Positions 1 through 64,000 of a stretch of 64,000 nucleotides of DNA are shown piece by piece (position 1 is the first letter of the stretch; every line of letters starts with the position of its first letter). The stretch covers positions 62,001 to 126,000 of the forward strand of contig NZ_JAHXBN010000016.1 of the NCBI RefSeq assembly GCF_019924045.1. Reading direction: 5' to 3'. Origin of the DNA: Dyadobacter fermentans. Lineage in GTDB: Bacteria; Bacteroidota; Bacteroidia; Cytophagales; Spirosomataceae. The notes beneath the pieces are model-generated. The model was given only the letters and a program-made list of their open reading frames with translations. It ran no database searches and was not told the DNA's origin. Position numbers and translations under genes: made by a program.

Positions 1-108
1 CCATTCATTACTGTAAACCAGTGACTTCCTGCGTTTAACAATTTTTAACAAACTATCGTCGGTTTTCGGACGTTCTTGCTGATATTTAGGTAAAACCCCA
101 ATATCACT
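1..108. other. Upstream region of the OmpA-like gene
   Basis: This leader at the left edge has no open reading frame of note. It presumably holds the promoter of the OmpA-like gene, but I could not assign a clear -33/-7 pair. Confidence 0.3.
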
Positions 109-1365
109 ATGAATTTCAAATTGCTTCCGGCCAGTTTTGGAGCCATTTTACTGTCCATCCATACCAGCTTCGGGCAAGTTACTGAAAACCCCAAAGTAGA
201 GGAATCGTCGGTTCCCTATGTGAAAATCAAAAAAGTAGAACTGACGGACGCCAACACGGTTATTTATCTGCAATTTATCGAGCCCAAGGCGCAGAAACAG
301 CCACAATTCCGTTCGCAACCCCGGATGTCGCCTTTTCCCGACTCGCGCGTTCCGCAATTTCCACAACAAGGCATCGGCCAGAGCCAGATCTGGCTCGATC
401 CCGAGACCCGGTTGTACAAGCCGGGCGAAATCGATAAAAAGTTCAAGTTCATCAGGGCCGAGAACATTACCACTACCACCAAAACGAGCGTAGCCAATGG
501 CGATACCGTCGACTTTGTAGCCTATTTTGAAAGACTTACGCCGGGAATCGAAGAGTTTGACTTTTATGAGGGGCGTAGTTCGAATGGTAGCCAGTCGTGG
601 AATTTTTACGGAATCCATGTTAAAAACCCGCTCAAAAAGGAGCCTGCAAAATCCGGCAAACCGGTAGCAAAGGCAACGCCGCCTGCTAAAAAGCCGGCAG
701 CTCAACCGGCCGCGAAGGCACCTCAAAAGCCGGCTCCGGCCCCCGCTCCGAAAAAGGATGCTGAAATGGCCGTATTGAAAGGCACGATTTACAATGCGAA
801 AACGAAGGAGCCGATTGCGGCACAGCTTTCTTACACTGAAAGCGGCGACACGCTGCAAATCCGGTCGTCGTCCGGAAAGTACCGTGTGGGTGTGGACCCG
901 GGCGAACGCTACAAATTCCGCGTGCTGGCCCGCGGCTATTACGGGTCGTCGTTCAGCCTTACGCCCGCCGATTCAACCGGCAAATCATTCGATCAGGATG
1001 TGTACCTGACGCCGCTCATCGTTGGTGAAACGATATTGCTGCCGAATATCTATTTCGAAATGTCCAAATACACTTTACTACCGGAGTCGTATGAAGAACT
1101 GAACCGCCTGGTAGACGTCATGCGCGACAGCCCGACCGTGAAGATCCGGGTAGAAGGTCATACCGATAATGTAGGAGATTTTGACAAAAACCTCGAACTC
1201 TCCCGCCAACGCGCGGAATCGGTGAAAAACTACCTGATCGAAAAAGGCATCGAAAGCAGCCGTATTGAAGCAAAAGGCTACGGCGGCACGCGACCACTCA
1301 CGAAAGGCAGCGAAGAAGAGCGGAAAAAGAACCGTCGGGTGGAGTTTGTGATTACGGAAATGTGA
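109..1365 (+). CDS. OmpA family protein with CarboxypepD_reg-like domain
   Basis: This 418-residue exported protein probably anchors the outer membrane to peptidoglycan. It starts with a signal peptide ending near TSFGQ. A Pro/Ala/Lys-rich linker at about residues 175-220 probably spans the periplasm. A carboxypeptidase-regulatory-like beta domain ([14 protein letters not shown]) follows at about 223-300. The C-terminal OmpA domain starts at [14 protein letters not shown] near residue 314 and carries the peptidoglycan-binding signature VEGHTDNVG, then LSRQRAESV. This domain order is common in Bacteroidota. It is the only gene on its strand before a convergent gene. The N-terminal 170 residues match no domain I can name. 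Confidence 0.9.
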
Positions 1366-1380
1366 TCCGGTAACGGTTGT

Positions 1381-1538
1381 TATAGTCAGGTATTGTCAAG
1401 AGTGGTCAGGTGTAGTCATTTGTAGTCAGGTATTGTCATTGATAGTCAGAAATTGTCATCAATGGGAACCAAATTCTCCCTTCTGACTATTTCTGACAAC
1501 ACCTGACAACACCTGACAACACCTGACTACTAATGACG
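1381..1538. repeat. 10-bp-phased inverted GTCA/TGAC array (copy 1)
   Basis: GTCA occurs at 1385, 1395, 1405, 1415, 1425, 1435, 1445 and 1455, exactly 10 bp apart. After a 25-bp centre, TGAC occurs at 1484, 1494, 1504, 1514, 1524 and 1534 with the same spacing. The arms are complementary (GTCAGGTNTTGTCA against TGACAACACCTGAC) and could form a long imperfect hairpin on either strand. It fills the gap between the convergent OmpA-like and tpiA genes, so a bidirectional terminator role is possible but unproven. Confidence 0.85.
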
Positions 1539-1545
1539 GCTGCGC

Positions 1546-2307
1546 CTATCTCGCCTTGATAATATTCGTGAACTCACGTGATTTCAACGAAGCACCACCT
1601 ACGAGGCCGCCGTCGATATCCGGTGCAGCGAAAAGCTCGGGTGCGCTGGCAGCCGTAACGCTTCCGCCGTAGAGGATCGAAATTTCGTCGGCTACTTCTG
1701 CACCATATTTGGAAGCAAGGTGCGCGCGCAATGCCGCGTGCATTTCCTGCGCCTGCTCAGCCGAAGCCGTAAGGCCTGTTCCGATTGCCCAGATGGGTTC
1801 GTAAGCGATTACCACCGACTTCAGTTGCTCTTCCGAAAGATGGAAAAGGCTTTCCGTCAACTGGTTTTTTACAAAACCGATATAATCTTCATTCTGACGC
1901 TGTTCGAGTGACTCGCCGCAGCAGAAAATAGGTGATACGCCGAAAGAGAGTGCCGTATTTACTTTTTCAGCCAGCAACGCATTGGTTTCATTGAAATACT
2001 GGCGGCGCTCACTGTGGCCGATCAACACATATTGTACACCGATCGATTGCAGCATTTGTGCCGAGATCTCACCGGTGAATGCACCCGAAACTTTATCAGA
2101 GCAGTTTTGAGCGGCCAATGCGAAGTTGGGCGCGTCTTCGATATATTTTTGAATCGTAGTAAGGTAAATCGCAGGAGGGCAAAGGATGATTTTCGCGTCA
2201 TTACGGACCTCATCTTTGGCCATATTAACGAGCTCCGAAGTAAGCGCAACTGCTTCATCCAGAACCTTGTTCATCTTCCAGTTACCGGCAACAATTTTTT
2301 TTCGCAT
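1546..2307 (-). CDS. tpiA: Triosephosphate isomerase
   Basis: This enzyme interconverts dihydroxyacetone phosphate and glyceraldehyde 3-phosphate in glycolysis and gluconeogenesis. From the ATG at 2307 it is 253 residues, the usual length. Visible signatures are GNWKMN with catalytic Lys11, IGHSERR with catalytic His near 99, AYEPIWAIGTG with catalytic Glu near 170, and the phosphate-binding YGGSV and GGLVGGASL near the end. The frame stays open 17 codons further upstream, but family alignment from MRKKIVAGNWKMN makes the inner ATG the natural start. The gene is monocistronic and faces the OmpA-like gene across the repeat array. Confidence 0.96.
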   Translation of the reverse strand: MRKKIVAGNWKMNKVLDEAVALTSELVNMAKDEVRNDAKIILCPPAIYLTTIQKYIEDAPNFALAAQNCSDKVSGAFTGEISAQMLQSIGVQYVLIGHSERRQYFNETNALLAEKVNTALSFGVSPIFCCGESLEQRQNEDYIGFVKNQLTESLFHLSEEQLKSVVIAYEPIWAIGTGLTASAEQAQEMHAALRAHLASKYGAEVADEISILYGGSVTAASAPELFAAPDIDGGLVGGASLKSREFTNIIKAR

Positions 2308-2608
2308 GAGAAAATTTTTATTGTGGGAAAAAGTCATTTTACGCAACAAAAGTACCATATTTTCCTCATTTACATGATTATATATATGTGATCAAAAAAA
2401 TGTCGGAAAGTTTGCACATATCGAGATTTTTTTGTGTTTTATTAATGTGAAAAGAACTATTTTTACTTGAATTAACCGATTGGACTGAATTCGATACTTA
2501 GCGTACACCGAAGAATATAAATAGAGTTTCAAGTCGTTTATAGTCAACGTGTTGAAATATGTCACCCCGGGATTAGAACATTAGCCATTATAAAGAAAGG
2601 AGGCCACG
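2308..2608. other. Divergent intergenic region tpiA / aspartyl protease
   Basis: This AT-rich 301-bp spacer carries the leaders of two divergent genes. Apart from the tpiA -7 candidate and a Shine-Dalgarno-like AAAGGAGG just before the protease ATG, I see no gene, repeat or hairpin in it. Confidence 0.5.
2347..2354 (-). promoter_or_regulatory. Candidate -7 element for tpiA
   Basis: On the minus strand this reads TACTTTTG, a match to the Bacteroidota -7 consensus TAnnTTTG, about 40 bp upstream of the tpiA ATG. I see no good -33 TTTG at the expected distance, so support is partial. Confidence 0.4.
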
Positions 2609-3877
2609 ATGAAAACGTCTAAGTGGTTTATAGCAGCGATCATACTTTTTACTCACACCCTGACATTCGGCCATTCCAGCGACGTACCCCCTGTATCAGA
2701 GGAGAAGTATGGTTACTTTTTGGATAAAAACCATAAAACAGCACGCATTCCGTTCGAGCTGCATTCCAACCTGATACTGCTCTACGCGAAGATCAACGAC
2801 AATGATTCGCTGCGTTTTATCCTCGACACCGGCGTTAGTTCGATTATCATTACCGATCCGAATATCCTCAAAGCCGACAAGCTGCGTTTAACCCGGAAAG
2901 TTAACCTCACCGGCGCGGGAGAAGGCGCATCTATTTCGGCACATGTGGCGATAGACAACAAATTTTCGATGGGCAGGTTAAGAGCTAACCACCAGAATAT
3001 CGTGATCCTCGAACAGGACTTCCTGCGGTTGTCCGAGTACGTGGGCGTGCCGGTACACGGGATTTTCGGGTATGAGATCTTCAACAACTTTGTTGTAACC
3101 ATTGATTTTGCCAAAAAGGAAATATTGCTGATGCGGCCGGACAGATACAAGTACAAAACCAGCAAAGGCGATAAACACCCGCTCATTATCGAGGATACCA
3201 AGCCATTTACCGATGCCGTGACGCTTTTCGCCGATGGGCGCGAGCATCCGATCCGCGTGCTGATTGATACCGGTGCCGGGCATGCATTGCTGCTCAATAA
3301 CACGCCTAAGGAAACATTCCGCTTGCCGGAAAAAGTGATCCGCGCGCAATTAGGCCGCGGGCTGAACGGCGTGATCAACGGAAACCTGGGCCGGGTCGAT
3401 AAGATGAAGTTGGGGCGTTTCGAATTGAACAATGTGGTAGCTTCGTTTCCCGACAGCATCGCATTCGGCTCCAAAATACGGGCCGGAGCCGAGCGGCAGG
3501 GGAACATCGGTTGCGAGTTGCTCCGCCGTTTCAAAGTCACATTCAACTATGGCGAGCGCTACATGGTGCTCAAACCGATCCGGAGCCGCCTCCGCGAGAA
3601 ATTTGAACATGATATGAGCGGTATGGAGATCCGCGCGGAAGGAAGGGATTTGCGCGATTACATTGTCAACCACATCGTGGCCGACTCTCCTGCGGCGCGC
3701 GCGGGCCTGATGGAGGGTGATCAGCTGCTGTTTATCGACGACCATTCCGCTGCCGAGCTGAATGTGAGTGAAGTATATAAGCTGATGCAGCGCGGCGATG
3801 GGAAAAACATAGACCTGCTTGTGAAACGAAAAGGCGATATTTTCTTTACCCAGATCACACTGCGCAGAATGATTTAG
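2609..3877 (+). CDS. Double retropepsin-like aspartyl protease with C-terminal PDZ domain
   Basis: The 422-residue product has a signal peptide (hydrophobic stretch to about residue 21), so it is likely periplasmic or surface-associated. Two retropepsin-like half domains are visible: FILDTGVSS near residue 70 and VLIDTGAGH near 217, each carrying the catalytic Asp-Thr-Gly. A PDZ domain occupies about 340-422 (ADSPAARAGLMEGDQLLFID). Two DTG lobes in one chain would let the protein form an active site without dimerising. Substrates are unknown. It has an unusually strong Shine-Dalgarno sequence (AAAGGAGG) for this genome. The next gene follows after 5 bp. Confidence 0.85.
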   Translation: MKTSKWFIAAIILFTHTLTFGHSSDVPPVSEEKYGYFLDKNHKTARIPFELHSNLILLYAKINDNDSLRFILDTGVSSIIITDPNILKADKLRLTRKVNLTGAGEGASISAHVAIDNKFSMGRLRANHQNIVILEQDFLRLSEYVGVPVHGIFGYEIFNNFVVTIDFAKKEILLMRPDRYKYKTSKGDKHPLIIEDTKPFTDAVTLFADGREHPIRVLIDTGAGHALLLNNTPKETFRLPEKVIRAQLGRGLNGVINGNLGRVDKMKLGRFELNNVVASFPDSIAFGSKIRAGAERQGNIGCELLRRFKVTFNYGERYMVLKPIRSRLREKFEHDMSGMEIRAEGRDLRDYIVNHIVADSPAARAGLMEGDQLLFIDDHSAAELNVSEVYKLMQRGDGKNIDLLVKRKGDIFFTQITLRRMI

Positions 3878-3882
3878 TACTT

Positions 3883-4557
3883 TTGGCCAAACTAATACCC
3901 GGCCATTTGAAACGCTTCATTATCACGGAAGACGGCTCGCATTCATTGTTCAGTGCGCAGTTCAATCAGCAATACCATTCTTTGCAAGGTGCCCTGAATG
4001 AATCGGAGCACATCTATATCAACCTTGGTTTGAGGCCGGCCCTTGAAAACGGGCCGGTTTCTGTTTTTGAAATGGGTTTCGGTACGGGACTGAATGCATT
4101 TCTCGCGTGGAAACTCGCCGATAGCCTTCAAAAGCAGGTTTTCTACACTTCCGTGGAGGCATATCCCGTTTCGTTGCTGGAAGCCTCACAGCTCAACTAC
4201 GAAGAAGCGACCGGTGAGAAAGGCTTTATGCAGCTCCATCAGGCGCCATGGGGCAAGGAGGTGGCCATTTCTCCTTTTTTTGACCTGAGGAAAGAAAAGA
4301 CCACCTTACAGGACTTCACGCCGGACCGGTTTTTTGACGTTATTTTCTACGATGCGTTCGACCCGCAGGCACAACCGGAGCTCTGGACAGAAGAAATTTT
4401 CACCAAAATAGCGGCCCAAACCAAGCCCGGCGGCGTATTAGTGACATATTCGTCAAAAGGCATCGTTAAAAGGGCGTTGGCCGCCGCAGGTTTTAAAGTG
4501 GAGCGGCACAAGGGCCCCGGCCGTAAAGCGCATATACTCAAAGCGATCAAACTGTGA
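3883..4557 (+). CDS. mnmD: MnmD-like tRNA methyltransferase (DUF752)
   Basis: The 224-residue protein resembles the stand-alone methyltransferase that completes 5-methylaminomethyl-2-thiouridine at tRNA position 34, equivalent to the methyltransferase half of E. coli MnmC. The SAM-binding glycine motif is EMGFGTGLNAFL. The family-typical DVIFYDAFDPQAQPELWT and GGVLVTYSSKG follow. The listed start is TTG. A second TTG at 3907 (LKRFIIT) is equally reasonable, because family similarity begins there and a TACTTTTG promoter-like box overlaps the first start. The oxidoreductase half of MnmC is absent. Confidence 0.82.
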   Translation: MAKLIPGHLKRFIITEDGSHSLFSAQFNQQYHSLQGALNESEHIYINLGLRPALENGPVSVFEMGFGTGLNAFLAWKLADSLQKQVFYTSVEAYPVSLLEASQLNYEEATGEKGFMQLHQAPWGKEVAISPFFDLRKEKTTLQDFTPDRFFDVIFYDAFDPQAQPELWTEEIFTKIAAQTKPGGVLVTYSSKGIVKRALAAAGFKVERHKGPGRKAHILKAIKL

Positions 4558-4579
4558 CATTCATTAGCATTAATATAAC

Positions 4580-5164
4580 ATGAATTACCAAAGCATTATT
4601 AGCCAGGAACTGAAAGAAGCACAATCCGTTCTCGACAACTTCCTGAGTGATCCGGAACAAATTGAAAAGATAGAAAAGGCGGCGGGACTAATGGCCGACG
4701 CCATTATCCATAATGGTAAAATCCTTTCCTGCGGCAACGGCGGCTCGCATTGCGACGCCATGCATTTTGCCGAGGAACTCACCGGCCGCTACCGCGACAA
4801 CCGCCGTGCACTACCCGCCATCGCGATCTCCGATGTGAGCCATTTGAGCTGCGTTAGCAACGATTTCGGGTACGAATATGTGTTTTCGAGATATATCGAA
4901 GCATTGGGCCAGCCCGGCGACGTGCTGCTGGGGCTGAGTACTAGCGGAAACTCAGCCAATATCATCCGTGCCGCCGAAGCTGCAAAGGCGAAAGGCATGA
5001 AAATCATCATCATGTCGGGCAAGGACGGTGGCAAGCTCGCGGGCGCGGCCGATGTCGAGATCCGCGTACCGCATTTCGGTTACGCGGACCGCATTCAGGA
5101 AATCCACATCAAGGTCATCCACATTTTCATGCTGCTGATCGAAAAAATGGTGCTGCGGGATTGA
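4580..5164 (+). CDS. gmhA: Sedoheptulose-7-phosphate isomerase GmhA
   Basis: This enzyme converts sedoheptulose 7-phosphate to D-glycero-D-manno-heptose 7-phosphate, the first step towards the LPS core heptose. At 194 residues it has the usual length. The SIS fold signatures are [28 protein letters not shown] and the C-terminal [20 protein letters not shown]. These segments look nearly identical to the enterobacterial GmhA/LpcA sequence as I remember it, which is unusually close for a Bacteroidota protein. It follows mnmD by 22 bp and may be co-transcribed. No other heptose pathway gene is in the window. Confidence 0.93.
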
Positions 5165-5190
5165 CGCGGTGCCGGTTTGAGTGACGGGAT

Positions 5191-5398
5191 GCCATGGTCA
5201 AGTGTTGTCAGGTATGGCCATTTGCAGTCAGGAATTGGTCAGATGTGGTCATTTTTAGTCAGGAATAGTCATTTGCTCTCAAGTATTGTTATTTGTCGGT
5301 GGAAGTTTGTTTATTGAGAAACAATCATTTCAATACTTAATAACCCCTGACCATTTCTGACAACTTCCTGACCACACCTGACAAATACATCCGTCACC
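5191..5398. repeat. 10-bp-phased inverted GTCA/TGAC array (copy 2)
   Basis: The left arm has GTCA or one-base variants at 5197, 5207, 5217, 5227, 5238, 5248, 5258, 5268, 5278 and 5288. The right arm has TGAC at 5348, 5358, 5369 and 5379. It starts 25 bp after the gmhA stop and lies between co-directional genes. The copy is more degenerate than the one at 1381 and has two 11-bp steps. Confidence 0.8.
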
Positions 5399-5421
5399 CA
5401 TCCAAGCACACCCATACCGTT

Positions 5422-5865
5422 ATGAACGTCCGTCCATCCGCTATCATTCTCGACAACGATAAGATCCTCACTCTGCGCTACCAGTACGGCGAAAAGGAAG
5501 TTTTCGCATTGCCAGGCGGTAATCCCGATCCCGGCGAATCGCTCGCGGATGCGCTTGCGCGGGAGCTCATGGAGGAATTGGGCGTGGAAGTGGAAGTCGG
5601 TAAAATGGTTTCCTGCGGAGAGGTGATCTGGCAGGAAGTACGGAAAGAGACCCTGCATATGGTATTTAACGCAAAAATAACAAAGGGAACTCCTGCACTT
5701 GACCCGGTGCATACGACGGCCCTCGAAATCGTATGGCTTCCGGTGGCATCGCTTGGTTCCAGGCATTTGTATCCCAATGTCGGTCCGCAGATCGCAGCGT
5801 TCTGCAATGAAGCTTTGCATTCGGGACACATAGGCGTCATCGACCAGCCTTACGTGCGCTCATAA
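5422..5865 (+). CDS. Nudix hydrolase
   Basis: The 147-residue protein carries a complete Nudix box, G-x5-E-x7-REL-x-EEL-G, starting at GNPDPGES near residue 32. This motif binds the metal for hydrolysis of nucleoside diphosphate derivatives. The substrate cannot be told from the sequence. The gene stands alone, downstream of the second GTCA array and upstream of the large helicase gene. Confidence 0.88.
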   Translation: MNVRPSAIILDNDKILTLRYQYGEKEVFALPGGNPDPGESLADALARELMEELGVEVEVGKMVSCGEVIWQEVRKETLHMVFNAKITKGTPALDPVHTTALEIVWLPVASLGSRHLYPNVGPQIAAFCNEALHSGHIGVIDQPYVRS

Positions 5866-5893
5866 ACCGGTTAGTTGGGGGCAATACTTCTTC

Positions 5894-5930
5894 GTTCGTT
5901 TCTATAAGACAGAAAGATGCCGTACTTTTG
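5894..5930 (+). promoter_or_regulatory. Candidate Bacteroidota promoter for the SNF2 helicase
   Basis: TACTTTTG at 5923-5930 matches the -7 consensus TAnnTTTG. A T-rich segment near 5899-5902 sits at about the -33 distance. The predicted transcription start is roughly 20 bp before the helicase ATG at 5955. Confidence 0.45.
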
Positions 5931-5954
5931 CGTTTTTAATAGGCAGCAGGGTAA

Positions 5955-8900
5955 ATGGAAAACGAAAAGAAGGAGAAATTATCCAACTTCTTACTAAGAC
6001 GGGCGGATCGGGATGTATTGTCAAGAGGGCGTTCCATTTATAGCAGTGGCGGCTTAAAAGTTTCCAAACTCGATTATAATGGCCCCGGTAATGCTGAGTT
6101 CAAGGTCAAAAGCGACTATTCGATCCAGTATTATCAGATTTTCATCCGCGACTTTCTCACACCGCAGATAACCACCGAATGTTCGTGCCCCGACAAAGCC
6201 GGGCTGTGCAAACACCGCGTGGCGAGTATTTTGTACATTCTCGACAAGATGCCGACGATCAAGCAGGTTGTCCACGAAATGGGCAACACGACGATCGAGC
6301 TACAAGAAATCCGCGAAATGCAGCTCCGCGGCATGGTACTCGACGAAACCTGGCAAAACCGTGAAAACGTAGGTCCGGTGGAGATCGTATCTGCCAGGGA
6401 AGGCGAAGCAGAATGCCAGGTGACGGACAAAGGGCAGGAGTATATGACCACTTTCCGGCGTGTAAAAGGCACCCGGCAGGTTCAGACGACCTGTACTTGT
6501 AACCAGAAACTCTGGGTACCGCTTTGCGAGCACAAACTTGCCGCATTGCTCAAACTCCGCGAAGAGCTAGGCGAAAAGGCATTCGAAGTAATGCGCGACC
6601 TGACCGTTGAGAAGAGTAATCTGCTCGCCGAATACGGTTATTCCCTAGAAGACTCATTCAAGGATAAATTCGAATTCCGGCTGGATGAAGACGGCGGGCT
6701 GCATTTGATCAAGCTCGATCCGGCGATTCAGAAAGTGGGCGCTTACCAGGACTGGCGGTCGCTCCGTGAGCGTATATTGCCCGTGCAGGAATCTTCATTT
6801 GCCGTGACGCTGACGGACAATGGCCAGGATGACGAGGATCGCGTGTCCATTTTTGTGTTTTGGCCAAAAGGAAAAAATCACCTGCTGGACATCGGTTTCG
6901 GGGTTTTTTCGGTCAAATTCAGTTCCAAATCCGAAAAGGTTACGAACATCCGCAACATTGCCGGGGGTTCGAGCCACTATTATAATGCGGATGAAATCCC
7001 GGTACTCACCGAGTCGGACGCACGCCTCGTGCGCATGGCGAAGCATTGGGAGGAGGGTTTGCAAAAATTCATCCGTAAACAAGGCTGGGCTTACAATGCC
7101 TACCTGCATTTCGATGATGTAGAAGCAGACCAGCGTTACGAGGCGCGTAACTACGTAGGAAAGCAGCTTACCCGGGTTTTCAACGACCTCGACGGCGACC
7201 GCCTTTTTCTCGCCGACGGTGATTACGTGACGAGCAACCACCAGCTCACGCAGCTGGAGTTGCACCGCGAGCCGGTAAAGCTGTTTTTCGTCCTCACAGA
7301 AGATAAGGAGTTTATCACGCTCAATCCTTATGTTGAGATCAAACCGGGCACTCCGCTTGAATTGCAGAAAGTGGTGTCGCTCGACAGTTTCTGGCTGGGC
7401 ATTTACAACGAAAGAACATTGTTCCGCTGGGCGGGCATCAGCGAGGCCGAAATGGTCGCTTACCTGAGCCAGAATGGATTTAAAATACGGGTTAAGAAAG
7501 ATTTTGGCGACGATTTCCTGAAAAATTGGATCATACCGGTTTCGGAGAAATTCGATGTGATTTTCCAGACCCGCCACGAAATACAAACTTCACCGCTGGC
7601 CTTCCAGAAACCGAAGTTCTACCTGAAAGAAGACGAGGCAAACCTGCTCATCGTACCTTCCTATGTATATCTGGAAGAAAATGGCAAAACCGAGCGTCGG
7701 CCGGGCGAAGAGCTGGAACTCCTGCATGACCAGCGTCGCACGCGAACGACCTTCGATAATAACCAGATTACGATGCTTGAACGCGATGTTCAGGCTGAAA
7801 ATGCAATCTGGGATTGGGCAAAGGCATTGCACCCGAGCTTTGAGCATCAAACCGGTCAACCGTTCTTCTATGTGCCCTTCGAACAGGTAATGAAAGATGG
7901 CTGGTTGTTCAACTTCGTGGATGCGGCCAAAAAGAAGCATTACGAGATTTTCGGGTTTAAGGACCTGAAAAAAATGAAGTTCAACCCCAACCGCGGGACG
8001 GTTAAGGTGCACACTTCGTCGGGTATCGACTGGTTCGATATGAAGATCGAGATCAGTTTTGGCGACCAAACCGTGTCACTTGCTGATGCGAAGAAGGCTT
8101 TGCTCAAAAAGCAGAACTATATTCAGTTGCAGGATGGCTCGTTAGGTGTGCTACCCGATGAATGGATCGCGAAGCTGGAACCGCTCATGCAGTTCGGCCG
8201 CGTGAACGACGATCAGATCCATTTGTCCAAAATACATTTCTCGCTGATCGACGAGCTCGTTTCCGAGATCGACAACGAGGATGTGTTCCGCGAGCTTTGG
8301 GAGAAAAAGCAGAAACTGCTCAATTTTAAACAAATCCCGTCGGTACCACTTCCGCAGAACATCGAGGCGACACTTCGGCAGTACCAGGAAGAGGGGTATA
8401 AATGGCTGCATTTCCTGGATGAATTCCAATGGGGCGGCTGTTTGGCGGATGATATGGGTTTGGGTAAAACCCTGCAGATGCTGACCTTCCTGCAAAACCA
8501 GAAAAACCTGGATCCGGAATATACGAACCTTGTCGTAGTTCCTACCACATTGATTTTCAACTGGCAGGCAGAGGCGGCAAAATTCACGCCGGATCTGAAA
8601 TTGTACGTTCACCGGGGGATGGCCAGAAGGAAAGACATCGAGTTTTTCCGTGAATATGACATTATCCTCACCACTTACGGTACGATGCGCAGCGACGTGG
8701 AGCTGCTTCGTCAGTTTGATTTTAACTATATTATTCTCGACGAAGCGCAGGCCATTAAAAACCCCGATTCGCTCACGTCCAAGGCGTCGCGCCTGCTGCG
8801 CGCACGTAACCGGCTTACCATGACGGGTACGCCTGTGGAAAACAATACATTTGACCTGTACTCGCAATTCGAATTCCTGAACCCGGGAATGCTCGGCCAC

Positions 8901-9755
8901 GCCGATTTCTTCCGGACCGAATATGCGACGCCGATCGATAAGTACCAGGATAAGGAAAAGGCTGCCGAACTGCGGAAACTCGTGTACCCATTCATGCTGA
9001 AACGCACGAAAGAGGAGGTAGCAACCGATTTGCCGGATAAAACTGAGACGATTCTCTTCTGCGAGATGGGTAACAAGCAGCGGAAGGTCTACGACACATT
9101 CCGCGAACGCTACCGCCAGGAAATCGCGGAAAAACTCGCAACGGAAGGTCTTAACAAGAGCAGTTTCCTCATTCTGGAAGCCCTGTTGAAGTTGCGCCAG
9201 ATTTGCGACTCGCCATCTATTTTGTCAGGCGACGAGGATTTTGGAAACGAATCGGCGAAGCTCGAAGAAATTACCCGTGAGATCGAAGAGAATGCTTCGA
9301 ACCACAAAATATTGATATTCAGCCAATTCCTGGGCATGCTCGACTTGATCCGCAAGCATTTGGAAAAAATGAATATCCCTTACGAATACCTCGATGGCCA
9401 GACTGTGGACCGTGCGGGACGTGTGAACCGTTTCCAGAACGATGATACTTGCCGTGTGTTCCTGATGAGCCTCAAAGCGGGCGGGGTAGGGCTTAACCTT
9501 ACCGAAGCGGATTACGTATACCTCGTTGATCCGTGGTGGAATCCTGCCGTGGAGCGCCAGGCGATCGACCGCACCCACCGGATCGGGCAGACGCGCAAGG
9601 TATTTGCCTATAAAATGATTTGTAAGGATACGATTGAAGAGAAAATTCTGCTGTTACAGCAACGTAAGCAAGACCTGGCAGAAGATTTGGTGGGCGGAGA
9701 GTCCGGCTTTATCAAAAAACTGAGCCAGGAAGATATTATGGGGCTTTTCAGCTAA
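5955..9755 (+). CDS. Large SNF2-family ATPase/helicase with two SWIM-like zinc motifs
   Basis: This 1266-residue protein is a Swi2/Snf2-type DNA translocase. The N-terminal region has two SWIM-like CxC..CxH motifs: CSCPDKAGLCKH near residue 76 and CTCNQKLWVPLCEH near 179. A long middle region without a recognisable domain spans about 200-800. The SNF2 ATPase follows, with Walker A DDMGLGKT near 831 and Walker B DEAQ near 928. Helicase motif V/VI is GGVGLNLTEA..DRTHRIGQ near 1177-1210. Bacterial members are thought to remodel protein-DNA complexes, but the role of this one is unknown. It is monocistronic with a strong hairpin after the stop. Confidence 0.92.
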   Translation: MENEKKEKLSNFLLRRADRDVLSRGRSIYSSGGLKVSKLDYNGPGNAEFKVKSDYSIQYYQIFIRDFLTPQITTECSCPDKAGLCKHRVASILYILDKMPTIKQVVHEMGNTTIELQEIREMQLRGMVLDETWQNRENVGPVEIVSAREGEAECQVTDKGQEYMTTFRRVKGTRQVQTTCTCNQKLWVPLCEHKLAALLKLREELGEKAFEVMRDLTVEKSNLLAEYGYSLEDSFKDKFEFRLDEDGGLHLIKLDPAIQKVGAYQDWRSLRERILPVQESSFAVTLTDNGQDDEDRVSIFVFWPKGKNHLLDIGFGVFSVKFSSKSEKVTNIRNIAGGSSHYYNADEIPVLTESDARLVRMAKHWEEGLQKFIRKQGWAYNAYLHFDDVEADQRYEARNYVGKQLTRVFNDLDGDRLFLADGDYVTSNHQLTQLELHREPVKLFFVLTEDKEFITLNPYVEIKPGTPLELQKVVSLDSFWLGIYNERTLFRWAGISEAEMVAYLSQNGFKIRVKKDFGDDFLKNWIIPVSEKFDVIFQTRHEIQTSPLAFQKPKFYLKEDEANLLIVPSYVYLEENGKTERRPGEELELLHDQRRTRTTFDNNQITMLERDVQAENAIWDWAKALHPSFEHQTGQPFFYVPFEQVMKDGWLFNFVDAAKKKHYEIFGFKDLKKMKFNPNRGTVKVHTSSGIDWFDMKIEISFGDQTVSLADAKKALLKKQNYIQLQDGSLGVLPDEWIAKLEPLMQFGRVNDDQIHLSKIHFSLIDELVSEIDNEDVFRELWEKKQKLLNFKQIPSVPLPQNIEATLRQYQEEGYKWLHFLDEFQWGGCLADDMGLGKTLQMLTFLQNQKNLDPEYTNLVVVPTTLIFNWQAEAAKFTPDLKLYVHRGMARRKDIEFFREYDIILTTYGTMRSDVELLRQFDFNYIILDEAQAIKNPDSLTSKASRLLRARNRLTMTGTPVENNTFDLYSQFEFLNPGMLGHADFFRTEYATPIDKYQDKEKAAELRKLVYPFMLKRTKEEVATDLPDKTETILFCEMGNKQRKVYDTFRERYRQEIAEKLATEGLNKSSFLILEALLKLRQICDSPSILSGDEDFGNESAKLEEITREIEENASNHKILIFSQFLGMLDLIRKHLEKMNIPYEYLDGQTVDRAGRVNRFQNDDTCRVFLMSLKAGGVGLNLTEADYVYLVDPWWNPAVERQAIDRTHRIGQTRKVFAYKMICKDTIEEKILLLQQRKQDLAEDLVGGESGFIKKLSQEDIMGLFS

Positions 9756-9767
9756 TATCGGATGAGT

Positions 9768-9805
9768 GCTAAATTACTGAATCGATGGAGGTTCAGTAAT
9801 TTAGC
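9768..9805. terminator. Hairpin terminator after the SNF2 gene
   Basis: A perfect 14-bp stem, GCTAAATTACTGAA (9768-9781) pairing with 9792-9805, encloses a 10-base loop. The stop codon and last codons of the convergent minus-strand gene lie in the right arm, so the hairpin may serve both transcripts. There is no clear T-tract. Confidence 0.7.
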
Positions 9806-10083
9806 AACTTGCTGCCAGCAGAAATGTGCAGTAATCTTTGGTTAACCAATCTGGCCGTAGGGTCTGATTTCGCCGAATCGGCCGATGCGAACTCGAATGT
9901 TTGTGAATCGGTCAGCTCGGCATACTCCGGCGCCGAGGTACCTCCATCCTTTGGAGCAAGTGGCGAAGAATTGTACATTTTTTCTACACCTGTATGCTTG
10001 GCTGTTCCATACCGGGCTTCTTTTTGCATTACACACAGAACCAGTAAAACTGAGGCAATTAGAAGAGTAATTCTATTTTTCAT
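9793..10083 (-). CDS. Small secreted protein of unknown function
   Basis: This 96-residue frame begins with a convincing signal peptide (MKNRITLLIASVLLVLCVMQ). The rest is polar, rich in Ser, Ala and Asp, with no cysteine. I do not recognise a family. The minus-strand frame is preferred over the overlapping plus-strand frame because of its signal sequence and its fit with the neighbouring minus-strand genes. Its stop codon lies in the terminator hairpin of the convergent helicase gene. Confidence 0.55.
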   Translation of the reverse strand: MKNRITLLIASVLLVLCVMQKEARYGTAKHTGVEKMYNSSPLAPKDGGTSAPEYAELTDSQTFEFASADSAKSDPTARLVNQRLLHISAGSKLLNY

Positions 10084-10182
10084 GTCCAGAGATGTCTATT
10101 GTTCAGGGTTCTAAATCAGACAACACTTTCACAAAGAGCAAATTTCGCGCCAGAAGGTTGGAACACAGTTTCAAATGGTGAC

Positions 10183-10221
10183 AAAAAAAGCCCGTTTCCG
10201 CTGAGAAACAGGCCTTTTTTT
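10183..10221. terminator. Bidirectional rho-independent terminator
   Basis: A-tract, stem GCCcGTTTC pairing with GAAACaGGC, then a T-tract: a near-symmetric intrinsic terminator just downstream of the minus-strand RidA gene. It separates that gene from the small secreted-protein gene. Confidence 0.8.
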
Positions 10222-10236
10222 AAATATTCCAATGTA

Positions 10237-10620
10237 TTACTGGACTATTGCAGTGAACTCGATCTCAACAAGGTAATCGGCCGATACCAATTTGCTGATT
10301 TCGTAGATACCTGTGGTGGGCTTAATGGCGCCGAAATACGCACCATGTGCGCGGGCGATGTCCTCAAAAAGGGTAATATCCGTGGTGAAAATGCGCGTAC
10401 GGACCACATCTGCCAGGCTGGCGCCTGCATCCTGCAATACTTTTTCGATGCGCTCGATAATATTGTTCGTCTGCGCATAAGCATCGTCAGCCTTCACTTT
10501 ATCGCCATCCACGATAGCAACCGTTCCGGCGACCTCAATGATATTTCCGATCCTAACCGCCCGGCAATACCCCATTTTGTCTTCCCAAGGGGACCCAGAG
10601 AGTATATTTTGTCTTGACAT
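10237..10620 (-). CDS. RidA family (YjgF/YER057c/UK114) protein
   Basis: The 127-residue protein has the RidA fold, whose archetype hydrolyses reactive enamine/imine intermediates such as 2-aminoacrylate. Visible family features are GTVAIVDGD near residue 33, NNIIERIEKVLQDAGASLADVVRTRIF and the C-terminal LVEIEFTAIV. The Arg used by RidA deaminases is present in VVRTRIF. Many paralogous subfamilies exist and differ in substrate, so exact function is uncertain. It is a single-gene unit ending at an intrinsic terminator. Confidence 0.85.
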   Translation of the reverse strand: MSRQNILSGSPWEDKMGYCRAVRIGNIIEVAGTVAIVDGDKVKADDAYAQTNNIIERIEKVLQDAGASLADVVRTRIFTTDITLFEDIARAHGAYFGAIKPTTGIYEISKLVSADYLVEIEFTAIVQ

Positions 10621-10659
10621 ATTAAGTTGTTAAAAATAGAAATTACCCAAAGTTAAGGA

Positions 10660-11109
10660 TCAATCGCTTGCAAGAAGCCTCCTGAACCGGCGTTTTACAC
10701 TTGCTGAATGACAAAAGCAATCTTTCAAATCCTTGAATTCGGTATCTTTCAGCCGGCCGACAACTTGGTAATCGAGCCCTTCCACCGGATAAATATCCTT
10801 CAAGTTTGCGATCTCATACTCGTCTATTTGTTGTCCATAAACAAACGTATCAAGCGGGAACGCCCAGTTGTTAGTTGCCACGGGTAAGTCGGCTTTGAAA
10901 ATGAAGCAGTTAAAACATGCTTCGGGAACTTCAATACAACCGTAGGCTTCAGAAGAAGCTGTTGGCCTGAAATCGCGACTCGACGGCAGGCTTGCAAGTA
11001 TTGTGCTGGCGCCGATTATTTTCAGGACGATGAAATACTTAGCTTTGGGAGGGTTACTGTTCTTAAAATAGAACAGTTCAAAGTATAGAATATCGCCTTC
11101 TCCGCCCAT
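10660..11109 (-). CDS. Putative toxin partner of the Panacea antitoxin (unknown family)
   Basis: I do not recognise this 149-residue protein with certainty. It follows the Panacea-domain gene by 5 bp on the same strand, the classic layout of a toxin-antitoxin operon. The N-terminal half (GDILYFELF..KAKYFIVLK) is beta-rich and faintly recalls the start of MazF/PemK-like barrels (GDI..., a basic run, then a hydrophobic strand). That similarity is weak and is an inference only. Cysteines cluster in the middle (EACFNCF) and near the end (DCFCHS). The basic tail KRRFRRLL could contact nucleic acid. The cassette appears lower in GC than its neighbours by eye. Confidence 0.65.
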   Translation of the reverse strand: MGGEGDILYFELFYFKNSNPPKAKYFIVLKIIGASTILASLPSSRDFRPTASSEAYGCIEVPEACFNCFIFKADLPVATNNWAFPLDTFVYGQQIDEYEIANLKDIYPVEGLDYQVVGRLKDTEFKDLKDCFCHSASVKRRFRRLLASD

Positions 11110-11114
11110 CCTGT

Positions 11115-11714
11115 TCAGATTTTAAGCGACTTTGTATTTCTTAAATAGCTCAATTGATCCTGATAGATTTCCTTTTTCAATGGCATACTTTCCAGTAATC
11201 TTGAAAAATCGATAGGAATCTCGGTAGAGTTCAAATGACCGGTTTCAAGGTGTTCCAACACACCATTTTCCTGTGCAGTAATATACCAAAGCGAATGCTT
11301 ACGGTGCGTTAGCTGAATAAGATCCGCAGCGGATGAGGCCTGAAACGTTTCAACAATATGTTCCAACAATTTCATTTCGTTGTCAGAAAATTCGTCATCG
11401 GAAAATTCCTTTTTAGGCGCGATGAAGACGGAGCCGTCGGCAGTAATCCGCGTAATATAGTCGGCCAGCAAAATAGGTTCGTCGGAAGATAAGTCAACAA
11501 AAACATCGCGCGACACCGGCCCGAGCTTCCAGACGGAAAAGTCGAGATTGAAAAACGGCAGACCGTAAGTCCGCACAGCATATTCTTCAATGAGGTAAAT
11601 CAATTTCAAGAGCTTGGTTTTCGACAACGGCCTAATCCGTTCGGCAAGGTAAACAACTGCATTGCCTAGCTTGTCAATCTCTGAATTTGAAAAGGGGTGA
11701 AGCAAGTAATTCAT
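11115..11714 (-). CDS. Panacea-domain (SocA-like, DUF4065) antitoxin
   Basis: This 199-residue protein has the core of the Panacea/SocA/DUF4065 domain: KTKLLKLIYLIEEYAVRTYG near residue 33, WKLGPVSRDVF near 63 and LTHRKHSLW near 140. Panacea domains are known as versatile antitoxins that neutralise many unrelated toxins encoded beside them. SocA from Caulobacter acts as a proteolytic adaptor for its toxin. Here the gene precedes a 149-residue partner by 5 bp, so a PanAT-type pair is likely. Upstream lies recQ on the same strand, separated by 53 bp. Confidence 0.82.
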   Translation of the reverse strand: MNYLLHPFSNSEIDKLGNAVVYLAERIRPLSKTKLLKLIYLIEEYAVRTYGLPFFNLDFSVWKLGPVSRDVFVDLSSDEPILLADYITRITADGSVFIAPKKEFSDDEFSDNEMKLLEHIVETFQASSAADLIQLTHRKHSLWYITAQENGVLEHLETGHLNSTEIPIDFSRLLESMPLKKEIYQDQLSYLRNTKSLKI

Positions 11715-11767
11715 GAAACAGTATTGGCTAAATTACACTAACTAAACAGATTACCCAAAAACCTCGT

Positions 11768-13924
11768 TCACTGAACTTGCCGTTCCTCTTCCCAAACCGC
11801 CAGCGCGAGCCGGATTTGTCCGTAATCGTACCGTTCGTTCAGCAATTCGAACAGGGGTTTTAACGGGTCATTTTTTCCGATGTGAATTTCTTCTGCCGCT
11901 GCTACGATGGTTTGGTATGCCGCGGGCTCTATGAGTGATTTCAGATCAACACCGTGGCCGTCTTCTTTGAGTTTTACCAAATGCGAGATGATGGTTACCG
12001 GGTTAAGGTTGCGTTTTTCGGCAATCACCTTGACGGAATAGCCCTCCTTGTAAAGATCATAGGTTTCGACGAACGTCATTCCTTTCACAATGCGCGTGCC
12101 GGGGGCATTGTTTTCCCTCGCGAAATTGAGGATTTCGTTGATGAATGCCTCTCCATAGCGCCTGAACTTTTCGGCCCCCACGCCGGAAACGGCTTTCATT
12201 TGTGCTTCGGAAATAGGCTTTTTCTGTGCCATTTCGGAAAGGGAAGCGTCGCTGAAAACAACGTAGGGGGGCACACCGAGCGTGTCGGCCAGCTGCTTGC
12301 GAAGCTGGCGGAGGCGTTCGAAAAGGGCGTCGCGGATGATTTCCTGCTTGGGTTTTTCCTTCGGTACCAGTTCTTCTTCTTTCGCTTTCCGTTCGGCGAG
12401 CGGGATGAATTTCACGAGTTCGATTTGCCGCTCGCCTTTCAAAACCTGCCAGCTTACCGGATTTAGTTTAAATGAATGTGCCTCGTCGTAAGCAATGTCC
12501 ATCACGCCGGAGTTGAGCATTTGGCCCAGGTATTCCGACCATTCATCGCCGCGCAGCTCGTGCCCGACACCGAAAGTAGGAAGCTTTTCGTAGCCGTATT
12601 GCAGGATATTCCGGTTGCGGCTGCCCCGGAGGATGTCGATGAGCATACCCATGGCTACCTTTTGCTCCGTGCGGGCGATGCCCGACAATGCTTTTTGTGC
12701 GATAATGGTCGCGTCGAAGCGGGTGCGCGGATTACGGCACACGTCGCAGTTGCCGCAGTCGTGGTCCACCGGCTCATTAAAGTAGCTCAATAGAATGCGC
12801 CGGCGGCAAATATCGGCTTCGGCATACTGCTTCATTCGGTTGAGTTTGGCATGCAAAAGCTCTTTCTGCTCTGCCGACTGGTCCGAATTGTTGATCATAT
12901 CCTGCCGGGTGATAATATCCATGTAGCTGTAAAACAGCACCGTGTCCGCACTGGCGCCATCACGGCCCGCCCGCCCGATTTCCTGGTAAAAGCTCTCAAC
13001 GTTCGACGGTAAATTATAGTGGATCACCCAGCGCACGTTGGATTTATCGATCCCCATTCCAAATGCGATCGTGGCGACGATGATTTGAATATCATCCCTC
13101 AAAAAATTCTCCTGCACCTGCGAGCGCTTGTCGCCCGTCATGCCCGCGTGGTAGTACGCGACGCGCAAGCCTGCTTTTTGCAAGCTGGCCGCCACGGTTT
13201 CGGTACCTTTCCGGCTGAGGCAGTAAATAATGCCTGGCTGGTCTTCATGCTTCTTGATGAAACGCTGGATTTGCTCGATACGCTTCCGTCCGGGCAGCAC
13301 ATTGAGGCTCAGATTGGGCCTATCGAAGCTGGAAATGAAGGTTTCGGCGTGTTCGATATTCAGCTGTTTCAGAATATCCCTGCGTGTGACGCGGTCGGCG
13401 GTGGCGGTGAGCGCTACGATCGGTACGTCGGGGAAGCGTACTTTCAGCAGGTTCAGCTGGCGGTATTCCGGCCGGAAATCGTGGCCCCAGGACGAAATAC
13501 AGTGCGACTCATCGATGGCAAAGAGCTGCACATTCCATTCCCGCAGCAAATCGAAGGTATTACCGGCAAAGAGCCGTTCCGGCGCGATGTAGAGCAGCTT
13601 CAATTCACCCAACTTGATTTGCCACATGATCTGGTCCTGTTCGGCGCCTGAGATGGTAGAGTTGAGGAAAGCAGCGGTAATGCCATTCCCTCGCAACGCC
13701 TCTACCTGGTCTTTCATGAGGGCAATCAGCGGGGAAATTACCACGGTAAGTCCTTCCCGGAGCACCGCCGGAATCTGGAAACAAACAGACTTACCACCGC
13801 CCGTGGGCATCAGCACCATGCAATCGCAGTTGGCCATGATGGTGTCGATGATTTCGGATTGTTGAGGGCGAAAGGAGTCGTATCCGAAATATTTCTTTAA
13901 TGCTTCAAGTTTGTTAATGGACAT
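11768..13924 (-). CDS. recQ: ATP-dependent DNA helicase RecQ
   Basis: RecQ unwinds DNA 3'-5' during recombination and fork repair. From the ATG at 13924 the protein has 718 residues. Motifs are MPTGGGKS (Walker A), DESHCISSWGHDFRPEY (motif II and aromatic loop), the RecQ zinc site with CRRR..CGNCDVC, a winged-helix region, and an HRDC domain (LRKQLADTLGVPPYVVFSDASL). A C-terminal helical segment with AEKRNLNPVTIISHLVKL resembles the helix-turn-helix tail of many RecQ proteins. The frame extends to a TTG at 13990, but a TATTTTTG -7-like box lies inside that extension, so the inner ATG is preferred. Confidence 0.95.
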   Translation of the reverse strand: MSINKLEALKKYFGYDSFRPQQSEIIDTIMANCDCMVLMPTGGGKSVCFQIPAVLREGLTVVISPLIALMKDQVEALRGNGITAAFLNSTISGAEQDQIMWQIKLGELKLLYIAPERLFAGNTFDLLREWNVQLFAIDESHCISSWGHDFRPEYRQLNLLKVRFPDVPIVALTATADRVTRRDILKQLNIEHAETFISSFDRPNLSLNVLPGRKRIEQIQRFIKKHEDQPGIIYCLSRKGTETVAASLQKAGLRVAYYHAGMTGDKRSQVQENFLRDDIQIIVATIAFGMGIDKSNVRWVIHYNLPSNVESFYQEIGRAGRDGASADTVLFYSYMDIITRQDMINNSDQSAEQKELLHAKLNRMKQYAEADICRRRILLSYFNEPVDHDCGNCDVCRNPRTRFDATIIAQKALSGIARTEQKVAMGMLIDILRGSRNRNILQYGYEKLPTFGVGHELRGDEWSEYLGQMLNSGVMDIAYDEAHSFKLNPVSWQVLKGERQIELVKFIPLAERKAKEEELVPKEKPKQEIIRDALFERLRQLRKQLADTLGVPPYVVFSDASLSEMAQKKPISEAQMKAVSGVGAEKFRRYGEAFINEILNFARENNAPGTRIVKGMTFVETYDLYKEGYSVKVIAEKRNLNPVTIISHLVKLKEDGHGVDLKSLIEPAAYQTIVAAAEEIHIGKNDPLKPLFELLNERYDYGQIRLALAVWEEERQVQ

Positions 13925-13973
13925 GATGTACTGATTAATGGTATTTACTTCAAAAGAATTTCCTTTCGCGCTG

Positions 13974-13981
13974 CAAAAATA
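13974..13981 (-). promoter_or_regulatory. Candidate -7 element for recQ
   Basis: On the minus strand this reads TATTTTTG, matching TAnnTTTG, about 50 bp upstream of the chosen recQ ATG. No clear -33 box is seen, so confidence is limited. Confidence 0.35.
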
Positions 13982-13986
13982 GGGCT

Positions 13987-16104
13987 TCAAAACTGATACA
14001 TCACCTGTACTTTTGCTTCGCTTCGCTTGTTACCGTTAATTTCATTGAGTCCTGAACTGATCTTCTCAATGTCCGAATACCGCGTTTGCGACCATCGGAG
14101 CCATATTTTAAGCTGTTTTGTAATGGTATACCGCAGCATTAAATAATGCCGGGTACCGGTGTTGTAATAGGCCGGGATCGAGAATGCGTAGAGCATATCC
14201 TTCTCATACACATACTGCCGGCTATCGTAATTGTCGGTCTTGAAAAATGCTGCGCGACCGCTGATTTCCAGTCTGGAAAAATGCCAGGTCACGTCCTGCA
14301 CGATCGTGAAGCCGTTAGAGCCTTTGGAATGCCCGTTTTTCAACCCGCCATATTGCAACCGGGTCCGAAACGCACACCGGAGCGGAATTTCGAAATCGAT
14401 ATTGAACATGGCTGTCCGTTTAATAGATCGGATCAGCGATGGGTTATTGTCCTCTGCCGCAGGATCATTAACCTGCTTATGCTTTTCATGAAATAGCAGA
14501 TATGCATTCAACCGCTTCGAAGGTTTCCATAGCAAATGCAGGAAATAATCGAAGCCGCCGGAAGGTTTATCGACCTGGTATTTCAGCCACGGGAACCGGA
14601 AATAGTCAAAATAGGCACTCCATTGCCATTTGCGGGAAGGCGACCAGCGGATTCCGGCATAGGCGCCGCGCTCGTTGATGGGCCGGGTGGCTTCGCTGAT
14701 AGGATTGCCATAAAATGTATGAAAGTGGCGGGCATAATGTCGCGCCATTACCGATATATCGACCTTTCTGCCAATGCTGGCAATCAACCCGCCAATTGCA
14801 CCGGTCCCGCCGCTTTTTGAAATAGCACTTTCGCCGAAGAAATGGATGTTTTGCCAGCGGTAATCTCCATGCAAACCTGCGATCAGGTTCTGTTTTCCCG
14901 AAAATTCATACCGGTTGTAGGCCAGATCGCGCTTTTGGATAAAAAAATCATAGCCGGTATGAAGCACCGTCAGCCCGATTTGACCTTTTTGAGAAAACAA
15001 CTTGTGCAGTAAATGCATGCCGATATTCTGTTCGCGCAGGATATTGTGCTTTTCAATTTCCGAAGGCGTGCGGTGGTAGCCGGTAACGGGTAACGAGGTG
15101 GTGATGCCGGAATGAATGCTGTCCTGTTCCTGGGTGGCGTCGCGTTTTGTTTTGGAGATGAGAATGGTCACATCGGTGTGTGTGGTAATGCTCCACGTCG
15201 CTGCAATGCCCCGGAAAAAGTTGGCTTCGGTAGCCGAGGTGTAAGGTCTGAGGCCGGTTGTGCTTCTGTAAACAGTTCGGATTACTTCCGAACCTTTTCC
15301 CAGTGAAAATCCCGCGCCGGTGACCATTCCCTGCCCGGCTTGCATTTGAAAGTCGCCGATAATAAGGCTTTTAAGCCCTCCCCGGTCGAGGATTTGAGCA
15401 TGAAAAGAAGTGTAGTCAATACCAAAAATCTGCCTGCGCGCATTCCATTGCCATATTTTCTCGCCAGTATCTTTTTCCAATGTAATTCCAAAACTATACG
15501 CGCCGCTCCGTGCATTTCGGTAGCGGAGGTAGCCATTGAAAGGCGGCCCCTGGTAGCGCGTAGTCGCACCGGAGTTGGAATCCAGCGGTGCGAAACCCTT
15601 CTGTCGCTCCATTAACTTACCCGAACGAAACATCAGAAAATGCTGTCCCGGATTTTTCAATGCTTCTTGAATGGAAACTGCTTGGCTATTGATTGTTACA
15701 AATGGCAATAGCCTTTGAATTGTGTAAATATCAAACCCTGAAATGGCTTGTAGCTCGTAAAGCGACAACAAAGCACCCGCTTTTGCACGATAGTCGAAAA
15801 AGGCTCGGAGCTGATCTTCACTTAAAATAAATGTAGCAGCAAGGTCGTCGGCTGTGGCGGTGTTGAGGTCGAGCGGGCTGGCGTAGAGCTGCAAAAGTGC
15901 CTCGTAAAGCTCCTCGGAATCGTCGGGCGGGACAGGGAAAAGTTCGGCTATGAACTGGTTAATATCGATCTCAGGCCGAGGAGGTTCCTGGGCAATGGAC
16001 AGGTAGGGAATGCAAATGACGAGCAAGGCAGTTGCCCACAGGGAATAGCCGGCAGGAAACCCTTGAAGATCAAAAGCGTATGTGGTTTTCATCGATCTCA
16101 GCAT
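13987..16104 (-). CDS. Helix-hairpin-helix protein with predicted outer-membrane barrel
   Basis: The 705-residue product has a signal peptide (hydrophobic run ending near SIAQE). The N-terminal part contains ComEA-like helix-hairpin-helix units, SPLDLNTATADDLAATF near residue 76 and LYELQAISGFDIYTI near 115. The remainder is beta-rich with alternating aromatic residues and ends in VMYQF, as outer-membrane barrels do. Similar HhH-plus-barrel proteins are widespread and uncharacterised in Bacteroidota, and a role in DNA handling at the surface is speculation. Either ATG, 16104 or 16092, could start it. Confidence 0.8.
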   Translation of the reverse strand: MLRSMKTTYAFDLQGFPAGYSLWATALLVICIPYLSIAQEPPRPEIDINQFIAELFPVPPDDSEELYEALLQLYASPLDLNTATADDLAATFILSEDQLRAFFDYRAKAGALLSLYELQAISGFDIYTIQRLLPFVTINSQAVSIQEALKNPGQHFLMFRSGKLMERQKGFAPLDSNSGATTRYQGPPFNGYLRYRNARSGAYSFGITLEKDTGEKIWQWNARRQIFGIDYTSFHAQILDRGGLKSLIIGDFQMQAGQGMVTGAGFSLGKGSEVIRTVYRSTTGLRPYTSATEANFFRGIAATWSITTHTDVTILISKTKRDATQEQDSIHSGITTSLPVTGYHRTPSEIEKHNILREQNIGMHLLHKLFSQKGQIGLTVLHTGYDFFIQKRDLAYNRYEFSGKQNLIAGLHGDYRWQNIHFFGESAISKSGGTGAIGGLIASIGRKVDISVMARHYARHFHTFYGNPISEATRPINERGAYAGIRWSPSRKWQWSAYFDYFRFPWLKYQVDKPSGGFDYFLHLLWKPSKRLNAYLLFHEKHKQVNDPAAEDNNPSLIRSIKRTAMFNIDFEIPLRCAFRTRLQYGGLKNGHSKGSNGFTIVQDVTWHFSRLEISGRAAFFKTDNYDSRQYVYEKDMLYAFSIPAYYNTGTRHYLMLRYTITKQLKIWLRWSQTRYSDIEKISSGLNEINGNKRSEAKVQVMYQF

Positions 16105-16128
16105 ACGCTTTTGATATGAATGAAAAGG

Positions 16129-16992
16129 TTAGAAGGCTTTCAGACTTAAATCCAGACTTCGCGCCTGATGCGTGAGCGCACCGCTGGAAATCCCATCCAC
16201 ACCGGTTTCGGCCACTGCGCGTAATGTTTTTTCGGTAATGTTGCCGGATGCCTCTGTTTCGTATCGCCCGCCGATCCGCTTCACCGCTTCCCGCAGGTTA
16301 TCCAGCGAAAAGTTATCAAGCATGATGATATCGACCTGGCCGACACGCAACACCTCGTCCACCTCGGCAAGGTTCCGCGTTTCTATCTCGATTTTCAGCT
16401 TCCGGCCGGTTTCTTTCAGGTATTTGTTGGCCCCGGTAATCGCCGCTTCGATGCCGCCGGCGTAATCCACGTGGTTATCCTTCAACATAATCATGTCGTA
16501 AAGGCCCATCCGGTGGTTTACCGCGCCACCGATTTTCACCGCCATTTTTTCAAACAGCCTGAAATTCGGAGTCGTTTTGCGCGTATCGAGCAGTTTTACG
16601 GGCAAATCCTTGATCAAATCCGACATCTGCCGTGCATAAGTGGCGATACCGCTCATGCGCTGCATAATGTTCAGCACCAGCCGCTCGGCTTTCAGGATCA
16701 GGCGTGCGTTTCCTTCTACCGTAAAAACAATGTCTCCTGTTGATACGACAGAACCGTCAAAAAGTAACACATCAATTTTCGGAAGGGGGTAACCGTAATA
16801 TTTAGCGGTTTCATCGAAGATAATCTGCGCCACTTCCACCCCCGCGAGTACGCCGTCCTGTTTCACCAGCAGCTTCGCGCGCTTGGTAGCATTCTCGGGT
16901 ACGCTGGCGAGGGATGAATGGTCTCCATCACCGATATCTTCCAGCAATGCAAGCCTGAGAAGATTCCGGAGTTCGTGGGGGTCAGTTTCCAT
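16129..16992 (-). CDS. nadC: Nicotinate-nucleotide pyrophosphorylase (quinolinate phosphoribosyltransferase)
   Basis: This enzyme turns quinolinate and PRPP into nicotinate mononucleotide in de novo NAD synthesis. At 287 residues it has the normal length. Signatures include the N-terminal EDIGDGDHSS, KQDGVLAG, the substrate-binding LDTRKTTPNFR near residue 140, HRMGLYDMIMLKDNH near 160, and DGISSGALTHQ near the C-terminus. nadA and nadB are not in the window. It ends 24 bp before the HhH barrel gene and may be co-transcribed with it. Confidence 0.95.
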   Translation of the reverse strand: METDPHELRNLLRLALLEDIGDGDHSSLASVPENATKRAKLLVKQDGVLAGVEVAQIIFDETAKYYGYPLPKIDVLLFDGSVVSTGDIVFTVEGNARLILKAERLVLNIMQRMSGIATYARQMSDLIKDLPVKLLDTRKTTPNFRLFEKMAVKIGGAVNHRMGLYDMIMLKDNHVDYAGGIEAAITGANKYLKETGRKLKIEIETRNLAEVDEVLRVGQVDIIMLDNFSLDNLREAVKRIGGRYETEASGNITEKTLRAVAETGVDGISSGALTHQARSLDLSLKAF

Positions 16993-17009
16993 TTTAGTAG
17001 AAATTAAAA

Positions 17010-18779
17010 TCAGTAGGTTTGTTGCCGGTACGCCATATTATAGCGGATGGCAATCGAAAAGATATTGGAGTTGGTCGCAACCTTCGCATCTTGTGAGGTC
17101 ACTTTCCGCATGAGGTAGCGGCCATCGAGGAATAAGTTGTGGGCCAGCGAGTACGACAGGCGTAAATCTGTAAACAATGTAGTTGCTTTGATGCCCTGCC
17201 CTATTTTTTGATTCACTTCGCTTTCCCCTTCTCGGTCTATGTGCCGGGTTTCGTAACTTTTCGAAATATCGCCTCCGTAGTTCATCAAAGGCTTATCAGA
17301 AGGATCTTTACCCTGCATGGCCGACATAACCGTGCCGTAAATCGATAACCTTGGCGTGACTTTATAGCGCAAAATTCCCAGATATTCCCGGAAGTTCGCT
17401 CCCAGCGGGTGTGCGAGCGCCTGCCCGTAATGCATGTAATTGCGCCCGCCGTCCTTGTGTGAGTACGTGTAGGGGCGCACGACGTTGTATTCTGCCTGTA
17501 AGTCGAGGTTAGGTATGCCAAATGCGTCCACATATTTGGCACCGAGCTGGAAGCTGTATTTGTTAGTCCAGGATCCGCTGCCGTTAAAAAGGTATTTGGT
17601 CAAAAATTCATCTAGCACAAACTGGCTGTAAATAGAGGCGGTCTTGCCCACCAGCCAGCGGAAATCGAAACCGAGCAATGCATTGTCCTGGCTGCCGATG
17701 TAGGATTCTACATAACGGTAGAAGATAATGGGGTTGAGGTAATTGAGGTCGTAGCCGCCGCCCACGGAATCGCGGTTGAAAACTTCCGCTTCAAATACCC
17801 CGAAATTGATTTTGTCGGTCAGGTTAACGCTCAAATGGTGGATAGCCGCGAATTTCTTTTTTCTTAAAAACTCAGAGAAACCATCCTCGGCGCCATCAAT
17901 CATGCTGGTCCAGAGGTTGGTATAATGGAAGCGGCCGAGCTGGGTATCCAATCTTAAAAATAAATAAGGGCTGCTGTTGTCGGAAAGGATCAGCGAGCGG
18001 TAGCCACTGCCGAAAGTGTTGTAATCGTGCCCGAATTTTACATTGACGGCTTTCAGCGGACGGAAAGTAATGTAGCCGCGGGCTGAAAGGAAGTCATTGC
18101 CGTGGTTGCGCGTCGCTTTGGCCAGGCCTTCGCCGGGGAAACTGTACTTCGGCGCAAATGCATTCACATAGCGCGGAAACCGGCCCTGGTTATCGGAAAC
18201 GAATGTATAAAAGCCTAGCTTATCATTGATCATCCCCCGGATCTCGACCCCGCGGCCTGTAAACCACAGCGTCTGATGCGACGTGGTATCGTAGCTGTTG
18301 TCTTTTCCGATGAAATTGGTGGTAGTAAAATTGAAATGCAGGTCGAAATCTTTGTTGTGAATGCTGTACAGATCGGCAGGATGGTTGAAGAACTTGCGCT
18401 TCTGCCCCGGCGGCGGCGACTTGAACCAGCCCAGCCGTGCCAGCTTGTTGTATTTGGCCGAATCGGTGGAAATCATTCCCTTCGTCCATTCCCAGCTGTC
18501 TTCGCGCAGGTAATCGATCGTTTCCCAGTCGCGATCGGTCAGGTCAACGGTGCCTTCTTTTAATATGGAATCAGTTAGAGCGACCACCGCTTTACGCTCA
18601 AATGGCTTCGCATTGAAGTGAAAGCCTTCGGAAAATTTACCCCTTTTGATTTCCAGACGATCGATGAGATGATAATAGTCGTCGTTTAGCGGAACGAATG
18701 CACTTTGCGCGTGTACGTAAGCCGAGGATACCAGTGTTAAAAACAGTAATTTAAAAAGCCGGATAATTCCTTGATACAT
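17010..18779 (-). CDS. Outer-membrane beta-barrel protein, possibly Wzi/RemB-like
   Basis: The 589-residue protein has a signal peptide ending near AYVHAQS and a long beta-rich body with many Tyr/Phe/Gly residues, ending in a strand (IAIRYNMAYRQQTY). The N-terminal segment PLNDDYYHLIDRLEIKRG and the overall build recall capsule-assembly Wzi-like or gliding-associated RemB-like proteins of Bacteroidota. I am not certain of that assignment. The ATG at 18779 is preferred to the TTG three codons upstream. The gene lies 17 bp upstream of nadC on the same strand. Confidence 0.7.
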   Translation of the reverse strand: MYQGIIRLFKLLFLTLVSSAYVHAQSAFVPLNDDYYHLIDRLEIKRGKFSEGFHFNAKPFERKAVVALTDSILKEGTVDLTDRDWETIDYLREDSWEWTKGMISTDSAKYNKLARLGWFKSPPPGQKRKFFNHPADLYSIHNKDFDLHFNFTTTNFIGKDNSYDTTSHQTLWFTGRGVEIRGMINDKLGFYTFVSDNQGRFPRYVNAFAPKYSFPGEGLAKATRNHGNDFLSARGYITFRPLKAVNVKFGHDYNTFGSGYRSLILSDNSSPYLFLRLDTQLGRFHYTNLWTSMIDGAEDGFSEFLRKKKFAAIHHLSVNLTDKINFGVFEAEVFNRDSVGGGYDLNYLNPIIFYRYVESYIGSQDNALLGFDFRWLVGKTASIYSQFVLDEFLTKYLFNGSGSWTNKYSFQLGAKYVDAFGIPNLDLQAEYNVVRPYTYSHKDGGRNYMHYGQALAHPLGANFREYLGILRYKVTPRLSIYGTVMSAMQGKDPSDKPLMNYGGDISKSYETRHIDREGESEVNQKIGQGIKATTLFTDLRLSYSLAHNLFLDGRYLMRKVTSQDAKVATNSNIFSIAIRYNMAYRQQTY

Positions 18780-18905
18780 AGGCAACAAAAATCTACTACG
18801 ACCGCAATTGGAGCTTTTGCACGTAATTTTTAGAAATGGTGTTCCAAATTACGTCAATGAATTTGTATTATCTTGCATGGAGTAGTCTAAAAAACTGTCA
18901 CTCCC

Positions 18906-19550
18906 ATGTTTTTACTTTCCCAAAAACCTTCCATAGCAGATCACTATCTGGCCGAATTGCGTGACGTTAACTGTCAGAAAGACCGGATGCGATTTCGCCG
19001 GAATATGGAACGGGTAGGAGAGCTGCTGGCTTATGAAATGTCCAAAACGCTCACTTTCAAAACGGAGAAAGTAGAAACGCCGCTCGGTACCGCACCGTGC
19101 CGGTCGATGTTGCAACCCATCGTGCTGGCTACTATTCTGCGCGCCGGGTTACCGTTTCACCAGGGCTTCCTGAATATATTCGATAAGGCCGATAATGCAT
19201 TTATCGGGGCCTACCGTGGGCATCATATCAATGCGGAGGAGGAATTTACTGTTGAGATGGATTACATTACCAGCCCCGATCTAACGGGTAAAATCCTGGT
19301 GATGATCGATCCGATGCTGGCAACCGGCCGCTCCATGGAGAAGGTTTACCATGCATTGCTGCGCTTCGGCATTCCTTCGCAAACACATATTGCCTCCGTG
19401 ATCGCCAGTCCCGAGGGCGTTCAATATCTGCAAGAAAGAATCCCCCAATGCCGTTTATGGCTCGGTGCCGTGGATCAGAAGCTGAACGAACAATATTATA
19501 TAGTGCCAGGCCTCGGCGATGCCGGCGACCTGGCTTTTGGAGAGAAATAG
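18906..19550 (+). CDS. upp: Uracil phosphoribosyltransferase
   Basis: Upp salvages uracil to UMP with PRPP. The 214-residue protein shows PIVLATILRAGLPFHQG near residue 75, the PRPP-binding loop DPMLATGRSM near 138, and the uracil-binding C-terminus VPGLGDAGDLAFG. These cover the whole family core. It is a single gene, divergent from the barrel-protein gene and convergent with the TonB receptor gene, whose stop lies 12 bp away. Confidence 0.95.
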   Translation: MFLLSQKPSIADHYLAELRDVNCQKDRMRFRRNMERVGELLAYEMSKTLTFKTEKVETPLGTAPCRSMLQPIVLATILRAGLPFHQGFLNIFDKADNAFIGAYRGHHINAEEEFTVEMDYITSPDLTGKILVMIDPMLATGRSMEKVYHALLRFGIPSQTHIASVIASPEGVQYLQERIPQCRLWLGAVDQKLNEQYYIVPGLGDAGDLAFGEK

Positions 19551-19562
19551 CCTCTGCAAGTC

Positions 19563-22500
19563 TCAGTTCAGCAATTCATCAAACATAATGGATACATAGT
19601 ACGTGCTGCCCACGTTCGGACTGCCGTATGACTGGAAGTACGATTTCCCGAACAGGTTCGTCCCGCCCAGCTTGATGATCGATTTGATCGCGGGCACTTT
19701 CCAGCTAACCTGCGCATCGAGGTTGCTGATTGCCGGCACCCTTGTGTTTGAGAATACCGGTACATCGGTGGTAGTAGGAACCACAAAGCTCGATTCCCAC
19801 AAAAAAGCCTGCTGGTAGCGGTACACGACATTGAATCCCCAGGTGTTGGAGCTGGTAATGCGGCGGCCAAGGCTCACATTATACCGGTATTTAGGAGTAT
19901 TGAATTGCGAATACTGCACTTCCGGCGATGGAGTAAAGTCTTTCAACTCATTGTTCGCCACATTACCGCCGATATTGAATCCCTTCGGCAATGCATAATT
20001 CAGCCCGATCGCGAAGCCGCGCGTGGTGATCGTCTCGGTTGTATTGACGGTCCGCGCGTATCCCTGGTAGCTACCCACTCCAATGCCTGATTCAATCGGC
20101 AGGCCCGGCGCGGCGGCAGCCGTCGGTACCACGATCACCGTTCCGCCAATGAGGTTTTTGTATTTGCTGATATAATAGTAGGCGTCGATGAAGAGCTTTT
20201 TCGCGATAATGCCTTTATAACCAATCTCATAAGAAGCAATGCGCTCCGGTTTTAGTTTCACAGGCTGGTACTTAGGCAGTTTCCCCAATGCATACGCCTT
20301 CGCCAGATCGGGCACCAACGCGGGCACCTGGGTGGCGAGAATACCCGGCAATTGGGCCGACAGTACGCCTGGAAGCGTCTGGTTGACGCCCGCCTTGATG
20401 GCTGCCTGGATCACCGCCGGGTCATTGGGAATGGTTCCTGCCGCAACTCCCGCATTAACCTGCGCAGTCACCGCGGTCGTGACTTGCTGCGTAATGGCAG
20501 CGGTAGCCTGTTGCGTCACCACCACCGTAGCATATTGCTGTGCGCTCTGGACTACCGATGGGTCGCTCTGCACCACGGCGGTCACTGCGGCCTCGGAAAG
20601 GTTTTGCCGGAGAATGCCGCTCGAAAGGTTGTAACGTGAATCAAATTCGGGCAAACCACCTACCAGCGTTCCCGAGGGTGTCCGAAGGTCGATGTATTGG
20701 TTCTGTGTGGTGGGGATGCGGAAACCGGTTTGGTAGGAGAGGCGTATATTGTGTTCGCCAAATGTGGTCACCGCCGATACCCGGGGCGTGAACTGGCCGT
20801 CGAAATTCTCGTTTTTGTCGTACCGGATCGAACCAGTCAGTTTTAAATGATCGGAAAGCAGGCTTTTACCGGCCTGTACGAAAGCACCCCATTCATTAAT
20901 AGGTATCGTGCCGTCGCGGCCCTCTTTGGTATCTGCAAATAATGTCCCGGCTGAGCGCAGCGTGTAAAGGCGGTAGTTGGCCCCCGCGATCAGTTCCAGG
21001 AAGCGGATCTGGTTTTTAAAATTGTAAAAACCTTCGGCGTGGTACATATTGGTTTTATCGGCAAAACCGCCCCCGCCGTTCACAATCGGCATATTCCGGT
21101 ATTTATCCAGCAGCTGGTTAAAAGTGGCGCTGCCCGGTTGTGGCATATCACGGTCGGCGGCCTGTCTGCCGATCAAATGCGCTTCTTCCTCCGTTGTGCC
21201 CCGTGCGCGTGCGCCCACGAATGCACTCACGTACTCACCGAACCAGACATTGTTGGGTTTTATCTCGCCCAGCATGGAAACGGCTGCAAGTCCTGTAAGG
21301 TACGATTTGCCTGAACGTTCCTGCGTGGTGTAGGCTCTTAGTGTGAAATTGTCGGCCCGCAGTTCCAGTTTGGCTTGCGTCAGATTGAAATCCCGCAATG
21401 AATAGCGGCCTGTACCGGTGTAAACGGTTGTTCCATATCCGTAATTGACCTGCGCGATGGCTTCTATTTTTTCATTTAGTCGATAATGTAACGCGGCATT
21501 GGCCTTAAAGCTCTTGGTATTATAATCTACAAGGTCTTTTTCACGGAATCCTGTACGGCTTACAAACGCGCTTGGAACGAAGGCTACACCTGCTTCCGGT
21601 AATTGCCCGGCTGCGACCATTGCTTTGGCTACTGCATTGATATTGGTCTGGATTTCATCGCCATACACGTTTGTCCCGTCGTAATCCAGATCGGTACCTT
21701 TCCCGCGGTTAGGATCGGCATTACCACCTACGTTCAGGTTCGTATAATTGGTCGCTTCCCAGTCTTTGGCCTGGATGTACGAAAGGTTGACTTTGAATGC
21801 GAACTTGTTATTGAATGCCTTTGCATAGCGGATGGTGGCCTCTGCAAACGGGGTGGTGGCTTTCGAGCGGTTCTTTTCGTGCATAATACCGCCTTTCACG
21901 TTGGCGCTCAGCCCCTGGTAGAGGAATGGGCTTTTGCTGTTCATGAGCACCAACCCGTTTACCGCATTGGGCCCATAGAGCGCCGATGCCGCGCCGGGAA
22001 GTACTTCCACGCTCTCTACGTCGAGCTCCGACATACCGATGATATTGTCCAGCGGAAAATTGAGCCCGGGTGCCTGGTTGTCCATCCCGTCGATCATCTG
22101 CACGGTACGGGGGTTACCCGTCGCACCGAAGCCGCGCATATTGATGGATTTGAACAAAACACCCTGCGTAGTCATATCGATGCCTTTCAGGTTCGCGAGG
22201 GCATCGTAAAAATTGGTAGCAGGTGTGTCGCGAATGCCCCGGATATCGAGTTTTTCGACTGCTACCGGCGATTTCATCACACTCTCCTCCACACGGGAAG
22301 CCGAAACCACGATTTCCTTGCCGAGCACGGGCTGTTCCACCATTTTGATATCCAGGTTCGACATGCTTGCGGTGACCGCAATTTCCTGGGTTTGAAAACC
22401 AACGGAACTGACGATGATGGAAAATGGCGGATTGGAGGTGGTGCTCAGGGAAAACTCACCTTTTGTGTCGGTGATGGTGCCGGCTACTTTACCCTGTATA

Positions 22501-22646
22501 CGAATGCTGACGCCGGCGAGTGGTTCCTGGGTAACCGATTCGGTGACCTTGCCTGTCAAACTAATCTGCGCGAAAGAATGTTGGCAAAACAACAATAAGA
22601 GAAACAAGAGAGGCAGATTTCTGGGGGATGCAGAAGTTCGGATCAT
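19563..22646 (-). CDS. TonB-dependent receptor with CarboxypepD_reg-like domain
   Basis: This 1027-residue outer-membrane receptor imports an unknown ligand using TonB energy. It has a signal peptide to about residue 26, a carboxypeptidase-regulatory-like domain (LTGKVTESVTQEPLAGVSI) at 28-110, a plug with INMRGFGATGNPRTVQMIDG near 165 and SALYGPNAVNG near 220, and a C-terminal barrel. No SusD partner follows, so it is not a typical SusC pair. Between FRIPTTQNQYIDL and the KPERIASYEIGYKG strand lies an Ala/Val/Thr/Gln-rich insert of about 120 residues (about 672-794) with repeated TQQ steps. It probably forms an extracellular loop. The ligand cannot be inferred from neighbours. Confidence 0.93.
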   Translation of the reverse strand: MIRTSASPRNLPLLFLLLLFCQHSFAQISLTGKVTESVTQEPLAGVSIRIQGKVAGTITDTKGEFSLSTTSNPPFSIIVSSVGFQTQEIAVTASMSNLDIKMVEQPVLGKEIVVSASRVEESVMKSPVAVEKLDIRGIRDTPATNFYDALANLKGIDMTTQGVLFKSINMRGFGATGNPRTVQMIDGMDNQAPGLNFPLDNIIGMSELDVESVEVLPGAASALYGPNAVNGLVLMNSKSPFLYQGLSANVKGGIMHEKNRSKATTPFAEATIRYAKAFNNKFAFKVNLSYIQAKDWEATNYTNLNVGGNADPNRGKGTDLDYDGTNVYGDEIQTNINAVAKAMVAAGQLPEAGVAFVPSAFVSRTGFREKDLVDYNTKSFKANAALHYRLNEKIEAIAQVNYGYGTTVYTGTGRYSLRDFNLTQAKLELRADNFTLRAYTTQERSGKSYLTGLAAVSMLGEIKPNNVWFGEYVSAFVGARARGTTEEEAHLIGRQAADRDMPQPGSATFNQLLDKYRNMPIVNGGGGFADKTNMYHAEGFYNFKNQIRFLELIAGANYRLYTLRSAGTLFADTKEGRDGTIPINEWGAFVQAGKSLLSDHLKLTGSIRYDKNENFDGQFTPRVSAVTTFGEHNIRLSYQTGFRIPTTQNQYIDLRTPSGTLVGGLPEFDSRYNLSSGILRQNLSEAAVTAVVQSDPSVVQSAQQYATVVVTQQATAAITQQVTTAVTAQVNAGVAAGTIPNDPAVIQAAIKAGVNQTLPGVLSAQLPGILATQVPALVPDLAKAYALGKLPKYQPVKLKPERIASYEIGYKGIIAKKLFIDAYYYISKYKNLIGGTVIVVPTAAAAPGLPIESGIGVGSYQGYARTVNTTETITTRGFAIGLNYALPKGFNIGGNVANNELKDFTPSPEVQYSQFNTPKYRYNVSLGRRITSSNTWGFNVVYRYQQAFLWESSFVVPTTTDVPVFSNTRVPAISNLDAQVSWKVPAIKSIIKLGGTNLFGKSYFQSYGSPNVGSTYYVSIMFDELLN

Positions 22647-22934
22647 GGTTGATTAGTGGGTTGATGTCTGTAACAAGTTACTAAGAAATACATTTTGTTT
22701 ACATAATATCCAATTTTTTCTTTGGGTATTTATAAAGCAAAAATACATAGTACCGAGAGCCAAATAGTTCGACGCCGTGGAAGAAATTTAATGTAGTGAC
22801 GAAAGACAGCTATCTAAGCCATGAACTAACTTTCCGGGACTTTTCCGATGCCCGGATTAAGCATACTGACTCTTTATCGTTAGTTTTGAGGGATTTTATT
22901 TAACGTTATAACAAACATACCTTACACAACACAG
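22647..22934. other. Divergent intergenic region TonB receptor / GDP-mannose gene
   Basis: AT-rich spacer carrying promoters for both directions. TAGTTTTG at 22881-22888 matches the -7 consensus for the plus-strand guanylyltransferase gene, about 50 bp before its ATG, but no convincing -33 was found. No repeat or small gene is visible. Confidence 0.4.
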
Positions 22935-24002
22935 ATGCAGGACACTTATGTGATAATCATGGCAGGCGGCGTAGGAACCCGTTTTTGGCCGTTCAGCCGG
23001 ACGGATTTCCCGAAGCAATTCCATGATGTGCTTGGCACAGGAAGGACGCTGTTGCAGCAAACGGTCGATCGATTCGACGGCGTTTGCCCTATTGAGAACA
23101 TTTATATCGTAACGAGTCAGGAATACAAGGAACTGATCAAACAGCAGATTCCCGAGCTCACCGACGACCAGATCCTTCTGGAACCGCATCGACGGAATAC
23201 CGCGCCATGCATTGCCTATGCGTGTTACAAAATTGCAGCCCGCAACCCGAACGCGAATGTGGTGGTGGCACCTGCGGACCATATTATCTTGAAAGAAGAG
23301 GTTTTCAAGGACACGATCAAGGTCGCTTTGGGAGCTACCCGTAATGAGGACATCTTGGTTACGCTGGGTATCCAGCCGACCCGTCCCGACACGGGTTATG
23401 GCTATATCCAGTATATTCCGGATAAGCTGACTGTCAAAAAAGTAAAGTCATTTACCGAAAAGCCCCATCTCGAATTGGCATTGCAGTTCCTCGACAGCGG
23501 TGATTTTGTGTGGAATGCAGGTATTTTCGTCTGGAATGTCAATGCGTTCAAAAAGGCGCTGAGCCAATTCCAGCCTGATATTGCTGAAATTTTCCAGGGA
23601 GGAGTAGAGCATTACTACCTCGATTCGGAGGATTCATTCATTCAACGTGCTTACCAGCATTGCGGCAGCATTTCCATCGACAACGGTATTATGGAAAAGG
23701 CGGCCAATGTGCATGTTGTACTGGCAAGCTTTGGTTGGTCGGACCTGGGTACGTGGAAATCGATGTATGAAGTTTCGGAAAAGGATGAAAACCTGAATGT
23801 TACAGACGGCAACCTGATCCTGCATAATACCACGAACTCGATCATCAAAACGCCAAAAGACAAGCTGGTCGTGGTCAACGGCCTCGATGGTTTTATCGTC
23901 GCGGAGTTCGACGGGGTGTTGCTGATTTGCAAAAAAGATGATGAACAGAAGGTGAAGGAATTCGTGGCACAAGCCAAGGAGCTGGATCCTAAATATGTTT
24001 AA
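22935..24002 (+). CDS. Mannose-1-phosphate guanylyltransferase
   Basis: This nucleotidyltransferase makes GDP-mannose from mannose 1-phosphate and GTP for surface polysaccharide or glycoprotein synthesis. The 355-residue protein has the signature MAGGVGTRFWPFSR at residues 9-22, EPHRRNTAPCIAYA near 90, FTEKP near 173 and WNAGIFVW near 193. It lacks the C-terminal cupin phosphomannose isomerase domain of the two-domain ManC/CpsB type. The gene is transcribed alone and ends at an intrinsic terminator. Confidence 0.92.
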   Translation: MQDTYVIIMAGGVGTRFWPFSRTDFPKQFHDVLGTGRTLLQQTVDRFDGVCPIENIYIVTSQEYKELIKQQIPELTDDQILLEPHRRNTAPCIAYACYKIAARNPNANVVVAPADHIILKEEVFKDTIKVALGATRNEDILVTLGIQPTRPDTGYGYIQYIPDKLTVKKVKSFTEKPHLELALQFLDSGDFVWNAGIFVWNVNAFKKALSQFQPDIAEIFQGGVEHYYLDSEDSFIQRAYQHCGSISIDNGIMEKAANVHVVLASFGWSDLGTWKSMYEVSEKDENLNVTDGNLILHNTTNSIIKTPKDKLVVVNGLDGFIVAEFDGVLLICKKDDEQKVKEFVAQAKELDPKYV

Positions 24003-24032
24003 TGCGGTTGATTATTAATGCATACCGCTTGA

Positions 24033-24068
24033 AAATCCAGGTCAATTTGGCCTGGATTTGTTGTTTTT
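24033..24068 (+). terminator. Intrinsic terminator after the guanylyltransferase gene
   Basis: Stem AAATCCAGG (24033-24041) pairs with CCTGGATTT (24051-24059) around a 9-base loop. A T-rich tract follows. Confidence 0.7.
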
Positions 24069-24075
24069 AAATTAG

Positions 24076-24083
24076 TAAATTTG
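24076..24083 (+). promoter_or_regulatory. Candidate -7 element for the toxin-antitoxin operon
   Basis: TAAATTTG matches TAnnTTTG and lies 20 bp before the antitoxin ATG, directly behind the upstream terminator. TTTG at 24057-24060 is a little too close to be an ideal -33 box. Confidence 0.3.
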
Positions 24084-24102
24084 ATTAGTGTTGAATTAAC
24101 CA

Positions 24103-24390
24103 ATGCTTGCTATGTCTGACAAGGAAATGAAAACCGAAGCAATCCGTCTGATAAATGAGATAGATGAAGACCGCATGGAGGATTTGCTGTCGTGCCTCCG
24201 TGTTTTCAGAGATCAGCAAGACTATGATACCAATGCCCATTCCAATTCTCCGGAAGTAATCGAACAACTCAACCGATCTCTACGCGAAGCCAAAACGGGT
24301 CCTCTTTACACTACTGAGGAGGTTTTTAAAGAAGTTAGGCGTGGCTTACGAGATAGAATGGACAGATCCAGCAAGGGAAAACTTCTCTGA
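24103..24390 (+). CDS. Putative antitoxin of a ParE/RelE-type pair
   Basis: The 95-residue acidic protein (MKTEAIRLINEIDEDRMEDLLSCL at its start) precedes and overlaps a ParE/RelE-like toxin gene by 50 bp in another frame, as antitoxin genes often do. I see no ribbon-helix-helix motif that can be named. The first half is predicted helical. The second half (IEQLNRSLREAKTGPLYTTEEVFKEV) resembles the toxin-wrapping tails of many small antitoxins. Translation may start at 24103 or at the ATG at 24112. Confidence 0.7.
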   Translation: MLAMSDKEMKTEAIRLINEIDEDRMEDLLSCLRVFRDQQDYDTNAHSNSPEVIEQLNRSLREAKTGPLYTTEEVFKEVRRGLRDRMDRSSKGKLL

Positions 24391-24625
24391 AATAGCAGGT
24401 TATTTATACGATACCTGGGGAGAAGCTAGTGCAGAAAAATTTACAACAAAATTAGGAGCCAGTTTGGAGATTCTGGAACAATTTCCTTTTGCTGGAAAGC
24501 AGCACGATCATTTACCTGCGGTCCACGAACTTGTTATTAGCAAACACCACAGCTTGTTTTACGTTGTACACGACAGGAAAGTGATACTTATAAATATTTT
24601 AAATTCAGCGAAAAGAAAGCATTAA
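24341..24625 (+). CDS. ParE/RelE superfamily toxin
   Basis: The 94-residue protein has the compact build of RelE/ParE toxins: IEWTDPARENFSEIAGYLYDTWG at the start, SLEILEQFPFAGKQ in the middle, and a C-terminal ELVISKHHSLFYVVHDRKVILINILNS core. The frame starts with GTG inside the antitoxin gene, so the pair is translationally coupled. Whether it attacks gyrase (ParE) or ribosome-bound mRNA (RelE) cannot be decided by eye. It converges on recF across a near-perfect palindrome. Confidence 0.82.
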   Translation: MAYEIEWTDPARENFSEIAGYLYDTWGEASAEKFTTKLGASLEILEQFPFAGKQHDHLPAVHELVISKHHSLFYVVHDRKVILINILNSAKRKH

Positions 24626-24641
24626 AGCCACAGGTAGATTT

Positions 24642-24667
24642 TAATCACGGCGAATTCGCCATGATTA
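24642..24667. terminator. 26-bp palindrome between the toxin gene and recF
   Basis: TAATCA, a mismatch, then GGCGAATTCGCC, a mismatch, then TGATTA form an almost perfect palindrome between convergent genes. Short flanking AGCC and GGCT segments could extend the pairing. A bidirectional terminator is likely, but a protein-binding site is possible because the centre has no loop. Confidence 0.5.
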
Positions 24668-24677
24668 GGCTTAAAAC

Positions 24678-25775
24678 TCATTCTTTCAACACCTTCTCAA
24701 TCTCAAAAAACCTTACATCCGCCTTCACATGCTCCAAAATGCGCTGCGAGCGTTCGGGCCGGGCGTCTGTGATGAAAACCTGCGCTAAAAAGCCGGTATC
24801 GATCAATTCGATGAGTTTGTGGATGCGGCGGTCGTCGAGTTTATCGAAAATATCGTCGAGCAGCAGAATGGGCGTTTTGCCTTTTTCTTCTTTTAACAAT
24901 TCAAACTGGGCAAGTTTGAGGGCGATCAGGAAGGATTTTTGCTGGCCCTGCGAGCCGAATTTTTTGAGGGTAACCCCGTCTATTTCGAATACATATTCAT
25001 CCTTATGCACGCCCTTGCCTGTGCGTTGCGCGTGGAGGTCGCGGCTGCGGTTGCGGCGGAATTCGGTAGGGAAATCGGGGCTCGCCACTTCACTTTCGTA
25101 GATCACATCCACTTTTTCGTGACCGCTGCTGAGGAACTCATAGTATTTGCAGAATAGCGGGATGAATTTTCGCATGAACGTCGCGCGGTGCTCGTGAATG
25201 CGCTGCGAGAGGACGATCAGCGGCTCATTGTAGGTTTCCAGCAGGTCTTCGTCGAGGTAGTTTCTTTCGGCGAAGAGTTTTAAAAGGCCGTTCCGCTGCG
25301 TGAGTATCTTGTTGTATTGCAGAAAATCGCCGAGGTAACCGGGCACTGCCTGGCCGAGTACGCCGTCGAAAAAACGGCGGCGCTCCTCGCTGCCGTCGCG
25401 GATGAGGTCGGTATCGTCCGGGGCGATGAGAACCACCGGAAAAAGACCGATATGGTCGCTCAGACGGTCGTAGTGCTTCTTATCGGCCATGAAAACCTTC
25501 CGCTGACCGCGTTGCAGGCTGCATGTGATCTGAATGTGCTTGTCATGCTCGTTGAAAACACCGTCTATCAGGAAGAAATCAGCCGTGTGGCGGATGCCGA
25601 GCGCGTCCTGGTTGTGAAATGCGCTCTTGGTAAGGGTCAGGAAATAGATTGCGTCGAGCAGGTTGGTTTTGCCGCTGCCATTCTCGCCCACGATACAGTT
25701 CACATGTTTTCCAAAAGTGAAGGCCTTCTCCTCATAGCTTTTAAAGTAGGTAAGACGGAGCTTTTCTAGCCACAT
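24678..25775 (-). CDS. recF: DNA replication and repair protein RecF
   Basis: RecF is an SMC-like ATPase that helps load RecA at single-strand gaps. The 365-residue protein has the family start MWLEKLRLTYFKSYEEKAF, Walker A GENGSGKTN near residue 30, the ABC signature KKFGSQGQQKS near 268, and Walker B ILLLDDIFDKLDDRR near 300. It stands alone, not beside dnaN or gyrB as in many other phyla. Confidence 0.96.
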   Translation of the reverse strand: MWLEKLRLTYFKSYEEKAFTFGKHVNCIVGENGSGKTNLLDAIYFLTLTKSAFHNQDALGIRHTADFFLIDGVFNEHDKHIQITCSLQRGQRKVFMADKKHYDRLSDHIGLFPVVLIAPDDTDLIRDGSEERRRFFDGVLGQAVPGYLGDFLQYNKILTQRNGLLKLFAERNYLDEDLLETYNEPLIVLSQRIHEHRATFMRKFIPLFCKYYEFLSSGHEKVDVIYESEVASPDFPTEFRRNRSRDLHAQRTGKGVHKDEYVFEIDGVTLKKFGSQGQQKSFLIALKLAQFELLKEEKGKTPILLLDDIFDKLDDRRIHKLIELIDTGFLAQVFITDARPERSQRILEHVKADVRFFEIEKVLKE

Positions 25776-25899
25776 GAACTTCTTTGTTATTTAGTTTATG
25801 CTTATTTTCGCACATCATTGCGTGAGTACGGCAAAACAGACTCTGTTCATACCATAACTTTAAGACAAAGTTCTGTCTTTATAAACGAGAACCAAATAC

Positions 25900-26931
25900 A
25901 TGGCCACCGTTACTGAGAAAAAGAAAGCATCAGCCCCCAAAAAGTTACAGCATCCGAAGGAGCAATACATGTTCTGGTTCGAGAATATGCTTTTACAACG
26001 CCGTTTTGAAGAAAAATCGGGCCAGTTGTACGGTCAACAGAAGATTCGTGGTTTTTGTCACCTGTACATCGGCCAGGAAGCTTGTTCTTCCGGTGCGGTG
26101 AGTGCCCTCAAAAAAGGCGACAAGTACATTACCGCTTATCGTGACCATGGTATTCCCCTCGCATTGGGTACGAGCCCGAACGCGATCATGGCAGAGCTTT
26201 TCGGCAAAAAGACCGGTACCACCAAAGGTAAGGGCGGTTCCATGCACATTTTTGATAAAGAAGTTGGCTTCATCGGAGGCCACGGTATCGTAGGCGGCCA
26301 GATTCCTCTTGGCGCAGGTATCGCATTCGCAGAGAAATACAATAAAACCGATAACCTGTGTATCTGTTACTTCGGTGACGGCGCGATCCGCCAGGGTTCA
26401 TTCCACGAAACGCTGAACATGGCGATGAGCTGGAAATTGCCCGTGATCTTCGTCGTTGAAAACAACGGTTATGCTATGGGTACTTCGGTAGCACGTACTT
26501 CCAACGTTACCGAGCTATACACCCTTGGCGAGGCATATGATATTCCTTCGGAGCCGGTTGATGGTATGAGTGTTGAGGCGATCCACGAAGCGGTTTCCCG
26601 CGCGGCGGAGCGTGCTCGCAAAGGCGACGGGCCTACTTTCCTGGAATTCCGTACTTATCGCTACCGCGGACACTCTATGTCCGATCCTCAGAAATACCGT
26701 TCGAAAGAGGAGGTAGAAGAATACAAACATCGCGACCCGATCGAGCAGATCCGTGCGGTGATCCTTGAAAACAAGATTGCTACCGAAGAGGATCTCGAAA
26801 ATATCGATAAAAAAGTAAAAGATATCGTTGCGGAATCCGTGCAGTTCGCCGAGGAATCGGAGTGGCCGGATCCGAAAGAAGCTTACACAGACGTGTACGT
26901 TGAAAACGATTATCCTTTTGTAATGGATTAA
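25900..26931 (+). CDS. pdhA: Pyruvate dehydrogenase E1 component, alpha subunit
   Basis: The alpha subunit of the heterotetrameric E1 decarboxylates pyruvate with thiamine diphosphate. The 343-residue protein shows HLYIGQEACSSGA near residue 52, YRDHG near 79, the ThDP/Mg site GDGAIRQGSFHETLNMA..ENNGYAMGT at about 160-190, and the phosphorylation-loop-like YRGHSMSDPQKYR near 255. The beta subunit and E2 genes are not adjacent. The gene is monocistronic with an intrinsic terminator. Confidence 0.95.
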   Translation: MATVTEKKKASAPKKLQHPKEQYMFWFENMLLQRRFEEKSGQLYGQQKIRGFCHLYIGQEACSSGAVSALKKGDKYITAYRDHGIPLALGTSPNAIMAELFGKKTGTTKGKGGSMHIFDKEVGFIGGHGIVGGQIPLGAGIAFAEKYNKTDNLCICYFGDGAIRQGSFHETLNMAMSWKLPVIFVVENNGYAMGTSVARTSNVTELYTLGEAYDIPSEPVDGMSVEAIHEAVSRAAERARKGDGPTFLEFRTYRYRGHSMSDPQKYRSKEEVEEYKHRDPIEQIRAVILENKIATEEDLENIDKKVKDIVAESVQFAEESEWPDPKEAYTDVYVENDYPFVMD

Positions 26932-26952
26932 TTTGATCCAGAACGCATGAAT

Positions 26953-26986
26953 AAAAAACCCGTCGGATCACTTCGACGGGTTTTTT
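26953..26986 (+). terminator. Intrinsic terminator after pdhA
   Basis: AAAAAACCCGTCG pairs with CGACGGGTTTTTT around an 8-base loop. This is a textbook stem with a T-tract 22 bp after the stop. Confidence 0.85.
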
Positions 26987-27036
26987 AAGTAATTTCAGCT
27001 TTTCACTTAGATTGAGTTCTAGTAATAATTTAAAAT

Positions 27037-27918
27037 ATGTCCCTGGATCAGGATTTTGATAACGAAGAAGAGGAAGGAGAAGGCAAAGAGATGTCGTTTC
27101 TGTCGCATCTCGAAGAACTAAGATGGCATGTTATCCGCGCCGGTGCTTCGATTCTGGTATTTGCGATCCTCGCTTTCGTATATATTGAAGAGCTTTATCA
27201 CTACGTTATCATCGCTCCTTCCCGTGCGGATTTCTGGACATACAAGCAGCTGTGTAAGCTCTCCGAAATCGTTGGTTATGAGGATCTGTGTATCAAAGCA
27301 CTGAATTTCAAATTGCAGGCAATCGGGATGGGCGACCAGTTCACGATGAGTATGACCTCGTCGGTAATCGCCGGTTTGGTATTTGCATTTCCCTACGCAT
27401 TCTGGGAGCTCTGGAGGTTTATAAAACCAGGATTGAAGCCTTCCGAGCGGAAATCGGCACGTGGAGCGGTCTTCTATGTAACATTCCTGTTTTTTTCCGG
27501 TGTGCTTTTCGGTTACTACGTAGTAACCCCACTGGCGATTAACTTCCTGGCTAACTTTACGTTGGACCCTTCGATTATCAACGAATTCAGCATTTCTTCC
27601 TATATATCGCTGGTTGCAACGCTGACGTTGGCCTGTGGTGTGGCATTCCAGTTGCCGATCGTGGTATTTGTTTTATCTAAAATCGGAGTGCTTACGCCTT
27701 CTTTCATGCGTGAATACCGTAAACATTCGATGATCGTGATCCTGATCGTTGCGGCTGTGATTACTCCATCACCGGATATTTATAGCCAGATTCTCGTGGC
27801 GATCCCGCTCTTTATGCTTTATGAGATCAGTATCATGGTTTCGGCGAAAGTGGAACGTGAAAAATTGCGGGAAGAGAAACGCCTCGCGAAAATGGGCGGG
27901 ACAACAACCGAAGATTGA
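27037..27918 (+). CDS. tatC: Sec-independent protein translocase TatC
   Basis: TatC is the signal-peptide receptor of the twin-arginine translocase in the inner membrane. The 293-residue protein has an acidic N-terminal extension (about 20 residues, EEEEGEG), then the conserved SFLSHLEELRW and six hydrophobic segments. The family motif FPYAFWELWRFIKPGLKPSERK is near residue 119, and TPSPDIYSQ near 245 leads into the last helix. tatA/B are not adjacent, as is usual in this phylum. It converges on the oxoamine-synthase-like gene. Confidence 0.95.
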   Translation: MSLDQDFDNEEEEGEGKEMSFLSHLEELRWHVIRAGASILVFAILAFVYIEELYHYVIIAPSRADFWTYKQLCKLSEIVGYEDLCIKALNFKLQAIGMGDQFTMSMTSSVIAGLVFAFPYAFWELWRFIKPGLKPSERKSARGAVFYVTFLFFSGVLFGYYVVTPLAINFLANFTLDPSIINEFSISSYISLVATLTLACGVAFQLPIVVFVLSKIGVLTPSFMREYRKHSMIVILIVAAVITPSPDIYSQILVAIPLFMLYEISIMVSAKVEREKLREEKRLAKMGGTTTED

Positions 27919-27933
27919 TTTAGGTAAAAGATA

Positions 27934-29028
27934 TTAAGAAATAAACCGCATACAGACCTCGGCCAACCGGTCGAGGTCTTCTTTTTGGTGCAAACTGCTG
28001 ATCGCAATGCGTGTAACGGGGGCGTCGGCTGGCGAAGGGTAGGGGAAGCAGGAGGCCATAATGCTGTTGGCTAGCAAGTGATCGAACAATGCAGCGTTAG
28101 AGGAGCAGAATACAGGGTAACCTGCAATGGATTCGAAAAGCAAAGTGTTTCCGATTTGCTTCCCGAACGACGATACATTGTTCAGCAACTGTGCAAGTTG
28201 CTGCTCGTAAATATGGTCTCTCAAAAGAGCTTTCAATGCATATGCGTACGCCGGTGCGGGCGGTGACGCGCCGGCGTACCACGGCGATTTGCGGAGTGTG
28301 TCGATAGCACCTTTCGCACCCCAGATTGCGCCTGCGGGAATGCCTAATGCTTTATTCAGGGAAGACACAAAAATCGTTTGGGGTAAAATCGCTTCGGAAA
28401 GCTGAGCGGAGACTCCTTTGCCACCGGAGCCAAGTACGCCCAACGAATGCGATTCGTCAACGACCAGCCAGACTTCCGAAGGAGTTGTCAATGCATTGAA
28501 TATCGAAAAGTCGAAAGCGCTGACCAACGGCGAGCCCACCGCATCGGAACAGATTACATGGATAGTCCCGGACGGAGTACCGTTGATTTTTTTCACGGTT
28601 TGCTCGGCCCATTCCTGCCAATGCAGTTTGGTACGCTGAAATGTATTGCCCCACAATGCCGGATGGACACTTGGCGCGTAGTGATAAGTGAAGCGGTTGG
28701 AATTGGAATGGCCGTCGGCGATATGTTCAATCACTTTCATCACCAACTGTCCCGCCCACATGCCCGAAGAAACGATCGCAGTAGCGGGAGTTTGCAGAAA
28801 ATCAGCTAATTGTGCTTCTGCCTCTTCATAGATGTCTAGCCGCAGACTATTGTTTCTTGAACTCCCGTAATGATTTCCGAAAGTTTCCGTAGCCAATTGT
28901 AAATGTCTACGAAGGTCTTCGTTGTGCCCCATTCCGAGGTAATCCGTGCCGCTGAACCACAAGAAATCCCTTCCGTCGGTGGTTGTGACGGTCCTGCCGG
29001 GAAGTTTGCTGGTGTGGTAGGTGTTCAC
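27934..29028 (-). CDS. PLP-dependent alpha-oxoamine synthase-like aminotransferase (class I/II)
   Basis: The 364-residue protein belongs to the fold-type I PLP enzymes related to 8-amino-7-oxononanoate synthase. Family marks are FSGTDYLGMG near residue 25, GNHYGSSRNNSLRLDIYEEAE near 51, VDESHSLGVLGSGGKG near 190, and the PLP lysine in SSLNKALGIPAGAIWG near 224. It is shorter than BioF or Kbl and no biotin genes are near, so biotin synthesis is not supported. It starts with GTG, 8 bp after the dipeptide epimerase gene, suggesting a shared operon, perhaps in cell-wall peptide or amino-acid metabolism (inference). Confidence 0.8.
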   Translation of the reverse strand: MNTYHTSKLPGRTVTTTDGRDFLWFSGTDYLGMGHNEDLRRHLQLATETFGNHYGSSRNNSLRLDIYEEAEAQLADFLQTPATAIVSSGMWAGQLVMKVIEHIADGHSNSNRFTYHYAPSVHPALWGNTFQRTKLHWQEWAEQTVKKINGTPSGTIHVICSDAVGSPLVSAFDFSIFNALTTPSEVWLVVDESHSLGVLGSGGKGVSAQLSEAILPQTIFVSSLNKALGIPAGAIWGAKGAIDTLRKSPWYAGASPPAPAYAYALKALLRDHIYEQQLAQLLNNVSSFGKQIGNTLLFESIAGYPVFCSSNAALFDHLLANSIMASCFPYPSPADAPVTRIAISSLHQKEDLDRLAEVCMRFIS

Positions 29029-29036
29029 TGCGAAAC

Positions 29037-30059
29037 CTATAAGAATTCGGGCTTCAATGCGGCGCCAGTGCCATTGCTGTCGGCATAAATCACTCTGCCG
29101 AAATCGAAGGTTACGCCGGTGGCAGGGTCGTTGCGGATAAGCAGAGAGCCGTCCATATCGACGTAATCAAGCAGTGGAAGCAAATGCGCGATAGCGGAAA
29201 TACCCACGCTCGTCTCGGTCATACAGCCAACCATAGTTTTCATCCCCAACGACCGGGCTTGCGCGATCATCCGGAGTGCGGCAGTCGGCCCGCCGCATTT
29301 GGTCAGTTTTATATTGATGCCATGGAAAAGTCCATGGCATTGCTCTACGTCTTCTTCGATAATACAGCTTTCATCGGCAATGATGGGCAATGCGCTGGCT
29401 GTAAATACCTTTTTCATTCCCTCAATATCATCCGCAGGCAATGGCTGTTCGATGAATTCCACGCCCAGCGCAGCGAGTTGCGGGGCTAGTTCAATGGTTT
29501 TCTCTGCCGTCCAGCCGCAGTTTGCATCGACGCGGAACAATGCGTCGGTATTTTTTCTCAATTCCTGAACAATGCGGAGATCCTCGTTCGTACCCAATTT
29601 GATCTTGTAAATGGGCCACGGCAATTCTTTCATTTTCTCGACCATTTTCTCGACCGTATCGATCCCGATCGTAAAGTTGGTCATCGGAATATGATCGGGC
29701 GATAAGCCCCAGCTTTCGTACAGTTTCTGACCTTTCTTTTGGGCGAAATAATCCTGCGCAGCTTCGTCCAATGCACATTGTGCGAAAGAATTATCCCTGA
29801 GAAGCGGATGTACCATAGTCCAGAGATCTTCGGCGGAGCCATATTTCCCTTTTTCGACAATATCCTTAACCATATCCAGCGTCGCGATCATATTACCGAT
29901 CGTAATGCCGTAATAGGGATTGGAAGTAGCTTCGCCGAAACCGGAATGGACGCCGTCGCCGAGCTGGACGATCAGCGTTTGCTGCACATCGCGCGAATCG
30001 TGCGCGATGGTGAATGTATGTTTGAGTTGAAGGTCGAACGTGTGGTAGGTGAGGCGCAT
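29037..30059 (-). CDS. Dipeptide epimerase (enolase superfamily, L-Ala-D/L-Glu epimerase type)
   Basis: The 340-residue enzyme probably epimerises dipeptides released from peptidoglycan. It has the muconate-lactonising-type active site: the KxK motif in YKIKLG near residue 162, metal ligands in DANCGW, EQPL and ADES, and the second general base Lys in INIKLTKCGG near 267. The DxD motif (VDMDGSLL, near 316) binds the dipeptide amino group in L-Ala-D/L-Glu epimerases. It is the first gene of a likely two-gene unit with the oxoamine-synthase-like gene. Confidence 0.87.
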   Translation of the reverse strand: MRLTYHTFDLQLKHTFTIAHDSRDVQQTLIVQLGDGVHSGFGEATSNPYYGITIGNMIATLDMVKDIVEKGKYGSAEDLWTMVHPLLRDNSFAQCALDEAAQDYFAQKKGQKLYESWGLSPDHIPMTNFTIGIDTVEKMVEKMKELPWPIYKIKLGTNEDLRIVQELRKNTDALFRVDANCGWTAEKTIELAPQLAALGVEFIEQPLPADDIEGMKKVFTASALPIIADESCIIEEDVEQCHGLFHGINIKLTKCGGPTAALRMIAQARSLGMKTMVGCMTETSVGISAIAHLLPLLDYVDMDGSLLIRNDPATGVTFDFGRVIYADSNGTGAALKPEFL

Positions 30060-30087
30060 AAGGGTGTCAGAAGTGGAATTTGGGGGC

Positions 30088-30963
30088 TTAATTACGCATA
30101 TCGAGCCCCCACGATAGTTTGCTTCTCAATGTATTCAAAAAACTGTCGTCTTTCATCTTGATTAGCCGCGCAATGAACCCGGCCTTGCGCACGAGCAGCT
30201 GCGTGTTCTCGTCCACAATGCGCGAGCGCGCGTCGAGCGAAACGAGGAAGTTGCTGCTGCGGCTTTTTACTTCGAGGCGGATTACGGCGGTGTCCTCTAC
30301 GACCAGTGGGCGCACATTCAGGTTGTGCGGGCTGATGGGGGTTACGATGAAGTTTTGCGAATGCGGCATGAGTACCGGACCGCCGCAGCTTAACGAATAG
30401 CCCGTCGAGCCGGTCGGCGTTGATACGATCAGTCCGTCGGCCCAGTAGGAGTTCAGGAATTCCTCATTCAGGTAAGTATGGACTGTGATCATCGACGACG
30501 TATCGGTTTTCGTGATTGTAAAGTCGTTCAAACCGAAGTTCAGGCCGTCGAACAGGTCGATATTGGACTCCACTTCCACAAGCGTGCGCTCGTCGATGCG
30601 AAACTGGCTGTTTTCGAGTGCAGCTATCATGTCGGTAATACGCTCCGGCGATACCGTGGCCAGGAAACCGAGGCGGCCTACGTTGATACCGATCGCGGGC
30701 GTCTGGCGCTTGCCCACGTGCGAAATGGTTTCAAGCAGTGTGCCGTCGCCACCCATGCTTACGATCAGGCGCGGGTCGAAAAGCTCTTCCGGTTTCTCAT
30801 AAACCAGTTCGGAATAATGCGAAATGCCGGCCTGATCCAGAAATGTCCTGAAAGACTTCGAAAGCTGGACTTCAACTTTTCTGCGCGCCAGTTCATCGAA
30901 CATATTTTCAATGAACGGCCTTGCGGACTCATTAAAGTTGCGTCCGTGAATGGCGATTTTCAT
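30088..30963 (-). CDS. nadK: NAD kinase
   Basis: This kinase phosphorylates NAD to NADP. The 291-residue protein carries the diagnostic GGDGT motif (SMGGDGTLLET near residue 71) and the second conserved block DGLIVSTPTGSTGYSLSCGGP near 165. Length and layout fit the family. It follows the CBS-domain gene on the same strand after about 100 bp, an arrangement I associate with Bacteroidota genomes. Confidence 0.95.
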   Translation of the reverse strand: MKIAIHGRNFNESARPFIENMFDELARRKVEVQLSKSFRTFLDQAGISHYSELVYEKPEELFDPRLIVSMGGDGTLLETISHVGKRQTPAIGINVGRLGFLATVSPERITDMIAALENSQFRIDERTLVEVESNIDLFDGLNFGLNDFTITKTDTSSMITVHTYLNEEFLNSYWADGLIVSTPTGSTGYSLSCGGPVLMPHSQNFIVTPISPHNLNVRPLVVEDTAVIRLEVKSRSSNFLVSLDARSRIVDENTQLLVRKAGFIARLIKMKDDSFLNTLRSKLSWGLDMRN

Positions 30964-31065
30964 GAAGAAAAAATAAAACTTGTGGTTTCAGCCGAAAGAT
31001 ACACGACAAATGGTGCGATTCAAAAGCCGAGTGCACATTTGAGGTGCAGGCGTTGGGCACGGGTG

Positions 31066-31737
31066 CTAGGTAGCCAGATAGCGTAAAAGCATATCGAGGC
31101 GCTCCTGGTCGAGGCTTTCGATCGGATCGTTGGCGTGGGCCTCTTCGATTTCGTACCCGAAGCGTTCCAGCGTAGCGATGATGGGGGTGATATGCGTCCG
31201 GTTCAGTTTCAGGGTTAACCGGGCTTCGTTGGTTGGATTATAGACTTCTCCCGACGAATAGTAACTGCTCAGGATCTTGACGCCATTGGATTCTATCAAC
31301 CGGCTAATTTCCGAAAGCGAGTAGCTTCTTTCTGCGATTTTAAGAACAATCACCGCGCCTTTTTCCTGCACACCGAGCTCATTCACGAAATGCTCAACGA
31401 GGTCGTTCACAAGAATGCTGCCGGCAAATGACCGGTCGTCGTGAAGCACGGGAATGACCAGCAGGCCAAACTGGTTTACCAAGCGGAGCAACTCGTAAGG
31501 ATGCTGGTCTTCGGTCGCGAAAATATCCTTGTGCTGGATAATGACCTTCGAGAGCTGTTCGGAAATGTCCGTAATGTCGAAGAGAATATCCTCCGAGACG
31601 ATGCCCTGGTAAATGCCTGAATCGACGATAACCAGCTGTTTTACACCAAACTCATCCATCCAGTCCAAAGCCGTACCCACCGAATCGTTCGGTTTCAGTA
31701 CGGGGATCATTGGATTTATCAGATTGGCTGCGAGCAT
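31066..31737 (-). CDS. CBS-domain protein
   Basis: The 223-residue protein has two CBS motifs in its N-terminal 125 residues (LINPMIPVLKPNDSVGTALDWM, then HPYELLRLVNQFGLLVIPVL). The C-terminal part (IVLKIAERSYSLSEISRLIESNGVKI) resembles an ACT-like regulatory fold. CBS pairs usually bind adenosine nucleotides. Lying upstream of NAD kinase, it may sense nucleotide state, but this is an inference. There is no catalytic domain. Confidence 0.85.
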   Translation of the reverse strand: MLAANLINPMIPVLKPNDSVGTALDWMDEFGVKQLVIVDSGIYQGIVSEDILFDITDISEQLSKVIIQHKDIFATEDQHPYELLRLVNQFGLLVIPVLHDDRSFAGSILVNDLVEHFVNELGVQEKGAVIVLKIAERSYSLSEISRLIESNGVKILSSYYSSGEVYNPTNEARLTLKLNRTHITPIIATLERFGYEIEEAHANDPIESLDQERLDMLLRYLAT

Positions 31738-31826
31738 GGGTCAGAACGTCATTTTCCGAAGCTATAAAAAAACAATATATAGATCAACTATCGTAACAAA
31801 AGAAATTTTCCCGGAATTCCCGGATT

Positions 31827-32600
31827 TTACACCATTGGAACCGACACATCTTTTTCCAGGAAGCTTTCCAGGATCAGGTTGAATTCGTGCGGATGCTCCA
31901 TCATCGGGGCGTGGCAGCACTTATCGATAAAATACAATTCTGAGTTGGCAATCAGGCGATTGAACTCATAACCCACGTGTGGAGGGGTAATGGTATCGTT
32001 GAGGCCCCAAACTAGCAGGGTAGGAACGGTAATCTGGTGCAAATCCTTGGCGAGGTTGTGTCGCTGAGCGGATTTAGCAATACCCACAATACTCATACAT
32101 TTCGGAATGCTCGAAGTCGTTTCGAACACTTCGTCGACGAGTTCCTTGGTTGCCACTTCCGGATCGTAGAAGGTATAGGCTACGCGCTCCTTGATATAAT
32201 CATAACTTCCACGCTTTGGAAATGAGCCGCCCATCGAGTTTTCGAACAAGCCTGAGCTGCCGGTCAATACCAGTCGCTGTACATTTTCCTGGTTTTTCAG
32301 GGTGTAAAGCAAACCGATGTGGCCCCCCAGTGAGTTACCGATCGCCGTAACGTTGGTGAGGTTTTTAAACGAAACAAAGTCTTCGAGAAAGGCAAGCAAT
32401 GCTTCCAGACCGGCTTCACGCGGGGGAAGCGAGTAAATCGGAAGCAAAGGAATAACGACCCTGTAACGGCTTGAAAAATGGTCAATAATACCGTCCCAGT
32501 TACTTAGCGCACCGAAAAGGCCATGCAAAAGCAGTAATGTTTCGCCCTTTCCCTCGTCAATAAACTGAAACCTGCCCTCTGCATGTACTGTATATTTCAT
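31827..32600 (-). CDS. Alpha/beta hydrolase
   Basis: The 257-residue protein is an alpha/beta-hydrolase-fold enzyme. The oxyanion segment LLLLHGLFGALSNWDG is near residue 24, and the nucleophile elbow GNSLGG near 91 supplies the Ser. The acid is in WGLNDTITPP near 197 and the His in CCHAPMMEHP near 228. The triad is complete. The substrate is not identifiable. The gene is monocistronic, upstream of the CBS gene on the same strand. Confidence 0.87.
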   Translation of the reverse strand: MKYTVHAEGRFQFIDEGKGETLLLLHGLFGALSNWDGIIDHFSSRYRVVIPLLPIYSLPPREAGLEALLAFLEDFVSFKNLTNVTAIGNSLGGHIGLLYTLKNQENVQRLVLTGSSGLFENSMGGSFPKRGSYDYIKERVAYTFYDPEVATKELVDEVFETTSSIPKCMSIVGIAKSAQRHNLAKDLHQITVPTLLVWGLNDTITPPHVGYEFNRLIANSELYFIDKCCHAPMMEHPHEFNLILESFLEKDVSVPMV

Positions 32601-32966
32601 TCTTTTGTGGATTTAAGACGATTTATAACTTATCAAAGAAACTAGTGCATGATTAGGTTACTCTACAAAACTAGTTATTTTTTTGATTGTTCAATGGGAC
32701 AAAGTAACAAACGGGTTTCGAATTTCTTGTAAATATTATATTAATATTAAAAGAATTAGTCGAATAACACAGAATGATGCAATTCTGTTCGCTCCATTCC
32801 GAAGCTTTTCCGCGTGCGTCGCGCAGGTAAAATTTGTCAATGCATGTCTTAACCCATTGTTTACCGGGCACTAGCCGTAGCGGAGGGTTTTGCTGGGCCG
32901 GGCGGTCAACAGTCTAACCGAAATTTAGGTAGAAAATATATTTAATAGGAATTAGAAAAAAATTAA
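32601..32966. other. Intergenic region between two divergent hydrolase genes
   Basis: This 366-bp AT-rich spacer has no credible gene. The short frames present lack family signal. A small hairpin, ACAGAAT (32769-32775) pairing with 32782-32788, is the only structure seen. It must contain promoters for both flanking genes. Confidence 0.4.
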
Positions 32967-33878
32967 ATGATAAAAATATCCAGCCTCCTGGCCGCTGTCG
33001 GCCTTGCTCAGCTCCTGGCAGTGTCGGCATACGCGCAGACCGAAATGGCACTTTATCCGGATCGTGTCCCGAACGCCATTCAAGCGGAAAATCAGGAAAC
33101 CAATGAAAAGGGATACGTTAAAAATGTATCGAAGCCTACATTAACAGCATTTCTTCCAGCGGCAGGTAGCGGCAATGGCGCAGCGGTGATTGTCTGCCCC
33201 GGCGGCGGTTACGGCGGACTGGTGATCGAGCGGGAGGGTTACCGCGTGGCAAAAGAGCTGAATAAGGCAGGAATCGCGGCATTTGTGCTCAAATACCGGT
33301 TGCCCAGCGACCGGATTATGAAAGATAAGGCCATTGGTCCCTTGCAGGACGCCCAGCAAGCCATTAAAACGGTTCGTGAAAAGGCAAAGGAATGGCAGGT
33401 AGATCCGGCCAAGATCGGTATAATGGGTTTTTCGGCTGGTGGGCACCTTGCTTCTACGGCCGGTACGCATTACGACAGCAGTTTCATTGAAAACCCTCAA
33501 AAGACAAGCCTTCGCCCGGATTTCATGATATTGGTTTATCCGGTGATCAGTTTTGAGGGCAAAATCGGGCATAAGGGCTCGTCGGCCAACCTGTTGGGCG
33601 CCTCGCCCTCCGTGGAACGCATTAATTACTTCTCGAACGATTTACAGGTAACGGCCACTACGCCGCCCGCATACCTCACGCACGCGGGCGACGACACTGT
33701 GGTGCCGGTTTCGAACAGCATTCGGTTTTATGAAGCATTACTTGCAAAAGGAATTTCCGCTGATATGCACATTTATTCCCAGGGGCTGCACGGCTATCCC
33801 AAAACGCCGTCTTTCGATGAGTGGTTTGGCCGTTGCCTGCACTGGATGCGTGTAAGTGGTTTCCTTCCTGTGCAATGA
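32967..33878 (+). CDS. Secreted alpha/beta hydrolase (acetyl-esterase / BD-FAE-like)
   Basis: The 303-residue protein has a signal peptide ending at SAYAQ. The family marks are PGGGYGGL near residue 78 (oxyanion hole), the nucleophile GFSAGGHLAS near 153, HAGDDTVVP near 237 and the His in GLHGYP near 270. Such enzymes often remove acetyl or feruloyl groups from plant polysaccharides, but no glycoside hydrolase is adjacent to support that here. It converges with the dehydratase gene, only 12 bp apart. Confidence 0.87.
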   Translation: MIKISSLLAAVGLAQLLAVSAYAQTEMALYPDRVPNAIQAENQETNEKGYVKNVSKPTLTAFLPAAGSGNGAAVIVCPGGGYGGLVIEREGYRVAKELNKAGIAAFVLKYRLPSDRIMKDKAIGPLQDAQQAIKTVREKAKEWQVDPAKIGIMGFSAGGHLASTAGTHYDSSFIENPQKTSLRPDFMILVYPVISFEGKIGHKGSSANLLGASPSVERINYFSNDLQVTATTPPAYLTHAGDDTVVPVSNSIRFYEALLAKGISADMHIYSQGLHGYPKTPSFDEWFGRCLHWMRVSGFLPVQ

Positions 33879-33890
33879 TCACGCGCCCGA

Positions 33891-35072
33891 CTAACATCGG
33901 CCGTGGGCTGTCGGCTGCCGGCGGTCAGGTACAGATTGTCCGCCACAGGCGTTGTCCAAAGCCTCGTAAGGTGAGTTGGCGCTGATATACTCCGGAATCA
34001 TCATTTTAAGCACGGCGACCAATTCTTCGGGCCGGCCTGAATCCAGCGCTTTTTGCAATTCCGACATCGCGTAGCGCATGCATTGTGCTGCGTGAATGGG
34101 AAAGCAGACCGTTTTGAGCTGCCCGAATGCGGCGGTTTGCATTTCCTCCGTATCCAGGTCTTCGCTCAATTTTTCGCCCGGCCGTAGACCGGTAAAGCAG
34201 ATCGTCACGTCCTTTCCCGGCTCCAATCCCGCGAGCCGAATCATTTTCCGGGCAACGTCGGCGATGCGTACCGGTTGGCCCATATCAAACGTCAGGGTTT
34301 CGCCGCCCCCGCTTGTGGCTGTCGCTTGCAGTACGAGTTGGCAAGCTTCTGCGACGGTCATCAGGTACCGTTGCGCGAGCGGATCGGTGACCGTAACGGG
34401 CCCGCCTTCGCGGATTTGCTGTGCGAACCGCAGTGCGAAGGAGCCGTTGGAGCCCAGTACATTTCCGAATCGCGTGATAATGAATTGCGTTTGACCGGGA
34501 TATTCGTGGCTTAGGTATTGGAGATACATCTCTGCGAAGCGTTTGGTGGCGCCCATAACACTGGCGGGTCTGACGGCCTTATCGGTGGAAATGTAAATGA
34601 ATTTCCTGATACGGTAGGAAACGGCCAGATCGGCCAGGACTTCGGTGCCGAGCACGTTGGTTTTGACCGCTTCATACGGATGCCGCTCCATTAGCGGTAC
34701 ATGCTTGTAGGCAGCGGCGTGGAAGACAATGTGAATGTTGTTTCCCGAAAAGAGCCCAGCCATGCGCGAAGCGTCGGTAATGCTGGCTATTTCGGTGCGA
34801 ATGTCGACTCGGGGAAATTGCTGCCGGAGCCGGTGATCTGCCTCGTACAACGCGGTCTCGGCCTGATCTACCATTATCACCTTCGCGGGGGCGCAGGCAC
34901 ATACCTGCGTGGCGAGTTCGCTGCCGATCGTTCCGGCGGCACCGGTGATGAGGACAATGCGGCCGTGGATTTCTTTAGCCGCATTGTCCAGATTGAGCAC
35001 AATAGGCGCACGGCCGAGCAGGTCTTCGGGCCTGAATGTAAAATGGGGATAGGTGTGTCGTTGCGTTTGCAT
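33891..35072 (-). CDS. CapD/WbpM-type nucleotide-sugar 4,6-dehydratase, soluble short form
   Basis: The 393-residue protein starts at the linker RPEDLLGRAPIVLN, which in full-length membrane dehydratases comes after about 250 residues of transmembrane domain. That domain is missing here. The NAD-binding motif is LITGAAGTIGSE near residue 43. AAYKHVPLME near 120 and STDKAVRPASVMGATKR near 165 follow. The Met in MGATK, in place of the SDR catalytic Tyr, is typical of the long membrane forms. It probably acts on UDP-N-acetylhexosamine in surface polysaccharide synthesis. It lies behind the nuo terminator, so it needs its own promoter. Confidence 0.85.
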   Translation of the reverse strand: MQTQRHTYPHFTFRPEDLLGRAPIVLNLDNAAKEIHGRIVLITGAAGTIGSELATQVCACAPAKVIMVDQAETALYEADHRLRQQFPRVDIRTEIASITDASRMAGLFSGNNIHIVFHAAAYKHVPLMERHPYEAVKTNVLGTEVLADLAVSYRIRKFIYISTDKAVRPASVMGATKRFAEMYLQYLSHEYPGQTQFIITRFGNVLGSNGSFALRFAQQIREGGPVTVTDPLAQRYLMTVAEACQLVLQATATSGGGETLTFDMGQPVRIADVARKMIRLAGLEPGKDVTICFTGLRPGEKLSEDLDTEEMQTAAFGQLKTVCFPIHAAQCMRYAMSELQKALDSGRPEELVAVLKMMIPEYISANSPYEALDNACGGQSVPDRRQPTAHGRC

Positions 35073-35131
35073 CCGGATATTGTTTTGGAATAACAGATAC
35101 CCTTGATACGCCTGTTCTCGAATATGGTAAC

Positions 35132-35164
35132 AAAAAAAGAGCCGTAGGGTATACGGCTCTTTTC
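35132..35164 (-). terminator. Intrinsic terminator of the nuoK-N operon
   Basis: AAAGAGCCGTA (35136-35146) pairs with TACGGCTCTTT (35152-35162) around a 5-base loop, with an A-tract that reads as a T-tract on the minus strand. It lies about 20 bp after the nuoN stop. Confidence 0.85.
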
Positions 35165-35186
35165 GTACGGTATTATTGACAAATTC

Positions 35187-36581
35187 TTAGATCAGCTTTT
35201 CGAAGATGCCCGGCGCCAGACCGAACAGGATCGTAAGGAATGTAGCCAATACCAGGATGATCTGGTAAAAAGGAGCAACACGGATCTTAACAGTATCTCC
35301 TTCTTTGAAATAGGAAGAAATAATCACACGGAAATAGTAGTAAATACCGACGGTCGACATCAGAACGGCGATGACGGTGATCCACATAATACCACGCTCT
35401 GCAGCGCTGGTGAAGATGAAGAATTTACCCCAGAACCCGGCTGTGAGCGGAATACCGGCCAATGAAAGCATGGACACAGCCAGCACGAAAGCGAGCAACG
35501 GGTTTTGTTTTGCCAAGCCATTGAATGCTTCGTAGCGTTCGTTGGGCTGTCCTTCGATCGTTTTCTCCTTTGAAACGAGCATCAGCACACCAAATGCGGC
35601 GATGGTCGACAAGGAATAGGCGAGTGAGTAAAAGATAATGGCGTTTTGAGTCGGCTTGCTCAGGGCTGTCAGCGCGATCAGCAAGTAGCCTGCGTGCGAG
35701 ATACCCGAGTAGGCAAGCATTCTTTTAAAGCTGTTCTGGCTGGTAGCGCCGATGTTGCCCACGAGCAGTGTCAGTACCGCAATGGCCGCGATCACAATCC
35801 ACCAGAAGTTGTATATAGCAAAAGTGTGGTTCAGCAAACGGAAGAGCGCGGCAAATCCGGCGGTTTTCACGATCGTCGACATGAATGTAGTGAAGATCGT
35901 GGGGGCACCTTCGTACACATCCGGCGTCCAGAAATGGAATGGGGCGGCCGATACTTTGAAAAGCATACCGATCAGCAGCAGCAGCAAGCCCGCATAGAAA
36001 ATGTACGATTGCGAAGCGGCAGCCATATTCGAGGCGAAACCCTGGATGGCGACCAGCTGGAAAGAACCGGTTGCGCCGTACAGCAACGTCATACCGAAAA
36101 GCATGAAGCCGGTTGCAAATGCACCCATCAGGAAATATTTCAATGCGGCTTCGTTCGAGCGTAGGTTACGCTTGTTGCTTCCTGTGAGTACATACATGGC
36201 CACGGAAAGGATTTCTACGCCGATGAAAAGCATGATCAGATGGTCGAAGCCGATCATCATGATGGCGCCCACGAGAGAGAAAAGCATCAACCCATAATAT
36301 TCAGCCGGCTCGGCATCCGCATTGTCCTGGAAACCACCCGAAATCGCGACGATCATGAATGCCGAAATCAGCACGATCCCGTTGAATGCGAGCGTTAGGT
36401 TATCGACGCGGAGCATGTCGTAGAAGTACAAAAACGGCCCTTTGCCCCAATCGACGAAGTTGCTTCCCAGCGCGATGGCCAGGAAAAGCAGGGTGGATGG
36501 CAGGAGGATGTTCTTGGATTTCGAAAAGCCCAGAAAAAGCGTTACTACTCCAAAAACCGACAACAATATAATGGGATACAT
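35187..36581 (-). CDS. nuoN: NADH-quinone oxidoreductase subunit N
   Basis: NuoN is a proton-pumping membrane subunit of respiratory complex I. The 464-residue protein is highly hydrophobic with about 14 membrane segments and the antiporter-like core: the conserved Glu in GVEILSVAMYVL near residue 120, Lys in FKVSAAPFHFWTPDVYEG near 215, and KRMLAYSGISHAGY near 285. It is the last gene of a nuoK-L-M-N unit, 9 bp after nuoM. Confidence 0.95.
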   Translation of the reverse strand: MYPIILLSVFGVVTLFLGFSKSKNILLPSTLLFLAIALGSNFVDWGKGPFLYFYDMLRVDNLTLAFNGIVLISAFMIVAISGGFQDNADAEPAEYYGLMLFSLVGAIMMIGFDHLIMLFIGVEILSVAMYVLTGSNKRNLRSNEAALKYFLMGAFATGFMLFGMTLLYGATGSFQLVAIQGFASNMAAASQSYIFYAGLLLLLIGMLFKVSAAPFHFWTPDVYEGAPTIFTTFMSTIVKTAGFAALFRLLNHTFAIYNFWWIVIAAIAVLTLLVGNIGATSQNSFKRMLAYSGISHAGYLLIALTALSKPTQNAIIFYSLAYSLSTIAAFGVLMLVSKEKTIEGQPNERYEAFNGLAKQNPLLAFVLAVSMLSLAGIPLTAGFWGKFFIFTSAAERGIMWITVIAVLMSTVGIYYYFRVIISSYFKEGDTVKIRVAPFYQIILVLATFLTILFGLAPGIFEKLI

Positions 36582-36590
36582 ATTCTTAAC

Positions 36591-38039
36591 TTAGTTATTG
36601 ACCAGTTGCAATAGTTGGTTTACAGCAGGCTCTGTTATTTTCAGGAATGTGCTTGGGTAAATACCGATCCAGAATACCATCACGATCAGCGGCAGCAGTA
36701 CGGCTCGCTCGCTGGCGGTCAGGTCCTGGAAGCCTTCCACCCATTTCGATTTCGGCCCGAACATGGATTTCTGGAAAAGACGAAGCATGTACACCGAACC
36801 GAGAATGATCGTTAGACCAGCTACGGCACCGAGCCAGCCTTTGTATTGGAATACACTTGAAAGCAACAGGAATTCACCCACAAAACCGTTGGTAAGCGGC
36901 AATGCAACGCTTCCGAGCAGCAACACCATAAAATACACGCTTAAATGCGGCGTGCTTTGGGTAATGCCTCCCAGCTGGTCGAGGTAGCGGGTTTTGGTTC
37001 TTGAATAAATGATGTCGACGATGAAGAAGAGGCCGATTACGTTGATACCGTGTGCGAGCATCTGGATCAATGCGCCTTGCAAGCCATTCAATGAAGACGA
37101 GAATACGCCGGCGGCCATCAATCCCACGTGCGCGAAAGACGAGTAGGCGATGAGCGTTTTCATGTCGCTCTGCTGGATCGCGATGATGGAACCGTAAATG
37201 ATACCGATCACCGAAAGGATCATCGCCAGGAAGCCCCATTGCTCCATCCCCAGCGGCACGATCGGCAGCAACAGGCGGATGAGACCGTAAACCCCCATTT
37301 TAAGCATAATACCCGACAGAAGCATCGTAGCCGCGGTAGGCGACTCGGTGTAGGTGTCAGGCTGCCAGGTATGGAAGGGGAAAAGCGGCATTTTGATGGC
37401 AAATGCAATGAAGAATGCCCAGAACACGTAGCCTTGTGCCGTGGGGCTCAGTTGCAGTTGGTAGAATGCTGCTATTTCAGAGGTATGCGCGCCCGGTGTC
37501 TGGTAATAAAGGTAAACCAGCGCCACGAACATGAACAAGCTTCCGAAGATCGTGTAGATGAAGAATTTGAATGTAACCTTAATGCGGTTCTCTCCGCCCC
37601 AGATCGCCGCAAGGAAGTAAACGGGGATCAAAGCAGCTTCGAAGAACAAGTAGAAAAGGAATGCATCAGTAGCTGTAAAAACGCCGATCAGCGCCGCTTC
37701 CATAAAAAGGATCAGCGAATAGAATGCCGCGGGGTTTTTGTACTCGTTTTTAAATGCCGAAAGGATGATCAGCGGAGTCAGGAAGGTGGTAAGCAATACC
37801 AGAAGCATGCTGATACCGTCAATGCCGGCAGCGAAGGAAATGCCTCCGGACGCTACCCAGGCATATTTGAATCCAAACTGGGAACCCGCCGCAGGGTCAA
37901 ATTGCAGCCAGGTGAAAACAGCGACGCCCAACGATGCGAGGCCACCAACCAGCGCGAGCTGCTTCGCCATGCGTTCGCCGGCCAGGAGGGTGATAACGCC
38001 TGCCGCTATCGGTAAAAGTATTAAAAGAAGAGTAAGCAT
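36591..38039 (-). CDS. nuoM: NADH-quinone oxidoreductase subunit M
   Basis: NuoM is an antiporter-like proton-pumping subunit of complex I. The 482-residue membrane protein shows AGIDGISMLLVLLTTFL near residue 72, FYLFFEAALIPVYFLAAIWGG near 128 with the conserved Glu, KMPLFPFHTWQPDTYTESPTA near 213, and SDMKTLIAYSSFAHVGLMAAG near 293. Length and motifs are normal. It is followed by nuoN and preceded by nuoL after 54 bp. Confidence 0.96.
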   Translation of the reverse strand: MLTLLLILLPIAAGVITLLAGERMAKQLALVGGLASLGVAVFTWLQFDPAAGSQFGFKYAWVASGGISFAAGIDGISMLLVLLTTFLTPLIILSAFKNEYKNPAAFYSLILFMEAALIGVFTATDAFLFYLFFEAALIPVYFLAAIWGGENRIKVTFKFFIYTIFGSLFMFVALVYLYYQTPGAHTSEIAAFYQLQLSPTAQGYVFWAFFIAFAIKMPLFPFHTWQPDTYTESPTAATMLLSGIMLKMGVYGLIRLLLPIVPLGMEQWGFLAMILSVIGIIYGSIIAIQQSDMKTLIAYSSFAHVGLMAAGVFSSSLNGLQGALIQMLAHGINVIGLFFIVDIIYSRTKTRYLDQLGGITQSTPHLSVYFMVLLLGSVALPLTNGFVGEFLLLSSVFQYKGWLGAVAGLTIILGSVYMLRLFQKSMFGPKSKWVEGFQDLTASERAVLLPLIVMVFWIGIYPSTFLKITEPAVNQLLQLVNN

Positions 38040-38093
38040 ATTTTCAAGTCGACGGTCCGAGACTAATAGGAAACGGATTGATGGATGATCGGA

Positions 38094-40013
38094 TCAGAGT
38101 AACAGCTTCCAGAATAATATGACCACAATGCCGATTACCATCGCGAACACGTATTCGCCGGTTGAACCGGTTTGTGTTTTTCTCAACAGTTTGGCACCCA
38201 GGCTCACGAGTTTTACGAATGCATCGATAATCAGGTCGATGAAGATCTCGCCGAAGCTGTACAGGATGTTGGACAGTGTTTTAATCGGTTTCACAAATAC
38301 GGCATCATACAGCTCGTCGACATAGTATTTGTTATAAACCGCACGCTGCAAGCCTGATTTTTCTTCGGAATCCGGGGCTGGTACCGCGCCTTTTTGCACA
38401 TACATGACATAAGCAACAATCGCAGAAATCAATGCAGCGGCCACTGAAATCGCCATTAGCATATATTCTTCGGAATGTGAAAGGGAAGTATGCTCAAATG
38501 CGGCGGGGTTTGCTGTTTTGGCCAGATCATACAATGGGCTCATAAACTGCGCCAGCTGATGCGAGCCGTGCAATGCTTCGGGAACACCGATGAAACCACC
38601 CACAGCCGAAAGAATGGCGAGGATAATCAACGGAATGGTCATGGAAGCCGGTGATTCGTGCAAATGGTGCTCCTGTTCATGCGTACCGCGGAAGGTTCCG
38701 AAGAATGTGAGGAACAGCAGGCGGAACATGTAGAAGGAAGTCATGATCGAGCCTAACAGACCGATTACCCACAGGATTTTGTTGTGCTCAAAAACATGCG
38801 CAAGGATTTCATCTTTGGAGAAGAAACCTGCAAAAAATGGTAAACCGGAGATCGCCCAGGTGCCAATGGCAAATGTTATGAAGGTAACAGGCAATTTCTT
38901 TCTCAAACCACCCATTGAACGGATATCCTGTTCGTCAGACATGGCGTGGATCACGCTACCGGCGCCGAGGAAGAGCAATGCTTTGAAGAATGCGTGGGTG
39001 ATGACGTGGAACATCGAAGCCGAATAGGCCATTGCACCCAGACCCATGAACATATAACCTAGCTGACTCACGGTAGAGTAGGCCAGTACTTTCTTGATAT
39101 CGTTTTGCAAAAGGCCGATCGAAGCAGCAAACAACGCGGTAGCACCACCGATAATACCCACGATTTCGAGTGTCGAAGGCGCCAGCGAATAGAGCACGTT
39201 AGAGCGGATCACCATGTAAATACCTGCGGTAACCATTGTTGCCGCGTGGATCAGGGCTGAAACCGGGGTAGGACCAGCCATCGCATCAGGCAACCAGGTG
39301 TATAATGGGATCTGGGCCGATTTACCCATGGCACCTACAAAGAGGAACAAGGTAATGGTAATAATCACCGGATCGCCTACCTGAAAGCCCGCAGCAGCTT
39401 TGCTGAAAACCTCCGAATATTCAACCGAACCGAATGTAGCGATGATCGTGAAGATACCTAGCAGGAAGCCAAGGTCACCTACACGGTTCATAATGAATGC
39501 TTTGCGGGCTGCATTGTTGTAGTTGGTGTTCTTGTTCCAGAAGCCGATGAGCAGGTAAGAGCAAAGTCCCACACCTTCCCAGCCGATGAACATGATCACG
39601 TAGTTCGAGCCCAGCACCAGCAGGAGCATGAAGAATAAAAAGAGGTTCAGGTAAGCGAAAAACTTGCCGAAACCCGAATCGTGGTGCATGTAGCCGATCG
39701 AATAAATGTGGATCAGCGAGCCTACACCGGTGATGATCATCAGCATCAACAACGACAATTGGTCAACCTGGAACGAGAACGGGATGTTTAGGTCACCAAC
39801 CGTGATCCAGTCGAAAAGCGGTACGATGAAAGGCTGGCTGCCGGAAGCAACGAATGCATTGAACGTCATGACCGACAGCACGAAGCTGGCAACAACCGCC
39901 AACGTTCCGATAATGCCGACTGCGCCTTTGGGAATATTAGGGAATCCGATTCCGTTGATCAGAAAGCCGGCGAGCGGCAGCAGCGGAATCAGGATGAGTA
40001 ATGATGCAGACAT
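38094..40013 (-). CDS. nuoL: NADH-quinone oxidoreductase subunit L
   Basis: NuoL is the distal antiporter-like subunit with the long lateral helix. The 639-residue protein has GWEGVGLCSYLLIGFW near residue 143, QIPLYTWLPDAMAGPTPVSALIHAATMVTAG near 235 and KKVLAYSTVSQLGYMF near 310. A hydrophilic Pro-Ala-Asp stretch near 545 precedes the C-terminal amphipathic and anchor helices. The gene is complete and lies 53 bp after nuoK. Confidence 0.96.
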   Translation of the reverse strand: MSASLLILIPLLPLAGFLINGIGFPNIPKGAVGIIGTLAVVASFVLSVMTFNAFVASGSQPFIVPLFDWITVGDLNIPFSFQVDQLSLLMLMIITGVGSLIHIYSIGYMHHDSGFGKFFAYLNLFLFFMLLLVLGSNYVIMFIGWEGVGLCSYLLIGFWNKNTNYNNAARKAFIMNRVGDLGFLLGIFTIIATFGSVEYSEVFSKAAAGFQVGDPVIITITLFLFVGAMGKSAQIPLYTWLPDAMAGPTPVSALIHAATMVTAGIYMVIRSNVLYSLAPSTLEIVGIIGGATALFAASIGLLQNDIKKVLAYSTVSQLGYMFMGLGAMAYSASMFHVITHAFFKALLFLGAGSVIHAMSDEQDIRSMGGLRKKLPVTFITFAIGTWAISGLPFFAGFFSKDEILAHVFEHNKILWVIGLLGSIMTSFYMFRLLFLTFFGTFRGTHEQEHHLHESPASMTIPLIILAILSAVGGFIGVPEALHGSHQLAQFMSPLYDLAKTANPAAFEHTSLSHSEEYMLMAISVAAALISAIVAYVMYVQKGAVPAPDSEEKSGLQRAVYNKYYVDELYDAVFVKPIKTLSNILYSFGEIFIDLIIDAFVKLVSLGAKLLRKTQTGSTGEYVFAMVIGIVVILFWKLLL

Positions 40014-40066
40014 GTCTATTTTTTAATCTTTAATCTCTTGATTGTGTACCGGTTACGTGCCGATAA

Positions 40067-40420
40067 TTACCATTTCAGCTTGTTCAGGAACCCGATGTCC
40101 GTATTTCTGGTGTTACGGTAAATCATTACGATAATGGCCAATCCGACGGCCACTTCGGCGGCGGCTACGGCCATAATGAAGAATACGAAAACCTGTGCGG
40201 AAGGATCGGACCGGTAGGAAGAGAATGCGATCAGCAGCAGGTTAGCGGCGTTCAGCATCAATTCAATCGACATAAATATGATAATGGCGTTCCTGCGTGT
40301 AAGCACGCCGATAATGCCGATCACAAATAGTAAGGTGCTGAGAATTAGGTAGCTTTGAAGTGGGATATGTTGAATAACCGCTGGTATGTTAACCTCTGGC
40401 ATCATAGGGTTTGGGATCAT
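40067..40420 (-). CDS. nuoK: NADH-quinone oxidoreductase subunit K
   Basis: NuoK is a small three-helix subunit next to the antiporter-like chain. The 117-residue protein has the conserved Glu residues in FMSIELMLNAANLLL and AAAEVAVGLAIIV. An N-terminal stretch of about 17 residues (PEVNIPAVIQHIPLQ) precedes the first helix. Possible starts are 40420 or the ATGs at 40405/40402. It is the first gene of the local nuo unit: nuoJ does not precede it. Confidence 0.93.
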   Translation of the reverse strand: MIPNPMMPEVNIPAVIQHIPLQSYLILSTLLFVIGIIGVLTRRNAIIIFMSIELMLNAANLLLIAFSSYRSDPSAQVFVFFIMAVAAAEVAVGLAIIVMIYRNTRNTDIGFLNKLKW

Positions 40421-40474
40421 AGCAGGTTTACCTAATGGGATATCCGGTTAAAATAGTCAAAAATAGATTTCTGG

Positions 40475-40505
40475 CAAAAATAGACATAATTACTACTTAC
40501 TCAAA
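40475..40505 (-). promoter_or_regulatory. Promoter for nuoK-L-M-N
   Basis: On the minus strand TTTG (40505-40502), a 19-bp spacer and TATTTTTG (40482-40475) form an exact match to the Bacteroidota promoter TTTG-N19-TAnnTTTG. It lies about 55 bp upstream of the nuoK ATG. A second TATTTTTG occurs closer to the gene (about 40459-40466). Confidence 0.7.
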
Positions 40506-40522
40506 CCTGAGGTAAGATTATG

Positions 40523-41332
40523 TCAACGTTGGGTTAATCCCCTTAATTTAATCTCTGTCAATTTGCGTTTAGTGTCTAACGGAAACTCGCCTTTCATCAT
40601 CCAATCGAAAAACGAGGGTTCGTTTTTCAGGATGTCGGTGACGCGCTTGCCATTGTGCTTGCCAAAGTTGAATACTTCCTCGCCTTTGTCGTTAAATACC
40701 ATCCGACCTGCGAAATCCACGATTTTGGAGGCGGTGAGTTCATGCAATGCCGCGACATCATTTTTCACCGGCTCGGTTACCTTACCGTGCGAATCAGTAA
40801 TCGTAACGCCCTGATATTTTTCGATTTGTCCTTGGAGTACTTCGAATGTCGCGATAGTATCAGCCTCGGCGCTGTGGGCATTGTCGAGCGTTTTGCCGCA
40901 ATAGAATTTATAAGCAGCGCCCAGGTTACGGGGTTCCATCATGTGGTAAATGCGCTGTACATCCACCATTCGACGGTTTTTGATATCGAAATCCACTCCC
41001 ACACGCAGGAATTCCTCCACAAGCATCGGAATATCGAAACGGTTGCTGTTGAAACCCGCCAGGTCGCATCCTTCCAGAAAGGACGCCAGGTTTTTGGCAA
41101 TGCTTTTGAATGTGGGAGCATCCTTTACATCCTCGTCGTAAATGCCGTGTATGAGACTGCTTTCGAGCGGGATAGGCATTTCTGGATTGATCCGCCGCGT
41201 GCGGATCTCGGTTTCACCATTCACCAATGCTTTTACAACAGAAATCTCTACAATACGGTCGCGGACAATGTTTACTCCTGTTGTCTCAAGATCAAAAAAA
41301 GCAAGGGGCTTTTTGAGATGGAGGGTATGCAT
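40523..41332 (-). CDS. DnaQ-type 3'-5' exonuclease
   Basis: The 269-residue protein has a DEDDh exonuclease domain: FFDLETTGV near residue 13 (Asp and Glu), FNSNRFDIP near 97 (Asp), and HSAEADTIATFEVL near 153 (His and Asp). The C-terminal 80 residues (FNFGKHNGKRVTDIL..PSFFDWMMKGEF) form a small extra domain seen in exonuclease/PolC-like proteins of this phylum. It may be a proofreading or repair nuclease, since no polymerase domain is attached. Upstream lies the third GTCA array. Confidence 0.88.
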   Translation of the reverse strand: MHTLHLKKPLAFFDLETTGVNIVRDRIVEISVVKALVNGETEIRTRRINPEMPIPLESSLIHGIYDEDVKDAPTFKSIAKNLASFLEGCDLAGFNSNRFDIPMLVEEFLRVGVDFDIKNRRMVDVQRIYHMMEPRNLGAAYKFYCGKTLDNAHSAEADTIATFEVLQGQIEKYQGVTITDSHGKVTEPVKNDVAALHELTASKIVDFAGRMVFNDKGEEVFNFGKHNGKRVTDILKNEPSFFDWMMKGEFPLDTKRKLTEIKLRGLTQR

Positions 41333-41433
41333 GGGTTACTGAGGTTGATTTGGCACCGCGAAGTTAAGGTGAACCGCGTGATGGCACAAGGAATGGGCTT
41401 GTTTATACACATTATAAAGAAGGGGCATTTGTG

Positions 41434-41806
41434 GTCAGTAGGTTGTCAGGTGTTGTCAGGGGAGGCATGTATGGTCATGTTTAGTCAGAGTTGTCATGTA
41501 TGGTTAACGTGCGGCCGAGGGGGATTGGTTGAGAGACAAATGCCGCTAGGCATATAACATTGGTAGAACATCGGATCGGATCTTGCGTCACAAATGCCGT
41601 CAGGCATGCAACAACAATGCATTGCTGTTACATGCCTGACGGCATTTTCGAAATACCTCATTCGGGTACTGCTACCAACATTACATCGCTACGCGATTCT
41701 GGAATGGCCTGACGGCATTTGCTGACCACAAATGACCATACCTGACTATTCTTGACAACACCTGACGACTGCTGACTACCAATGACCACACTTGACCACT
41801 TCTGGC
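41434..41806. repeat. 10-bp-phased inverted GTCA/TGAC array (copy 3), interrupted by a nested element
   Basis: The left arm has GTCA at 41434, 41445, 41455, 41474, 41484 and 41493. The right arm has TGAC at 41723, 41733, 41743, 41753, 41763, 41773, 41783 and 41793, exactly 10 bp apart, running to within a few bases of the glpK stop. A palindromic element occupies the centre instead of the short loop seen at 1381 and 5191. Confidence 0.85.
41536..41721. repeat. REP/BIME-like nested palindromic element (copy A)
   Basis: The motif aaatgccgNNaggcat occurs at 41538-41553 and 41592-41607, and inverted at 41631-41646 and 41706-41720. The inner pair forms a 17-bp perfect stem (AAATGCCGTCAGGCATG) with further pairing in the loop (aacaacaatg against cattgctgtt). 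Between outer and inner motifs lie ATTGGTAG and CTACCAAC, also inverted, and TACATCGCTACGCGATT. It aligns closely with the element at 45905. Confidence 0.85.
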
Positions 41807-41807
41807 G

Positions 41808-43307
41808 TCAATCAATCCAGTCGTACGACTTGGTAACCGCCTTCTTCCAACCCTTATAGTACGCGTCTCGTTTTTCGGCTTGCATATCGGGGTTCCAGGT
41901 GTGGGCGATGGCCCAGTTTTTCTTCAAATCATCCGTGCTTTTCCAATATCCGACGGCCAGTCCGGCGGCATAGGCGGCTCCTAATGCGGTGGTTTCGGCC
42001 ACAGCTGGCGATACCACCTGGGTATTCAGAATATCGGATTGGAATTGCATTAAAAGTTGGTTGTGTACCATCCCACCATCTACGCGAAGGCTGGCGAGTT
42101 TGATTCCCGAATCCTGCTCCATGGCTTTGACCACGTCAGCCGTTTGATAGGCAGTGGCTTCGAGTACGGCGCGGGCAATATGTCCCTTGTTCACATAGCG
42201 CGTAAGGCCCGCTACCACACCACGTGCATCGTTGCGCCAGTAGGGTGCGTACAGGCCCGAGAATGCGGGTACGAAATAGGCGCCACCGTTATCTTCGACG
42301 GTTTGCGCGAGTGGTTCAATGTCGCTGCTGTTTTGGATCAAGCCAAGGTTGTCGCGCAGCCATTGCACGAGCGCACCGGTGACTGCTACGCTGCCTTCCA
42401 ATGCATATTGCACGGGCTGATCGCCGAATTTGTAGGAAATTGTGGTAAGCAGGCCGTTTTCAGACGTTTTCAGCTCGTTGCCCGTGTTCATCACAAGGAA
42501 GCAGCCGGTGCCGTAGGTATTCTTGGCCATGCCGGGTTCGAAGCAGGTTTGGCCTACCAATGCAGCGTGTTGGTCGCCGAGGTCGCCGGCAACGGGAACA
42601 CCGGGAAGTACTTCGTGGGTGGTGTAACCATATATTTCACTGCTGCTTTTGATGGCCGGCAGCATGATTTCAGGGATATTGTAAGCGGCGAGCATCGATT
42701 TGTCCCATTGCAGCGTCCGTAAATTCATGAGTTGCGTACGGCTGGCATTGGTGACGTCGGTCACGTGAATGCCACCCTGCGTACCGCCCGTGAGGTGCCA
42801 GATCAGGAAGGTATCCATGTTCCCGAATATTGCCTCGCCTTTTTCAGCGTCTTCCCGGATGCCGTCGACGTTTTCCAGCAGCCATTTCAGTTTTAAACCA
42901 CTGAAATAAGTCGAAACCGGCAGGCCGGTAATCTCACGAAACTGGTTGAGGCCGCCTTCCTTTTCATATTTCGCCACGAGCTCAGTGGTGCGCGTATCCT
43001 GCCACACCAATGCATTGTAATAGGGCTTGCCGGTGCGCTTATTCCACACCACCGTCGTTTCGCGCTGGTTGGTAATGCCCACAGCCGCAATGTCCGAAGC
43101 GTGTGCCGACACGTGAATGCGCGCCAAGGCGATCACTTCCAGGGTGTTTTTCCAGATTTCAGTCGGATTATGTTCCACCCAGCCCGGTTTCGGGTAAACC
43201 TGCTCATGTTCTTTTTGTCCTACCGAAACGATATTCCCCTGTTGGTTGAAAAGTATGCAGCGTGTGCTGGTCGTTCCCTGGTCAATGGCGGCAATGTATT
43301 TGGACAT
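41808..43307 (-). CDS. glpK: Glycerol kinase
   Basis: GlpK phosphorylates glycerol to glycerol 3-phosphate. The 499-residue FGGY-family kinase shows [14 protein letters not shown] at residue 7, [10 protein letters not shown] near 103, [13 protein letters not shown] near 242, [12 protein letters not shown] near 264, and [14 protein letters not shown] near 383, followed by [18 protein letters not shown]. No facilitator or dehydrogenase gene is adjacent. The gene has its own divergent promoter region shared with pbpC. Confidence 0.96.
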
Positions 43308-43472
43308 AATGGTATTATGATTGATTTTATTTGTAGTAAAGCAAGTAAATAGGGAAAATTAACCGATCAGGACAAATACGCAGGCAATTTTATTGAACGG
43401 GGCACAGGAAAACCGCCCGACGGCGTTGGCTGTATTATATTGCACCCTAATCCGGTTAGCGCACATCCTCCC

Positions 43473-45773
43473 ATGAAAAACAGCAAGGTCAGAAAAGGTT
43501 TATTGGCATTGATTGGCTTCATAATCCTGTTTTGGGTGCTCGACCTGGCTGTTCCTTTTAATCCCGAAATCCATTACGCCACGCAAATAGCCGATCAGAA
43601 GGGGCGGGTAATTCATGCATTTTTAAGTAAGGAGGACAAGTGGCGGCTCTATTCGGATGTGAACGAAATCACTCCGTTGCTGCGGAAAACGCTCATTCAT
43701 AAGGAGGATCAATATTTTTACTACCACCCGGGCGTGAATCCGTTCGCGGTGGTGCGGGCGGCTGTGAGGAATGTGTTTTCGGGAAGAAGGACTTCCGGGG
43801 CGTCCACTATTACCATGCAGGTGGTGCGGCTGATGGATCCGCGGCCGCGTACCTATTGGAATAAGGTAATCGAAATGTGGCATGCATTTCAGCTGGAAAT
43901 GCATTATTCCAAAGAGGAGATTCTTCAATTTTACATAAACCTGGTGCCTTATGGCGGTAATATTGAAGGGATCAAGGCGGCTTCGTTGCTCTATTTCGGC
44001 AAAGCGCCGCAACTTTTGAGCCTTGCAGAAATCACCGCCCTCACCATTGTGCCCAACCGCCCGTCGGGCTTGCGCCCTGGTACACGTAACGACGCATTAC
44101 GTGAAGCCAGGAACAGCTGGTTGAAACGTTTCGAAGAAGACGGCCTTTTCGACACAAACGTGATCCGCGATGCACTGGACGAACCATTGAATATCCGCCG
44201 GCTCCAAACGCCGCGGCTGGCCCCGCACCTTTCGGTCCGCCTCAAACAACAATATCCCGATGAGCCGGTGATCCGCACGAACCTCAACTTGCAAGCGCAA
44301 AGCCAGATCGAGGAGCAGGTAAGGAATTACATCAACCGGCGACAACTGATGAATATCCACAATGCGGCTGTGCTCGTAGTGAACAACGAAACGATGGAAG
44401 TGGAGGCCTACGTAGGTTCCGCAGATTTCAATAATCCGTTCGACGGGGGGCAGGTGGACGGGGTGAGGGCGGTGCGTTCGCCGGGAAGTACTTTGAAACC
44501 ATTATTGTACGCCACAGCTTTCGACGCCGGCATTATCACCCCGAAATCGGTTTTGAACGATGTTCCGGGGAATTTCAACGGGTATGAACCTGAGAACTTT
44601 GATAAGCATTTCAATGGCGCGGTTACCACTGAATTTGCATTGGCTAATTCGCTGAATATCCCGGCGGTGAAGGTTTTGAAGGACATCGGCACACCCGCAT
44701 TGATCGCCAAATTGCGGAAAGCGGGCTTTAAAACGGTTGATAAGCAAGCCAGGGACCTGGGCCTTTCCATGATACTGGGCGGCTGCGGGGTGACTTTGGA
44801 GGAGCTGACGAGGCTTTTTGCCGCATTTGCCAATGAAGGAAAGCTGCGTAACCTGCGGCTAAGCGGCAGCGATGTTTTGGATAAAAAAGGGACCCCGATT
44901 TTGTCGGAAGAAGCGACTTTTCTCACCACCAGCATTCTCACACAGATCACCCGCCCCGATTTGCCCACCAATTTTGACAATACCTATCATTTACCGCGCA
45001 TTGCCTGGAAAACAGGCACTTCTTACGGTAAAAGGGACGCATGGAGCATTGGGTACAATCGCCGGTACACCGTAGGGGTGTGGGTAGGAAATTTTTCCGG
45101 GGAAGGTGTGCCCGAGCTGAGCGGCGCGAATACGGCTACGCCTTTGCTTTTCTCCATTTTCAATGCGCTGGATTACAACTCGCCGAAAGGCTGGTACAAA
45201 TCGCCGGCCAATATCTCGCTGCGTAATGTGTGCCCGGTAAGTGGTGACATTCCTTCGGATTTCTGTGATCATCAGGTGCCCGATCAATACATCGTCGGCA
45301 CGTCGGCTTACCGTAAATGCCAGCATATGCGCTGGGTTTTTACCGATCCGGTGGGGAAAATTTCGTATTGTACCTATTGCCTGCCAGAGAAGGGTTTAGA
45401 AAAAAGAGCTTATCCCAACCTGGCACCGGAGCTGATCGCGTTTTATGAACTTCAAAAACTGCCTTATCCAAAAATACCTCCCCATAATCCGCAATGCGAG
45501 CGGGTTTTTCATGAAGGGGCGCCATTGATCGTGAGCCCGAATGATGGCAGCGAGTATTACATCCGCAAGGATGAGCCGCAGCAAATTCAACTCGCCTGCC
45601 AGGCTGCAAATGATGTTCAGGAAGTGTATTGGTATGTCAATGACAAGTTATACCAAAAATCGCCGCCGCAGGAAAGTGTTTTTCTAAGCCCGCCGCTGGG
45701 GCGTGTCAAGATTTCATGCAGCGATGATAAGGGGCGGAATGCGGACGTCTGGATTGTGGTGAAGCGGATGTAG
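43473..45773 (+). CDS. pbpC: Penicillin-binding protein 1C
   Basis: This bifunctional peptidoglycan synthase has a signal anchor near residues 8-25. The glycosyltransferase domain contains HKEDQYFYYHPGVNPFAV (catalytic Glu) near 72 and ASTITMQVVRLMD near 110. The transpeptidase has the active Ser in SPGSTLKPLLYA near 340, SLN in ANSLNIPAV near 393 and KTGTSYG near 513. A C-terminal BiPBP_C domain (about 680-766) is typical of PBP1C. The ATG at 43473 is chosen over the TTG at 43440 because it directly precedes the basic and hydrophobic anchor. The alpha-2-macroglobulin gene often paired with pbpC is absent here. Confidence 0.95.
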   Translation: MKNSKVRKGLLALIGFIILFWVLDLAVPFNPEIHYATQIADQKGRVIHAFLSKEDKWRLYSDVNEITPLLRKTLIHKEDQYFYYHPGVNPFAVVRAAVRNVFSGRRTSGASTITMQVVRLMDPRPRTYWNKVIEMWHAFQLEMHYSKEEILQFYINLVPYGGNIEGIKAASLLYFGKAPQLLSLAEITALTIVPNRPSGLRPGTRNDALREARNSWLKRFEEDGLFDTNVIRDALDEPLNIRRLQTPRLAPHLSVRLKQQYPDEPVIRTNLNLQAQSQIEEQVRNYINRRQLMNIHNAAVLVVNNETMEVEAYVGSADFNNPFDGGQVDGVRAVRSPGSTLKPLLYATAFDAGIITPKSVLNDVPGNFNGYEPENFDKHFNGAVTTEFALANSLNIPAVKVLKDIGTPALIAKLRKAGFKTVDKQARDLGLSMILGGCGVTLEELTRLFAAFANEGKLRNLRLSGSDVLDKKGTPILSEEATFLTTSILTQITRPDLPTNFDNTYHLPRIAWKTGTSYGKRDAWSIGYNRRYTVGVWVGNFSGEGVPELSGANTATPLLFSIFNALDYNSPKGWYKSPANISLRNVCPVSGDIPSDFCDHQVPDQYIVGTSAYRKCQHMRWVFTDPVGKISYCTYCLPEKGLEKRAYPNLAPELIAFYELQKLPYPKIPPHNPQCERVFHEGAPLIVSPNDGSEYYIRKDEPQQIQLACQAANDVQEVYWYVNDKLYQKSPPQESVFLSPPLGRVKISCSDDKGRNADVWIVVKRM

Positions 45774-45782
45774 GGTTCATTT

Positions 45783-46226
45783 GTGGTCAAGTGTAGTCAT
45801 GTATTGTCAAGTGTAGCCAGGAATAGCCACGAATGGTCAAGAATAGTCAGGTGTTGTCAGGAATAGCTATGGATCGTCTGATGTAGTCAAAATGTAGCCC
45901 GGAGGCAAATGCCGTTAGGCATGTAATATTGGTAGCAAACATATCGGGGCCTGTTCCGTCAAAAATGCCGTCAGGCATGTAACAACAATGCTCTGTTGTC
46001 GCATGCCTGACGGCATTTTTCGGAATACATCCCGGGGCTCGATTGCTACTTATACTACATCGCTACGCGATTTTAAGCGACCCGCTTCTATTCTCCACAC
46101 TTAACAATTTCTGACAACACATACCCATTCCTGAACGTAAATACTCACTCCTGACTAAACATGACCGTAAATGCCCACTCCTGACTATTCCTGACTAAAC
46201 ATGACTACTCCTGACAACACCTGACC
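45783..46226. repeat. 10-bp-phased inverted GTCA/TGAC array (copy 4), with nested element
   Basis: Left arm: GTCA or one-base variants at every tenth base from 45786 to 45886 (11 positions, 7 exact). Right arm: TGAC or variants in one 10-bp register at 46112, 46132, 46152, 46162, 46172, 46182, 46192, 46202, 46212 and 46222. The register holds over about 100 bp per arm despite base changes between the tetramers. The centre is taken by a palindromic element. Confidence 0.87.
45905..46074. repeat. REP/BIME-like nested palindromic element (copy B)
   Basis: aaatgccgttaggcatg at 45907-45923 is followed by an inner hairpin whose 19-bp arms are perfect (45961-45979 against 46002-46020) with a partly paired loop (acaaca against tgttgt). 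TATTGGTAGC and GATTGCTACT flank the hairpin in inverted order, and ACTACATCGCTACGCGATTTT closes the element as in copy A. The fourth motif arm present in copy A is not recognisable here. Confidence 0.85.
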
Positions 46227-46229
46227 ACA

Positions 46230-47264
46230 TTACAACGGCTGATCCTTCGCTTCCTGGTACAATACCTGAACGAGCGTCTGACCGACGGCTTTCAACGTCT
46301 TCGGATCGATGTTTTCCATCGTATCATGTGCAGTATGCCACTGGTCGAAGAACGTTTTGCTCATATTATTCTGGCGTGTGTGGATGATGTCGATCATCGG
46401 AATGCGGGCTACTTTGTTGACCGGGACGTGGTCGTCGGTAATGGCCGCGCCGGTTTCATCGATGAAATAGTTGCTATAACCGAGGCGGCTTGCGGTTGCC
46501 CATATCTGCCTCACCGTGTCATTCGCCAGTTGAACCGAATAGCCTTCCTTGAAAAAAGTAGCACCTTTTGCGCCGACCATGTCGAGCAGAACGCCGAAAT
46601 AGGCCGTATAGTTGGGGTTATGCTTGTTCGCCGCCCAATGCTGGGAGCCGAGGCAAAAACCACCATGTTCCATTCCGGTATCTTCCGAACGCGATGAACC
46701 CCAGTCTTCGGCATCAAAAAAGATAATGTCGACACCGATATCCGGCTTGGCAGCTTCTTTGGAAAGTACGCGCGCAATTTCCAGCAATACACCCACGCCA
46801 CTCGCACCGTCATTAGCCGCTAGTACGGGTTTGTTTTTTACCAAAGAATCCTGATCAGAAAACGGCCGCGAATCCCAGTGTGACGCCAGCAGAATGCGTT
46901 TGCTTGCCTGTGGGTTAAAGCTCCCGATTATATTCCGCGCATTCAGCTTGGTACCGTCGTAAGTGGTGGTAGTGAAAAGCTGCTCGACTACTGTCCAGCC
47001 GTATTTTTTCAAGGTAGCTGCCAGGTAATCACCACAAGCTTTGTGTTGGGCGGTATTTGGTACACGTGGGCCGAAATCAACCTGCTTTTGCACAAATTGA
47101 AAAGCGCTGTCGGCATTGAAATCCGCACTTTTTACCAATGCGACCGGTGCCTGTTCTGCGGTTTGTTCGGAACTGGTGTTGCTATTGCACCCGTAAAGGC
47201 CGATGACGATCGCTAATGCGATGGGTAAGCGCCTAAAAAACAGTTTATTAGAAAGAAATGGCAT
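46230..47264 (-). CDS. M28 family metallopeptidase, lipoprotein
   Basis: The 344-residue product starts with a lipoprotein signal (LFFRRLPIALAIVIGLYGC, lipobox LYGC), so it is probably attached to a membrane. The M28 zinc aminopeptidase core is visible: LASHWDSRPFSD (His, Asp), AANDGASGVGVLLEIA (Asp), DAEDWG (Glu-Asp), and a late His in DIIHTRQNNMS. The fold overlaps with glutaminyl cyclase-like members, and LASHWDSRP with FFDAEDWG is typical of those, so cyclase activity is possible. It overlaps the DUF192 gene by 17 bp. The ATG at 47264 gives the proper signal sequence. Confidence 0.88.
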   Translation of the reverse strand: MPFLSNKLFFRRLPIALAIVIGLYGCNSNTSSEQTAEQAPVALVKSADFNADSAFQFVQKQVDFGPRVPNTAQHKACGDYLAATLKKYGWTVVEQLFTTTTYDGTKLNARNIIGSFNPQASKRILLASHWDSRPFSDQDSLVKNKPVLAANDGASGVGVLLEIARVLSKEAAKPDIGVDIIFFDAEDWGSSRSEDTGMEHGGFCLGSQHWAANKHNPNYTAYFGVLLDMVGAKGATFFKEGYSVQLANDTVRQIWATASRLGYSNYFIDETGAAITDDHVPVNKVARIPMIDIIHTRQNNMSKTFFDQWHTAHDTMENIDPKTLKAVGQTLVQVLYQEAKDQPL

Positions 47265-47757
47265 CTCCTGATTGAATATTGTTTTGCTTGGTAAAACCTG
47301 CATTGACCTCCACCACATATTGCACCAGGCCGTACGGCGGAATAGATTCCTCCGAATACGGTTGGGTGTTTTCTGCGATAGAAATGATTTTTTTATCCGG
47401 ACCTACATATATAATGTCCAGCGGGATGGATGTGTTCTTCATCCAGAATGAATGTTCATCGGGTTGTTCAAAGATGAACAGCATACCTACCGAATCGGGC
47501 AGGTAGGAGCGAAACATCAGTCCTTTGTTGCGTTCGGCTTCGTTTTCTGCAATCTCGACCTCGATTTTTTTGAAAGGCTGGCCCTTTTTCATGAAAGTCA
47601 CCTCGCCTTCTTTATTGAATACCGGGGTTGGAACTGCCGGAGCGAATGTTTCGACCGGCTCGCTTTTGTCGGAAAACGATGCGATGAAATACGCCACGCC
47701 GCCCAACAAAAACACACCCAGTAATATAAATGCAAAAACCGACTGCCGCTTTTTCAC
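47248..47757 (-). CDS. DUF192 family protein, membrane-anchored
   Basis: The 169-residue protein starts with GTG, has one N-terminal membrane segment (FAFILLGVFLLGGVAYFIA) and a DUF192 domain at about 60-165 with the marks NEAERNKGLMFRSYLPD, MLFIFEQPDEHSFWMKNTSIPLDIIYV and YVVEVNAGF. The function of DUF192 is unknown. It lies 2 bp after cysS and overlaps the M28 gene, so the three are translationally coupled. Confidence 0.9.
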   Translation of the reverse strand: MKKRQSVFAFILLGVFLLGGVAYFIASFSDKSEPVETFAPAVPTPVFNKEGEVTFMKKGQPFKKIEVEIAENEAERNKGLMFRSYLPDSVGMLFIFEQPDEHSFWMKNTSIPLDIIYVGPDKKIISIAENTQPYSEESIPPYGLVQYVVEVNAGFTKQNNIQSGDAISF

Positions 47758-47759
47758 GA

Positions 47760-49262
47760 TTATTCCTCGTAAGCCCAGTCGATCCTAGTCTTGGTATCGC
47801 GGATCACCAGCCCCTGATTTTTGAAGTAAGAACGGATTTCGTCGACTTTTTCGTAGTTCTGCGAGAGTTTAAATTCGCGGTACAGTTTCAGCATGCCGTC
47901 GAGGATCGCGTGCCCTTCGGCTAGCTCTTCTTTCAAACCGAGTACATCCTCGAAGAAAATAACGAATTGCTCTTTCAACGAGGTAAACACCGCTTCGCCT
48001 AATGCAGCCGATTTCAATTGCCCCATATTCAGCATGTTGATGTATTTCAGCATGTTGAAAAGATTCGCGAATGCTACGGCCGTATTGAGGTCGTCGTTCA
48101 TGGCATTGTAAAAACCTTCAATCGATTTTTCGATATCGGCCTTTTTCGCCTCGTCCGCATTCACGCCATCCTCGTGCGTATACGTGAGCATTTTGGCGAT
48201 GCGCAGGCCGTTTGCGAGTTTTTTGTACCCTTTTTGTGCCGCTTTCAATGCGTCGTTTGAGAAATCGAGCGTGCTGCGGTATTGGCTTTGCAGCATAAAG
48301 AACCGTACGGTCATCGGACTGTAAGCCTGGTCGAGCAGTTCGTGGTTACCCGAAAACAGCTCCGAAGGCAGGAATGAGTTCCCGAGCGACTTCGACATTT
48401 TCTGGCCGTTGACCGTGAGCATGTTGGTATGCATCCAGTACCGGACGGGTTCTTCGTCGGTCAGCGATTTGCCTTGCGCAATTTCGCATTCGTGGTGCGG
48501 GAATTTAAGGTCCATCCCACCGCCGTGAATGTCGAATTGCTTGCCCAAATATTTGGCACTCATGCAGGTACATTCCAAATGCCAGCCGGGAAATCCCTTG
48601 CCCCAGGGTGATTCCCATTGCATAATGTGCTCGGGATTAGCCTTTTTCCACAATGCGAAATCGAGTGGGTTACGTTTTTCGGCTTGCCCGTCGAGCTCAC
48701 GGGTTTCGTTCAGCAAATCTTCGATAATGCGACCTGAAAGCTTACCGTATTCATTGCCGCCTGCCTGGTATTTATTGATATCAAAATAAACCGACCCATT
48801 GGATTCGTATGCCACACCTTTGTCGATCAGCGTCTGCACGGCCTCGATCTGCTCGATCAAATGGCCGGTTGCGGTAGGTTCGATACTGGGCGAAAGCAGG
48901 TTGAATATGGCGGTAACTTCATGGAAATCGTTGGTATACCGCTGCACGATCTCCATCGGCTCGAGTTTTTGGAGCTTCGCCATCTTCCCGATTTTGTCCT
49001 CGCCCGCATCGCCGTCGCCCACGAGGTGGCCTACGTCGGTAATGTTGCGGACGTAACGCACTTTATAACCTATGTGCGTCAGATAGCGGAACAGGATATC
49101 GAATGAAAGAAACGTGCGGATGTTACCCAAATGCACATTGTTATAGACTGTCGGCCCGCACACATACATGCCTACGTAGGGAGGGGCAATGGGAACGAAA
49201 ACATCCTTTTTACGGGTAAGCGTATTGAATATTTTAAGTGGCTGGAAAGTTTGTGCGGTCAT
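47760..49262 (-). CDS. cysS: Cysteinyl-tRNA synthetase
   Basis: CysS charges tRNA-Cys. The 500-residue class I synthetase has the zinc Cys in YVCGPTVYNNVHLGNIR near residue 28 (HIGH variant HLGN), the second zinc region WHLECTCMSAKYLG near 228 and HHECEIAQ near 258, and the KMSKS loop GQKMSKSLGN near 292. The length is normal. It is the centre of a close minus-strand run with DUF5618 genes upstream and DUF192/M28 downstream. Confidence 0.96.
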   Translation of the reverse strand: MTAQTFQPLKIFNTLTRKKDVFVPIAPPYVGMYVCGPTVYNNVHLGNIRTFLSFDILFRYLTHIGYKVRYVRNITDVGHLVGDGDAGEDKIGKMAKLQKLEPMEIVQRYTNDFHEVTAIFNLLSPSIEPTATGHLIEQIEAVQTLIDKGVAYESNGSVYFDINKYQAGGNEYGKLSGRIIEDLLNETRELDGQAEKRNPLDFALWKKANPEHIMQWESPWGKGFPGWHLECTCMSAKYLGKQFDIHGGGMDLKFPHHECEIAQGKSLTDEEPVRYWMHTNMLTVNGQKMSKSLGNSFLPSELFSGNHELLDQAYSPMTVRFFMLQSQYRSTLDFSNDALKAAQKGYKKLANGLRIAKMLTYTHEDGVNADEAKKADIEKSIEGFYNAMNDDLNTAVAFANLFNMLKYINMLNMGQLKSAALGEAVFTSLKEQFVIFFEDVLGLKEELAEGHAILDGMLKLYREFKLSQNYEKVDEIRSYFKNQGLVIRDTKTRIDWAYEE

Positions 49263-49283
49263 TTATATGTTTTACTTTCTTGA

Positions 49284-49670
49284 TTACTGATTTTTATTTT
49301 CGAGCCGCGTTTCGACCCAATCGATGATTTTTTCGGCTTTTTTCAAACCCAATACTGCCGTGTCAGCGCTTTGGATGCCCTGATATCCCATATCAACGTG
49401 AAGGATTTCATAAGCACCGGTGAAGTTTGACAAAAGGGTTTTGTCAATCCGGCTCAATGCGTGTTGATACCATTCGACACTCTTCGGTGTCTTTTTGTTT
49501 TTTTCTCCTAATAACTCATTTAACGCCAACAACACACCCGTATATGCTGCGTGTCCTGCGATTTTGACGTACTTCCTGTCCTGATAGAGCCCATCTTGCT
49601 TCCTTGCATTGTTACTGAGAAAATCCTTTGCATTGTCGATGTGTCGTCTTGCTTCTAAGATTGCTTCCAT
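49284..49670 (-). CDS. DUF5618 family protein (paralogue 1)
   Basis: The 128-residue helical protein has the DUF5618 pattern: EARRHIDNAKDFL, KYVKIAGHAAYTGVLLALNELLG, KSVEWYQHALSRIDKTLL and KAEKIIDWVETR. The family is known mainly from Bacteroidota and has no assigned function. Its helix-rich layout resembles HEPN/nucleotidyltransferase-substrate folds (inference). It is a tandem duplicate of the next gene upstream and sits 21 bp before cysS. Confidence 0.85.
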   Translation of the reverse strand: MEAILEARRHIDNAKDFLSNNARKQDGLYQDRKYVKIAGHAAYTGVLLALNELLGEKNKKTPKSVEWYQHALSRIDKTLLSNFTGAYEILHVDMGYQGIQSADTAVLGLKKAEKIIDWVETRLENKNQ

Positions 49671-49705
49671 GATAGTATGTGATTAGAGTGGTGTTTTACT
49701 TGATT
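49666..49705 (-). repeat. Conserved leader of DUF5618 paralogue 1
   Basis: On the plus strand the sequence running from cttccatgatagtatgtgat to ttttacttgatt recurs at 50080-50119 with one substitution. It covers the start codon and about 35 bp upstream. It is much better conserved than the coding regions. Confidence 0.75.
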
Positions 49706-50084
49706 ATCTCTTTTTCTTTTCGAGCCGGTTCTCGACCCAATGGATAATTCTTTCTGCGTCCTGCAAGCCTATATTGGCCATTTTTGCATTTGGATCACCG
49801 TCATAGCCCATGCCAATATGCAAATGGTGATACACATTCAGAAAACTGGATAATACTCGCTTGTCGATAGCGCTCAATTCTTTCTGGTACCATTCCACAC
49901 TTTTGCGCGATCCCTTTTCTGGAAGTACGGCGTCAAGCGCTATCAAAACGCCGCTGTAAGCCGTATGCCCTGCAATCTTCACGTATTTTGTGTCCCGGTA
50001 CACGCCATTTTCCTTTCGGGCATTGTCTCTGAGGAACACCCTCGCATTGTCAATACACCTTTTAGCTTCGTTGATTACTTCCAT
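49704..50084 (-). CDS. DUF5618 family protein (paralogue 2)
   Basis: The 126-residue paralogue matches the downstream copy over its full length, roughly 60% identical by eye: EAKRCIDNARVFL, KYVKIAGHTAYSGVLIALDAVL, KSVEWYQKELSAIDKRVLS and AERIIHWVENR. The 5' leaders of the two genes differ by only one base over about 40 bp. The duplication unit is about 414 bp. Function is unknown. Confidence 0.85.
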   Translation of the reverse strand: MEVINEAKRCIDNARVFLRDNARKENGVYRDTKYVKIAGHTAYSGVLIALDAVLPEKGSRKSVEWYQKELSAIDKRVLSSFLNVYHHLHIGMGYDGDPNAKMANIGLQDAERIIHWVENRLEKKKR

Positions 50085-50119
50085 GATAGTATGTGATTAG
50101 AGTGGTGTATTACTTGATT
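50080..50119 (-). repeat. Conserved leader of DUF5618 paralogue 2
   Basis: Second copy of the leader described at 49666-49705. Start-codon context and upstream bases are the same apart from one T/A change. Confidence 0.75.
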
Positions 50120-50275
50120 CTGACAAAAATAGCAAATAACCCATGATTGATTTGTAGGTATAACTGAGAATGAGCGGGCGGCGAGAGGCTATTCGACCGT
50201 TTTGTTTATCTTCGCAGCGTTTTTGCATTTAAAATCCAGTTTGAAACTAACTTAAAATCAATACAGTAATCACTT

Positions 50276-51193
50276 ATGAGTTTACTTACCGTAGGATCTG
50301 TTGCATTCGATGCGCTCGAAACCCCGTTTGGAAAAACAGACAAAATTATCGGTGGTGCAGCCACTTACATCACACTAGCTGCTTCCTATTTTACCCAGCA
50401 GAATAACCTCGTTGCGGTTGTAGGCGGCGATTTTCCAAAAGAAATGATCGACCTCCTTGAAGAACACGGGGTGGATACCAAAGGTTTGGAGATCGTGCAG
50501 GATGGCAAGACATTCTTCTGGTCGGGTAAGTACCATGAGGATATGAACACCCGCGATACGCTGATCACAGAGCTGAATGTAATGGAGCATTTCGACCCCA
50601 TTATCCCGGATTCTTACCAGGGTACAGAATTTCTGATGTTGGGAAATACGGTTCCAGCCACTCAGAAACTGGTGATCGAGCGCCTGGCGAAACGCCCTAA
50701 GCTGATCATGCTCGATACGATGAACCTGTGGATGAACATCGCGCTGGACGATCTGAAATCCGTTCTCAAACTGGTCGATTTGCTTACGATCAATGACGAA
50801 GAAGCCCGTTTGCTTTCAGGTGAATATTCCTTGCGTAAAGCTGCGAAGAAAATCATGGCGATGGGGCCAAAAACGCTGATCATCAAAAAAGGCGAGCACG
50901 GAGCACTGCTGTTCCAGGAAGATCGGATCTTTTTCGCACCTGCATTACCTTTGGAAGAAGTGTTCGATCCAACCGGCGCTGGTGACTCGTTTGCAGGTGG
51001 TTTCATCGGTTATCTCGCGGCTACCGATGATATTTCTTTCGACAACATGAAGCGCGCGATCATTTATGGTTCCGCGATGGCTTCCTTCTGCGTGGAGAAA
51101 TTCGGTACCGAGCGCCTGGTGAACCTTTCGAAGGAAGAAATCAATGCCCGCGTTCAGGAGTTTGTGAAATTGGCGAGCTTCGAAATACAATAA
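50276..51193 (+). CDS. PfkB family carbohydrate/nucleoside kinase
   Basis: The 305-residue protein is a ribokinase-fold kinase. It has the N-terminal GGAATYITLAASYF near residue 26, the acceptor region, and the diagnostic PfkB signature DPTGAGDSFAGGFIGYL near 231 with catalytic Asp in GAGD. The specific substrate (sugar, inosine or adenosine) cannot be set from motifs alone. It stands alone with an intrinsic terminator after it. Confidence 0.9.
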   Translation: MSLLTVGSVAFDALETPFGKTDKIIGGAATYITLAASYFTQQNNLVAVVGGDFPKEMIDLLEEHGVDTKGLEIVQDGKTFFWSGKYHEDMNTRDTLITELNVMEHFDPIIPDSYQGTEFLMLGNTVPATQKLVIERLAKRPKLIMLDTMNLWMNIALDDLKSVLKLVDLLTINDEEARLLSGEYSLRKAAKKIMAMGPKTLIIKKGEHGALLFQEDRIFFAPALPLEEVFDPTGAGDSFAGGFIGYLAATDDISFDNMKRAIIYGSAMASFCVEKFGTERLVNLSKEEINARVQEFVKLASFEIQ

Positions 51194-51213
51194 AAATTTA
51201 AAGTTCAGAGTAG

Positions 51214-51261
51214 ATGAGTCTATAAGTTGAAATGCGTTTCTCCTTGTAGACTCATTTTTTT
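51214..51261 (+). terminator. Intrinsic terminator after the PfkB kinase gene
   Basis: ATGAGTCTA (51214-51222) pairs with TAGACTCAT (51247-51255), followed by seven Ts. The loop is long (24 bases) but can pair further near the stem. Confidence 0.7.
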
Positions 51262-51323
51262 ACCCGTCTGTTAGCCTTTTTGATTGAAAATGCTGTAACC
51301 CCGCTGATAACCTGAAATTCACG

Positions 51324-52142
51324 ATGAAATTGTTCGTTCAAAAAATCTGCTCCCTCGTAGCGTGCGCTTCGCTCGCTATACCCGCGTTCGCGCAGCATCA
51401 TGCACACCCGGCATTACCGCATTCCAAACACAAAACGGTTGTGATCGCGCACCGGGGCAACCATGTGAATGCACCTGAGAACACGCTCGCATCCACGCGC
51501 GAAGCGATCAATTGCGGCGCCGATTATGTGGAGATCGATTTAAGAACTACCAAAGACGGCCATCTCGTTGCGATGCACGACGCCAAAGTCGACCGGACGA
51601 CCAACGGTATGGGCAAAGTTGCCGATATGACCTGGCAGCAAGTAGAAGAATTGCAGGTTTTTAACCGCAATAAAAAGACCCACCGCATTCCCGAGTTCAA
51701 AGAGTTGCTTGCACTTTGCAAAGGCAAAATCAATATTTATCTCGATTTCAAGGACGCGGATGTGGCTGAAACCTGGAAACAGATTAAAGCTGCGGGAATG
51801 GAGCATCAGGTGGTGGTTTACCTAAATAAGGAAGAACAGTACAAACAATGGAAGGAAGTTGCGCCTGAGGTACCGCTCATGACCAGCCTACCGAAAGAAG
51901 TAACGAATAAAGAACAGCTGGCCGCATTTCTGAGCCAAATGCAAATTCAGGTTGTGGATAATATCACAAACCCAGAATTGCTGAAAGCTGCGCACGACCA
52001 CGGAATTTCCGTCTGGCTTGATGTGCAGAGTCCTACCGAAGGGCCGGCCTCGTGGAATGAGGCATTGCATAAGGGCGTGCAGGGTTTGCAAACGGACAAG
52101 CCGGCGGAAATGGTAGCGTATTTGGTGAAGAGCGCTCAATGA
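51324..52142 (+). CDS. Glycerophosphodiester phosphodiesterase, secreted
   Basis: The 272-residue enzyme releases glycerol 3-phosphate from glycerophosphodiesters. A signal peptide ends near IPAFAQ. The GDPD motif is complete: AHRGNHVNAPENT near residue 42 (catalytic His, Glu), DYVEIDLRTTKDG near 67, and MHDAKVDRTTNG near 83 with the second His. Its product could feed the same pool as glpK, but the two genes are far apart. The following lipoprotein gene starts 18 bp later. Confidence 0.92.
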   Translation: MKLFVQKICSLVACASLAIPAFAQHHAHPALPHSKHKTVVIAHRGNHVNAPENTLASTREAINCGADYVEIDLRTTKDGHLVAMHDAKVDRTTNGMGKVADMTWQQVEELQVFNRNKKTHRIPEFKELLALCKGKINIYLDFKDADVAETWKQIKAAGMEHQVVVYLNKEEQYKQWKEVAPEVPLMTSLPKEVTNKEQLAAFLSQMQIQVVDNITNPELLKAAHDHGISVWLDVQSPTEGPASWNEALHKGVQGLQTDKPAEMVAYLVKSAQ

Positions 52143-52160
52143 TATTAAAGCGAGCCAGTT

Positions 52161-52697
52161 ATGAGACGGATTATAATGATAAGTATGATGCTCTTACTGG
52201 CGCGCTGCAATGCTCCAAAGCCAACGCATAACCCGACGACTGCGGAAGCTCCTCCCGCATTAAAGGCTCCTTCCAATTTAATGTACGCCGACATCGATCC
52301 GTTTACTCAGGTTGACGACCTGACTAAGAACGAGTTGATTCTGCTTTTCGCAAAAATGCATCGCGCCGACCAGCAATACCGCGATAGCTTGAACAATGGC
52401 CGGAAAGAAAATGAGACCTTTTTTCTGCAAAAAATGAGGGCTAATGACGAAGCGAATTTGAAAATCCTGGATAATGTCATCCAAAAACATGGCTGGCCAC
52501 ACAAGAGTGTCTTCGGAGAAGAAGCCGCGGATACGGCCTGGCTTGTCATCTGGCATCACCGAGGCAAACGAAGTGTACTTTGCCGTCATTTTGATCTGAT
52601 GGAAAAGGCAGTCGACGAAGGCGAAATGAGCGCCTCGGCATTTCAGCAGATTAAAGATCAAGTGGAGCTGCTATCCCCCGACCAGATAGAATATTAG
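52161..52697 (+). CDS. Putative lipoprotein with DUF6624-like domain
   Basis: The 178-residue protein starts with a short lipoprotein signal (MMLLLARCNA, Cys near residue 16). The second half (ILDNVIQKHGWPHKSVFGEEAADTAWLVIWHH) has the pattern of DUF6624, a family of unknown function. It follows the phosphodiesterase gene closely and may be co-transcribed. Its stop overlaps the end of the convergent tag gene by 4 bp. Confidence 0.75.
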   Translation: MRRIIMISMMLLLARCNAPKPTHNPTTAEAPPALKAPSNLMYADIDPFTQVDDLTKNELILLFAKMHRADQQYRDSLNNGRKENETFFLQKMRANDEANLKILDNVIQKHGWPHKSVFGEEAADTAWLVIWHHRGKRSVLCRHFDLMEKAVDEGEMSASAFQQIKDQVELLSPDQIEY

Positions 52698-53233
52698 CGT
52701 GATGCCTGAGTGATAGTCAGATAGATCGGACAATCCGCGTCATGGGCTCCGGGCAAATATCCCGTACTCATTAAAAACTCATTTACGATCTCGCCGCCTG
52801 TAAACTTGAAAGTTTTCTTGAAAAGCTTCACCCATTGCTCCTTCGTCAATGGGTGATGCGCGTCGATCCAGCCTTTGAATGAGCCGTATTCCTGTTTCAA
52901 TTCGAGGATCTTCTGTGCATTCACAATAGCTGCATTCACTTTCAGGCGGTTCCGGACAATGCCCGGATCGGCCAGGAGCCGCTCGCGGTCGGTTTCGTCG
53001 TAAGCAGCTACTTTTTCAATGGAGAAATTATCATAAGCGGCCCGGAAGCTGTCCTGCTTGCGGAGCATCAGCGTCCAGCTGAGGCCTGCCTGGTTGATTT
53101 CCAGCAAGAGCCGCCCGAAGAGCTCGTCATCGTCTTCGATCGGGAAGCCGTACTGGTTGTCGTGGTAATGCTTGTGGAGCAGGTAGTCAGCCTGCTCCGA
53201 GGGATTGTTGATGATGTAAGTGCAATATGACAT
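52694..53233 (-). CDS. tag: DNA-3-methyladenine glycosylase I
   Basis: This base-excision enzyme removes 3-methyladenine. The 179-residue protein keeps the Tag zinc ligands: Cys4 (MSYCTY), a His in the LLHKHYHDNQYG segment near residue 20, and His and Cys in GAHDADCPIY near the C-terminus. The conserved LFGRLLLEINQAGLSWTLMLRKQ (Glu and the aromatic pocket) is near 38. The first residues differ from the E. coli enzyme (no RCxW), as in many Bacteroidota copies. Confidence 0.92.
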   Translation of the reverse strand: MSYCTYIINNPSEQADYLLHKHYHDNQYGFPIEDDDELFGRLLLEINQAGLSWTLMLRKQDSFRAAYDNFSIEKVAAYDETDRERLLADPGIVRNRLKVNAAIVNAQKILELKQEYGSFKGWIDAHHPLTKEQWVKLFKKTFKFTGGEIVNEFLMSTGYLPGAHDADCPIYLTITQASR

Positions 53234-53268
53234 CGCGTTGATTGGTTAGGATCTTATCCTTTAAAAAC

Positions 53269-53727
53269 CTATTTCAGAATTCCGACCTGAACTTCCGTGA
53301 TATTCCGGTAGGGGTTTTCGAAATCCATATTGAGGTAAATTTCCCGGCTCTGCCCCGACATAGCAAGCTTTTGCGATATAATCTCGCCGAACAGCGCGCC
53401 ATAGGTGTGAACCAGCCCATCCCAGCTTCCATAAAGTTCTTCGCTGATGCATTCGAACGCTTCAAGCTGCTTTAACTGGTAAGCCGAGTCAATAGTGTGT
53501 GACGGTGGTGTGACCGGCAGTGCGATCGTCAATGTAAAAACCGTATCGGGCCGGCCGTCAGCGCCTTCATAAACCCAGTAAATCGGACCGGTGATTTCGA
53601 GCTCGTTACGGATGGCATCCTGATACAGCTTCCGGGCTTCAACACGCACATACTGGAAAATTTCCTGGAATGAAGTCCGGGTTTCGAAGCATAGAACGTG
53701 AATGGGCTGGATGGTTTTCGTTTGCAT
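53269..53727 (-). CDS. GyrI-like effector-binding domain protein
   Basis: The 152-residue protein looks like a stand-alone GyrI-like/AraC-effector-binding domain: IQPIHVLCFETRTSFQEIF at the start, GPIYWVYEGADGRPDTVFTLTIALPV in the middle, and the final EIYLNMDFENPYRNITEVQVGI. Such domains bind small hydrophobic ligands or inhibit gyrase. No DNA-binding domain is attached. The ATG at 53727 is preferred to an upstream TTG. It lies between tag and the PAP2 gene. Confidence 0.82.
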   Translation of the reverse strand: MQTKTIQPIHVLCFETRTSFQEIFQYVRVEARKLYQDAIRNELEITGPIYWVYEGADGRPDTVFTLTIALPVTPPSHTIDSAYQLKQLEAFECISEELYGSWDGLVHTYGALFGEIISQKLAMSGQSREIYLNMDFENPYRNITEVQVGILK

Positions 53728-53788
53728 GGCTAACAGATGTTTATGCAAAAGACAAACCTGCGAGTGACAACCCTATGTCAGCAGCATT

Positions 53789-54481
53789 TCAATTTTTTTC
53801 TGCGTGCCTGCGCGCTTTCATTCGGCGCACCTGCTGCTGCATCCAGGGATAGCTGATATACACGACTTTCGTCGCGCCTATGCCTATGCCCGCACCCATG
53901 AGCACGTCGGCGAGCCAGTGGTGATTGCCTAGCACGCGCATGGCGCCTACCGTAGTAGCCGTGCCGTAACCGCCTATACTGTATAATACGCTTCGCTGCC
54001 CGTATTCCTCGTGCAGGATCGTCGCATTGGTAAATGCGGTAGTTGCATGGCCGGAGGGGAAGGAATGGTTGTCTTCCTCATTGGGTCGCGGATATTGCAC
54101 AATGCGTTTCAGGCTTTGCGTAACGCCCTGGGCGATCACGTTGGAAAGTATGGCCAAAATGACCTGATCTCCTAGTTTATGCTTCCCCTTTACTCCAGCG
54201 GACGCCAGCCCGAGGCTCACCACACCCGGCGCATAAGGCAGGAATTCGTCCACCTTCGTCCGGTAATCGGGATAATTGGAAACCACACGCTCCTGCAAAT
54301 GCCGGCTGATTTTGCCCTGAACAATGAGGCCAGCAAGGCCGAGCGTGACAGGCGGGATCACGTCCCCGGCCGTTACTTTCCAAAGCTTGGTAGAATCCTG
54401 CTGAGCAAATGCCGTTTGCGGGAGAATTTGAATGCAAAGAAAAAGGCATATCAAATATGCCTTTAAAGTTTTTGGAGTCAT
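53789..54481 (-). CDS. PAP2 family phosphatase
   Basis: The 230-residue protein has a signal peptide (ending near TAFAQQ) and the three-part acid phosphatase signature: KRIVQYPRP near residue 125, FPSGHATTAF near 142 with the first catalytic His, and RVLGNHHWLAD near 188 with the nucleophile His and Asp. It may dephosphorylate lipid phosphates such as undecaprenyl pyrophosphate or lipid A. It overlaps the kdsA stop by 4 bp (ATGA), so the two are coupled, which favours a link with LPS (inference). Confidence 0.9.
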   Translation of the reverse strand: MTPKTLKAYLICLFLCIQILPQTAFAQQDSTKLWKVTAGDVIPPVTLGLAGLIVQGKISRHLQERVVSNYPDYRTKVDEFLPYAPGVVSLGLASAGVKGKHKLGDQVILAILSNVIAQGVTQSLKRIVQYPRPNEEDNHSFPSGHATTAFTNATILHEEYGQRSVLYSIGGYGTATTVGAMRVLGNHHWLADVLMGAGIGIGATKVVYISYPWMQQQVRRMKARRHAEKN

Positions 54482-55290
54482 AAAATAGCTTCTCTCACAC
54501 GTACAAGTCTTTCCAGTAGTCCTTCCAGCTGATCGAGCGGGAGCATATTGGCGCCGTCGGATTTGGCTTCGGCGGGGTTGAAATGGGTTTCGATAAAAAG
54601 ACCATCGGCGCCCACAGCGATGGCAGCTTTGGCGATTGTTTCGATCAGTTTCGGTTTGCCGCCGGTTACGCCGGATGTTTGATTGGGCTGTTGCAATGAA
54701 TGCGTGCAGTCCATTACCACCGGTACGCCGAATGCGGCCATTTCAGGGAGGTTGCGGTAGTCGACCACCAGATCCCCATAGCCGAAGCTGTTGCCACGGT
54801 CGGTGAGGATCACCTGCGCGTCCGGATTTACTTCGTTGATTTTTTCAGCAGCGAATTTCATCGACGCACCTGAAAGGAACTGACCTTTTTTCACATTCAC
54901 AGCCTTGCCCGTGCGTGCAGCCGCGGCGAGAAGCTCGGTCTGGCGGCAGAGGAACGCCGGGATTTGCAGGACGTCCACATACTCAGCGGCGAAGGCAGCT
55001 TCGTGTGATTCGTGGATGTCGGTAACAGTAGGAATGCCGAATGTCTGACTTACTTCCTGCAAGATTTTCAGTGCTTTTTCATCGCCGATCCCGGTAAAAG
55101 AGTCGATCTTGGTGCGGTTGGCTTTGCGGTAAGAGCCTTTGAATATATAAGGAATGCGAAGGCGGTCGGTAACGGTTACGATATGTTCGGCGATTCGCAG
55201 GGCCATATCCCTTCCTTCGATCGCACAGGGGCCTGCCATGAGGAAAAAGTTGGTCGAATCGGTATTTTTCAACTTCGGTATCGAGATCAT
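54478..55290 (-). CDS. kdsA: 3-deoxy-8-phosphooctulonate synthase
   Basis: KdsA condenses arabinose 5-phosphate with phosphoenolpyruvate to Kdo 8-phosphate for LPS inner core. The 270-residue protein shows MAGPCAIEGRDMALRIAE at residue 18, FKGSYRKANRTKIDSF near 50, VKKGQFLSGASMKF near 133, and DRGNSFGYGDLVVDYRN near 165. The metal-binding Cys is in the GPCAIE loop of the metal-dependent type. It is coupled to the PAP2 gene downstream. Confidence 0.95.
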   Translation of the reverse strand: MISIPKLKNTDSTNFFLMAGPCAIEGRDMALRIAEHIVTVTDRLRIPYIFKGSYRKANRTKIDSFTGIGDEKALKILQEVSQTFGIPTVTDIHESHEAAFAAEYVDVLQIPAFLCRQTELLAAAARTGKAVNVKKGQFLSGASMKFAAEKINEVNPDAQVILTDRGNSFGYGDLVVDYRNLPEMAAFGVPVVMDCTHSLQQPNQTSGVTGGKPKLIETIAKAAIAVGADGLFIETHFNPAEAKSDGANMLPLDQLEGLLERLVRVREAIL

Positions 55291-55459
55291 ACTGGTGTTG
55301 GTATAGATATTGATAAATGTTTCGCGAATGTACGGCTATCCGTCCTGTTCTCTTTGCAGTGTGGATATTTCTTGAAATTAAACCCTTCTAAAAGGCTGAT
55401 TTCCTGCTTTTTTTATTTTAAACAAGGATTGTGCAATAAAATGCCCTGTTTAAAAAATT

Positions 55460-55487
55460 TTTGAAAAAGTGAACTGAAATATCTTTC
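55460..55487 (+). promoter_or_regulatory. Candidate promoter for acpP-fabF-rnc
   Basis: TTTG at 55460-55463 and TATCTTTC at 55480-55487 resemble the Bacteroidota -33 and -7 boxes, with a slightly short 16-bp spacer. They lie about 35 bp upstream of the acpP ATG. Confidence 0.4.
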
Positions 55488-55521
55488 TTTGTGGCGATTT
55501 TAACCAAAAAGTGATTATAAA

Positions 55522-55758
55522 ATGTCAGCAATTGCAGAAAGAGTTAAGCAAATTATCGTCGAAAAACTCGGCGTAGAAGAGTCGGAGGTTACACCGGAAG
55601 CAAACTTCCAGAACGACTTGGGAGCGGACTCTCTAGACACCGTTGAGTTGATTATGGAATTCGAAAAAGAATTCAATCTTTCTATCCCTGACGATCAGGC
55701 AGAGAACATCGGTACAGTTGGTCAGGCTGTTGCATATCTGGAAGAAAACGTGAAGTAA
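55522..55758 (+). CDS. acpP: Acyl carrier protein
   Basis: The 78-residue acidic protein carries growing fatty acyl chains on phosphopantetheine. The attachment Ser is in [15 protein letters not shown] near residue 39. Length, acidity and the start ([17 protein letters not shown]) are standard. It leads the acpP-fabF-rnc cluster. Confidence 0.97.
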
Positions 55759-55801
55759 TCCGGTTTTTACCAGTACAATCTTCTATTTCTGTCCCAATTT
55801 T

Positions 55802-57055
55802 ATGAGTTTTAAGCGAGTTGTAATTACAGGTATGGGCGCATTGACGCCCGTTGGCAATGATGTTCCTACCTTTTGGTCAAATCTGGTTGCAGGCGTAAGC
55901 GGTGCAGCCCCCATCACGCGGTTCGATGCTGAAAAGTTTCGTACGCGTTTCGCCTGTGAGGTGAAGGGATTGGACGTTACTAATTACATACCGCGGCAAG
56001 AAGCCCGTAAAATGGACCCCTTTACACAATACGCCGTCATCGCGGCTGATGAAGCGATGAAGGACGCCGGCTTTGACGCAGATACGCTTGATCTCGACAA
56101 AGCCGGTGTAATTTGGGGCTCCGGTATCGGTGGTCTCAAAACTTTCGAGGAAGAAGTGATGAACTATTCCGAGAACGGCAGAACTCCCCGCTTCAATCCT
56201 TTCTTTATCCCGAAAATGATCGTTGACAGCGCGTCTGGCGTACTGTCGATCCGGTACGGTTTCCGGGGCCCCAATTTTATCACGGTATCGGCTTGTGCTT
56301 CGGCTACCAACGCATTGATCGACGCATTCAACTATATCAAACTCGGTTTGATGAATGTGTGTATCTCCGGCGGTTCGGAAGCAGCGGTTACGATTGCCGG
56401 TGTGGGCGGTTTCAATGCATTAAAGGCATTGTCCGAAAGAAACGATTCTCCCGAAACGGCCTCGCGCCCTTACGATAAGGACCGTGATGGTTTCGTGCTT
56501 GGAGAAGGCGGAGCGGCGATTATTTTGGAAGAACTTGAACATGCGAAAGCACGCGGGGCCAAAATATATGCTGAAATGATCGGAGCCGGTATGTCATCGG
56601 ACGCCTATCACATCACTGCTCCGCATCCGGAAGGGCTCGGCGCTTACATTGTAATGAAAAATGCAGTCGAAAACGCAGGTATCAGGCCTGAGGAAATCGA
56701 TTACATCAATACCCACGGTACATCTACCCCGATCGGTGATCCGCAGGAGATCAAAGCCATAGAAAAATTCTTCGGCGAGCATGCATATGATCTGAATATC
56801 AGCTCTACGAAATCGATGACAGGGCATTTATTGGGAGGAGCAGGAGCGATTGAAGCTGCCGCCTGTATCATGGCGATCAAAGACCAGGTCGTGCCGCCTA
56901 CCATTAACCACTTTACCGACGATCCGGAAATCAATCCGCGGTTGAAGCTTACATTCAATAAGGCTGAAAAACGTCGCGTAAATATCGCTTTGAGCAATAC
57001 TTTCGGTTTCGGAGGTCATAATGCATCAGTCGTTTTCAAGAAATACGAAGACTGA
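55802..57055 (+). CDS. fabF: 3-oxoacyl-[acyl-carrier-protein] synthase II
   Basis: FabF elongates acyl-ACP with malonyl-ACP. The 417-residue protein has the Cys-His-His triad: Cys in VSACASATNALIDAF near residue 165, His in NTHGTSTPIGDPQE near 304 and His in MTGHLLGGAGAIEA near 341. The N-terminal VVITGMGALTPVGND is typical. It lies 43 bp after acpP and 14 bp before rnc, as in many Bacteroidota. Confidence 0.97.
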   Translation: MSFKRVVITGMGALTPVGNDVPTFWSNLVAGVSGAAPITRFDAEKFRTRFACEVKGLDVTNYIPRQEARKMDPFTQYAVIAADEAMKDAGFDADTLDLDKAGVIWGSGIGGLKTFEEEVMNYSENGRTPRFNPFFIPKMIVDSASGVLSIRYGFRGPNFITVSACASATNALIDAFNYIKLGLMNVCISGGSEAAVTIAGVGGFNALKALSERNDSPETASRPYDKDRDGFVLGEGGAAIILEELEHAKARGAKIYAEMIGAGMSSDAYHITAPHPEGLGAYIVMKNAVENAGIRPEEIDYINTHGTSTPIGDPQEIKAIEKFFGEHAYDLNISSTKSMTGHLLGGAGAIEAAACIMAIKDQVVPPTINHFTDDPEINPRLKLTFNKAEKRRVNIALSNTFGFGGHNASVVFKKYED

Positions 57056-57069
57056 TTAAATCCCTACCA

Positions 57070-57816
57070 TTGGCAAAGCGAATTCTTATACCGATACTTT
57101 CCCTATTCAGGACCGGAAGTGCTGAGGACAAAAAATTTAAGGAGTCGATTGCGCATGTTATAGGCGACAAGCCTTCCAATCTCGGCGTTTATCAGCTGGC
57201 TTTCAGACATACTTCCGCTTCCCGCGAGACCGCTATTAAGGGTTTCAGGGAATCGAATGAGCGTTTGGAGTACCTGGGCGACGCGGTGCTGGGCATGGTG
57301 GTAGCAGAATTTCTTTTTACCAAATATCCCTACAAAGACGAGGGCTTCCTCACTGAAATCCGCTCGCGAATCGTTAACCGCGAGTCGTTGAACCAGATTT
57401 CGCGCAAGCTCGGCCTCGACCGGCTGATCGAATACGACGGCAACCGCCGGGGTATGTCGCCACGCTCGTCTATGTACGGGGACGCGCTCGAAGCATTCGT
57501 AGGCGCGATTTACCTCGATAAGGGCTTCCGTTTCACACGGACTTTCATTATCAGCAAGCTCATTACGCATTACGATCTGGACAGCATTATCCAGAACAAT
57601 GTGAACTTCAAAAGCCTCATTATCGAATGGGCGCAGCGCGAGGGTAAGGAAATCCGTTTTGAAATACTCGAAGAACGGGGTACCCGTCACCACCGCGAAT
57701 TCATCTCCCAAATTCTCGTCAACGACGAGCCTTTCGCAACAGGTAATGGCTTTACCAAGAAGAAGGCCGAGCAATCCGCATCGGAGCAAGCCTGTGCGAT
57801 CCTTGAATTGAAATAA
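57070..57816 (+). CDS. rnc: Ribonuclease III
   Basis: RNase III cleaves double-stranded RNA in rRNA processing and mRNA control. From a TTG start it has 248 residues. The catalytic signature ERLEYLGDAVLGMVVAEF is near residue 66 and the second acidic site DALEAFVGAIYLD near 138. A C-terminal double-stranded RNA-binding domain spans about 176-247 (FTKKKAEQSASEQACAILEL). A long hairpin transcribed from the GTCA arrays would be a formal candidate substrate, but there is no direct evidence. Confidence 0.96.
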   Translation: MAKRILIPILSLFRTGSAEDKKFKESIAHVIGDKPSNLGVYQLAFRHTSASRETAIKGFRESNERLEYLGDAVLGMVVAEFLFTKYPYKDEGFLTEIRSRIVNRESLNQISRKLGLDRLIEYDGNRRGMSPRSSMYGDALEAFVGAIYLDKGFRFTRTFIISKLITHYDLDSIIQNNVNFKSLIIEWAQREGKEIRFEILEERGTRHHREFISQILVNDEPFATGNGFTKKKAEQSASEQACAILELK

Positions 57817-57873
57817 CCTTACTTGTTTTCGAATGCTTGCTCATTGGGTTTCCAATGGGCTATTTGCGTTTTT

Positions 57874-57952
57874 GTCATTTTGCGGAACTGCAAATCGGTC
57901 ATTTTGGCCGTATGGAAAAGTGCTTTTTAGTAGAATCCGGCCATTTTGTCGC
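57874..57952 (+). promoter_or_regulatory. Three related ATTTTG boxes upstream of hsp20
   Basis: gtcattttgcgg (57874-57885), gtcattttggccg (57898-57910) and ggccattttgtcgc (57939-57952) share the core CATTTTG. The first two lie 24 bp apart. They sit 100-180 bp before the hsp20 ATG and may bind a stress regulator. This is a pattern seen by eye, without a known motif behind it. Confidence 0.35.
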
Positions 57953-58055
57953 TATTTTTTCGCTTTTTGAGGCCCGGAACAGAAGTTGTTAAATAGAGGG
58001 CATAACCGCGAGGTTAGAAGAAACTGAAAAAACTAAAAACAAAAACCTTATAGCA

Positions 58056-58484
58056 ATGAGCACATTAGTCAAACATTTCGCAGGTCCTTCTTATTTGAAC
58101 GGATTTTTTGGTAAGGATCTTTTTAATGAATACAACACTCCTGCATTTGCCGGCACCGTACCAGCTGTGAACGTGGTTGAAAACGAAGAAGGTTTCCGCA
58201 TCGAAGTAGCGGCTCCCGGCCTTCAAAAATCTGACTTCAAACTGAACCTCGAAAAAAATCAATTGACGATTTCAGCTGAGAAAGAGCAGAAGGAAGAGAA
58301 CAAAAACGAGAAGTACACGAGGAAAGAATTCAAATACACCTCTTTCCAGAGAACCTTCACTTTACCTAACACGGTTGATGGCGACAGGATCGAAGCGAAC
58401 TACGCCGACGGCATCTTGAGCATCGCATTGCCGAAACGTGAGGAGGCGAAAGAAAAACCAGCCCGCCTGATCGAGATCGCTTAA
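58056..58484 (+). CDS. Hsp20/alpha-crystallin family small heat shock protein
   Basis: The 142-residue chaperone holds unfolding proteins. The alpha-crystallin domain spans about 40-140 (VNVVENEEGFRIEVAAPGLQKSDF, LTISAEKE, FTLPNTVDGDRIEANYADGILSIALPK). The C-terminal tail has a short PARLIEIA instead of a clear IXI motif. It is monocistronic, with a 239-bp leader region that holds possible regulatory boxes and an intrinsic terminator behind it. Confidence 0.94.
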   Translation: MSTLVKHFAGPSYLNGFFGKDLFNEYNTPAFAGTVPAVNVVENEEGFRIEVAAPGLQKSDFKLNLEKNQLTISAEKEQKEENKNEKYTRKEFKYTSFQRTFTLPNTVDGDRIEANYADGILSIALPKREEAKEKPARLIEIA

Positions 58485-58504
58485 TAGGCCGGACTTACAT
58501 AATG

Positions 58505-58534
58505 GGCGTTATTCGAAAGGATAACGCCTTTTTT
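58505..58534 (+). terminator. Intrinsic terminator after hsp20
   Basis: GGCGTTAT (58505-58512) pairs with ATAACGCC (58521-58528) around an 8-base loop, followed by six Ts. Confidence 0.85.
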
Positions 58535-58566
58535 ATGACGCCGGCGGATAATCCCCTGGCAGGATA

Positions 58567-58597
58567 TTTTAGTAAATTCCCAAATGAAATATCTTTG
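58567..58597 (+). promoter_or_regulatory. Promoter for the Deg/HtrA protease gene
   Basis: TTTT (58567-58570), a 19-bp spacer and TATCTTTG (58590-58597, an exact TAnnTTTG) fit the Bacteroidota promoter. The transcription start would be about 75 bp before the ATG. Confidence 0.55.
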
Positions 58598-58681
58598 TTA
58601 AAAGATGTTAAACGAATCTACGACGGGAATAATTTGTTGAACGATTTACGTTATTTGTCCATAAAAATATAACCCCAACAT

Positions 58682-60217
58682 ATGTCTATGAAAACAAATT
58701 GGAAAGGTTTGGTGTTGGTTGGGTTGATTTCAAGTGCGTCAACCATAGCTGGCTACAAACTACTTGGTCCTGATAGTGATAGAGATGTAATTTTTAAAGA
58801 AGCGGCTTCCGAAAATATAGCACGTTTTACATCAGCAGGTGCTCCGGCAGGTGCTCCGGGCGATTTCGTTTATGCAGCGGAGGCTACGACGCCGACGGTT
58901 GTGCACATCAAATCGACCGTTACCCGTCAGGCATACCGCGGCCAGCAGATTCCCGATATTTTCCGGGATTTCTTCGGCGATGATTTCGGAGGAGGTCAAC
59001 GCGGCCCGCAGCAATCGGAAGCGACAGGTTCGGGCGTAATCATTTCAAATGATGGATACATTGTTACCAACAACCACGTGGTCGAAGGTGCACAGGAACT
59101 GGAAGTGACTTTGCATAATAAAAGCAAATTCCGCGCGAAAGTGATCGGTACCGACCCTTCTACGGACATCGCGGTGATTAAAATTGAAGGAAAAGACCTG
59201 CCCGCGGTAACGCTGGGTAATTCGGATGCCGTGAAAGTAGGAGAGTGGGTAGTAGCGGTAGGTAACCCTTTTAATCTGGAATCTACTGTAACAGCTGGTA
59301 TTGTAAGTGCAAAAGGCCGTGGATTGGGTATTATCGGCCAGTCGAGCCGTCGTAACAATATGACGCCCACTTCGGCCGCTGCGGGTGATTCACCACTCGA
59401 ATCGTTCATCCAGACAGACGCCGTTGTGAACCCAGGTAACAGTGGTGGTGCATTGGTGAACCTGAAAGGCGAGCTGATCGGCATTAATACCGCCATCGCC
59501 AGCCCCACCGGTAGCTTCGCGGGTTACGCATTCGCCGTGCCTTCAAGCATTGTGAAAAAAGTATCGAGCGATCTGATCAAATTCGGTAATGTACAACGTG
59601 GTTACCTGGGTATTGCCCTCGACGACCTCGATAGCCGTAAGGCCGAAGAGTATGGCGTGAAAGTGAACGATGGCGTATACGTACGTGACTTCACCGAAAA
59701 CAGCGCAGCGAAAGCAGGCGGTGTGAACAAAGGTGACGTAATCGTGAAGGTAGACGGTATGAATGTACACTCGATCCCGGAATTGCAGCAATCGATCGGT
59801 CTGCACAAGCCTGGTGATAAAGTGAATGTGACCGTAAACCGTGATGGAAAAGAAAAAGACCTGACCATTACGCTGCGTAACCGCACAGGTGGTTCTGAAA
59901 TCATCAAACGCGACGAATCGGCTGCCGTTATGAGCTCTTTGGGTGCGCAATTCGGCAACCTGAGCGACCAGGAGAAACAAAGATTGTCGCGCTACAAAAT
60001 TGATGGCGGTGTGAAAGTACTCTCTATCGACGGCGGCAAGTTTGCACGCTCGCAGGTGGAAGAAGGATTCATCATCACCAAAGTGAATGGAAAGGCTGTT
60101 AAAACTGTGAAAGAATTCGAAGCGGCCATTGCCGGCAAGGAAGAATCGATGGTGCAGTTTGAAGGACTTTACCCCGACGCCCCTTATGACGTTTACTCCT
60201 TCGGATTCAGATTGTAA
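58682..60217 (+). CDS. Deg/HtrA family periplasmic serine protease
   Basis: The 511-residue protein degrades or refolds damaged envelope proteins. It has an N-terminal membrane or signal segment (LVLVGLISSASTIAGYKLL). The trypsin-like triad is His in VTNNHVVEGA near residue 124, Asp in DPSTDIAVIKI near 160 and Ser in NPGNSGGALVN near 256. Two PDZ domains follow at about 300-395 (RGYLGIALDDLD) and 420-505. Start may be Met1 or Met3. It is monocistronic and ends at a strong hairpin. Confidence 0.94.
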   Translation: MSMKTNWKGLVLVGLISSASTIAGYKLLGPDSDRDVIFKEAASENIARFTSAGAPAGAPGDFVYAAEATTPTVVHIKSTVTRQAYRGQQIPDIFRDFFGDDFGGGQRGPQQSEATGSGVIISNDGYIVTNNHVVEGAQELEVTLHNKSKFRAKVIGTDPSTDIAVIKIEGKDLPAVTLGNSDAVKVGEWVVAVGNPFNLESTVTAGIVSAKGRGLGIIGQSSRRNNMTPTSAAAGDSPLESFIQTDAVVNPGNSGGALVNLKGELIGINTAIASPTGSFAGYAFAVPSSIVKKVSSDLIKFGNVQRGYLGIALDDLDSRKAEEYGVKVNDGVYVRDFTENSAAKAGGVNKGDVIVKVDGMNVHSIPELQQSIGLHKPGDKVNVTVNRDGKEKDLTITLRNRTGGSEIIKRDESAAVMSSLGAQFGNLSDQEKQRLSRYKIDGGVKVLSIDGGKFARSQVEEGFIITKVNGKAVKTVKEFEAAIAGKEESMVQFEGLYPDAPYDVYSFGFRL

Positions 60218-60238
60218 TTCAAGATTGAATGCATAAAA

Positions 60239-60275
60239 GAAAGGGCTGCGATGATCACCATCGCAGCCCTTCTTG
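60239..60275. terminator. Intrinsic terminator between the protease and pseudouridine synthase genes
   Basis: AAGGGCTGCGATG (60241-60253) pairs with CATCGCAGCCCTT (60259-60271) around a 5-base loop. It lies between convergent genes and could act in both directions. Confidence 0.85.
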
Positions 60276-60293
60276 TTTTTAAATGCATCGTAA

Positions 60294-61895
60294 TTAAAGC
60301 AGGAATTTCAGCTTAATCACCTCTTTCTCAGTCAGGAAGCGCCATTTGCCCCGTGGCAAGTCCTTTTTGTTCAAACCTGCGAAAACGGTACGGTCAAGTT
60401 TCTGCACTTCGTAGCCTAAATGCTCGAACATACGGCGAACAATGCGGTTGCGGCCGCTGTGAATTTCGAGGCCTACAACCTGCGCATCCGGTGTCACCAA
60501 GCCTACTTCGTCGGGACGAATAAAACCGTCTTCCAGTTCTACACCGGCTTGCAGCTGCTCGAAATCCTCTGTTGCAATAGGCTTGTCGAGTTCTGCCTGG
60601 TAAATCTTCTTGATACCACTTGACGGGTGCGTGAGCTTTTCAGCCAGTTCTCCATCATTGGTAAGCAGCAACAGACCGGTTGTATTGCGGTCGAGGCGGC
60701 CTACCGGGTATACGCGCTCGGAGCACGCGCCGGCGATCAGATCCAGCACGGTTTTGCGCTCTTCAGGATCGTCGGTAGTGGTAATGTAATCCTTCGGTTT
60801 GTTGATCAGGATATACACCATTTTCTCCGGGTTCAATGCCTTCTTGCCATATTTCACGACGTCGGTAGGACGTACTTTGTAACCCATTTCGGTAATGATC
60901 TTGCCGTTCACCGAAATCTGGCCCGAAGAAATAAGATCATCGGCCTCGCGACGGGAGCAAATGCCCGCGTTAGCAATGTAGCGGTTCAGACGGATTTCGT
61001 CAGTCTCTTCCTTATCCTTATGCCTTGGCGATGGCTTCTTTTTAGCCTCGTAATTGTCAAGATTATAGCGCGGTGCGGTTTCGTACCGTCCTACTCGTCT
61101 CTCCAACCCGCTCCGGTCCTGCTCTTCGTTATCTTGAAACCGGGAACGGTAGGGTTTCTCGTCCCTATCTTCTTTTTTTTTAAAAGAACCTTCATTGCGG
61201 TCGAATGAGCGGGCCGGGCGCTCGCTGCGTTCGCCACGTGGCTTATCGAAGCCCGGCTTGAACTCACGGTCGCCGTTTTCCCTGTCGAAACGAGGCTTGA
61301 ATTCGCGATTGTCATTATCTCTGTCGAAACGCGGTTTAAACTCACGGTCGCCGTGGTCTCTGTCGAAACGTGGCCTAGACTCACGGTCGCCACTACCTCT
61401 TTCAGGACGTGACTTGAAATCGCGTGAATCCCTGTCCGGACGTGGTCTGAACTCGCGCTCGTCATTATCTCTGTCGAAACGGGGTTTGAACTCGCGGTTG
61501 CGATCTCCGAAGCCACCTCTCTCAGGACGGTCGCCGAATGGCTTTCTGTCTCCTGGACGGTCACCGCCACGGTCGTTGGAGCGAAAATCTTTTTTACCAA
61601 AATCCTTCTTAAAGCCACGCTCGGCGGAATCGCCTTCCCGGCGGAAGGGGCGGTCATTACCACCTTTATCCCATTTCTTGAAATCGGGCTTACCGAAACC
61701 TGAGCGTTCATCGCGTGGCCGTTCGTGATCGAAGCTCGGACGTGCTTTTTGCCCCTTGTTTTCGGCAGGGGCTGAAAAACGCAGACTGGATTTTTTGATG
61801 CTGGGTTTGCTGAACCGGCTTTCGGTTTCAGGCTTTGCGCGCTTGAAGAAGCCGCCTCCACCTTGGGAGCCTTTGGAATTGTTTCTGTTTCTCAT
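60294..61895 (-). CDS. rRNA pseudouridine synthase (RluB/RsuA family) with long disordered N-terminal arm
   Basis: The catalytic part is the C-terminal 240 residues: an S4 RNA-binding domain (IRLNRYIANAGICSRREADDLI near residue 297) and the synthase domain with catalytic Asp in YPVGRLDRNTTGLLLL near 398. The first 290 residues are basic and low-complexity, rich in Arg, Asp, Gly, Lys and Phe. They include tandem copies of a 14-residue unit of the type DREFKPRFDRDNG (about residues 132-215). Long disordered arms are common on RluB homologues of Bacteroidota. This one probably adds RNA affinity (inference). Confidence 0.92.
   Translation of the reverse strand: MRNRNNSKGSQGGGGFFKRAKPETESRFSKPSIKKSSLRFSAPAENKGQKARPSFDHERPRDERSGFGKPDFKKWDKGGNDRPFRREGDSAERGFKKDFGKKDFRSNDRGGDRPGDRKPFGDRPERGGFGDRNREFKPRFDRDNDEREFRPRPDRDSRDFKSRPERGSGDRESRPRFDRDHGDREFKPRFDRDNDNREFKPRFDRENGDREFKPGFDKPRGERSERPARSFDRNEGSFKKKEDRDEKPYRSRFQDNEEQDRSGLERRVGRYETAPRYNLDNYEAKKKPSPRHKDKEETDEIRLNRYIANAGICSRREADDLISSGQISVNGKIITEMGYKVRPTDVVKYGKKALNPEKMVYILINKPKDYITTTDDPEERKTVLDLIAGACSERVYPVGRLDRNTTGLLLLTNDGELAEKLTHPSSGIKKIYQAELDKPIATEDFEQLQAGVELEDGFIRPDEVGLVTPDAQVVGLEIHSGRNRIVRRMFEHLGYEVQKLDRTVFAGLNKKDLPRGKWRFLTEKEVIKLKFLL
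61250..61505 (-). repeat. Coding tandem repeat of about 42 bp in the pseudouridine synthase gene
   Basis: Repeated plus-strand units of the type ctctgtcgaaacgnggnttgaactcncg encode the REFKPRFDRD-like peptide repeats. At least five related units are visible, some shortened. Such repeats expand and contract easily, so length may vary between strains. Confidence 0.75.
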
Positions 61896-62197
61896 CAGGA
61901 ATGCAGTATCACTACTGGATTTATTTCCTCTTACAAATTTACCTTGTAACCGATTAGTGCTTTAATTCGCACAAAATGGTATGAATTGCCACTAAAACTG
62001 GTTAGCCAACGTATCTGATGGTCAGAGTACTAGTGTTGAAAAAAATTAGCTTGCAAAGATACGGGAATTTTTCCGGGTAAAAATATTTGAATGGGTTTAT
62101 GTCAAAAATGATGTAGAAACGTTTATAAGTACTATCGGAGAAATGCGGCCGGAAATGGCCATTTTTACCTAACTAAACCTTCATTAACAAGTGAATT
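61896..62197. other. Divergent intergenic region pseudouridine synthase / acetoacetyl-CoA synthetase
   Basis: This 302-bp AT-rich spacer has no gene. On the minus strand TATCTTTG (62061-62054) matches the -7 consensus for the synthase gene, with a T-run about 19 bp upstream. That would leave a 5' leader of about 150 bases. No clear plus-strand promoter was found. Confidence 0.45.
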
Positions 62198-64000
62198 ATG
62201 TCAGCTGAGGCGCAACCGTTGTGGAAACCGGGAAGGAACCTGTTGGAACAGTCCAATCTGAAAAAATATATGGACTGGCTGTTTGTCAAAAAGGGCCTCT
62301 ATTTCCGCTCTTATCACGATCTGTGGGAGTGGTCGGTGACCGACCTGGAAGATTTCTGGGAAAGTCTTTGGAATTACTTTAATATCAAATCACACGATTT
62401 GTACCTCGAAGTGCTGCAAAAGCCCCTGAGCGGCATGATCGGCACACGCTGGTTTACCCGCGCCAAGCTCAACTACGCCGAACACGTTTTCAGAAACAAG
62501 ACCAAAGAGCGCCCTGCGATTATTTTCCAGTCGGAAAAAGCGGAACTCGTGGAGATCTCCTGGGAAACGCTCGAAGCGAGAGTAGCTGCTGTTTCGACCT
62601 GGCTGAAACAGCGTGGCGTGAAGCCGGGCGACCGCGTGGCGGCGGTGTTACCTAACATTCCCGAGGCTGCAGTCGCGTTCCTCGCGGCCAATGCCGTCGG
62701 TGCGGTATGGTCGTCCTGCTCCCCCGATTTTGGAAAGCCTGCCATTACCGAACGTTTTGCGCAGATCGAGCCGAAGGTATTGTTTACGGTCGACGGCTAT
62801 GTTTACAATGGCAAAACCTATGACATTACCTCATTCGCCGGCGAGCTCTCCGCTGCTCTCCCGAGTGTAGCCGATACAGTGCTGATCAATAACATATTCT
62901 CCGAATCGCGCCCCGAACGTTTTACGGCCTGGGACGATATTCTGCATTTCGAGAACTTCGGGATCGATTTCGAGCCTGTTCCATTCGATCATCCGATCTG
63001 GATCCTGTATTCCTCGGGAACGACGGCTAAACCGAAAGCCATTACCCACAGCGTCGGCGGCTGTCTGATCGAACATTTGAAAGCGCTCATGCTGCATCAG
63101 AATGTGAAACCGGGCGACCGGTACTTCTGGTACTCTACCACCGGCTGGATGATGTGGAATTACGCATTGAGCTCGTTGCTTTGCGGCGGTACATTGGTCA
63201 TGTATGACGGCGCACCTGCTTATCCGTCATCGCAAGTACTCTGGACTTTGGCCGAAAAAGCTAAGATCACGCATTTCGGTAGCGGAGCAGCATTTTTTAT
63301 TGCATCGATGAAAAGTGGGGTCAGCATTACCTCCGAGCGTTTGAGTCATCTGGAAACGATCGGGTCAACTGGCTCCCCGTTGCCGCCGGAGGCGTTTGAG
63401 TGGATATATAAGCATGTCAAAAAAGATGTATGGCTGATCTCCCTGAGTGGGGGTACGGATGTGTGCAGCGCGTTCGTGGGCGGATGCCCGCTTCTGCCCG
63501 TATACGCCGGCGAGATCCAATGCCGGATGCTCGGGGCCAGGATTGAGGCGTTCGGTGAGGATGGAAAATCGGTGTTGAACGAACTGGGCGAAATGGTAAT
63601 CACCCAGCCGATGCCTTCGATGCCTATTTATTTCTGGAACGACGAGCACGACGAAAAATACTTTTCCAGCTATTTCGAAATGTACCCGCTGGTGTGGCGG
63701 CATGGCGACTGGATTAAAATCACGGACCGGAAGTCGGTGATCATTTACGGCCGTTCCGACGCTACCTTGAACCGCGGCGGCGTCCGTATCGGCACCGCCG
63801 AGATTTACCGGGCCGTAGAAAGCATTCCGGAGGTGAAGGATAGCCTGGCTGTTTACCTCGAAAAATCGAACGGAGAGGGGACAATATCGCTATTTGTCGT
63901 CCTCGCCATGGGTAAGGAGCTGACCGAAGATTTGAAGAAGCAGATCAAAGACACTTTACGCACGCAATACAGCCCGCGCCACGTACCCGATACGATCGAG
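62198..64000 (+). CDS. Acetoacetyl-CoA synthetase (partial, runs off the window)
   Basis: The frame opens at the ATG at 62198 and continues without a stop for 601 codons to the window edge. The family length is about 650, so roughly 50 residues are missing. It belongs to the acyl-CoA synthetase superfamily. The start (PLWKPGRNLLEQSNLKKYMDWL) and the AMP-binding P-loop YSSGTTAKPKA near residue 269 support acetoacetate--CoA ligase. GRSDATLNRGGVRIGTAEIY near 518 is the hinge and C-terminal signature. It activates acetoacetate for lipid synthesis or ketone use. Confidence 0.92.
   Translation, partial: MSAEAQPLWKPGRNLLEQSNLKKYMDWLFVKKGLYFRSYHDLWEWSVTDLEDFWESLWNYFNIKSHDLYLEVLQKPLSGMIGTRWFTRAKLNYAEHVFRNKTKERPAIIFQSEKAELVEISWETLEARVAAVSTWLKQRGVKPGDRVAAVLPNIPEAAVAFLAANAVGAVWSSCSPDFGKPAITERFAQIEPKVLFTVDGYVYNGKTYDITSFAGELSAALPSVADTVLINNIFSESRPERFTAWDDILHFENFGIDFEPVPFDHPIWILYSSGTTAKPKAITHSVGGCLIEHLKALMLHQNVKPGDRYFWYSTTGWMMWNYALSSLLCGGTLVMYDGAPAYPSSQVLWTLAEKAKITHFGSGAAFFIASMKSGVSITSERLSHLETIGSTGSPLPPEAFEWIYKHVKKDVWLISLSGGTDVCSAFVGGCPLLPVYAGEIQCRMLGARIEAFGEDGKSVLNELGEMVITQPMPSMPIYFWNDEHDEKYFSSYFEMYPLVWRHGDWIKITDRKSVIIYGRSDATLNRGGVRIGTAEIYRAVESIPEVKDSLAVYLEKSNGEGTISLFVVLAMGKELTEDLKKQIKDTLRTQYSPRHVPDTIE

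Follow-up and report, generated by a model that had tools for sequence, protein, structure and literature searches.

Inverted arrays of a 10-bp GTCA unit at gene ends in Dyadobacter: a candidate gene-end hairpin

In plasmid centromeres bound by ParR, such as parC of plasmid R1, repeats at about one helical turn form two sets that flank a unique stretch, and these repeats are direct and confined to one locus per plasmid. The short tandemly repeated repetitive (STRR) sequences of cyanobacteria have a heptamer period. The Nostoc repeats csR1.1 and csR1.3 are intergenic and have a GTCA core, csR1.1 being ttgtcagttgtcagttgtca with 44 genomic copies (PMC2408588). REPs are single hairpins of 21–65 nt that carry a GTAG/GTGG guide and have a Y1 transposase as partner, and some have been linked to transcription termination (PMC6006769). 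Close inverted pairs of the Neisseria DNA uptake sequence (DUS) are described as Rho-independent terminators (PMC2397512).

The DNA analyzed here is a stretch of 64,000 nucleotides of the 8.0-Mb genome of Dyadobacter fermentans GCF_019924045.1 (C59:62001-126000, contig NZ_JAHXBN010000016.1), herein termed the window. It contains four palindromic elements, each with GTCA units forming the left arm and TGAC units the right, in 10-bp steps (Table 1). A weight-matrix finder returned exactly eight arms, forming four (+,–) pairs at 1385–1537, 5197–5382, 41424–41806, and 45776–46243, the last end overshooting into a gene end (the final TGAC begins at 46222), and it returned no arms when run on the window reversed or on a further 800 kb of the genome, likewise reversed. 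The first-pass annotation had described eight GTCA (1385–1455) and six TGAC (1484–1534) at exact 10-bp steps in element 1, with similar arrays at three further sites, and both descriptions are confirmed. The strict 10-bp register that it claimed holds for element 1 and some other arms, but not for element 2, which has an 11-bp step, or for elements 3 and 4, which have mutated units and odd steps. All four elements adjoin a stop codon, as had also been noted, with arm-to-stop distances of 19 and 8 bp for element 1 and of 32, 1, and 2 bp for elements 2, 3, and 4. The flanking genes are ordinary (OmpA family, TIM, SIS, NUDIX, exonuclease, FGGY kinase, penicillin-binding protein, and M28 peptidase), and Rfam covariance models gave no match to the window at gathering score.

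Table 1. Features of the four elements in the window (positions are those of the window)
Feature	Position	Strand	Description
Element 1 left (GTCA) arm	1385..1464	+	8 units
Element 1 right (TGAC) arm	1478..1537	-	6 units
Element 1 slot			Convergent; flanks OmpA-family gene 109-1365 (+) and TIM gene 1546-2358 (-)
Element 2 left arm	5197..5297	+	10 unit positions, one 11-bp step
Element 2 loop	5298..5331	.	Contains GGAAGTTTGTTTATTGAG
Element 2 right arm	5332..5382	-	5 unit positions
Element 2 slot			Tandem; flanks SIS-domain gene 4580-5164 (+) and NUDIX gene 5422-5865 (+)
Element 3 left arm	41424..41502	+	Degenerate
REP-like insert, element 3 loop	41529..41720	.	Ends approximate
Element 3 right arm	41717..41806	-	8 TGAC, exact register
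Element 3 slot			Tandem; right arm 1 bp from stop of FGGY-kinase gene 41808-43307 (-)
Element 4 left arm	45776..45885	+	11 unit positions
Element 4 left flank			Transglycosylase/transpeptidase gene, end 45773 (+); arm begins 2 bp past its stop
REP-like insert, element 4 loop	45907..46095	.	Ends approximate
Element 4 right arm	46096..46225	-	Reaches stop of M28-peptidase gene 46230-47318 (-); convergent slot

The unit is 10 nt long and can be written GTCA-N4-T-(not C). Among 786 interior units, which were picked by their neighbours only, positions 1–4 are GTCA in 97–99% each, position 9 is T in 96%, position 10 is C in 1%, and positions 5–8 are variable (0.28–0.80 bits) with little C. Consecutive GTCA steps measure 10 bp in 998 of 1158 cases, 11 in 39, 9 in 13, and 20 in 58, and within the window a distance of 10 occurs 17 times between GTCA tetramers and 19 times between TGAC tetramers, every other distance from 4 to 18 occurring at most three times. 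A spacing of 10 bp is thus commoner than the others, and the impression that tetramer and spacing are kept while the bases between them vary extends well beyond the window. Arms contain 3–27 units, and the unit profile is nearly identical in upstream, downstream, and convergent arms. In tandem slots, intact cores are more frequent in the downstream arm (0.878 vs 0.821 upstream, p 0.027, 50 elements, at least one entered twice) and its spacing is no better (0.854 vs 0.855, p 0.47); the G of TGAC is the core base most often altered (5 of 12 single changes). GTTCG-core units stand in for GTCA units in part of both arms at L199 (G012), L201 (G021), L202 (G006), and L321 (G014). At the element-4 slot of G006, G021, and G012 the GTTCG-type core is in one arm and CGAAC in the opposite arm, and the units of L201 and L202 run GTCA-GTTCG / TGAC-CGAAC instead of mirroring each other.

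The array family is real, is common in Dyadobacter, and bears clear signs of constraint. A scan for runs of four GTCA at 10 bp found 306+304 in the genome and none with a mirror control. The finder located nine elements in 800 kb of contig C9 of the same genome (score 30), and extrapolation from the 39 runs and 13 elements of the sample puts the genome total at ~200 elements in 8.0 Mb, an estimate that is rough because density varies. The four-unit run is present in 26 of 36 other Dyadobacter genomes (2 to 470 runs, both strands summed) and in none of the 22 genomes from other genera of the order, among which G038 has seven matches to the mirror control. Arrays were found in 11 of 121 genomes in a sample of the family (7 of 10 Dyadobacter, the window's own included, and 4 of 111 others) and in 4 of 395 in a sample of the phylum, again including the window's own, and 61 Dyadobacter stretches are among the 103 matches listed, of at least 103, in a six-unit scan. 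The arrays are therefore a Dyadobacter family with rare relatives elsewhere. An inverted-pair array begins 10 bp past a stop codon in Spirosoma panaciterrae (L085), and another, in a Bacteroidota MAG (L086), is separated from the stops on its two sides by 4 and 8 bp. Some other matches of the scan are plain perfect tandem repeats (e.g., L066 and L143), which need not be related. One clade of a three-protein tree, for which no support values were printed, has no arrays (G008, G015, G017, G020, and G035). A phage origin was rejected: of 21 viral contigs with five units by pattern, 11 had no array at a finder threshold of 26, and the other 10 each had one single arm, mostly a near-perfect simple repeat, with no (+,–) pair.

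Placement was assessed with 76 elements from the window, 800 kb of C9, and 61 Dyadobacter stretches, using gene models from our own small gene finder rather than a published one. After seven elements at stretch ends were dropped, the 69 that could be classified comprised 47 in tandem gaps, 21 in convergent gaps, and 1 in a divergent gap, compared with 524 tandem, 96 convergent, and 124 divergent among the 744 background gaps of at least 30 bp (binomial for the divergent deficit, about 1e-6 by bases and 5e-5 by gaps). The median distance from an arm is 14 bp to a stop codon and 66 bp to a start codon, and none of the 76 overlaps a gene model by more than 60 bp, so the enrichment at 3' ends anticipated from the four cases in the window applies generally. 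The GTCA arm comes first and the TGAC arm second in all 86 paired elements of a wider sample of 124, at least two of which were entered twice (L089/L368; L081/L371, the same contig stretch). The other 38 have one arm only at the threshold used, and single arms in tandem slots show no sense preference (10 sense, 15 antisense). Arms in tandem slots are about equally long, the longer being upstream in 21, downstream in 23, and neither in 6.

Orthologous gene ends reveal both persistence and turnover. In six relatives with 82–89% DNA identity, 18 of 24 slots are filled (four each in G018 and G011, three each in G003, G002, and G032, and one in G034), no array lies outside the four slots in their 60-kb stretches (score 22), and unit counts shift between relatives from 4 to 19 per arm. 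Of the 30 species read at the element-4 slot, 13 have an array, one has a remnant, nine have 1–4 bp between the stops and evidently do without an array, three have ~40 bp that are array-free, and four are not comparable. Loci with and without a copy, whose comparison the first-pass annotation had proposed, therefore include slots common to relatives as well as clean empty sites. On the three-protein tree, species with a filled element-4 slot range from deep branches (G010 and G024) to the clade of the window, which makes repeated loss the simpler explanation. The element-2 slot has arrays in 6 of 28 readable species, and its loop sequence, GGAAGTTTGTTTATTGAG, is present also in the array-free alleles of the near relatives G032 and G034 (with one base different in G034); the arms thus flank older sequence, and either their addition or their loss is possible. 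It is also possible that GGAAGTTTGTTTATTGAG (5298–5331), conserved in filled and empty alleles, is a promoter or leader of the NUDIX gene.

The TIM/OmpA slot was classified by eye in 30 of 37 genomes, nine of which have an array, six a GAGCG...GTCGAAG palindrome, six a hairpin with a U-tract, four another palindrome, and five only 5–6 bp. From one species to another, this slot may thus hold the array, a different palindrome, or an ordinary terminator. Three typed patterns of other palindromes were found at none of 92 array-free convergent ends, hence such exchange is not general in the strains sampled. A palindrome that occupies the slot in six species, GTCA..CTGAGCGNAGTCGAAG, itself starts with GTCA (L164, L167, L169, L170, L173, and L180). 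In four species (L184, L185, L186, and L189) the slot is filled by palindromes whose period seems to be 7 bp (AGTTTAC, AGTTTTT, and similar); they may follow the principle of the arrays with a different unit.

Close strains gain or lose blocks of 26–39 bp, and array ends have no sharp consensus and are not fixed. A transposon, MITE, or mobile element with defined ends was rejected, as there is no terminal consensus and no target-site duplication was seen by eye between empty and filled slots. The cores themselves hardly change. In four orthologous elements of G006 and G021, which are about 94–97% identical, differences fall at 1 of 204 sites in cores, 47 of 649 in linkers and loops, and 32 of 732 in flanks (Fisher, core vs flank p 0.0045; core vs linker p 3.5e-5, the "linker" class also taking in loops and GTTCG-type units and, for the pair L372/L367, some sequence from beyond the array). 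Since aligners anchor on cores, the identity measured there may be too high; for this reason, and because the linker class holds outside sequence, the contrast with flank is the safer one. Core changes are about nine-fold below flank, a conservation between strains that tells against random decay, the outcome that the first-pass annotation had set against its own view. In a 400-kb comparison of G006 and G021 each has one element, the same one.

The inner ~200 bp of elements 3 and 4 are a different, inserted repeat. This insert forms six clusters in the window and C9, three of them inside array loops, and insertion into loops looks preferred. It carries GCCGTCAGGCATG, which flanks a Y1 transposase gene of the window's genome (L439, 6 matches) and is present at four more of 31 transposase loci (11, 5, 1, and 1 matches). 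The insert is a REP-like family of its own, and the arrays are not REP-like. The REP-like repeat (AAATGCCGTCAGGCATG...) was read in the loops of elements 3 and 4, at G000 C9:443385, and at L439. The arrays were considered and rejected as the partner repeat of a RAYT, as none of the 31 Y1_Tnp loci (30 stretches and one in C9, four being incomplete, drawn from 156 matches in 37 genomes) carries an array. Several array-free genomes have full-length Y1_Tnp matches, hence there is no simple link between array and transposase. G034, with 0+2 runs, has Y1_Tnp matches that are partial and weak, and its array-rich sister G002 has a single full-length one. At G000 C9:176926-177900, copies of another palindrome (GCCGTCGACTTAAGTCGACGG and a near copy) follow a second Y1 transposase gene.

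From the place, history, and structure of the elements, they probably function as hairpins at gene ends. Specifically, we propose that each element is a two-way 3' hairpin, either a terminator or a barrier that fixes mRNA 3' ends, composed of interchangeable 10-nt units, and we assign this reading a probability of roughly one half. Nearly all left-arm units offer GTCA with T at position 9 and nearly all right-arm units the complement, and with this shared core any left unit can pair with any right unit. Because units would be interchangeable, arms could gain, lose, or replace them by slippage without losing the stem. Selection would preserve the core and the constant unit length, and the linkers, each facing a new partner after every slip, would drift. 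We infer that the elements are transcribed into RNA and that the hairpin serves in termination or 3'-end protection, slippage being the presumed mode of turnover.

The first-pass annotation had named a long RNA hairpin as one explanation, and physically this is sound, the transcript of element 1 having a predicted fold of –81.3 kcal/mol (z –9.3). C is scarce in left arms and G in right arms, and as a result the right arm would barely fold on itself, leaving it free for the left arm; predicted energies are –1.5 kcal/mol for the right arm alone (vs –8.8 for strand-symmetric shuffles), –7.0 for the left (vs –8.4), and –49.5 for the arm-arm duplex. The stem is register-tolerant, pairing being equally good at offsets of zero, one, and two units: across 61 elements, ungapped arm pairing is 0.59–0.62 at offsets of –20, –10, 0, +10, and +20, and 0.29–0.44 at others from –25 to +25. 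Arm lengths are correlated within species (rho 0.34, p 0.003, n=76; re-pairing test p 0.0075, n=79). The hairpin is not a finely co-evolved stem, however, as own arms pair no better than the arms of conspecific strangers (n=56, six species; mean z –0.03, p 0.96), and an effect in a first test with species pooled (mean z –0.34, p 0.013, 77 elements) was gone within species. Fine co-evolution of arms is thereby rejected or at least weakened; the result fits register tolerance, though it is no positive proof by covariation.

Array gene ends are short of U-tract terminators, which are found at 10 of 90 compared with 132 of 456 other ends (p 2e-4) and, for convergent ends only, at 8 of 42 compared with 39 of 92 (p 0.011). 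This scarcity fits functional replacement, and growth of an array over an old terminator predicts the same. A GC-rich stem followed by a U-tract is thus the exception at array ends, where the arms reach the next gene, and the hairpin, having no U-tract behind its arms, departs from the textbook form of an intrinsic terminator. At array ends the strongest 60-nt hairpin does not exceed that at other ends (medians –19.9 vs –21.1 at convergent ends and –15.75 for both at tandem ends). Of the single core transitions in tandem elements, 6 preserve pairing as G-U and 11 disrupt it; the numbers are small, and the pattern is the opposite of that predicted for an RNA stem. Moreover, self-pairing alone does not require one core in hundreds of elements and in other genera, and the near-identical unit profile in either direction of transcription also suits recognition of DNA.

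A possible though doubtful alternative is therefore that ~9 bp of each unit, R-T-D-GTCA-D-K, is the site of a putative dsDNA-binding protein, one molecule per helical turn coating the arm as a boundary or roadblock between genes. The shared profile of upstream, downstream, and convergent arms, the core constraint, and the exact spacing of 10 are in keeping with this, as are linkers without compensation between arms, the missing RNA wobble signature, and the recurrence of the GTCA unit both in further genera of the family and elsewhere in the Bacteroidota. Linker preference also shifts species-wide in both arms (GG rho 0.54 and TT rho 0.62 over all; 0.00 and 0.25, p 0.03, within species). Predicted curvature, calculated with wedge values, exceeds that of dinucleotide shuffles (1.10 vs 1.03, mean z 3.3, 83 arms), but any 10-bp period raises it, and with GTCA ranking 33 of 256 tetramers, intrinsic curvature was discarded as the reason for GTCA. 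The arms have no phase relation across the loop (n=53), which counts against a single protein sheet over both arms and, together with the curvature rank, leaves the earlier suggestion of a protein on one face of the helix unsupported. Nor would a one-way roadblock need arms of about equal length in tandem slots, and the co-variation of arm lengths likewise argues against protein-coated arms.

We consider it unlikely that the arrays are satellite-like or selfish repeats with no host function that are tolerated between gene ends, their core purity arising from the mode of copying. Promoters and coding regions could not bear arrays, which would account for their place. Run number ranges from 0 to 610 within one genus, a whole clade is array-free, clean empty sites exist, and the 26–39 bp blocks come and go. 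Such repeats would not explain why orthologous slots remain filled or why core substitutions are about nine-fold below flank, and the arrays lack both defined ends and any association with the 31 Y1 transposase loci. It is very improbable that the TGAC arm is, together with the hairpin, a ladder of RNA-polymerase pause sites (consensus G-10, Y-1, G+1), one per 10 nt. In favour of such a ladder, the repeat itself places T-G with a G ten bases before it in one TGAC unit after another, the second arm is invariably the TGAC one, and downstream tandem arms have more intact cores; against it, the downstream spacing is no better and the G of TGAC changes more often than any other core base.

A more far-reaching reading is possible though doubtful: the elements might be a class of gene ends in which a 10-nt-phased core is read by a putative dedicated factor and interchangeable units keep the function of the stem through complete sequence turnover. 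If so, the absence of arrays in G008, G015, G017, G020, and G035 would reflect loss of that factor. More generally, the data suggest how, across a genus, a long hairpin could outlast the replacement of its own sequence at a given site, with the unit rather than the pairing partner as the code, and RNA finders based on covariation would miss such register-tolerant stems. Slots that are filled, empty, or differently filled offer a natural set for testing what ends transcription in Bacteroidota.

The first-pass annotation knew of no described family of this kind. For the exact unit this may hold, as searches of the open-access literature on GTCA repeats, Dyadobacter intergenic palindromes, and Bacteroidetes REPs found no description of the array family, but the kind has relatives in REPs and BIMEs, paired DUS terminators, and cyanobacterial repeats. 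In contrast to the direct repeats of parC, those of the arrays are inverted, and nothing in them suggests partition. The csR1.1 and STRR repeats have a period of 7 rather than the 10 of the arrays, and in the available text csR1.1 and csR1.3 are not described as paired inverted arms at stop codons (PMC2408588). The likeness to REP/BIME-RAYT systems lies in many copies that are intergenic and palindromic; however, the arrays have a variable number of units and no fixed ends, in place of a single short hairpin with a 5' GT[AG]G foot, and they lie at none of the 31 Y1 (HuH) transposase loci examined. The likeness to DUS pairs is that a short sequence, with a role of its own, forms an inverted pair at gene ends, although the DUS comprises one 10–12-mer per arm, about one per kb, whereas the arrays have 3–27 units per arm and amount to ~200 elements in 8 Mb.
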